Origin: a virus
DNA: 24,754 bases
Strand: one strand, 5' to 3'
IMG/VR virus record: IMGVR_UViG_3300049255_000575
Coordinates: 1-24,754 of that record
The notes under the pieces are model-generated. The model made no database searches. It had not been told where the DNA came from and was given only the letters and a program-made list of their open reading frames with translations. Position 1 is the stretch's first letter. The number at the start of each line of letters is the position of its first letter. This document shows positions 1 through 24,754 of the stretch, in pieces. The position numbers and the translations under genes are program-made.

Positions 1-189
1 TCATGGGCTGGCCGGGGGCTGTTGCGGCCGCCCCGCCTGCCAGGCCGTGCCGCAGATCAACACCACGCCGCCGACCACGTCCTTGATCGTCGCGCTTTCA
101 TCCGGCCGGATGCACAGGGCGAGGAGTCCGGCGCATCCCACAAAGGCCGCCACCACCAGAGGGGCGACCGATTTCAGGCTGTCGTTCAT
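1..189 (-). CDS. Small two-helix membrane protein, holin-like
   Basis: A 62-residue protein starting at MNDSLKSVAP. The start at 189 is chosen because GAGGAAG lies about 6 bases upstream; an 18-residue longer version lacks this support and begins with Arg-rich sequence. Two hydrophobic stretches are visible, roughly residues 8-26 (VAPLVVAAFVGCAGLLALC) and 38-48 (VVGGVVLICGT), separated by a short charged loop (RPDESATIKD). The tail is Pro/Gln-rich. Small size, two probable membrane segments and position after the tail genes suit a phage holin or similar lysis protein. No holin family signature is recognised, so the function is inferred. It lies 10 bases downstream of the next membrane protein gene and is probably co-transcribed with it. 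The stop codon is the first three bases of the window. Confidence 0.6.
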   Translation of the reverse strand: MNDSLKSVAPLVVAAFVGCAGLLALCIRPDESATIKDVVGGVVLICGTAWQAGRPQQPPASP

Positions 190-199
190 GACGGCTTCC

Positions 200-451
200 T
201 CAGTGTGTAGGGGGCGGCGGCGGGGCCGAGAACAGGTGCACAATCCAGTCGCGCACAGCTGAGCCCGCCATCGTCGCGACCAGACCCAGCACCAGCAGAA
301 CCCCCAACCCCTTGTCTCTGAGCGAAGTGAGATGCTTCAGATCCGCCCGAAGCCCGCCGTCCCCGTCCTCGCCGACGACGATGTTCCTGAGCTCACGAAG
401 CTGGCCGTTGATTTCGCCAAGCTCGCGCGCGATGTCGCTGTCGTTCGACAT
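200..451 (-). CDS. Coiled-coil plus single-TM protein, holin-accessory/hemolysin XhlA-like
   Basis: An 83-residue protein. Residues 1-46 are charged and heptad-like (ARELGEINGQLRELRNIV, then LRADLKHLTSLRDKG). One hydrophobic helix follows (about 48-66, LGVLLVLGLVATMAGSAV), then DWIVHLF and a run of prolines at the C terminus. An N-terminal amphipathic or coiled-coil region followed by one membrane helix near the C terminus resembles XhlA-like phage proteins that assist holins. The match is by architecture only. The start is ATG at 451 with AGGAT about 11 bases upstream. The second small membrane protein follows 10 bases downstream, which suggests a two-gene lysis-related unit. No endolysin is visible beside it; it may lie left of the window. 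Confidence 0.6.
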   Translation of the reverse strand: MSNDSDIARELGEINGQLRELRNIVVGEDGDGGLRADLKHLTSLRDKGLGVLLVLGLVATMAGSAVRDWIVHLFSAPPPPPTH

Positions 452-528
452 GGGGCGGTCGATCCTAACTGGTGCGGACGCCGTGCAACGGCGCGAGAGA
501 CGTACGGCTGAGCGCCGAGCGGAACGAC

Positions 529-570
529 GGTGGCGGTGGCGGTGGCGGTGGCGGTGGCGGTGGCGGTGGC
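529..570. repeat. GGTGGC hexanucleotide tandem array, 7 perfect copies
   Basis: Forty-two bases consist of seven uninterrupted copies of GGTGGC (GCCACC on the minus strand). The array lies in the 299-base gap between the methyltransferase stop (751) and the start of the coiled-coil membrane protein (451), about 78 bases upstream of that start. Short frames run through the gap on both strands but encode only simple repeats such as Gly-Gly or Ala-Thr and have no ribosome binding site, so I see no gene there. A T6 run at 633-638 has no convincing stem beside it. Because the unit is six bases, copy-number change would alter spacing and not reading frame. Confidence 0.9.
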
Positions 571-750
571 TTGGGAGACGAAGTGCGCCTCGATCACCCT
601 ATGCTCGATTTGGGTCGGGTGGACGACGTGAGGCTTTTTTGTCCCGGCGCACCTCGAAAAGCGGCGCGCTTGCGCTATGCGGGACAGTGTTGGACGAATC
701 CACGCTGTCGCGATGTTTGTCGTCGGCGCGCTCAGTCAAAACATAAATAT

Positions 751-1461
751 TTACTCGCCGCAATCAACGAGTACAGCGCAGTTATATACCATAATTTTTG
801 TCGCAATTGATGGAAATGCCGTGAGAAATTTTTGACGAATCCATCTTTTTGTACTTCCGACTAAATATCCGTAAAGATAACGCTCGGTTTTCATCGATAC
901 TGGATCGACAAGAATTTTGCTTACTGCCAATCCAGACGTCGACAATTTATTCAAAAACGTTTCTAAACTATAATAATTAATGTGGCCAAATTTTTTACTA
1001 ATTTTGATTGCTCTATCAATTCTCAACGTGTGCTCAAGCGGGACTTCAATAACAGCATGACGCGAAATACGAGCTATTTCGCGCAAAAACATTCTTTCGT
1101 GATCAACATGTTCAAGCACATGCATACACACTGCAATATCAAACTCTTTGTCTTTGAAAGGCAATTTATAACCATCAAATTTTACTATCTCAACACCGTG
1201 CAACTTCCTTGAAGCTATCGCGTCGACCCCCGAAGGTGAGACCTCAGCCGCAACGATACGACCGGCGCGCCCCGATTTAGAAAGTATATCTACGAGCGCG
1301 CCTTGACCTGCGCCAACATCTATCAGCGAACGAATCTCATTGATGCCCAACAACTCATCCAAATGAGACGCCTGCTCTAACGCTGACAATGCCCTCTTTA
1401 CGTTATCGGCACCATCAATATAATATTTCTCATAAAATTCTATAGTATTCGATTCATTCAT
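751..1461 (-). CDS. Class I SAM-dependent methyltransferase (Methyltransf_11-like)
   Basis: A 236-residue protein with the Rossmann-type SAM-binding signature SLIDVGAGQGAL (about residues 45-56), an acidic strand-2 end (VAAEVSP), a motif II/III region (FDIAVCMHVLEHVDHERM) and a typical following strand (ISRHAVIEVPLEH). It should transfer a methyl group from S-adenosylmethionine; the acceptor cannot be read from sequence. The GxGxG loop and HVLEH segment place it in the UbiE/Methyltransf_11 group, whose members often act on glycans, lipids or small molecules. It starts 23 bases after the tailspike stop with only a weak GAAG upstream. Its DNA is strikingly AT-rich against the surrounding GC-rich operon and matches the distal part of the tailspike gene, which points to transfer. 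Inference: it may modify host surface polysaccharide, the likely tailspike target. Confidence 0.85.
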   Translation of the reverse strand: MNESNTIEFYEKYYIDGADNVKRALSALEQASHLDELLGINEIRSLIDVGAGQGALVDILSKSGRAGRIVAAEVSPSGVDAIASRKLHGVEIVKFDGYKLPFKDKEFDIAVCMHVLEHVDHERMFLREIARISRHAVIEVPLEHTLRIDRAIKISKKFGHINYYSLETFLNKLSTSGLAVSKILVDPVSMKTERYLYGYLVGSTKRWIRQKFLTAFPSIATKIMVYNCAVLVDCGE

Positions 1462-1484
1462 TATAAAATCGCTTCAGCTAGATC

Positions 1485-3359
1485 TTAGACCGTAGCGCCA
1501 GTAGCATCAACCCAAACCGGTCCGATCGCCGCTTTACACCAAATTGGCCTCGGCGTCGCGAGGCTACCATCAAAGAACATTTGACCAATGATCGGCGCGG
1601 TCGGGCGAGATAAGCCATTGGCCGTCGATTGCAAGCGCAAACGGCCGGACGGGCTGTCCGAGCCTAGGTTGGGCACATAATTCGTCTGGGTAACGAAACT
1701 CAACATTCCGCCGGCATCCATCCACAGATGACCAAAAATTTCCGAGGCATTATTGTCGAATATCAAGTGACCGCCAGCATAGTTGGATCCGTCAGACGTA
1801 TTATTTAGCATTATGTTGTAAGCGGATCTAAGCCTTAAATCCCTAGGCGAAGCACCTATGCCAGCCTGAAAATCAATACAATTGTTTGCCGATCCCCATT
1901 GGTTACTAGAAATAAGAAATTGTGCGTTATTGCCAGATCCGATATCAAACGCGAGAATTCCGCGATTAGAGTTAGCGGTAATTCCAAGACTTATCGCGTG
2001 TGAAGATCCACCCAGTGCGGATAATGTCATTCCACTGTAATTTGTCACAACCCATTGCGAGCCTGGAACATTAACACTATCGGGAGTAAAATTATTTACG
2101 AGAATGGCATTTGGGTTTGATATCCACATAACTTGACTTGATAAAGAAACACCGTTTGCATTTGTCGTCGGCAATGATGATATTGTTATTGTTTGGGCCG
2201 ACTGACTGAATGCAGTAACTACTGCGCCTAATGGAATTCCTGATCCCTGCAAATTTTGCCCGATTATTAAACTATCCCACGTTGACGACGAAACTCCACT
2301 TATTACATTCGACGTCGATGACGTAACGCCAGTGCCACTAAAATTTACGGGACCAAACAGTTGATAGCCACCCCATATCTGCGGCGGGACGTTTACAGCG
2401 ACCCCAGAATTTGCGTTAAAAAAATACGCGGCTGCGTATATCGATTCAAATCGATTACCAAATGCTTCAAACCCCTCTAAACGACCTCCAACCGCGATTA
2501 ATGCTTGCACTGCATAAGAACTACCCTCGAAGTCATTAAAGCAAGCTACAACACCATTTGCTACTGAGATCTGACCAAAGGGGTTTGTAATTAATATGCC
2601 AGAACTCGCCAAGCCGATTGAGACGTTATTTTGAAGACTAAACTGACACTTCTGCACCCGAGTCGAGTTCGCCGCCCCGCGCAGCCGCACACCGAACGGT
2701 ATATCCCCCACATCCGAACCGCTCTCCTTGCGCACCCAGCACCGATAGATCTCCGTCCAGAAGCACCCCGTCGCCGTATTGGTCGGGTCGGTCTGGAACA
2801 GGTCGATCGCCGCATAGTCGCTCTGGACGTTGCCGGTGAACGGCACGCCATTGGCGATCACCGAGCAGTCCACCAGCGACACCGACCCGGTCCCCGACAG
2901 CCCGATCCCGCCCAGCGCCGCATTGCTCCCCGTTCCGGTCCCAGCCGCACCCCGCTGGTTGATGGTCAGGCCCATCAAGGTCTGGCGGTTCGGAACGCTG
3001 TTTCCCTGGATCAGCAGGCCATAGAGCGCGTTGGCGCCGGTCGTGATCACCGCCCCATGGGCCATGATCAGGATATTGGCGGCCGCCGGATTGGCCTCCA
3101 GGTTCAGTACCGCCTGCGAGGCGCAATAATAGGTCTTGCCCGCGGTCATCACCCCCACGCCGCCGCTCGCCGCCAGCTGGGCCAACCAGGCGTTGATCGC
3201 GGCGCTGTCGTCGGTCGCGCCATCCCCCACGGCCCCGAAATTGTCGAGCCCCCAGAACGGCGCCGATCCCTGGGCGAAGCCGAAATTGCCGTCCAGCAGG
3301 GCGATCGAGGCCGGAGACGGCGTGGTGGCGAACTTGGTCGGCATGGCCGGAGAGGTCAT
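1485..3359 (-). CDS. Tailspike with pectate-lyase-like beta-helix (depolymerase-type receptor-binding protein)
   Basis: A 624-residue protein. Near residue 40 it carries DNFGAVGDGATDDSAAINAW, the classic opening of the Pectate_lyase_3 / right-handed beta-helix of phage tailspikes. A long Ser/Asn/Gly-rich stretch with repeated short hydrophobic strands follows, as expected for a beta-helix. The last ~65 residues (from YVPNLGSDSPSGRL, with PIIGQMFFDGSLATPRPIWC, ending VWVDATGATV) resemble a C-terminal cap seen in tail proteins. Spikes of this type bind and often cleave surface polysaccharide; the substrate is unknown. ATG at 3359 is preferred because AGGA sits 8 bases upstream; ATG at 3368 has no room for a ribosome site. 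Base composition falls sharply near position 2640 (residue ~240), so the gene looks like a fusion of a resident N-terminal part with an imported distal part. Confidence 0.85.
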   Translation of the reverse strand: MTSPAMPTKFATTPSPASIALLDGNFGFAQGSAPFWGLDNFGAVGDGATDDSAAINAWLAQLAASGGVGVMTAGKTYYCASQAVLNLEANPAAANILIMAHGAVITTGANALYGLLIQGNSVPNRQTLMGLTINQRGAAGTGTGSNAALGGIGLSGTGSVSLVDCSVIANGVPFTGNVQSDYAAIDLFQTDPTNTATGCFWTEIYRCWVRKESGSDVGDIPFGVRLRGAANSTRVQKCQFSLQNNVSIGLASSGILITNPFGQISVANGVVACFNDFEGSSYAVQALIAVGGRLEGFEAFGNRFESIYAAAYFFNANSGVAVNVPPQIWGGYQLFGPVNFSGTGVTSSTSNVISGVSSSTWDSLIIGQNLQGSGIPLGAVVTAFSQSAQTITISSLPTTNANGVSLSSQVMWISNPNAILVNNFTPDSVNVPGSQWVVTNYSGMTLSALGGSSHAISLGITANSNRGILAFDIGSGNNAQFLISSNQWGSANNCIDFQAGIGASPRDLRLRSAYNIMLNNTSDGSNYAGGHLIFDNNASEIFGHLWMDAGGMLSFVTQTNYVPNLGSDSPSGRLRLQSTANGLSRPTAPIIGQMFFDGSLATPRPIWCKAAIGPVWVDATGATV

Positions 3360-3417
3360 CGAACGCATCCTGTAGAGGGAAATGGAGGCCCCAAACGCGG
3401 GGCGCGGCGGCGGCGGC

Positions 3418-4362
3418 TCAGTCGCCTATGACCATCCAGTAGAAGCCGCGGATCGCGTTGGCGGACCCGCTCTGATAACCCACGGTCCCGAAGCTGATGC
3501 CCGTGGTCGAGCACGGCGTGACCGCCTGCAGCGCATAGGCCAGGCTGCCCGTGGCGCCCTGGTTGTCGGTCAGGCCCTGCACCGAAAAGCAGCCGTTGGG
3601 AAAGGCGATCGGAAAGGCGACCGCGTGGGTCGACCCGTTCCAGCCGGTATTGCTGCCGGAATCGTAGTGTCCCCACTGTACGATCAGACCGCCGGCCAGG
3701 GTCAGATAGCCGGTGGCCGACAGACTCTGCCCGGCCGCCACCAGGGAGGCCGGGGTGACCAGATGGCCCGCGTCGGTGCCGGCGGCGACCTGCGGACCCG
3801 AAGCGGCCACCAGGGCGGCCACCTGCGCCACGGTCAGATCCTGCGGACTGGCGCTGGCCGCCCCGTTGTTGCCTTTCAACGTGGCGGCCGGCATGGCGGC
3901 GGCCTTGACGTTGGTGACCACGCCCGCGCCCAGGGTCAGGACCGTGACGACATTGGCCGAGCCGTCGAAGGTGGTCGGCCCGCCGGCCGCGTCGCCCGTC
4001 CAGCTGAAGGTGCGCGCGGTCAGGCTGGGCACGCTGGTCGTCTGGTCCCAGATCAGGTTCCCCGACCCGTCATAGACCACCTCGCGATAGGTGCCCCCGG
4101 GCGCCCAGATCGAGGCCTGGCCGCGTCCGTCCAGGATGATCGGGCTGGAATTGGCGATGGTCAGGTTGGCGTCCTGCCAAGTGGCGACCGGGTTGGTCGT
4201 CCCGACCTGATAGATATAGACGGCGCCGCCCACGATCGGCGCGCCGTTGATGTCGACGAACTGCTGCTTGCCGTTCAGCACCTGTCCGCCCGGCGCGGCC
4301 ATCGCCGCGGCCGAACAGAGGGCGAGCGTCAGGGCCGCGGCCAGGGCGGGGAAGACTCTCAT
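3418..4362 (-). CDS. Tail fibre/adaptor with P22-type head-binding-like N domain and gp53-like C domain
   Basis: A 314-residue protein. Residues ~30-108 (GGAVYIYQVGTTNPVATW, then SSPIILDGRGQASIW and YREVVYDGSGNLIWDQ) resemble the virion-anchoring domain at the N terminus of P22-type tailspikes. Residues ~217-314 (GYLTLAGGLIVQWGHY, AFPIAFPNGCF, RGFYWMVIGD) match the gp53-like C-terminal domain of tail fibres. It should sit on the tail hub and may carry the neighbouring spike. The oddity is residues 1-22: a basic start, a hydrophobic run (ALAAALTLALCSAAAMA) and an AMA|AP junction that look like a Sec signal peptide, unexpected in a cytoplasmically assembled virion protein. The start at 4362 is supported by AAGGAT 8 bases upstream; a longer frame reaches into the upstream gene and lacks such a site. 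Confidence 0.8.
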   Translation of the reverse strand: MRVFPALAAALTLALCSAAAMAAPGGQVLNGKQQFVDINGAPIVGGAVYIYQVGTTNPVATWQDANLTIANSSPIILDGRGQASIWAPGGTYREVVYDGSGNLIWDQTTSVPSLTARTFSWTGDAAGGPTTFDGSANVVTVLTLGAGVVTNVKAAAMPAATLKGNNGAASASPQDLTVAQVAALVAASGPQVAAGTDAGHLVTPASLVAAGQSLSATGYLTLAGGLIVQWGHYDSGSNTGWNGSTHAVAFPIAFPNGCFSVQGLTDNQGATGSLAYALQAVTPCSTTGISFGTVGYQSGSANAIRGFYWMVIGD

Positions 4363-4405
4363 CTTGCGATCCTTCTGAAGTGTTGCGTGCGACTTCGCGT
4401 CGGGC

Positions 4406-5008
4406 TCAGCCGCCGAACAGCCCGCCCAGCGAATTGCCCAGCGCGCCAAACAGGCTCGCGGCCGAACCGCCCAGCAGATTGTCCTGCTGCGCCTGATAAC
4501 CGCCGAGCGCCTGATAGCCGTTGGCCAGCTGTGCGGCCAGTTGCGCGCCGAACTGGCCGGTCTGGGTCGCCGCGCTCTGCCCCATCCCCGCCAGGCCCAG
4601 CAATCGATTGTACTGGCTGTTCAAGGTGTTGTCGGCCAGGCCATTGGCGAAGGTCGCCGCCCCGCTCATGGCCGCGCCGGAATTGCCGAGCCCCCGCGCC
4701 GCCGCGCTGCTCTGGGTCGCCTGCAGGCCCTGGCTCAGGTCCCACTGGTAGCCCGGCAGGTTCTGCAGCGTATTGGCCAGGGTCGCGGGATTGCCGCTGG
4801 TCAGGCCCTGCAGCTGCGGCACGGCGCTCAGGCCCAGGTTCTGATAGGGCATAAGGGCCGCCTGGGTCTGGGCGTACTGGCTCTGCTCGGCGGCCATGCC
4901 CTGTTGCACGGCGTTCTGCTGGGCGGAGAGCCCGGCGAACGAGCCGGCGGTCGTCGCCGCCGTTCCCGCGGCCGACGCCGCAGCGCCGATGAGTGCTGCC
5001 GAAACCAT
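4406..5008 (-). CDS. DNA ejection (injection) protein, P22 gp7-like role
   Basis: A 200-residue Ala/Gly/Gln-rich protein without disulfide-forming residues. Residues 4-22 (ALIGAAASAAGTAATTAGS) form a small-residue helix that could insert in membranes. A Gln-rich helical segment follows, then a block LGNSGAAMSGAATFANGLAD...LNSQYNRLLGLAGMGQ. This block recurs in podoviral proteins annotated as DNA transfer/injection proteins and in tail-machine neighbours of gp10. It is expected inside the capsid or tail and to be expelled with DNA to help cross the envelope. The start is well supported by GGGAG upstream. It lies one base after the acetyltransferase stop. In P22 three such proteins (gp7, gp16, gp20) are present; here only this short one is recognisable at the canonical place. 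The family assignment rests on the motif and the position. Confidence 0.7.
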   Translation of the reverse strand: MVSAALIGAAASAAGTAATTAGSFAGLSAQQNAVQQGMAAEQSQYAQTQAALMPYQNLGLSAVPQLQGLTSGNPATLANTLQNLPGYQWDLSQGLQATQSSAAARGLGNSGAAMSGAATFANGLADNTLNSQYNRLLGLAGMGQSAATQTGQFGAQLAAQLANGYQALGGYQAQQDNLLGGSAASLFGALGNSLGGLFGG

Positions 5009-5009
5009 C

Positions 5010-5471
5010 TCAATCTCCCAACCAGAGCGAATAATAGGTCTCCACCGGTTCGAACCTCAGGAACGTGAACAGCCGTCCCGCGTCATTGTGGAGCTTGGCG
5101 CCGACGAACCACCGCTGGACCCCGCGCCGCCGCGCCTCCCGCTCCACCGCCCGAAACAGTCGGATCGCCGCCGTGGGCGAGCCGTCGCGGTGCCCGGGAT
5201 GCAGGTAGAAGATGTCCATGGTCAGGGTCAGACAGGTCCGATAGTGCAGGCCCGGCGCGATGAAGCCGACGAAATAGCCGACCAAGCCGCCGTCTTTGCG
5301 TAGGGTGACGAAAACCACCTCGCCCCGCGCATCACGCTCCAGATAGACCTCATACTGCGGATCCAGCGGAACCTTGTCCTGGTTCAACGCCAACTCTTGC
5401 CAGTGCAGCGGAAACAGGGGCTTGAGCTCGTCCAGCCGTTCGGTGAGGGATTCGACCTGGGCGGTGATCAT
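5010..5471 (-). CDS. GNAT-family N-acetyltransferase
   Basis: A 153-residue protein of GNAT size and fold order. It has central strands VVFVTLRKDGGLVGYFVGF and LTLTMDIFYLHPGHRDGS, an acetyl-CoA loop with helix (about 94-117, HRDGSPTAAIRLFRAVERE) and a final AKLHNDAGRLFTFLRFEPVETYYS segment, where the late Phe/Tyr residues are typical. It would transfer an acetyl group from acetyl-CoA to an amine; the substrate cannot be read. Its ATG overlaps the TGA of the upstream oxygenase gene by four bases (5468-5471), implying translational coupling. The DNA ejection protein follows one base after its stop. GNAT genes in this position occur in other podovirus tail modules, where the role is unproven. 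Modification of a virion or host protein is a reasonable inference. Confidence 0.8.
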   Translation of the reverse strand: MITAQVESLTERLDELKPLFPLHWQELALNQDKVPLDPQYEVYLERDARGEVVFVTLRKDGGLVGYFVGFIAPGLHYRTCLTLTMDIFYLHPGHRDGSPTAAIRLFRAVEREARRRGVQRWFVGAKLHNDAGRLFTFLRFEPVETYYSLWLGD

Positions 5472-6013
5472 GGGATGCGCACGTCCACGATCAGGTGGAT
5501 GCGGTCGTCCGCGCCATTGTTCACCACCGAATGGACCGCGTGGGCGTCGAACAGCCAGGCCTCGCCCGGCCGCATCCAGACCGCCTCCTCGCCCGCATGG
5601 AACACACAGCCCGGCGCGCTCTGCAGCACCAGGTGCAGGCGGTTGTAATAGTGGGCGTAGGCCCCCAGCACGTCGGCGTGCGGATGGATCTGCTTGCCCG
5701 GCGCCAGCCGCGTCAGCATGACCCGGCCCAGCCGCTCGCCGCCCACCCGGCGCATCAGGTCCAGCGCCAGACTACGGATCAGGAACAGAGGTCCAGCGGC
5801 GGGCTGCCAGACGCATTCCAGGTCGTCGCCCAGTTTCGCCAGGTCTCGCCCCCCATTGAAGCGGACCAAGATGTCGTCGACCTCCCGGTGCGGCGAATCC
5901 TCGACATAGGTCACCCGAAGTTCATCGGCGCCCCACAGCTCCGGATGCGCCGCCAGAGCGGCCTGCAACGGCGCGAGGTCGACTCCGTCGGCGACCCTTT
6001 GGAAATGTCTCAT
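5468..6013 (-). CDS. Aspartyl/asparaginyl beta-hydroxylase-like Fe(II)/2-oxoglutarate oxygenase
   Basis: A 181-residue protein matching the Asp/Asn beta-hydroxylase domain (double-stranded beta-helix fold). The segment APGKQIHPHADVLG supplies the first metal ligands (H110/H112 with D114). YNRLHLVLQSAPGCVFHAGEE and MRPGEAWLFDAHAVHSV follow, with H161 as the distal metal ligand. R171 in DDRIHLIVDV is suited to bind 2-oxoglutarate. The full catalytic set appears present, so the enzyme is probably active. Family members hydroxylate Asp/Asn in proteins, or small molecules; the target here is unknown. Both ends overlap neighbours by four bases: its ATG overlaps the collar-protein stop (6010-6013) and its TGA overlaps the acetyltransferase start. 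This indicates tight co-expression with tail structural genes and suggests a virion substrate, though that is inference. Confidence 0.85.
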   Translation of the reverse strand: MRHFQRVADGVDLAPLQAALAAHPELWGADELRVTYVEDSPHREVDDILVRFNGGRDLAKLGDDLECVWQPAAGPLFLIRSLALDLMRRVGGERLGRVMLTRLAPGKQIHPHADVLGAYAHYYNRLHLVLQSAPGCVFHAGEEAVWMRPGEAWLFDAHAVHSVVNNGADDRIHLIVDVRIP

Positions 6014-6699
6014 GTCTTGATGATCCAGTTGACCACCGCGAACGGCGGCAAGGTGGGCAGCGGCGTCCCGCCGCCGGTATTGGCCCCGGTCGCGGTGATC
6101 CCGGTCGAGGCGGTCTGTGTTCCGGTGATCCCGGTGAGCGCCGAACCGGTCGAGCCCGCAGCCGAACCGCCCGTCCCGCTCCCCGCCGTGACATTTGCGG
6201 CGCCGACCAGGGCCGTATGGCTGTGGCCGGGGTCGGTCACGCCGTGGCTGTGCCCGGGATCGGCGATCGGGTGGGTGTGGGCGGGCAGGTTGGCCACGCC
6301 GATGTTGAAGGTCTCAGCCCCGCCGGCCTGGCCCAGACTCCGCGGCGACAGGCCGTGCCCGGTCCCGGCCCCCAGCAGGGCGCGCCCGCGAAGGTCGGGG
6401 AGGGCGAAGGTGCTGCTCCCGTCTCCGGCGCCCCAGGTCGTCCCGATCACCCCGAACAGGCCGGCATAGGTGGTGCGACTGACGGCGGAGCCGTCGGCCA
6501 ACAGCCAGCCGTCGGCCGGCAGGGTCGGGGCGATCCACGGCTTCAGGTCGCCGGTGGCGAAACCCCCGCCGCCGGCGCCGCTGCTCCCGCCGGTTCGATT
6601 CCAAAGGTTTGTGAAGAACTGCCGCCAAGCAGTTGTAACAATGCCGGTCCCCGGATCGGTCAGGGGCGCCGTCAGGTTGGGAAAGCCCTGCCCCGCCAT
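6010..6699 (-). CDS. Tail protein with phage tail collar domain and HxH motifs
   Basis: A 229-residue protein. Residues ~54-112 (PADGWLLADGSAVSRTTYAG, then STFALPDLRGRALLGAG) are the phage tail collar domain (PF07484). Just after come HTH (141-143) and two near-identical DPGHSH blocks (147-152, 156-161), followed by a low-complexity Gly/Thr/Ala shaft and the conserved ending PPFAVVNWIIKT. In T4 short tail fibres, HxH motifs from three chains coordinate metal ions in the trimer core, and a similar arrangement is plausible here. The N terminus (TDPGTGIVTTAWRQFFTNLW) is a common start of such fibres. GGAGATGTC precedes the ATG. The position right after the gp10-like gene corresponds to the tail needle gene (gp26) of P22, so this may be the distal tip or a fibre at that place. 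Confidence 0.85.
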   Translation of the reverse strand: MAGQGFPNLTAPLTDPGTGIVTTAWRQFFTNLWNRTGGSSGAGGGGFATGDLKPWIAPTLPADGWLLADGSAVSRTTYAGLFGVIGTTWGAGDGSSTFALPDLRGRALLGAGTGHGLSPRSLGQAGGAETFNIGVANLPAHTHPIADPGHSHGVTDPGHSHTALVGAANVTAGSGTGGSAAGSTGSALTGITGTQTASTGITATGANTGGGTPLPTLPPFAVVNWIIKT

Positions 6700-6758
6700 G
6701 ACATCTCCGTTGGACTAGAAGTTCGTGCCTCGGATCGCTGAACGCCGGTGGCGGCGCC

Positions 6759-8297
6759 TCACGACCCCGCCGGCTCCATCTCCACATAGGCGCCGTTCAG
6801 CACCGTCTCGCCGGCATAGGACCAGGACAGCTCGAACACCCGCCGCCGCCCCAGTCCCGTGCGTCGCCAGGTCGGCGTGCGCCGGTAGTCGCCGCGGAAG
6901 CCCAGATCCTGCATCACCGGTTCGCCCCAGCTGAAACCGCCGTCGTCGCTCCAGCGCAGGGACACCTTCGGCGCATCGGGCGAACTGCCGAAGAAGCTGA
7001 ACGCCGCCCCGCCCGCCTGATCGAAGGCGAACCCGCCGCCGCCGCTCCCGTCGAAAGTGAACACCACGGACGGGTCCGGCGAAGATCCCGGGTCGGTCGT
7101 CGTCCCCGTCTCCATGTCGGCGGTGAAGGCGCCATAGCTGACGCGGCGCGAATCCTCGCGCAGGTGGGGAAAGCTCTGCACCCGCTGGATCGGCGCCCCG
7201 GCGTCGGTGAAGACGGTCGGGTCGAGGGCATAGAGGACGCCCGTCTGCCAGTCCTGACAGAAGGTGCGCCCATAGGCGGCCGCGCAACTCGCGGCGCGAT
7301 GGCGGTGCAATCCGCCGGAGGGGTCGAGCCAGGCCCGCTGGTGCCACAGCCCCGTCGCCGCGTCATAGACCCAGGTCTCGTCCGCGCTGGGAAAGCTCAG
7401 GACATAGAAGACATGCCCCTGCTGCTGGTAGGTGAAGCCCACCGCGTCCGCCACGGTCGTATAGCCCGCCAAGCGGGCCTCCAGCGCATGGTTGGAAATG
7501 CGCTTGGCCTGATAGCCGGCCCCCTCAACCACCAGGGCGCGTCCCTGCCGGTCCTGGCTGACCCAGTAGATCGACAGATCCTGGCGGGCGATCGCGTACT
7601 TCGCCGCCGCCCCGTGCTCGAGATAGACCCCGGCCATGCGCTGGAACGGAAAGTCCGCCGATCCCGAATCCACCCAGACCTCGCTGGTGATCGTCCCGAT
7701 CAGCCAGGGCTCCAGGTGCTGGCAGACCACCCCCTGCAACGGGTCGGTCGAGCCGGTCTTGCCCGCGATCCATAGCGGATTGAACGCGACCCCTGGCTCC
7801 CAGTTGGAGGGCGAGACATAGAACTGGGCCGTCCCCCTCAGATCGAACAGGAAATAGGTGTCGACGAAGTCCACCCGGTCGGCGCCGGAAAAGGCCGGGT
7901 CGGCGATCTGGCCGTTCCAGCTTCGCCCGGCCAGGGTCACCGACCAGCCCTGGGCCGACCCGTCGACCACCACCAGCACCAGGCCGTTGTCGGCCATGGA
8001 CACCGGCGTCTGCAGCCCGTTGGTCAGGCTCCCCAGCGCCGTATGCGCGCCCGTCGGGTCGACATAGTAGAGCGTCGACCCCACCACGGCGTAGAGATCG
8101 CCATTGGTCGCCGTGTAGAGCCCCCGCCCCGACCCCTCCGGCGGGCTGCCGACCACGCTCAGCCCGGGCGTGGGGTAATAGCTGAACGGGAAAGGCGCAT
8201 CGTCCGGGTTCTTCTCCGGATAGAGGTTGATGCAGCGCTGGGCCTCGGCCGTCAGGCTGCGCGCCTGATAGGCGCCGGCGGTCAGGGCGACGCGCAT
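6759..8297 (-). CDS. P22 gp10-like tail hub / packaged-DNA stabilisation protein
   Basis: A 512-residue protein, close to the length of P22 gp10 (472). The N-terminal region (RCINLYPEKNPDD, YYPTPGLSVV) and the run of short repeats such as GDLYAVVGSTLYYVD and VDTYFLFDLRGTAQFYVSP fit the beta-propeller-like body of gp10 tail hub proteins. The C terminus (SLRWSDDGGFSWGEP, WRRTGLGRRRVFELSWS) matches the conserved ending WRRvGriRr..F of that family. In P22 six copies form the hub that closes the portal channel and bears spikes and needle. AAGG precedes the ATG by about 9 bases. It lies 18 bases downstream of the gp4-like gene and 59 bases upstream of the collar protein, the same order as gp4-gp10-gp26 in P22. 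Confidence 0.85.
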   Translation of the reverse strand: MRVALTAGAYQARSLTAEAQRCINLYPEKNPDDAPFPFSYYPTPGLSVVGSPPEGSGRGLYTATNGDLYAVVGSTLYYVDPTGAHTALGSLTNGLQTPVSMADNGLVLVVVDGSAQGWSVTLAGRSWNGQIADPAFSGADRVDFVDTYFLFDLRGTAQFYVSPSNWEPGVAFNPLWIAGKTGSTDPLQGVVCQHLEPWLIGTITSEVWVDSGSADFPFQRMAGVYLEHGAAAKYAIARQDLSIYWVSQDRQGRALVVEGAGYQAKRISNHALEARLAGYTTVADAVGFTYQQQGHVFYVLSFPSADETWVYDAATGLWHQRAWLDPSGGLHRHRAASCAAAYGRTFCQDWQTGVLYALDPTVFTDAGAPIQRVQSFPHLREDSRRVSYGAFTADMETGTTTDPGSSPDPSVVFTFDGSGGGGFAFDQAGGAAFSFFGSSPDAPKVSLRWSDDGGFSWGEPVMQDLGFRGDYRRTPTWRRTGLGRRRVFELSWSYAGETVLNGAYVEMEPAGS

Positions 8298-8315
8298 GGC
8301 GCAACCTTTCTGGCC

Positions 8316-9032
8316 TCACCGGCCGTCGCTGAAGATGTTGTAGATGCCGCTCCCGGCGATCCCCGCCGGCATCCTCAGCCGGGGGATCTGGGTGTTGGCG
8401 ATGCGGATCACCGCGAGCGCGTCCTTGGCCAGGCCCACCGCCACCGGATCGGCCGGCATCTGGTAGGCCGAGCGCAGCCGCACCGCCAGGTTCCACTGCA
8501 GCGCCGCCAGATACTCCGGCGGCAGGGTCACCGCCGTGGCCGGAACCGCGAAGCTCGCCAGCGTGTCCTTGGTCACCAGATGCAGCTCGAACAGGGCCGC
8601 CTGCGGGATGGGGTGCGGATAGACCACGCCCAGCGGAATGGCCGAGTCATAGAAGATCGTCTCCGGCCAGGTGGTCAGCGACTTCAGCCGGATGCGGCTG
8701 TAATCCTCGCGCGAGGCCAGCACGGTCAGCGGATAGTCCACCAGGTTGGGCGCGCCCGAGATCAGCTGGCGCACATAGGCCGCCTCCAGCCGGTCGGGCC
8801 GGGGGATGTCGAAGTCCCCGCCCGCCCCGACCGTATAGGACGCCGCGCCCGTCGAAGTCAGCGGCGTGTCGATCAAGTGATAGACCAGCCAGCGCTTGCG
8901 GTTCCATTGCCCGATCATCTGGTTCAGATGGGTCAGGGCGTCGTTGACGTCCTCGGGCATGGCCGCCTGGCCCACGCCCAGCACGCCCGCGATCTTCAGC
9001 GCCTGGGCGATCAGGTCGGCGGCGGTTGTCAT
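8316..9032 (-). CDS. P22 gp4-like tail accessory / head-completion adaptor
   Basis: A 238-residue protein. The N-terminal helical part (DLIAQALKIAGVLGVGQAAM, DALTHLNQMIGQWNRKRW) matches the start of gp4-type adaptors, which bind below the portal ring. The C-terminal part (PPEYLAALQWNLAVRLRSAY, GLAKDALAVIRIAN) is the second conserved helical block, where the family has VxxLAxxIAP-like helices. It is longer than P22 gp4 (166) because of a central beta-rich insertion of ~90 residues (TPLTSTGAASYTVGAG to FELHLVTKD), common in environmental podoviruses. GGAGG lies 9 bases before the ATG. Position between coat and gp10-like genes agrees with this assignment. Confidence 0.8.
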   Translation of the reverse strand: MTTAADLIAQALKIAGVLGVGQAAMPEDVNDALTHLNQMIGQWNRKRWLVYHLIDTPLTSTGAASYTVGAGGDFDIPRPDRLEAAYVRQLISGAPNLVDYPLTVLASREDYSRIRLKSLTTWPETIFYDSAIPLGVVYPHPIPQAALFELHLVTKDTLASFAVPATAVTLPPEYLAALQWNLAVRLRSAYQMPADPVAVGLAKDALAVIRIANTQIPRLRMPAGIAGSGIYNIFSDGR

Positions 9033-9036
9033 GGGA

Positions 9037-9255
9037 TCAGTCCTCCGCCCCGGCGTTCAGCTCCAGAGCCTCGGCCCGCGACGGCCGCCGCGGCGGCCGC
9101 GTTTGGGCCTCGGCCAGCACCGCCAGCTCCTGGTCCTCGTCGGCGACCTCGACGAACGGACCGTCGGGTCCCTCGGGGTGGACGTGCTTGGGGTATTCCC
9201 GGAACTCATAGGTCGGGAAGGGCATGGCGTCGTAGATGGTGTGGGTCTTGGTCAT
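9037..9255 (-). CDS. Conserved small phage protein of unknown function
   Basis: A 72-residue acidic protein (TYEFREYPKHVHPEGPDGP, VADEDQELAVL) with a C-terminal Pro/Arg patch (QTRPPRRPSRAEALEL). ATG at 9255 is chosen because GGAG lies 11 bases upstream and the charged, proline-rich composition starts there; the frame stays open to 9441 but that extension overlaps the promoter side of the divergent plus-strand gene. The stop is four bases from the gp4-like start, so the two are in one operon. Short proteins of this style sit between coat and head-completion genes in several alphaproteobacterial podoviruses. Neither domain nor function is recognised. Confidence 0.6.
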   Translation of the reverse strand: MTKTHTIYDAMPFPTYEFREYPKHVHPEGPDGPFVEVADEDQELAVLAEAQTRPPRRPSRAEALELNAGAED

Positions 9256-9404
9256 GGTCGTGAAGGCTCCGCGGTTCCGGACCAGCTGGAAAGGCTCGCT
9301 AAGAACGTTGTTGGAACGGGGAGCGGCGCTTGATAAGCTGTTCTCAGCGCGCACCGCAAACCAGAATTCGATAATATTCCGAAGTATAAAGAGGAACATT
9401 TGCT

Positions 9405-9953
9405 TTGAAAAAGCGGCCTGTTCATCACATTTTGATCGCATTGATACTGATTACGGGAACCAGTTCATATCCTCAAATATCCGTAGCGCGCCACGCTGCT
9501 GGCGATCCACCAAGAGCCCACTTGATCGAAACGACCGAAGCGGCGCTCGTCGATCAGATAAAATGTCAGACATCGCCTAAAGTCGCGCTCGCCATCAACG
9601 CGATGATCAAGAATAGATTGATCCAATATCGGGATAACGAGAGTGGCGTTTATCTTTTCGCGCCCAACGCGCCTCTGACATTTCTCGGTCTTAGGATAAA
9701 AAATATTTCAGGATTTGACTACGAAGGGTTCAGAGACGTTCCGAGCTCCACCATGACTGGAACGGCGCCCCCGGTTTTTCTCGAAATCGATGTAGCAGCA
9801 ACCGAGAGTGAGCTGCGTGAGCGAGCGCTCCGCGCCGGCTTGGTGGAAGGCAGCCCATCCGAAAATCGGCGCGGCTTCGAAGTTTCGGCCCGGGGTTCTT
9901 ACCTGGCGGGTGAACCCCAGACCGTAACTTCAAAGATCGAATGCTTTGCCTGA
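9405..9953 (+). CDS. Secreted protein of unknown function, plus-strand moron
   Basis: A 182-residue protein with a TTG start preceded by GAGGAAC at a good distance; no ATG occurs before 9601. Residues 1-29 form a signal peptide: KKRPVHH, then ILIALILITGTS, then a possible cleavage near SVA|RH. The mature part contains EAALVDQIKCQTSPKVALAI, GVYLFAPNAPLTFLGLRIK and two cysteines (CQTSP near residue 54 and the penultimate-region C near the end), which could form a disulfide. No family is recognised. It lies against the direction of all surrounding structural genes, has lower GC content, and ends convergently 74 bases from the coat gene stop. These are the marks of a moron expressed from its own promoter, possibly in the lysogen. 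A TAATAT at 9372-9377 could be a -10 element, but no matching -35 is seen. Confidence 0.75.
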   Translation: MKKRPVHHILIALILITGTSSYPQISVARHAAGDPPRAHLIETTEAALVDQIKCQTSPKVALAINAMIKNRLIQYRDNESGVYLFAPNAPLTFLGLRIKNISGFDYEGFRDVPSSTMTGTAPPVFLEIDVAATESELRERALRAGLVEGSPSENRRGFEVSARGSYLAGEPQTVTSKIECFA

Positions 9954-10027
9954 GGCCAGAGCCGCGCGCGACAGGCCTGCCTTTGAAAAACCACAGGCAT
10001 ACAACCGCTGCCGGCCCAGCCGCCGCC

Positions 10028-11242
10028 TCAAACCGCGTCGCCGACCACCACCGCCCATTCCGGCCGAAGCCAGGCGTAGCCGTAGAGGACGTCCAGCCGT
10101 GTCGCCAGCTGATCGGTGCCGATCACGTACTGGGTCAGCATCCGCATGGAGATGTTGTCGAACACGGCGCGGGCCGCCTCCTCCACGCCCTTGGCCGGGG
10201 TGTAGAGGTCGGCGGTGACCAGGGCCACGGCCTCCGGCGCATAGGCGATGTTGCGCCGGTGGGTCTCCGAGGCGTTGTGGGCCAGGGAAATGACCGCCCC
10301 GTTGGCGGGCGAGGAGTCCGTCGTCTGGTACTGCACCGGCCCGCTGCTCGAGGGCGGCACGATGGCCGGATAGATCGGGATCGAGGTCGCGCCGCTGGAC
10401 ACCGCCGCCGTCACCACGAACTGCCGCGGCGTCTGCAGCGAGACCTTGGTGATGCGGTTGACCTGGTTGACGCCGGCGATGGTGATGATGTCGCCCTTGT
10501 TCAGCGTGCCGGTGATCGGCCCCACCACCAGGTTCAGCCCGGTCTGGCCTGCCCCGCTGACCGCCCCGGCCGAGAAGGTGCCGGTCGTGTGCTTGATCGT
10601 GGTCTGGTCCTCGAACCAGGCGAAGTTCAGCGCGTCATAGATCTGGCCGCTCTCGTACTGGCGGCTGATCGCCTTGGCCGGGTTGAACAGGCCCGACAGG
10701 GTGTTGACGGTACGCGCCATGGTCACTGGATCGGCCACCAGCTTGCGCCGCGCCACCGGCGCGGAGTTGTTGGTCAGGTTGGCCCCCGCGGTCAGGACAG
10801 TCGCGGCCGTGGGCGAGATCACCGCCCCGCCGCTCCCGGTATTGGCGACATAGTTGCAGACCCCGCCCTCGATCCCGCTCATCACGTCCGCCGCCACGGC
10901 GCCGGCCAGGTTGTTGACCATGGGCGCCAGGATGCGCTCGGAATAGTCATCCAGGGACAGGGTGCGGTCGACCGAGTTGAACGAGACGTCCACGTGCTTC
11001 TGGGTCGACACCACCAGGGTGGTCGATTGCTCGGCCGTGTCCTGGGCCGACAGGGCCGGCCCCGTGGTGACCACAAAGTCGTTGGGCAGGCGGATCTTCA
11101 GATTGGCCCCGATCTTGGCGCCGGAAACCGCATAGTCGCTGTCATACTGGCGGTTGACGTTCTGGATGAAGGCGTTGGAGTTCTTCCACAGGCGCAGGGC
11201 CTGGCGCGTGATCATACCGAGCGTGAGAATGGAATTCGCCAC
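10028..11242 (-). CDS. Major capsid (coat) protein, P22 gp5 family
   Basis: A 404-residue protein, near the 430 of P22 gp5. Recognisable elements are the N-terminal helix (ITRQALRLWKNSNAFIQNVN), an E-loop-like segment (LKIRLPNDFVVTTG, TTLVVSTQKHVDVSFNSVDR), a spine helix region (LAGAVAADVMSGIEGGV) and an inserted beta-domain with LNKGDIITIAGVNQVNRITK. The last corresponds to the GDxIxxAGV segment of the P22 coat insertion domain. The C-terminal part (RNIAYAPEAVALVTADL, RLDVLYGYAWLRPEWAVVV) carries the typical HK97-fold A-domain end. The start is GTG at 11242 with AAGGAC 9 bases upstream; the peptide start ANSILTLGMIT fits the family. It forms the icosahedral head with the scaffold encoded at 12512-13288. 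The two genes, normally adjacent, are separated here by a toxin-antitoxin island. Confidence 0.9.
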   Translation of the reverse strand: MANSILTLGMITRQALRLWKNSNAFIQNVNRQYDSDYAVSGAKIGANLKIRLPNDFVVTTGPALSAQDTAEQSTTLVVSTQKHVDVSFNSVDRTLSLDDYSERILAPMVNNLAGAVAADVMSGIEGGVCNYVANTGSGGAVISPTAATVLTAGANLTNNSAPVARRKLVADPVTMARTVNTLSGLFNPAKAISRQYESGQIYDALNFAWFEDQTTIKHTTGTFSAGAVSGAGQTGLNLVVGPITGTLNKGDIITIAGVNQVNRITKVSLQTPRQFVVTAAVSSGATSIPIYPAIVPPSSSGPVQYQTTDSSPANGAVISLAHNASETHRRNIAYAPEAVALVTADLYTPAKGVEEAARAVFDNISMRMLTQYVIGTDQLATRLDVLYGYAWLRPEWAVVVGDAV

Positions 11243-11375
11243 GGCGAGTGTCCTTTGCGTTTGCGTGAAGGGTGTTGGGCGCCGGTTGGCGAGGCCGGAT
11301 TACGCGCAGCGCATGGGGTAAGGCTCCGCCCCAAGTCGGTAGGTCATTTTGTCCGTCATTGGATACGCCCGGCGG

Positions 11376-11729
11376 CTAACCCTCGGGCGGACGACCGATG
11401 ACTTCGAGCTGCGTAAGCAATTCCGGAAGCGCGGTCCTGACCGTCTCCCAGACCGTATCGAGGTCAATTTCGAAATAGCCGTGGGCGATGCGGTTGCGCA
11501 TGCCCCTCATGCTTCGCCAAGGAATTTCGTTGTGCGCGATGGCGAAAGTAGAATGCGCCTCCATGATCTTGGTGGACGCTTCCCCGATAATAACCAGGCT
11601 CATGATCACCGCCTGCTGTGTTCGCTTGTCGGAACGAAAATCCTGCAGGCTCAATCCTTCGACAAATCCGCAAGCGTCAACTGCCGCCTCCCGGATATGA
11701 CCGAGATAGTCGGCAAGCCTTAACGTCAT
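11376..11729 (-). CDS. hepT: HepT-like HEPN toxin (RNase) of a HepT/MntA system
   Basis: A 117-residue all-helical protein of the HepT (DUF86) family. The C-terminal active-site segment MRGMRNRIAHGYFEID carries R78-x4-H83-x-Y85, the RX4HXY signature of HepT. In this family Arg and His form the RNase site and the Tyr is the residue AMPylated by the antitoxin. The opening MTLRLADYLGHIREAAVDA and IIGEASTKI are also typical. The ATG overlaps the stop of the mntA gene by four bases (11726-11729), giving the usual antitoxin-then-toxin coupled order. Known members cleave RNA to stop growth in plasmid or phage maintenance. GC content is lower than in the capsid genes on either side, indicating an inserted module. 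Catalytic residues are intact, so it is likely functional. Confidence 0.88.
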   Translation of the reverse strand: MTLRLADYLGHIREAAVDACGFVEGLSLQDFRSDKRTQQAVIMSLVIIGEASTKIMEAHSTFAIAHNEIPWRSMRGMRNRIAHGYFEIDLDTVWETVRTALPELLTQLEVIGRPPEG

Positions 11730-12016
11730 ATCGGCTTAGCTTCGGCGAGAACGCGGTCCCGAAATTTGAGGGGCAGGTCGCCGGGGGTCAGGAGATCGAC
11801 CCTAACCCCGAGAATCGCCTCGAGCTCGGAATGAAGGCGGCCAAGGTCGAACAAGGTCGCACCGGGCCGGGTGTCGACCAGCAGATCGAGATCGCTACCG
11901 TCCTTATCGCAGCCATGGAGAACCGAGCCGAAGACGCGTGGATTGAACGTGCGGTGACGTTCGGCCGCTTCCCGAACCGCGAGCTTGTTCCTGTCCAGGG
12001 CAATGGAGGGTTTCAT
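11726..12016 (-). CDS. mntA: MntA-like minimal nucleotidyltransferase antitoxin
   Basis: A 96-residue minimal nucleotidyltransferase. Residues 30-44 (GSVLHGCDKDGSDLD) give the exact GSx10DxD motif with S31 and acidic residues D42 and D44; D74 in VRVDLL is the expected third metal ligand. In the HepT/MntA system this enzyme adds AMP units to the Tyr of HepT and so neutralises it. The start at 12016 gives a protein of standard length. The ribosome binding site is weak, but a 14-base palindrome lies directly upstream (12021-12034) and could be an operator. The stop overlaps the hepT start. The pair reads in the same direction as the head genes, so read-through from the late promoter is possible. 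Confidence 0.88.
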   Translation of the reverse strand: MKPSIALDRNKLAVREAAERHRTFNPRVFGSVLHGCDKDGSDLDLLVDTRPGATLFDLGRLHSELEAILGVRVDLLTPGDLPLKFRDRVLAEAKPI

Positions 12017-12020
12017 GCTA

Positions 12021-12034
12021 CGGTATTCATACCG
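12021..12034. promoter_or_regulatory. 14-base palindrome upstream of mntA, possible operator
   Basis: CGGTAT-TC-ATACCG is a perfect 6-base inverted repeat with a 2-base centre, ending 4 bases from the mntA start codon. It lies in the 138-base divergent gap between mntA and the plus-strand small gene at 12155. On the minus strand it contains TATGAAT, which could serve as a -10 element for a nearly leaderless mntA message, but no good -35 is present. A compact symmetric site here suits autoregulation of the toxin-antitoxin operon. This is inference from position and symmetry only. Confidence 0.3.
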
Positions 12035-12154
12035 CAAACTTGGATAATCTCCCAGCCGACCAAGGCCTAGGTGATGTCTGAGTTTGAATTTGATGGCCGA
12101 ACCTGTCGCGCGTCGGCCCCAACCGCATATGATGCCGAACAAAAAGGAGGCGGC

Positions 12155-12358
12155 ATGACGTTCAAGGTTGCGTCACGGGTGCGGATCAAGGGCAAGAACG
12201 TAGTTGTCCAACGGACTGCCGACAACTCCAACCATGCGGCTACGCTTGTTGCGATCCGACAGGTTGGCGAGGAGGCGCCGCGATTGCGGTTGGCCAATGA
12301 CGCCGCAATCAAATCCACCCGACCAGGCTATCGTAAGAAGAAAGAGACTGAGGCCTAA
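12155..12358 (+). CDS. Small basic protein of unknown function, divergent from mntA
   Basis: A 67-residue basic protein (KVASRVRIKGKNVVVQRTAD at the start, STRPGYRKKKETEA at the end). ATG at 12155 is chosen because a near-perfect AAGGAGG stands at 12144-12150. The frame is open upstream to 12074 (94 residues) but without comparable support. The strong ribosome site argues for real and efficient translation. It reads away from the HepT/MntA operon and converges with the scaffold gene, so it belongs to the same inserted island. Its basic charge and small size would fit a nucleic-acid-binding regulator, but no helix-turn-helix or other domain is recognised, and I give no function. Confidence 0.5.
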   Translation: MTFKVASRVRIKGKNVVVQRTADNSNHAATLVAIRQVGEEAPRLRLANDAAIKSTRPGYRKKKETEA

Positions 12359-12364
12359 GTGTCC

Positions 12365-12411
12365 CAATGAAGGAAAGCGCCCCCGCGACAAGATCAGCTC
12401 CGCCTTCATTG
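12365..12411. repeat. 9-base inverted repeat after the plus-strand small gene
   Basis: CAATGAAGG (12365-12373) and CCTTCATTG (12403-12411) are perfect inverted copies around a 29-base loop. They start 7 bases after the stop of the plus-strand small gene, in the convergent gap before the scaffold stop (12512). The location fits a transcription-ending or RNA-processing hairpin, but the loop is long and no T run follows, so a standard intrinsic terminator is not supported. Confidence 0.25.
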
Positions 12412-12511
12412 TCGCCAACATCGCTATCGTTGAGATCGAGCACACCGCGGTTGCGACGTCGAAGGTGAAGGCTGGAAGGAACGAGGCCGCGTCCGGAGTT
12501 AACGCCTAGCG

Positions 12512-13288
12512 CTACCGCCGCCCTCGCCTCACCGCGTCGCGCTTGTCCATCTCTCGCATCCACTGGTCGATCGGCACGGTCTCGTCGAGCGGATCGAACC
12601 GCCGCGCCCCCGCGCCGCCGATCGGGCTGATCGGGGCCGGCGCGGCCGAGACCGGCCGATAGCCGGGCTGGCTGACCTTGACCCCGAGCTTCGCCACCTC
12701 CGCCGCCAGCTTCAGCGGCGGCAGGCTGGCCAGCTTGCGCGCGGCCTCAGGGTCAGCGCCCAGGTGGTGCAGCACCTTTTCCGGTGCGTCCGTCTCCATG
12801 ACCGCGGCCAGAAAGGTCGGATTGGCCCGGCTCAGCACCCCCGAGCCCTGCAGGGCCTCGACCCGCGCCTGGAAGTCCGGAAAGGCCTCCACACCCGCCT
12901 GGTGGATGGCGTTGGATCGCGCGGTGAAGGCGTTCAGCGCCGTCATGGCTTCCGCTCGTTGGGTCACCAGCCGCTCGACATCCGGCGGCGTATCGGCCCG
13001 GGGCGCGCCCTCGCCGATGCGGCGGATCAGGGTCTCCGCCGCGATCGCCCGGCGCTCGGCCTCGGCCCGCGCCGCCTTTTCGCTTGAGATCTTGCCGGTC
13101 AGTTCCCCGAACCGCTCCTGCAGACCCCGCCCCTTGCGCGGCCGATCGTCATCCGCTTGTTCGGAAGCCGCGTCGGCCTCATCCAGGTCGTCGTCAGGCT
13201 GGGGCAGCCGCTCGATATGGGCTGGCTCCGCCGCGACCTCAGCGGTCATGACGGGTTCCTCGCCGGCGTCGACGGTCTCTTCACGCAT
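12512..13288 (-). CDS. Scaffolding protein
   Basis: A 258-residue charged, mostly helical protein. The N-terminal ~60 residues are very acidic (QPDDDLDEADAASEQADDD). A predicted coiled-coil follows (about 70-95, GKISSEKAARAEAERRAIAA), then a helical middle, and the end is strongly basic (WMREMDKRDAVRRGRR). An acidic/coiled-coil body with a basic C-terminal helix is how P22-type scaffolds bind coat protein, and the position between portal and coat is the canonical one. ATG at 13288 is preferred, with GGAG six bases upstream. A TTG at 13309 with GGGAGG close by would add seven residues. The protein should be absent from mature virions. Assignment rests on context and charge pattern, not on a sequence signature. 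Confidence 0.75.
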   Translation of the reverse strand: MREETVDAGEEPVMTAEVAAEPAHIERLPQPDDDLDEADAASEQADDDRPRKGRGLQERFGELTGKISSEKAARAEAERRAIAAETLIRRIGEGAPRADTPPDVERLVTQRAEAMTALNAFTARSNAIHQAGVEAFPDFQARVEALQGSGVLSRANPTFLAAVMETDAPEKVLHHLGADPEAARKLASLPPLKLAAEVAKLGVKVSQPGYRPVSAAPAPISPIGGAGARRFDPLDETVPIDQWMREMDKRDAVRRGRR

Positions 13289-13332
13289 CTGGGTCTCCGG
13301 AAATTTCAACGCCCTCCCTCAGGGAGAAGGCC

Positions 13333-13656
13333 TCACGCGGCGTCTGTCCCGCCCGCCCGCTTCATCGCCCCGTCGTAGCAGAGCGCCTCGGCCACCTCGG
13401 CCTTGCCGCGGCGGGACAGCTTGCGGTCGTCGGGTAGGGCCGCCCAGTCGGGATGGTCCTCGTCGGGCAGGGTCAGCATCTCGACGAACACCTCGCGCAC
13501 GCGGGGCGTGAACATCGGCCAGTTGGTGCGGCAAAAGCCGTCCATGTCCGGCCATTCCCGATAGAAGGCGTTGCAGCGCACGGCCGCCGCCTCCCAGCAC
13601 TCGCGCGCGAACATCACCGCGTGCTTGGCGATCAGCCTGTGGGTCCCAGCCGTCAT
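13333..13656 (-). CDS. Small conserved phage protein of unknown function
   Basis: A 107-residue protein. The N-terminal half is Trp/Cys/Phe-containing and helical (HAVMFARECWEAAAVRCNAF, MDGFCRTNWPMFTPRVREVF). The C-terminal half is charged (LPDEDHPDWAALPDDRKLSR). Its ATG overlaps the portal stop by four bases, so it is translated with the portal; the scaffold gene follows 44 bases downstream. Proteins of this size between portal and scaffold occur in other podoviruses without known function. Three cysteines and four tryptophans in a cytosolic phage protein are notable, but no metal-binding pattern is evident. No family is recognised. Confidence 0.65.
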   Translation of the reverse strand: MTAGTHRLIAKHAVMFARECWEAAAVRCNAFYREWPDMDGFCRTNWPMFTPRVREVFVEMLTLPDEDHPDWAALPDDRKLSRRGKAEVAEALCYDGAMKRAGGTDAA

Positions 13657-15743
13657 CCGTCCATCCCCTGGTTGGCGCCGAGAATCTGGCCCAGCTGGAT
13701 CTGCAGCGCCTCGCCCACCGTCGTGCGGATCAGTTCGGCCAGGCCCTGCGGGTCCATCGGCAAGACCTCCTGCAGCGCCTGCAGCCGCCGGGTCTCGGCG
13801 TTGAACCGCTCCACATCGCGCAGCTCCTCCTTGCCGCGCGCGCGCAGCTTCTCGGTCGCCAGCTCGTCGGTCATGGCCTTCAACATCTGCTGGGTCGAGG
13901 TCAGCTGCTGCTGCAGCTGGGTCTCCGCGGGCGAAGGCCCCTGCCCCAGGGCCTGGGGCGGCGCCATGTTCCTCAGCCGCTCCGCCGCCTCTTCGGCCAG
14001 CGGGAAGTCGGCCGCCTTCAGCACCAAGTCCCCGATCACATTCATCAAGGTCGGGTTCTGCGTGGCGATCTGGGAGAGCGCGTTGAACGCCTCCTGCCGC
14101 CGTGTTGCGAAGGCCGGCCCCACATCGGCCTGAACCTCGTACTGGCCGAGCCTGGGATTGAACACGGCCGCGATCATGGCCCCCTGCGCCGCCTCGACCT
14201 GGGCGTGGGCCTGGGGCGCGCTAGGATCGACCTTAATGTGCAGCTCGGTCCCGTCCTCCTGCAGAATCTTCAGCAAGCGCGGCGTGTCATAGATCTTGGG
14301 CGCCAGGTCGATGATGATCTTGCCTGTATAGCGGATCGCCTGGGCCAGGTTGTCGATGTAGTGATAGGTGGCGTTGTCGCCCTGACGCTGGCGCTGCTGG
14401 ATGGCGACGCCGGTCTGCTCGTTGGAGGGCGCCCCCATCTGGGCCTGGTACTGGCCGGAGACCAGCTGCATGTCCTGGGCCGCCGCCTGCATGCCGTCGA
14501 GGAACGCCGGCGCCGAGCCCGGCGGCTGGGCGCGCTCGGGCGCGGGGATCGGACTGCCGTCGTCGTCCTTGTGGTTCCAGGGCAGGACCGAGTGGTTGAC
14601 CGTGTTGGCCGTCTCCCAATAGGTCTCGTGCCCCTCGATCGCCTGGGCCGGCGCCAGATAGGGCGACTTGCCCTGCAGCGCGCCGAATTCGACCTCGGCC
14701 GAGGCGTTGTAATTATACATGCGCTGCGGATCGATCAGGGCGCGCACATGGCCCTTGCGGTCCAGCTCGCCGTCGATGACCGTCTCCTCGCCGACCACCC
14801 GCACGATCGGGATATAGCTTCCCGGCCAGTCGCGCCGCTCGACGATCTCCTCGCCGACGATCTTGAACCACTCGACCCGCGGCTCGGTGATGTCACGCAC
14901 CTTCGTGGCCGGATCGTCGAGCACCGCCTTCACCGCCGCCTTGCCGAGCGGCTTGATCTCCGACAGACGCGCGGTCTTCAGCCCTCCGCCGCCCGCCGGA
15001 TCGCCATAGGCGACCAGCCGGTCGTCCTCGCTCGACTTGCGGAAATATTCCGCGACCATGATCTGGTCCTCGTCGGTCCAGGCCTCCTCATTGCCCAACG
15101 CCGGAGGCGAGCCGCGATCGGCCAGCTCCGGATAGGCCAGGCGGAACTCATCGCGCGGCATGCGCCGGAACACGATGCCAAAGCGCGCGTCCGACCCGTC
15201 CGCCGCCTGGATGTCGGGATCCAGATAGACGGTCAGGGGATCGACCACGGGCTTCAGATAGATTTCCTGGTCGAAGCTGTCGGGACCCGCATAGTCGGCG
15301 ACCACCCGCCAATAGCCGATCCCGCCCTGGACCTGATGGGTGGTGGCCAGGCTGTAGATGGCGTCGGCGTTGGAGAGGTACTCGATCCGCCGTACCAGCC
15401 CCTCATAGACCTGGGCGGCGTCGTAGGAGGCGTCGTCCCCCACAGGCTTGATCTTGATCGAAGTCTTGTTCTGCCGCGCATCGTTGATGATCTGCAGACA
15501 GTGCTGGCGAGTCTTGTTGATCGTCAGGCACGGCCGCTCGGCGCCGTCCCGCTCGGCCCGGACCTCGTCGGGCCATTGGTAGTGGTTGTAGGCGTCGCCA
15601 TTGACGAACTTCACATCCTGCAGAAAGCGCCGCCGCGCGGTCCCCTCCCAGGTCTCGCAACGCCGGAACCGCCGCTTGGCCTCGGCCAGGATCTTCTCGT
15701 CCCCGGTCAGCTCGTCCTCGGCGCGAAAGCTTTCGTCGGTCAT
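13653..15743 (-). CDS. Portal protein, P22 gp1 family
   Basis: A 696-residue protein, close to P22 gp1 (725). The start MTDESFRAEDELTGDEKI has GGAG 9 bases upstream; the frame is open another 66 codons but that part is low-complexity and unsupported. Family features are KRRFRRCETWEGTARRRFLQ near the N terminus, PCLTINKTRQHCLQIINDAR, SIKIKPVGDDASYDAAQVYE, then HQVQGGIGYWRVVADY and VDPLTVYLDPDIQAADGSD. A long helical barrel-type C terminus (PAETQLQQQLTSTQQMLKAM and RFNAETRRLQALQEVL) follows. The protein forms the dodecameric ring through which DNA is packaged by the terminase. In P22 the gene directly follows the large terminase; here 5.4 kb of effector-type genes intervene. Confidence 0.92.
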   Translation of the reverse strand: MTDESFRAEDELTGDEKILAEAKRRFRRCETWEGTARRRFLQDVKFVNGDAYNHYQWPDEVRAERDGAERPCLTINKTRQHCLQIINDARQNKTSIKIKPVGDDASYDAAQVYEGLVRRIEYLSNADAIYSLATTHQVQGGIGYWRVVADYAGPDSFDQEIYLKPVVDPLTVYLDPDIQAADGSDARFGIVFRRMPRDEFRLAYPELADRGSPPALGNEEAWTDEDQIMVAEYFRKSSEDDRLVAYGDPAGGGGLKTARLSEIKPLGKAAVKAVLDDPATKVRDITEPRVEWFKIVGEEIVERRDWPGSYIPIVRVVGEETVIDGELDRKGHVRALIDPQRMYNYNASAEVEFGALQGKSPYLAPAQAIEGHETYWETANTVNHSVLPWNHKDDDGSPIPAPERAQPPGSAPAFLDGMQAAAQDMQLVSGQYQAQMGAPSNEQTGVAIQQRQRQGDNATYHYIDNLAQAIRYTGKIIIDLAPKIYDTPRLLKILQEDGTELHIKVDPSAPQAHAQVEAAQGAMIAAVFNPRLGQYEVQADVGPAFATRRQEAFNALSQIATQNPTLMNVIGDLVLKAADFPLAEEAAERLRNMAPPQALGQGPSPAETQLQQQLTSTQQMLKAMTDELATEKLRARGKEELRDVERFNAETRRLQALQEVLPMDPQGLAELIRTTVGEALQIQLGQILGANQGMDG

Positions 15744-16093
15744 GGCAGCGCTCCAGGTTTGCGGCGTCTCGCAATCGACAGGGTCCGCCGCCATCGCCTG
15801 CGTCCGCCCATGCGCGTTCATATGTTCGCTAGCATCCGCGAGGTCGCCACGCGCGGAACCGGATTGGGCGTCTCGTCCTCGCAAAGATCGAGGAAATCGA
15901 TCGCCAACCTTGACGGACTCGCCGAACCGATCTTGGCTCAAAACTGCGGCCGGCCTGACCGAGGATAGGCAGCGGCCGTGTCGCAGAAGAAGCGATTCCT
16001 GGTCAGCGCCCCAGCCCTAGCGTGTGGCGCAGACACGGCCATTGTTAAAAGAGCTTCGATGACAGCGTTTGACGCGCCTCACATTGATCTTTT
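15744..16093. other. 350-base gap between nuclease-effector stop and portal start
   Basis: No supported gene. The minus strand stays open in the portal frame up to 15941 without a ribosome site. GGCCGTGTC (15973-15981) and GACACGGCC (16032-16040) are perfect inverted copies around a 50-base loop, of unclear meaning. If the nuclease-like effector upstream has an immunity gene, this is where it would be expected, and none is visible. Confidence 0.5.
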
Positions 16094-17896
16094 CTAGTGC
16101 AAAATCGGGTGCCATAGGCGACGCTCGATATCTTTTCGATTTGATTGAGCCACGGCATCCAGTATCGTCCGCGCCTCCTGCGGATTAGGCTGATGGCCTA
16201 ATAACGACAACGCTATTGAGATTTTAGCCGTGGTGATTATATCGTAGTCTCTGTGAAAGAAATTATGTACCGGCAGATTCACACCCTCCGCCGCCATTTT
16301 TGCTTGAGTAGGGAAGTTACCAGGCAAGGCAATTAAATTAGTTAACCCGTCGACTTCCCAACCATCCTGGGCGGCAAGCCTTTGAAGCCACAGAAATTTT
16401 CTCCATGTATTCACCGCGTTGAGGTGGTGCACTTGAATATTGTCATTAGGTTGAAGCCCTAATCTTGCACGTGCGACATCGGTATTCGATTGAAGTGCGC
16501 GACTTTCGCCTCGCGGACCGCGTGTGCTGTTCGACTTCCAATCGTCGATCGCAGCGTCGGCGACATCCCTGATAAGATTTTGAGCAACAGGATCGCCCCG
16601 GTCGGCGTGGTAAACCGTATCCGGCCTGAGCTGCTCTAGGCGCATCACCGCTTGGGCGGCGGCTTCGAGGCCTGGCCCGGTGGTCGGGGCGCTGCTTCTC
16701 CACGGCAGGTGGGTCTGGGACCAGACGTAGGCAACGGCCGCCTGGACATCCGCCCGCCGGTTCGGATTGAGGTTGAACTGCTTGATCGCCGCGTTGACTT
16801 GGTTACGCGTGTCCGCGTCCGTCGCCATTTTGAGCCCCACGCCTCCCGCCACGACGAGGGCTGGAAGCTCGGCCGCTTCAGCTATCGCACCGATTTTCTT
16901 GGCGAGTTCGCTGGCGGAAAGAGCCGGGGCGCGGGACGGCGGCGCACCGGCGGGCGCCGTTGCGGTTGCGGATGATGCAAGGATGAAGTCGCCGCGGTGC
17001 TTATCCAGCCAGGACCCCGGTCTGGGTGCGTCCTCAGGCCGGGACGCCTGCCCCTGGTCATCGTCCGTAGGCGGCGAAGCTTCGACCTTGCTCGGCGAAC
17101 CGTCCGGATTGGACGGCGCCGGCTTGGATTGGCTGTCGTTCGAATCAACAGCGGGGGTTTCGCCCGTATTGGCGGGGTCCTGGTCGGCGTCTCCACCGTC
17201 CCTCGGTTGACCATCGGCCGCCGGCGATCCCGCCCCCGTCGACGCCTCGCGCGTCCCGGACGCCGGGCCTTCGCCGTCGGCGGCCGCGGTCCCGGCTGAA
17301 CCGTTCTGGGCCGCGCCCGGGCTCGGCGCGGAGTCGCTCCCATCGGAGCCGGACTCGCCCCCGTCGGCGCCTGCGCCGTCGGTCGTCGCCGCGGTCGCGT
17401 CGGAGGTCGTGAAATTCGTCATCCCGGCGAGCCGCGTCCGCGCGGCCATGTGGTCGAGGCCCAGTCGCACCAGGGCGGCCCGACGCGCCGACTCGTCGGA
17501 CCCGTCCGGAACGCCGCCGAGAAAGCCGGCGGCGCCCGTCATCAGCTGGCCGAACTGCTCGTTCGACAGCACCCCGCCGGCGCGCACCGTCGCCAGCATC
17601 CGGGCCGTATCGCCCAACACCCTGTCCTTGGTCAGCAGGCCGGGCGGGGTCTGCAGCGCCGCCGAAAGCGTCGGCATCAGCGCGCTCGACACCGCGTCCG
17701 CCGCCGCCCAGTGCTCGGGGCCGTAGACGGCGACGGTCGGCGCGCCCAGGCTCAGTCCGCCTTGCGCCGGAGTCGCGTTCGGGGCGGACGGGGCGACCGG
17801 CGCTGGACCGCCGCCAGCCGTCGGATCGGGCGCCGAGGCGTCGCCCGTGCCCGGCGGATCCAGCAGAAGATTGGCGACCCCGTCGGTGAACGACAT
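16094..17896 (-). CDS. Polymorphic-toxin-like protein: shared N-terminal domain, disordered linker, C-terminal AHH-type nuclease domain
   Basis: A 600-residue three-part protein. Residues ~65-160 (ADAVSSALMPTL, LLTKDRVLGDTARML, LSNEQFGQLMTGAAGFL) are homologous to the same region of the protein at 19623-21113. Residues ~165-325 are a Gly/Ser/Asp/Pro-rich, probably disordered linker. The C-terminal domain has the HNH/Endonuclease VII-type AHH pattern: VHHLNAV (H490, H491), DGLTNLIALPGN (N520) and LPVHNFFHRDYD (H544, H548). AHH domains are nucleases of bacterial polymorphic toxins. The DNA for this last part is clearly less GC-rich than the linker, suggesting the domain was swapped in. GGAGG precedes the ATG. 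Substrate (DNA or RNA), delivery route and target are unknown; a virion-ejected effector is one possibility. No immunity gene is evident downstream. Confidence 0.8.
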   Translation of the reverse strand: MSFTDGVANLLLDPPGTGDASAPDPTAGGGPAPVAPSAPNATPAQGGLSLGAPTVAVYGPEHWAAADAVSSALMPTLSAALQTPPGLLTKDRVLGDTARMLATVRAGGVLSNEQFGQLMTGAAGFLGGVPDGSDESARRAALVRLGLDHMAARTRLAGMTNFTTSDATAATTDGAGADGGESGSDGSDSAPSPGAAQNGSAGTAAADGEGPASGTREASTGAGSPAADGQPRDGGDADQDPANTGETPAVDSNDSQSKPAPSNPDGSPSKVEASPPTDDDQGQASRPEDAPRPGSWLDKHRGDFILASSATATAPAGAPPSRAPALSASELAKKIGAIAEAAELPALVVAGGVGLKMATDADTRNQVNAAIKQFNLNPNRRADVQAAVAYVWSQTHLPWRSSAPTTGPGLEAAAQAVMRLEQLRPDTVYHADRGDPVAQNLIRDVADAAIDDWKSNSTRGPRGESRALQSNTDVARARLGLQPNDNIQVHHLNAVNTWRKFLWLQRLAAQDGWEVDGLTNLIALPGNFPTQAKMAAEGVNLPVHNFFHRDYDIITTAKISIALSLLGHQPNPQEARTILDAVAQSNRKDIERRLWHPILH

Positions 17897-18512
17897 GCGG
17901 AGCCTCCATCGAAATCTGGAATGCGTGTTCGCGCCGCGCGGCGCGTTGGAACCCTGGCGTGGCGGCGGGCAGGCTCGTCTCGGTAGCTTTGCTCTTGGTT
18001 TGACCGGACCCGTCTTCGGCCGCGGCGGCTTAGCGACCCTCAGTCAGCAAAGCCCGCGAATGCCGCCGCGAGCCGCGAAAACCACCGTCCTTCGGCCGGC
18101 TTGGACCATAGGGGCCGCGCGGTAGGTCGAGACGCTGACGCGTCGGTCGATCTCGTGCTGGCTCAGGATCCGAATGGCGGTAACGCGCGTCTTGATCAGC
18201 TCCGCGACCAGGTTCGCGCGGGCGTCGCGTCAGCTCAGCCCGGACCTCAGGACCCAGCGCCCAACAGCGAGATGTCGACCCACCCAGCCAACAGCCGGAC
18301 GCATGCCGACGCTCGGGAAGCAGGGGCGCTGCACGTCATCAGCGCCCGCAATGGGGGGCTCTGTCGCGCGCCTTTAGCGATGGATCCGCCCAGCTGGATA
18401 GCAGGGCCGTTGCTTGGACCGATCAGGGCCAGGCTCGACCAGTCGTGATCGGCGCGCGACCTGAAAACGACAGTATGCTCGAACGGGCGATCGAGGCGTC
18501 GTCACCGCGCCG
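17897..18512. other. 616-base gap without a recognisable gene
   Basis: Between the second LprI-like gene and the nuclease-effector start I find no minus-strand frame of useful length, and the plus-strand frames lack ribosome sites and family features. No tRNA, strong terminator or repeat was found. A long non-coding stretch inside a tightly packed operon suggests a decayed gene, or a promoter region serving the nuclease-effector and portal. Confidence 0.5.
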
Positions 18513-18935
18513 CTATATCTCGCCCTTGAGCATGTCCTTGATCGTCAGCACACGATCGTAGGTCTGCCGCAAAAGACAGTCCTGCCGGATAACGTTCGCC
18601 AAGGTGCCGCCAGCCTCGCCCGAAGCCTCCGCCTCGCACTGTGCGTCGCGGAACGTCACCCAGGCCCGCTCCGCCGCAACCAGTATGGACTTGCGGTTCG
18701 GATCGAGCTTGGCCGTGAGCTGTCGATAGACGAGGTTGAGCGCCTTGTCCTGGCGTTCGCGCTCCTCGCCGGCGCAATGGGCCATCTCGAAATCGACCGA
18801 ATTGGCCTTGGCCAGACAGGCTTGATAGGCGTCGGAATAGGTCGGCTCCGCCGCCTCTTTCGCATTGACGCTTTCGCCGGCCACGACTAGGCCGGCCAAC
18901 GCGATCAAACCCATCCACACGGCGCGCGTATTCAT
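18513..18935 (-). CDS. LprI/DUF1311-family exported protein (lysozyme-inhibitor-like), copy 2
   Basis: A 140-residue protein. Residues 1-25 form a signal peptide: NTR, a hydrophobic core (MGLIALAGLVVAG) and VNA|KE. The mature part has the LprI (DUF1311) pattern: YSDAYQACLAKA, an ERQDKALNLVYRQL helix, LVAAERAWVTFRDAQCEAE and late cysteine DCLLRQTYDR. Four cysteines are placed to form two disulfides in the periplasm. The founding member, mycobacterial LprI, inhibits lysozyme, which motivates the functional guess. It is clearly paralogous to the gene at 19083-19499 (shared QDxALNLxY, LVAAERAW, FRD, CExE). Both follow a putative peptidoglycan hydrolase, so an immunity role is inferred. The start at 18935 is chosen to give a proper signal peptide; ATG at 18962 is an alternative. 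Confidence 0.8.
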   Translation of the reverse strand: MNTRAVWMGLIALAGLVVAGESVNAKEAAEPTYSDAYQACLAKANSVDFEMAHCAGEERERQDKALNLVYRQLTAKLDPNRKSILVAAERAWVTFRDAQCEAEASGEAGGTLANVIRQDCLLRQTYDRVLTIKDMLKGEI

Positions 18936-19082
18936 CTCTCCAACCCGTCTCCGCAAGCCCATGACACCACCGCTCCGATTGCGCTCCGGCGTTAACTTTC
19001 CAAGCCCGCGCCGATCACAGGAGGCCAAATTTCTCAGTAAAGCGAAATAACACTCACCTGCTGAAATCGCATATCACCCACC

Positions 19083-19499
19083 CTACGGCTCAATATTCAA
19101 CAATCTCTGCAAGGTCTGCAATCGATTATAGGTCGTACGCATCACACATCTGCCCTTGGCGACGCGAGACACAGCCCTGTCTTGTGATGCGGATTCCATT
19201 TCACACTCGACGTCGCGGAATGCGATCCAAGCCCGCTCCGCGGCGACGAGCTTAGTTTTGCGCCCGGGCTCGTACTTGGCCATCAAAGCCTGATAGGCCA
19301 AGTTGAGCGCCCGGTCCTGGCGCTCGGATTCCTGGACGGCGCAATCGACCAGGGCGGGTCCGTCGGATCCCGCTGCGTCGTCGCAGGCCTGAAACGCGCG
19401 GGAATAGTTGGGTTCTTCGGTCTCCTCCGCGCCGGAGACGCCACTCGCCGCCGCAGCGATGCCGACGCACGCCAGCACACCGATCAACCAGGCCCTCAT
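19083..19499 (-). CDS. LprI/DUF1311-family exported protein (lysozyme-inhibitor-like), copy 1
   Basis: A 138-residue protein with a clear signal peptide (RAW, then LIGVLACVGIAAAASGVSG, cleavage near SGA|EE). The mature domain follows DUF1311: YSRAFQACDDAAG, DCAVQESERQDRALNLAYQA, KTKLVAAERAWIAFRDVECE and GRCVMRTTYNRLQTL. Cysteines pair as in copy 2. The gene lies 123 bases downstream of the hydrolase-domain effector (stop 19623) and 147 bases upstream of copy 2, on the same strand. GGGA is 8 bases before the ATG. Toxin followed by tandem periplasmic inhibitor genes is the usual order of effector/immunity modules. Known: the family includes a lysozyme inhibitor. Inferred: it protects the host cell wall from the neighbouring enzyme or from rival phages' lysins. 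Confidence 0.82.
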   Translation of the reverse strand: MRAWLIGVLACVGIAAAASGVSGAEETEEPNYSRAFQACDDAAGSDGPALVDCAVQESERQDRALNLAYQALMAKYEPGRKTKLVAAERAWIAFRDVECEMESASQDRAVSRVAKGRCVMRTTYNRLQTLQRLLNIEP

Positions 19500-19622
19500 G
19501 CCATGTCCCAGACGTGCGCGAACCTTGTCCGCAAGAGTGATCCGACCGCCACTCTACCCCTGAGGGAGCCCACAATCAAGCTTCGGTTTCTCCTTTGTTC
19601 CCATTGCGCGGCAAGCTTCGGC

Positions 19623-21113
19623 TCAGTGCGACAGCATCGCCAGCGCGGCGGGTTGTTCGGCATTGTAACGCTTCAACAATTTGGCTTGGTGATGCTCGAC
19701 GACGTAGGCGCGTCGAACCGAATAGAGCTGGTTTATCAAAGCGCGGTCGTAACCTGGATTCGAAGGGGATATCCGCCCTCTGAGGCTGTTGATGGCGGTC
19801 GTGACCAGTTGGCGCGCGCGCCCATGGTTGACCGACATAGACCAGACGGCGTTCTGAACGGCGGGCGATCGATTGTTGATATCTATCCCTGTCGTCGCCG
19901 CGACGCGCCGGACGAGAGGATCATAGTGGGTCTCTTTGATATAGTTGTGCTGGGCGTCGAAGAACTTGGGGTCTGACCGTGCGATCGCCTCCCATTTCTT
20001 CTGAAACGCTCCGCCTCGCTGGCTTGGGTCCAGCCCGGCGAACGCCGCGGCCCAGGGCGCGCCATCCCGCTTCAGAAAGGCCTGCACCTGGCGGCCGCCG
20101 ACCTTGGAGCTTGCAAGCTGGTAAGCGCCATAGGACACGCCCCCCGGATCGTCCACGCCCGTGGAGACCTTTGCCGCCGCCGCGGTCTCCTGCCCGGGGC
20201 GCATCCCGGTTTCGTAGACCATGGACAGATCGCCGAGCCTGGGCGCTCGTCCAAGGCGCGCGCCCCCGGACGCCGTTGGCGGGCCAGCGCCTTGAGCCGC
20301 CGCCTGGGGCGCGGTCGGCGCGGCGTTGGGGAGCAACTTGTTTGCGTCGGAACTCTGGTCGTTGGACCCGGCCGCATTGCCCCCGCTGAGATCGCCTGGG
20401 TCGCCGCCTGCGCCGTCGCCGTCGGCTCGGCCAAGCCCCAGGGGATCGTATGGAGATGACGGACCGCCCGCGCGGATAGAGACGAGGCCAGGATCAAAAG
20501 ACCCGACCGCGCCACTGCCGCCGGGCCGGGAGGCGGAAGGCTGTGTAGAGCCCTGGTCGCCGCGGTCGAAGACCTTATCCTCCGGCCCGCCGGATTCGAA
20601 GACGACATCAGAGCTGTTGGCGCCATCTTGACTCGGGCCGCCGCCGCTTCCCGCCAGCGCCTGCGCCTGAGCGTGAACGCCGAGGTGGTTGACCAGCATC
20701 TGGCCGGTCGCGGCGCGCAACACCGGATCGGGCGTGTCGTCGTCGAAGGGGGCCAGGAAATCGATCGCGCTGCGGACCACATGGCCGAATTGATCGTCGC
20801 TCAGTCCGCTGGTCCGGGCCGAGGACAGAAAATCGGCCGTGTCGCCGACCAGGCGATCCTTGGTGAGCGTCCCCGCCGGTGCGGACAGCACCGAGGTCGC
20901 CAGCGGGACCAGGGCCTGGGACACCGCACGCGACGCGCCCACGTCATTGGCGCTGAGGCTCGGCGACGCAGCGCCCGACAAGCCCCCGGAAAGCCCGCAG
21001 CCGGTCGGGTCAAACACCCCGACGCCGGCGCCGCCCGGGGACCCCGTCGAACCTGCCGGGTCGGACCCATAGCCGCCCAGCAGAGTGTTGTAGAGGTTCT
21101 GATCGTTCGTCAT
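19623..21113 (-). CDS. Polymorphic-effector-like protein: shared N-terminal domain, disordered linker, C-terminal putative peptidoglycan hydrolase
   Basis: A 496-residue protein. Residues ~60-155 (SRAVSQALVPLA, GTLTKDRLVGDTADFL, LSDDQFGHVVRSAIDFL) match the N-terminal domain of the nuclease-like protein at 16094-17896. Residues ~156-290 are Gly/Ser/Pro/Asp-rich linker. Residues ~295-490 begin MVYETGMRPG...STGVDDPGGVSYGAYQLASS and continue through FFDAQHNYIKETHYDPL and QNAVWSMSVNHG. This pattern is shared by VgrG-related and phage proteins thought to be lysozyme/chitosanase-like cell-wall hydrolases; E301 is the candidate catalytic acid. The start has GGAG 8 bases upstream. It could be the virion or lysis muramidase, or an antibacterial effector. 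The two downstream LprI-like inhibitors favour a cell-wall target. The enzymatic assignment is by motif memory and is moderate. Confidence 0.75.
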   Translation of the reverse strand: MTNDQNLYNTLLGGYGSDPAGSTGSPGGAGVGVFDPTGCGLSGGLSGAASPSLSANDVGASRAVSQALVPLATSVLSAPAGTLTKDRLVGDTADFLSSARTSGLSDDQFGHVVRSAIDFLAPFDDDTPDPVLRAATGQMLVNHLGVHAQAQALAGSGGGPSQDGANSSDVVFESGGPEDKVFDRGDQGSTQPSASRPGGSGAVGSFDPGLVSIRAGGPSSPYDPLGLGRADGDGAGGDPGDLSGGNAAGSNDQSSDANKLLPNAAPTAPQAAAQGAGPPTASGGARLGRAPRLGDLSMVYETGMRPGQETAAAAKVSTGVDDPGGVSYGAYQLASSKVGGRQVQAFLKRDGAPWAAAFAGLDPSQRGGAFQKKWEAIARSDPKFFDAQHNYIKETHYDPLVRRVAATTGIDINNRSPAVQNAVWSMSVNHGRARQLVTTAINSLRGRISPSNPGYDRALINQLYSVRRAYVVEHHQAKLLKRYNAEQPAALAMLSH

Positions 21114-21175
21114 GCGTCTCTCCAATGATCCTTGGGACGCCCTATCCTCGACCGAAGACCGCCGGCCGTTCGCGC

Positions 21176-22714
21176 TCACCGCCCCATCCACCCGCCCGCC
21201 GCCCGCACCCGCGGCGCCGGCCGTTCCACGCCCCGCCGCGCCGCCGCGGTGCGCCGCTTCCACGCCATGGCCACGGCGTCGGCGCAGTCGGTCGAGCCGC
21301 CGACGCGCTTTCGGATCTCGTCCTTGTCCTCGATCAGGATGTCGGTGCCGCGCACCCGGTATCGCGGCGTGGTCAGCTCCGCGGCCAGGCGCGGATCGGG
21401 CGGCAGCTTCAGCTCCGCGCCGCCCTCCGGGTCCAGGGCCTCGCGCAGGCGCCACCACAGCTCGGCGCGCAGATTGCGAAACCCCAGCTTGCCGTCCACC
21501 GTCCGCGCCGTGGAGCCCGCCGAGAACACGATCGAGGCGCAGGGCAGGTCGTGGTCGCCCTCCAGCCGCGACTTGACGCCGGAGCCCCAGCCGCCCGTCC
21601 CGTCCACCGACAGGTCGGCGCCGTCCCTCTGATGCCGCAGCATCAGGGCGGCGACATCGGCCGGGTCGCGGCAGTCCGCCCCCTTCATCACCACAAGGGG
21701 CGCGAACCAGGCGTCGGCATGCAGGCAGGCGATGGCGGTGCAGTCGGCGCCGCCCAGCGCCGGATCGCAGGCCAGGGCGACCATCGGCCGCCGCGCCGTC
21801 CCGGCCTCCCGCCAACGTTCCTGCGCCCGCCGGACCCAGGCGCTGGGAATGACCTGCCAGTCGTGGTCCTCGCGCCCGGCCAGGAAATCGCCCTTCAGCA
21901 ACTGCGAGCGCAGCGGCTCGGGCAGGTTCTGCAGCCGCGCGCGATAGCCGCTGTCGGCCAGGTACGGATTGTCCTCCAGCAGGGCCGGAATGAAGCTGCG
22001 CGACAGCGGCTTGTAGGTCTCGCCCCCCATGACGACCGGGTCGGGTCCCTCGACCCAGACGGTCTCCTCGCCCCGCGTCACCGCCCAGCGCAACTCGCCG
22101 GCCTGGGCCGGGTTGGCGAAGGCGGGATCGAGCCAGGGCGCGAACCAGTCGATCAGCCACTGCCCCTCGCCGCCGCGCGGCGGATTGGAGGCGATCACCG
22201 CCCGGCAGCGCTGCTTGCGCTCAGATGATCGCAGCCAGCCCAGGACGAAGGCCGCCTTGGCCGCCGTCAGCTGGGCGCCCTCGTCGAAGCCGATGAAGTC
22301 GTGCGCGCGCCCCTGCCAGGACTGCTCGGCGCCGGGCTTGTCCAGGGCGCCGAACTCCAGCAACCGCTCGTCGCGCCGCCAGATCATCTTGTCCGACCGC
22401 CAGCCCTCGCGCGATCCCGCGATCTCCAGCAGCCGCTGTTCGACCCCCGCCATGTCGACGAAGGCCCGGCGAAAGATCACCGAACGCTTGTGCTGGGTCA
22501 GGGCCAGGCCCAGCAGCAGCTCGCTCTTCCCGCCCCCCGCCGCCCCGCCATAGAGCAGCAGGTCGGCCTGCGACCTGTAGGCCTGGGTCTGGGGTCCGGG
22601 ATTGGGCAGCCAAGTCGCCTGCAGTTCGGGCTCGGCCAGCTTGTAGATCTCGGCCAGGGTGTCCAACGGGGCGCCGGCCAACCTCCGGTCCAGCCTGTCG
22701 AGAGGATTCGACAT
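21176..22714 (-). CDS. terL: Terminase large subunit (ATPase/nuclease)
   Basis: A 512-residue protein. The Walker A loop is GGAAGGGKS (residues 56-64), preceded by the typical SQADLLLYGGAAGGGKS. Walker B is HDFIGFDEGAQL, with the D-E pair at 144-145, and the coupling segment is AVIASNPPRGG. The C-terminal RuvC-like nuclease half shows LACDPALGGADCTAIAC, SVDGTGGWGSGV and DCADAVAMAW with conserved acidic residues. It drives DNA into the head through the portal and cuts concatemers. ATG at 22714 gives a start typical of the family (SNPLDRLDRRLAGAPLDT). A GTG at 22801, just after the upstream stop, would add 29 residues without family support. The portal gene would normally follow; here the effector block does. 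Confidence 0.93.
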   Translation of the reverse strand: MSNPLDRLDRRLAGAPLDTLAEIYKLAEPELQATWLPNPGPQTQAYRSQADLLLYGGAAGGGKSELLLGLALTQHKRSVIFRRAFVDMAGVEQRLLEIAGSREGWRSDKMIWRRDERLLEFGALDKPGAEQSWQGRAHDFIGFDEGAQLTAAKAAFVLGWLRSSERKQRCRAVIASNPPRGGEGQWLIDWFAPWLDPAFANPAQAGELRWAVTRGEETVWVEGPDPVVMGGETYKPLSRSFIPALLEDNPYLADSGYRARLQNLPEPLRSQLLKGDFLAGREDHDWQVIPSAWVRRAQERWREAGTARRPMVALACDPALGGADCTAIACLHADAWFAPLVVMKGADCRDPADVAALMLRHQRDGADLSVDGTGGWGSGVKSRLEGDHDLPCASIVFSAGSTARTVDGKLGFRNLRAELWWRLREALDPEGGAELKLPPDPRLAAELTTPRYRVRGTDILIEDKDEIRKRVGGSTDCADAVAMAWKRRTAAARRGVERPAPRVRAAGGWMGR

Positions 22715-22805
22715 GTCGACACCGCCCGTCCACGCTTGTCTCACTCGAAATCCGAACCCTGGGGTCGGCGCCGCCCCCGCACGCGCAGAGCCGGCGCTCA
22801 CCTCG

Positions 22806-23078
22806 TCACCGCTTGCCGAACGGCCCCTTGCCCCCGCCCTGGGCCGGGTCGCGATAGGTGTCGCTGATCCCGGAGGCGGAGGTCCCGCCCTTGGCGGCGC
22901 CCCAGTTGTTCAGCGGTCGCTCGTGGCGCACCTCGTGGGCCAGGCGCGCCACCGCCTTGCCGGCGTGGCCGCGCGCGCTGGCCCGCTCCACCTTGGGCGG
23001 CCCCTTGGCCAGGCCGCTCTTGCGCGTCTTGCCCAGCCCGACCACGCCGCGGCCGGGTCCCTTGTGCTTGTCGGTCAT
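22806..23078 (-). CDS. Small basic Gly/Lys-rich protein of unknown function
   Basis: A 90-residue strongly basic protein without hydrophobic core (KHKGPGRGVVGLGKTRKSGL, HAGKAVARLAHEVRHERP, and a GGGKGPFGKR end). It is probably disordered in part and likely binds nucleic acid by charge. AGAGGA stands 8 bases before the ATG. It lies 17 bases downstream of the fibre-like gene and directly before the large terminase, so it is in the packaging operon. No family is recognised. A role with the packaged DNA or the terminase would fit location and charge, but this is not shown. Confidence 0.6.
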   Translation of the reverse strand: MTDKHKGPGRGVVGLGKTRKSGLAKGPPKVERASARGHAGKAVARLAHEVRHERPLNNWGAAKGGTSASGISDTYRDPAQGGGKGPFGKR

Positions 23079-23095
23079 GTCGAGGTTCCTCTCGG

Positions 23096-24247
23096 TCAGA
23101 AGTCGGCGGAGGCGGAAATGAGGCCCGAACCGCCGCCGCCCTGCAGGGTTGCGGCCAGGCCCACGCTCTGGGTCAGGGCGGAGACCAGGCTGATGGCGTT
23201 GGGGGTGTGGGTGGCGCCTGGAGCCAGGCCCGTAGCCGTGATCGCCGGCGCCGCCGCGGCGACCTTGAACGACCCGATGTTCACCCCCACCACGGGAGCG
23301 GCGCGCATCTGCACCGGCAGGGCCATGTAGAAGACCTGGGCGTTGGCGGCGGCGACCGCGCCCCCCACCGCCACGATTACGCCGTTGGCCGGCTCATTGG
23401 CCTGATAGAAGTAGCGCTGGCAGATCTCCAGCTCGACCTGGGCGTCGCGGAACTCGAAGGCGGTGGCCGCGGGTCCGACCTCCAGCTGCACGCCCGCCAG
23501 CTGGATCCAGTCGTTGGCGCCCGCCGTCCCGACAGGGGTGTAGGCGAAGCTGACCCCCAGCTGGGTCGTCGAGGTCGGGATCACGGCCGGCGTGGTCAGG
23601 GCGTAGCGCACCCAGGCCGTGGTCAGGCTCAAGCTGACGTTCAGCGCCGCGCCCTGCCCCGACCAGGCGCCCGAGACCATGTGGGCGGAGGTGTCGTTGA
23701 TACCCTGGCCGGTGAGAATCTGCGCCGCCAGGGCGCCGCCGGCCGCGGAGAAGTTCGCTCCGGCCCGCGCCCAGAAGCTCAGCGTCATCAGCTGGCCCTG
23801 GGCGCGATAGCTGTCGGCGCTTTCCAGCACCTGGCCCAGGGTGATCGCGCCCGTATTGCTGTTGCCGGCGCCCCGACCGAACTGCAGGGCGTTGTTGAAG
23901 CCTGTGATCTGGCCGGGGATCGCCGCCTGGCTGATCGAGATCGCAGAGGACGCATTGCCCGCGCCGAACCAGCGGTCGGCCGTGTAAACGGGTCCGGCCC
24001 CGATGCCGTTGAAGCCCGTCCCGCGCTGCCAGGGATTGAGCGAGAAATCCCCGCCGTCTATGAAATTGCGGAAGTTCGGCCCGTTCTGGGCCTGGCCGCG
24101 CAGAAACTTGGACAGTTCCAGCGAACTGACCGCCGCGCTCTGGGGCGTGACGCCCGAGGCCAGCTGGGTGTCGGCCGCGATCAGTTCGGCGCCGGTCATC
24201 GCCGCGCCCAGCAGGGCGGGCAGCCCGTTTGTGGTCCAACCCGACAT
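23096..24247 (-). CDS. Phage tail-fibre/decoration-like structural protein
   Basis: A 383-residue protein. It has the motif FRNFIDGGDFSLNPWQRGTG...VYTADRWF (about 58-93), the well-known start of carbohydrate-binding jelly-roll segments in phage structural proteins. LMTLSFWARAGANF follows, then IQLAGVQLEVGPAATAFEFR (about 245-264) leading to ELEICQRYFYQ, a hallmark of tail fibre proteins where the jelly-roll ends. The remaining ~95 residues are Ala/Gly-rich with short strands. The N terminus (GAELIAADTQLASGVTPQSA) is also commonly seen in phage fibres. GGAG is 8 bases before the ATG. The product probably binds sugars on cell or capsid. Lying between the small and large terminase genes is an uncommon place for such a gene. 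Confidence 0.8.
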   Translation of the reverse strand: MSGWTTNGLPALLGAAMTGAELIAADTQLASGVTPQSAAVSSLELSKFLRGQAQNGPNFRNFIDGGDFSLNPWQRGTGFNGIGAGPVYTADRWFGAGNASSAISISQAAIPGQITGFNNALQFGRGAGNSNTGAITLGQVLESADSYRAQGQLMTLSFWARAGANFSAAGGALAAQILTGQGINDTSAHMVSGAWSGQGAALNVSLSLTTAWVRYALTTPAVIPTSTTQLGVSFAYTPVGTAGANDWIQLAGVQLEVGPAATAFEFRDAQVELEICQRYFYQANEPANGVIVAVGGAVAAANAQVFYMALPVQMRAAPVVGVNIGSFKVAAAAPAITATGLAPGATHTPNAISLVSALTQSVGLAATLQGGGGSGLISASADF

Positions 24248-24472
24248 TCGGGCTCTCCTCTTTCATTTGATTGATCAGGGGTTAAGCCGGATTCCTGGAC
24301 CTTGCGTCCCCGGCCCCGGTCGGCCGGCTTGGTCGTGTCGTGCGCGCCCGGCAGCGCGGGCGTCCTTGCTCGCGATGAGCCGAAGACGAATTTCAGGTTC
24401 GCGACCTTCGTCGCCAGTCGCACTCCACGACACCGGCGTTCCAAGAACCGAACCGTCTATAAAGAACGACGA

Positions 24473-24754
24473 TCAGCGGCCGTTGGTCTTGGTGGTCTGG
24501 GGCGCCGCGTCGGGCTCATCCGCCTCCAGCGTCGCGAGCAGGGCCGCGACGGCCTTGGCCCGGTCGCGCGGGTCCGACGGGGGCCGGCCTTGCGCCGCCT
24601 CCGCCTCGCCATAATTCTGCTCTGGAAAGCGGGCGGCCATGCACCTGGCCCACAGGGTCGCGTTGAACTTCGTCCCCTGCGCGACCCCCTGCCGAGCCTG
24701 CCCCTCCCACCAGGCCAGCTCGAGGTCGCGCGCCTTGGCCAGCGCCGCCCGCAA
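24473..24754 (-). CDS. terS: Terminase small subunit, C-terminal part (runs off the window)
   Basis: At least 93 residues, with the frame still open at the right edge. The segment LELAWWEGQARQGVAQGTKFNATLWARCMAARFPEQ, split here as LELAWWEGQARQG and KFNATLWARCMAARF, is the conserved core of one small-terminase family (xxWWxxxGRxxL...FNATLWxFxMKxRF). The tail is charged and Ala-rich (RDRAKAVAALLATLEADEPD). The small subunit recognises the packaging site and feeds DNA to the large subunit. The N-terminal DNA-binding region lies outside the window. The gap to the fibre gene (24248-24472) holds nothing recognisable. Confidence 0.75.
   Translation of the reverse strand: MRAALAKARDLELAWWEGQARQGVAQGTKFNATLWARCMAARFPEQNYGEAEAAQGRPPSDPRDRAKAVAALLATLEADEPDAAPQTTKTNGR

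Follow-up and report, generated by a model that had tools for sequence, protein, structure and literature searches.

Residue 2 of the first ejection protein tracks the upstream set of oxygenase, GNAT-fold and cupin genes in phages

The second residue of the first phage ejection protein tracks the set of enzyme-type genes encoded upstream of it, a relationship that is new here. Valine prevails where an AspH-like oxygenase and a GNAT-fold protein occur together, proline where the oxygenase occurs without a GNAT, and serine, alanine or threonine where only a cupin is found. A predicted modification of the ejection protein N-terminus by these enzymes is put forward as the best explanation of the pattern, tentatively and at slightly less than an even chance. 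The accessible parts of the open-access literature (subscription papers lying mostly outside this scope) yielded no description of an AspH-GNAT pair beside ejection genes or of the residue-2 pattern, and nothing relevant on post-translational modification or on the cupin.

Gene order and the conserved partner of the enzyme pair

The window (the whole 24,754-base stretch of a virus record analysed here) encodes P22-type portal, coat, adaptor and head-closure proteins according to profile matches, and is thus read as part of a P22-like podovirus or a prophage fragment. Every gene treated here lies on the minus strand. From higher to lower coordinates, these are the head-tail adaptor (P22 gp4-like; 8316..9032; phrog_637, E 4.6e-12), the head closure protein Hc3 (P22 gp10-like; 6759..8297; phrog_578, E 9.2e-95), which forms the upstream boundary of the module, a collar-domain tail protein (6010..6699; PF07484, E 2.6e-18), the AspH-like 2OG-Fe(II) oxygenase of 181 aa (5468..6013; PF05118, E 3.1e-19), the GNAT-fold protein of 153 aa (5010..5471; phrog_1249 acetyltransferase, E 4.3e-8) and the first ejection protein of 200 aa (P22 gp7 family; 4406..5008; phrog_598 DNA ejection, E 2.2e-28). 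The three reading frames and two four-base overlaps noticed in the first-pass annotation are present on direct reading, both overlaps being ATGA (collar-AspH at 6010..6013, AspH-GNAT at 5468..5471), and the ejection gene starts one base past the GNAT stop, preceded by a good ribosome site.

Since overlaps of four bases abound in compact phage modules, those of the window say little by themselves. The AspH/GNAT overlap is not a chance feature, because the junction recurs across 87 loci with both genes (not dereplicated), with a spacing of -4 in 49, -7 in 16, -1 in 8 and other values in 14. The survey of oxygenase-GNAT adjacency proposed in the first-pass annotation finds the pair conserved: AspH adjoins GNAT in 68/70 viral GNAT loci and in all 17 bacterial-genome loci (Achromobacter, Sphingobium, Sphingopyxis, Sphingomonas, Massilia, Janthinobacterium, Acinetobacter, Paraburkholderia, Cupriavidus and some MAGs), the loci having been collected by GNAT similarity, with a bias toward close relatives. 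The pair is probably co-translated. The same annotation had placed the collar gene in this translated group and had named the collar, along with the ejection protein, as a possible target of hydroxylation and acetylation; a collar-type gene adjoins AspH in only 7/65 AspH+GNAT loci, which makes it a variable neighbour rather than a conserved member, and it was rejected as the general partner or target.

The constant neighbour is the ejection gene. A phrog_598-type ejection gene directly follows GNAT in 78 of the 85 testable loci, the window included (seven further loci were too short to count), and in three of the seven exceptions (L018, Limnohabitans phage DC33 and Vibrio phage L130) a different small alanine-rich protein stands after GNAT. 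Neighbouring genes, hosts and phage types vary across the pair loci, while the ejection gene stays constant, and a tie between the enzymes and the ejection protein is accepted with good confidence. The AspH-GNAT pair has been relocated as a unit in two prophages (L142 and L144). Isolated phages carrying the pair are Pseudomonas phage PfAn1 and DC33, and tblastn of 50,697 phage records returned AspH relatives in 5 and GNAT relatives in 16. The AspH of Itty13 was left out, lying outside any virion module, and further searches with AspH used single AspH proteins as queries. Median dN/dS, calculated from pairs 75-95% alike, is 0.09 for the ejection protein (78 pairs), 0.10 for GNAT (35 pairs), 0.12 for the cupin (74 pairs) and 0.13 for the oxygenase (55 pairs).

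The oxygenase and the GNAT-fold protein

The oxygenase scores 69.8 bits against PF05118, three times the cut-off of 22.6, and belongs to that family. Its iron ligands H112 (5678..5680), D114 (5672..5674) and H161 (5531..5533) are invariant in 65/65 aligned rows, as are G150 and N165, and R171 (5501..5503) is at least 90% conserved in the same 65 rows and aligned with the Arg of the proline 4-hydroxylase 4p7w; we take it to be the 2-oxoglutarate contact. At position 125, all 60 rows linked to a GNAT have Arg; in the group with an ejection gene and without GNAT, 16 of the 17 rows have Lys, and the seventeenth is the window protein, which had been added to each group. The AF2 model (pLDDT 96.3) has the double-stranded beta-helix fold, and the enzyme is very likely to be active, judging from the retained residues.

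Among solved structures, the L-proline cis-4-hydroxylase 4p7w is the nearest by profile, Foldseek and VIA-align (Z 15.5, rmsd 2.4, 163 aligned), followed by proline 3-hydroxylase, a nucleoside-antibiotic hydroxylase and human AspH; Z values from 15.5 to about 14.5 count as tied. The two best profile matches, 4p7w (E 1.8e-10) and the proline 3-hydroxylase 1e5r (E 9.8e-8; Z 15.2), share the oxygenase fold with HxD...H and Arg aligned, but use free proline and have chains of 292 and 290 residues, as against 181 in the phage protein. Human AspH (5jqy, 5apa) shares the Pfam family and the fold (Z 14.1 and 14.0). Human-type AspH has an iron site without the Asp ligand, and a TPR domain. At the Asp position of HxD, 5apa aligns Gly whereas the phage oxygenase keeps Asp in all rows, and it differs from human-type AspH further in being a single domain of 181 aa without TPR, encoded in a late operon. 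On these comparisons, the phage oxygenase is no closer to human AspH than to proline hydroxylases. The earlier reading of a beta-hydroxylase-like enzyme stands as regards an oxygenase with an intact iron site; since proline hydroxylases are its closest relatives of solved structure, a specific Asp beta-hydroxylase identity is uncertain, and ‘Asp/Asn hydroxylase’ serves as a family label for a predicted activity.

The second enzyme has a GNAT fold (AF2 pLDDT 94.0; 1vkc Z 15.8, rmsd 2.3, 142 aligned), with phage GNATs among its close structure matches in BFVD and aminoglycoside and polyamine acetyltransferases among its structural neighbours. Its match to Pfam Acetyltransf_1 is weak (17.4 bits, cut-off 20.7); two relatives score above the cut-off (L059, 35.9; L117, 24.2) and one below it (L125, 17.4). 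Invariant residues in 50 rows include H23, Y43, R58, H76, Y77, D86 and K126. The usual CoA loop of GNATs is Q/R-x-x-G-x-G/A. Its Arg is retained in 58/60 rows, but the loop departs from this pattern, and even a looser form of it fits just 26/61 rows; in the window copy the loop is longer, a feature partly shared with a few other rows. The suggestion that both enzymes keep plausible catalytic residues consequently holds for the oxygenase and in part only for the GNAT. Owing to the atypical loop, the name ‘GNAT fold’ is used rather than ‘proven acetyltransferase’; acetyl transfer by this putative GNAT is plausible.

Residue 2 and the upstream enzyme set

Ejection loci were dereplicated by the last 80 residues to 170, gene starts were chosen by ribosome-site score (obtained for 168) and loci were sorted by their upstream enzymes. 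The window protein begins M-V-S-A-A (4994..5008, direct reading) and falls in the Val-2 class, as do 63 of the 70 AspH+GNAT loci. Where AspH occurs without GNAT, with or without cupin, residue 2 is Pro in 31/33; ‘without GNAT’ here means none among the upstream genes, and many GNAT-less contigs are fragments. Cupin-only loci carry Ser, Ala or Thr in 38/40. The remaining classes are small: GNAT only (4 loci, with neither Val nor Pro), DUF2824 (5 loci, two with Pro), no recognised enzyme (15 loci, two with Val and one with Pro) and too short (1). These counts include starts set by hand to an upstream MVAAA (L060, L062, L074, L088) and hand reassignment of L015 to AspH+cupin and of L162 and L164 to AspH+GNAT, the latter two because the pair sits at another place in the same genomes (L142, L144). 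If the hand corrections are left out, the counts are 57/68 for Val, 30/32 for Pro and 38/41 for Ser/Ala/Thr, and the AspH+cupin loci had Pro-2 in 19/19.

Four of the seven non-Val exceptions among AspH+GNAT loci (L079, L080, L081, L145) carry a leader with VAAA or VA behind it, and in L079, L080 and L145 VAAA stands straight after the leader; P22 gp7 itself has a 20-residue leader that is removed, as noted in its database record. One locus with AspH (L322) encodes an ejection protein that begins M-I-I. Outside phrog_598, ejection families with AspH and without GNAT start with M-P again (L132, L024), whereas the AspH+GNAT phages DC33 (M-G-V) and L018 (M-A-V), whose ejection proteins are of other kinds, do not have Val-2. 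T7-type gp14 proteins start with M-C in four of the six examined. A small residue 2 usually permits removal of the start Met, and residue 2 is of the permitting kind in 157/168 loci.

For the ejection protein, enzyme set and residue 2 share 1.42 bits of mutual information (143 loci; shuffles reach at most 0.25). Residue 2 of the next gene gives 0.23 bits (121 loci; shuffles up to 0.26), which lies within the shuffles, so that no link to the enzyme set was found for the next gene in these 121 loci, in which the ejection protein again gives 1.42 bits. Both residues are written with four kinds of codon (Val-2, 23/18/18/4; Pro-2, 11/9/8/3). In the Val-2 set, for which Val-2 itself was the selection criterion, conservation is 90-100% at residues 2-5 and 47% on average over the protein, and in the set with AspH and without GNAT, Pro-2 is 94% conserved against a mean of 43%.

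Shared ancestry was addressed with a quick tree of the ejection-protein core minus its first 20 residues (165 loci), from which independent pairs on supported branches were taken. In five related, uncorrected tests with few pairs each, three of them unable to reach p 0.05, the mean numbers of pairs in the same and in the opposite direction were 6.1 and 0.1 of 8 for AspH+GNAT against Val (median p 0.031), 5.9 and 0.1 of 7 for AspH against Pro/Val (median p 0.031), 3.3 and 0 of 5 for GNAT against Val among AspH loci, 3.7 and 0 of 5 for AspH without GNAT against Pro, and 4.7 and 0.0 of 5 for cupin only against Ser/Ala/Thr. The tree-aware tests therefore point, weakly, in the direction of the residue-2 pattern.

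Predicted role of the enzymes and other occupants of the slot

On the best reading, the enzymes would act on the ejection protein N-terminus, by modifying or at least by handling it; within the earlier proposal of virion-protein hydroxylation and acetylation, synteny and residue 2 thus favour the ejection protein as the target. The AspH-like oxygenase and the GNAT would work as a pair on behalf of the first ejection protein, the counterpart of P22 gp7 and T7 gp14. The host would strip the start Met and expose a small N-terminal residue (Val in the window), the GNAT may acylate the exposed end, most simply by acetylation, and the oxygenase may hydroxylate a residue at or near the N-terminus. 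In sister phages without GNAT, the oxygenase would meet an N-terminal Pro, often with a cupin alongside; the coincidence of Pro-2 with an enzyme resembling proline hydroxylases is no more than suggestive. Podovirus ejection proteins form a channel across the envelope. The modified end could influence how the hydrophobic N-terminal segment is kept in place while the particle assembles, or how it inserts into the host envelope after ejection.

A rival reading, considered unlikely, casts the GNAT-fold and AspH/cupin-fold proteins as assembly chaperones that would bind the ejection N-terminus and bring it to the procapsid while catalysing little or nothing, a role also suspected for T7 gp13 and P22 gp14. 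T7 gp13, similar in size to the window GNAT and recorded as a ‘probable scaffold’ (PF11090), directly precedes gp14, P22 gp14 (DUF2824, head morphogenesis) directly precedes gp7, and the window GNAT occupies the same slot, with a degenerate CoA loop. In the available parts of the published accounts, the GNAT of cobaviruses and roseophage SIO1 (pc40) adjoins internal virion proteins and is likened to T7 gp13, to which it may correspond (PMC6775973), and the GNAT ORF39 of vB_PaeM-G11 lies between gp12 and gp14, i.e. in the gp13 slot (PMC10142737); no AspH or cupin neighbour is mentioned in those parts of either paper. Nevertheless, the window GNAT has no sequence match to T7 gp13 (no PF11090 hit; hhalign probability 0.1%) and no profile match to P22 gp14 (hhalign probability 0.5%), and the iron ligands of the oxygenase are all retained in very different phages, which a pure binder need not do. 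A different substrate, be it a small molecule, a host factor or some other virion protein, is likewise improbable; on that reading, the enzyme genes would be joined to the ejection gene only through a common late operon. Free proline as the substrate of the nearest solved oxygenases and the aminoglycoside and polyamine acetyltransferases around the GNAT fold would suit such a role, and publications, as far as accessible, interpret both kinds of gene as metabolic (ORF8 of DC33, an AspH found here directly before a GNAT, PMC12195039; the RCA-phage GNAT, PMC6918029). The related literature covered also comprises PMC11288001, PMC8954989, PMC8234382 and PMC4517105. Against a different substrate stand the constancy of the ejection gene amid changing neighbours, hosts and phage types, and the tracking of the enzyme set by residue 2 of the ejection protein and not by that of the next gene.

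A still lower probability is given to linkage, whereby enzyme genes and the first ejection codons are inherited or swapped together and residue 2 marks lineages rather than substrates. The ejection start codons adjoin the enzyme gene, so that an older co-transfer of enzymes and residue 2 is conceivable; the independent-pair tests hold few pairs each, and the prophages with a relocated pair keep MVAAA (L142/L162, L144/L164), as ancestry alone would predict. The variation of synonymous codons beside the strict conservation of residues 2-5 in the Val-2 set argues the other way, as does the recurrence of M-P with AspH in different ejection families. The modification of the N-terminus is accordingly preferred among these readings, at the tentative level given above.

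The slot before the ejection gene has other tenants in related phages: a cupin, with or without AspH, a GNAT by itself, P22 gp14 or T7 gp13. With two cupin-type ejection proteins as queries and three upstream genes scored, 59 dereplicated loci gave cupin in 38, nothing recognised in 12, GNAT in 3, DUF2824 in 2, and AspH+GNAT, AspH+cupin, AspH and a contig too short in 1 each; AspH is thus rare in this sample and a small enzyme-fold gene common (46/58). At odds with the ejection-protein link is a cupin-AspH fusion in another phage group (24 distinct proteins), as a phrog_598-type gene is absent from all of its loci; in the two loci inspected, the gene after the fusion is a tail fibre (L026) or a gene alike to it (L040).

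A broader possibility, rather doubtful at present, is that short-tailed phages use an N-terminal modification code, in which AspH+GNAT, AspH+cupin and cupin alone would be swappable slot modules, each matched to its own residue 2 (Val, Pro and Ser/Ala/Thr), and the enzymes would hydroxylate and/or acylate the exposed end before packaging and injection, with T7 gp13 and P22 gp14 as old members whose chemistry has been lost or changed. The family records of the T7 gp13 and P22 gp14 slot genes give no clear molecular role, and genes such as T7 13 and P22 14 would gain a testable job if small enzymes of this slot do process the ejection protein N-terminus. A virion protein hydroxylated and acylated by enzymes of the phage itself would be a rarity, and genes currently read as auxiliary metabolic genes would be reclassified. 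The residue-2 pattern offers a direct prediction for mass spectrometry. Searched against the PDB, the T7 gp13 profile gave no GNAT (its matches being kelch-type designs and other non-GNAT chains), and P22 gp14 alone gave no GNAT match and one non-GNAT hit. When six relatives of P22 gp14 from this slot, some of which match DUF2824 only weakly, are combined into a profile, it matches PDB GNATs (best 3wr7, E 7.6e-6), including the ribosomal-protein alanine acetyltransferase 3igr (E 7.5e-5).

Displaced and fused forms of the AspH gene

In two prophages, of Sphingomonas and Sphingobium (loci L142 and L144), the adjoining genes for the AspH-like oxygenase and the GNAT-fold protein sit apart from the ejection gene, the pair having shifted together, as one unit; the ejection gene nevertheless retains its MVAAA start. 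A different arrangement is found in the phage loci L026-L058, where a cupin domain is joined to an AspH domain in a single protein (for example, 294 aa at L026:4659-5543); in the two loci read, the fusion gene precedes not an ejection gene but a tail fibre gene (L026) or a gene resembling it (L040). Limnohabitans phage DC33 (an isolate with AspH directly before GNAT) is assigned to Inoviridae in the GenBank taxonomy line; its genome is 39 kb and tailed-phage-like, and the placement looks like a mislabel.

Ejection protein leaders and the gp14 slot

Ejection proteins of four loci (L079, L080, L081 and L145) carry an additional leader of ~12-28 residues ahead of the conserved VAAA, resembling the 20-residue leader that is removed from P22 gp7, and those of L084 and L089 do likewise by one reading of their starts. 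In the slot directly before the ejection gene, P22 encodes gp14 (L177:8911-9366; slot relatives in L319, L349, L167, L168 and L174). When searched alone, gp14 gave no GNAT match; since the profile of its DUF2824-like slot family matches GNAT acetyltransferases, there is a hint that gp14 may have a GNAT fold.

Other genes of the window

The head module contains a HepT/MNT-type toxin-antitoxin pair (11376-12142, minus strand), in which the HepT-like ribonuclease (PF01934, 1.5e-26) and nucleotidyltransferase (PF01909, 2e-7) genes share a 4-base overlap; the coat gene adjoins. The putative tail-spike ORF (1485-3368) is directly followed by a SAM methyltransferase gene (751-1461, minus strand; PF08241, 2.6e-16). 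This phage contig also carries two tandem LprI-type lysozyme inhibitor genes on the minus strand (18513-19028 and 19083-19499; PF07007, 4.6e-20 and 8.1e-17, respectively).

What the first reader, a model, noticed from the sequence alone, without database searches (positions are those of the whole stretch)
16094..16650. AHH-type nuclease domain with lower GC content and no visible immunity gene
The pattern HH (490-491), N520 and H544/H548 with LxALPGN follows the AHH nuclease toxin family. The DNA coding this tip is less GC-rich than the linker before it, which suggests tip replacement. A classical toxin would be followed by an immunity gene, yet the 350 bases downstream hold none. Either the protein acts only after ejection into a new host, immunity is encoded elsewhere, or the domain works on phage/host DNA during infection.
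Basis: partly seen in the sequence, partly recalled or inferred. Interest (0 to 1): 0.68.

Follow-up and report, generated by a model that had tools for sequence, protein, structure and literature searches.

The report
Phage toxin family, shared carrier domain
A P22-like bacteriophage carries two toxin-like enzymes, one a predicted DNA-cutting nuclease and one a predicted cell-wall cutter, built on the same previously undescribed front-end domain, which suggests a second way for phages to carry antibacterial toxins.

Summary
The AHH reading holds. The 600-aa protein at 16094-17896 (-) ends in a divergent Tox-AHH nuclease with HH490-491, N520, H544, H548 and Y551 present. It is below Pfam's cut-off but well above shuffled controls. 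Its DNA falls from GC3 0.94 in the N-terminal domain to 0.50 in the tip. No recognisable immunity gene is near it. The protein shares a ~100-aa helical N-terminal domain with a second protein between terminase and portal (19623-21113), which ends in a VgrG3-type muramidase and is followed by two LprI lysozyme-inhibitor genes. A syntenic sister phage has the domain twice: as a short stand-alone protein in the same slot, and fused to a GH-E-like nuclease with an overlapping TPR gene. That nuclease-TPR cassette recurs on a Rhizobium PAAR-like effector. The 'empty' 350 bases downstream hold a decayed fifth copy of the domain. This is a phage polymorphic-toxin family that looks like MuF toxins but has an unrelated, undescribed carrier domain, found in only two phages. 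Delivery in the virion is inferred, not shown. The AHH gene is probably an orphan of cassette swapping.

The parts
16094..17896 (-). AHH protein, 600 aa: N-terminal tail, N-domain, low-complexity linker, AHH nuclease tip
   Evidence: ribosome-binding site GGAGG before ATG 17896
17417..17710 (-). N-domain (shared carrier domain) of the AHH protein, aa 63-160
   Evidence: 41% identity over 86 aa with the muramidase protein, E 3e-13; 4-copy profile; helical model
16241..16453 (-). AHH nuclease core, aa 482-552 (H490 H491 N520 H544 H548 Y551)
15824..16078 (-). decayed copy of the N-domain between AHH gene and portal (internal stop, frame shifts)
   Evidence: tblastn 43.5% over 85 aa, E 1e-14; 26.6 bits against 9.6 for the best of 5,000 shuffles
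19623..21113 (-). muramidase protein, 496 aa: N-domain, linker, VgrG3-type C-terminal glycosidase
20649..20942 (-). N-domain of the muramidase protein, aa 58-155
19704..20237 (-). VgrG3-like C-terminal (muramidase) domain PF21277
   Evidence: 119.6 bits, cut-off 27
19083..19499 (-). LprI-family gene, signal-peptide-like start; probable immunity gene of the muramidase protein
   Evidence: PF07007 E 8.1e-17
18513..18935 (-). second LprI-family gene, 43% identical to the first
   Evidence: PF07007 E 4.6e-20
13653..15743 (-). P22-type portal gene, downstream boundary of the cargo region
   Evidence: PF16510 E 1.2e-167; start by homology with the sister phage
21176..22801 (-). terminase large subunit gene, upstream boundary of the cargo region
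   Evidence: PF03237 E 4.3e-5; 80% DNA identity with the sister

Best explanation
The AHH nuclease is the C-terminal tip of one member of a phage-borne polymorphic toxin family. A ~100-aa helical N-terminal domain, encoded among the P22-like packaging and virion genes, is the constant carrier. Different toxic tips (AHH nuclease, VgrG3-type muramidase, GH-E-like nuclease) are attached to it through low-complexity linkers and exchanged by recombination, usually together with immunity genes. Shown by sequence: the shared domain, the different tips, LprI and TPR genes beside two of them, foreign composition of the nuclease tips, a decayed carrier copy, and an AHH core with all family residues. Inferred: the carrier places the protein in the capsid, as proposed for MuF toxins, and the tip enters the infected cell with the genome, where the AHH domain cuts nucleic acid. 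Inferred: this AHH copy lacks an immunity gene because the cassette was gained or rearranged without one, so its producer relies on late expression before lysis, packaging, or an inhibitor not recognised here.
For: Shared N-domain on unrelated tips; two LprI genes after the muramidase protein, a family used as immunity beside lysozyme-like T6SS effectors (PMC12135965, PMC8867033). Syntenic sister phage with the domain alone in the same slot and fused to a GH-E-like tip plus TPR gene. Same tip and TPR gene behind a PAAR-like N-terminus in Rhizobium. AHH and GH-E domains are described as largely restricted to polymorphic toxins (PMC3482391). GC3 drop at both nuclease tips. Decayed N-domain next to the AHH gene. 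Short and toxin-tipped forms in the packaging module are as in MuF toxins (PMC5576092).
Against: No immunity gene found for the AHH tip. No evidence that any N-domain protein is in the virion; the domain matches no known capsid or portal-binding protein. Only two phages carry it. AHH and GH-E matches are below curated cut-offs. Host and lifestyle unknown.
Confidence: 0.62

Rival explanations
1. The proteins are virion-associated infection factors rather than toxins: the muramidase opens peptidoglycan during entry and the nuclease attacks host or competitor DNA after entry. The LprI proteins then act as superinfection exclusion against later phages of the same kind.
For: Location among packaging and virion genes; muramidase domains of this type occur in many phage tail proteins; podophages need peptidoglycan-opening ejection proteins (established knowledge).
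Against: AHH and GH-E are toxin-system domains; the sister's GH-E-like tip has a TPR partner shared with a T6SS-type effector; in the sister the slot protein has no enzyme tip at all, so the enzymes are dispensable for infection.
Confidence: 0.2
2. The AHH gene is a relic: an orphan tip left by recombination, no longer selected and perhaps inactive.
For: No immunity gene; a decayed N-domain copy lies right beside it; Pfam score below cut-off.
Against: 600 open codons and a good ribosome-binding site; all AHH residues intact; N-domain GC3 like core phage genes.
Confidence: 0.12
3. The nuclease is a homing-type or packaging-associated HNH endonuclease, as found near terminase and portal genes of other phages.
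For: HNH/EndoVII superfamily and position between terminase and portal (established knowledge of such genes).
Against: It is the tip of a protein whose N-domain also carries a muramidase; it matches AHH, not homing HNH families; the sister lacks it and its portal and terminase are intact.
Confidence: 0.04

Closest known systems
MuF polymorphic toxins of temperate phages (PMC5576092; Bxa and Apk2, PMC11699363)
   Same: Carrier domain encoded in the packaging and head module; short and toxin-tipped forms; variable C-terminal toxins; neighbouring small immunity genes, sometimes two.
   Different: N-domain is not MuF (PF04233 no match at E 10; no Pfam match at all); P22-like podovirus, whereas MuF is rare in podoviruses; several toxins per phage at two sites; the AHH member has no immunity gene.
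Tox-AHH nuclease toxins (PF14412; PMC3482391)
   Same: HH, N, H, H, Y residues in order; C-terminal tip position.
   Different: Below Pfam cut-off; V before HH; no adjacent immunity gene; new carrier.
T6SS effectors with VgrG3-like C-terminal muramidase or lysozyme-like domains and LprI/DUF1311 immunity (PMC8867033, PMC12135965)
   Same: Glycosidase domain PF21277, PF07007 genes directly after it with signal-peptide-like starts.
   Different: No VgrG, PAAR or WHIX part recognised; phage N-domain instead; two tandem LprI genes.
Rhizobium sp. NXC24 plasmid Tox-PAAR-like effector (L173 4717-7233)
   Same: Same GH-E-like tip and a homologous TPR gene as in the sister phage.
   Different: PAAR-like N-terminus on a plasmid instead of the phage N-domain; an extra TPR-like gene in between.

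Membership tests
Tox-AHH (PF14412) | [AG]HH, N, H, H, Y residues in order (PMC3482391) | tested here: met
   VHH490-491, N520, H544, H548, Y551 aligned with 17 members; V for A/G, a position where members over the cut-off also vary
Tox-AHH (PF14412) | Pfam score over the curated cut-off | tested here: not met
   15.3 bits against 22.3; custom profile 22.0-22.8 bits against 11.9 for the best of 10,000 shuffles
Tox-AHH (PF14412) | HNH/EndoVII treble-clef fold | tested here: inconclusive
   single-sequence model mean pLDDT 43
Polymorphic toxin system | constant N-terminal part with variable toxin tips | tested here: met
   three different tips and one tipless form on one N-domain in two phages
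Polymorphic toxin system | cognate immunity gene beside the toxin | tested here: inconclusive
   met in position and family for muramidase (LprI x2) and sister GH-E-like tip (TPR); not found for AHH; function untested
MuF toxin family | MuF domain (PF04233, PF06152) | tested here: not met
   no PF04233 match at E 10 in either phage; no MuF family in Pfam scans of the N-domain proteins; MuF3 and MuF4 profiles not available
MuF toxin family | gene in the packaging/head module of a phage | tested here: met
   between terminase and portal in both phages
MuF toxin family | carrier present in the virion | not testable with these tools
   needs virion proteomics
LprI (PF07007) immunity of lysozyme-like effectors | PF07007 match and signal peptide, beside a muramidase gene | tested here: met
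   E 8.1e-17 and 4.6e-20; N-termini judged by eye

The most novel reading that the evidence does not exclude
The ~100-aa N-domain is a new virion-targeting module, unrelated to MuF, by which P22-like phages load interchangeable antibacterial enzymes into the capsid and eject them into the infected cell; the orphan AHH nuclease needs no immunity gene because it becomes active only after ejection.
Probability: 0.3. Interest if true: 0.78.

Novelty: new variant of a known kind. Interest (0 to 1): 0.62.

Why it matters
Phage-borne polymorphic toxins are known mainly from one carrier, MuF, and how they reach their targets is unproven. A second, unrelated carrier in P22-like phages, with several tips per phage and cassettes shared with T6SS-type effectors, would show that this way of carrying toxins arose more than once. 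P22-type virions are structurally well understood, so loading and ejection could be tested directly.

Tried and rejected
Whole-protein searches found no relative in IMG/VR or 50,697 phage records, nor did the AHH domain alone in viral contigs. The AHH domain against solved structures gave only a tag-like chance match and against plasmids one weak hit. N-domain: the genome-contig scan was empty; three weak hits in 289 alphaproteobacterial genomes lie in or antisense to unrelated genes; weak hits in L054 and L085 were judged chance. LprI as AHH immunity rejected: these proteins look periplasmic and belong to a lysozyme-inhibitor family. Imm11, a known AHH partner, is absent. The overlapping gene after the L174 AHH gene, probably its immunity gene, has no counterpart in the window. 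The HepT/MntA-like genes at 11376-12142 were considered as AHH immunity and rejected as a separate toxin-antitoxin pair. The AHH fold prediction failed. The N-domain fold search found nothing with E below 0.8.

Full report
What was checked. The ORF 16094-17896 (-) encodes 600 aa. Pfam AHH (PF14412) matches aa 482-552 at 15.3 bits, under the 22.3-bit cut-off. To see whether this is real, I fetched AHH members over the cut-off from proteobacterial genomes and L174, the one relative found with the window's own domain, which also passes the cut-off. A profile of these 17 scores the window protein at 22.0-22.8 bits, while the best of 10,000 shuffles of the domain reaches 11.9; hhalign gives 80-85% probability. 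The published signature of Tox-AHH is [AG]HH, N, H, H, Y (PMC3482391). All are present except that V replaces A/G, a position where members over the cut-off also vary. L174 reads GWAMDARANLVALP...LPMHNGPHPGYS against GWEVDGLTNLIALP...LPVHNFFHRDYD here, and is followed by an overlapping 223-aa gene of unknown family, probably its immunity gene. The fold itself could not be tested.

Composition. GC3 falls from 0.94 (N-domain) through 0.79 (linker) and 0.59 to 0.50 in the AHH tip; core genes of the phage are 0.89-0.93. The sister's GH-E-like tip shows the same fall, from 0.87 to 0.55.

Surroundings. The window is a 24,754-base virus record with P22-type portal, coat and scaffold genes and terminase, head-closure, tail and ejection-protein genes on the minus strand. 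In transcription order the region reads terminase, muramidase protein, LprI, LprI, AHH protein, portal. The muramidase protein (496 aa, start 21113) ends in PF21277, the C-terminal domain of VgrG3-like T6SS spikes (E 2e-34). Both following genes belong to LprI, a lysozyme-inhibitor family (E 8e-17 and 5e-20), with signal-peptide-like starts. LprI/DUF1311 genes stand beside lysozyme-like T6SS effectors and are taken as their immunity genes (PMC12135965, PMC8867033).

The shared domain. The AHH and muramidase proteins share a domain of about 100 aa near their N-termini (41% over 86 aa, E 3e-13), although their tips are unrelated. A relative of the whole phage (IMGVR_UViG_3300049617_000450; portal 82% identical, gene order kept) has a 212-aa protein with the domain and a short tail in the same terminase-portal slot. 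It has a second, 769-aa protein with the domain just before the tail-fibre gene. The last 130 aa of this protein weakly match GH-E (E 0.07), and a 144-aa TPR gene overlaps its stop by 4 bases. The same tip (38.5%, E 4e-19) and TPR gene (37%, E 8e-31) occur together on a Rhizobium plasmid behind a Tox-PAAR-like N-terminus, so tip and TPR gene travel as a cassette. The four intact N-domains give a helical model (block pLDDT 71-86 over aa 61-150) with no similar solved or viral structure. They have no Pfam, PHROG or NCBIfam match in the scans made, and PF04233 (MuF) finds nothing in either phage.

The gap. The 350 bases between the AHH gene and the portal contain no intact gene but do contain a decayed N-domain. 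One frame reads GASNAVIEALLTM...ALTRNRFFCDTA, then a stop, then LAIDFLDLCEDETPNPVPRVATSRMLAN. It aligns at 43.5% over 85 aa with the muramidase N-domain (E 1e-14; 26.6 bits against 9.6 for the best of 5,000 shuffles). Part of the middle aligns better in another frame. I read it only as pieces. It marks past rearrangement exactly where the AHH immunity gene would be expected. The 616 bases upstream of the AHH gene hold no recognisable gene or remnant on the coding strand.

How it probably works. The architecture is that of a polymorphic toxin: constant carrier, linker, exchangeable tip, neighbouring immunity gene. [quoted passage not shown] Two MuF toxins with two immunity proteins each are characterised (PMC11699363). 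By analogy, the N-domain would place the protein in the capsid and the tip would enter the cell with the genome. This step is inferred. The muramidase tip would act in the periplasm, where LprI could protect the producing cell or lysogen; the AHH tip would cut nucleic acid. Lack of an AHH immunity gene is unusual for such systems. The decayed carrier copy favours loss or gain by rearrangement over a design without immunity, but the latter (activity only after ejection) is not excluded.

Limits. Only two phages carry the domain in everything I could search; metagenome contigs were not available. Host and lifestyle are unknown. Both nuclease assignments are below curated cut-offs. Nothing shows that any of these proteins is in the virion.

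Noticed in passing
window 11376-12142 (-): HepT-like (PF01934, E 1.5e-26) and MntA-like nucleotidyltransferase (PF01909) genes, overlapping, inserted between scaffold and coat genes; absent at that point in the sister phage. A toxin-antitoxin pair inside the head gene block.
   Followed up: partly
window 9405-9953 (+): Low-GC gene on the opposite strand, 182 aa with a signal-peptide-like start and no Pfam match, in a 0.77-kb stretch mostly absent from the sister phage; possible lysogenic-conversion gene.
   Followed up: no
window 5010-6013 (-): GNAT-like acetyltransferase and aspartyl/asparaginyl beta-hydroxylase (PF05118, E 3e-19) genes beside the tail genes, conserved in the sister phage.
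   Followed up: no
window 751-1461 (-): Low-GC (about 40%) methyltransferase gene at the edge of the record (PF08241, E 2.6e-16).
   Followed up: no
window 1485-3368 (-): Possible tailspike with an N-terminal pectate-lyase/endosialidase-like stretch in low-GC DNA.
   Followed up: no
L092 3200-3340: Tandem DDSGQ repeats in the linker after the N-domain of the sister's 769-aa protein.
   Followed up: no
L173 6342-6797: A 151-aa gene between the Rhizobium effector and its TPR gene also resembles the sister TPR protein weakly (31%, E 5e-9): duplicated immunity gene.
   Followed up: partly
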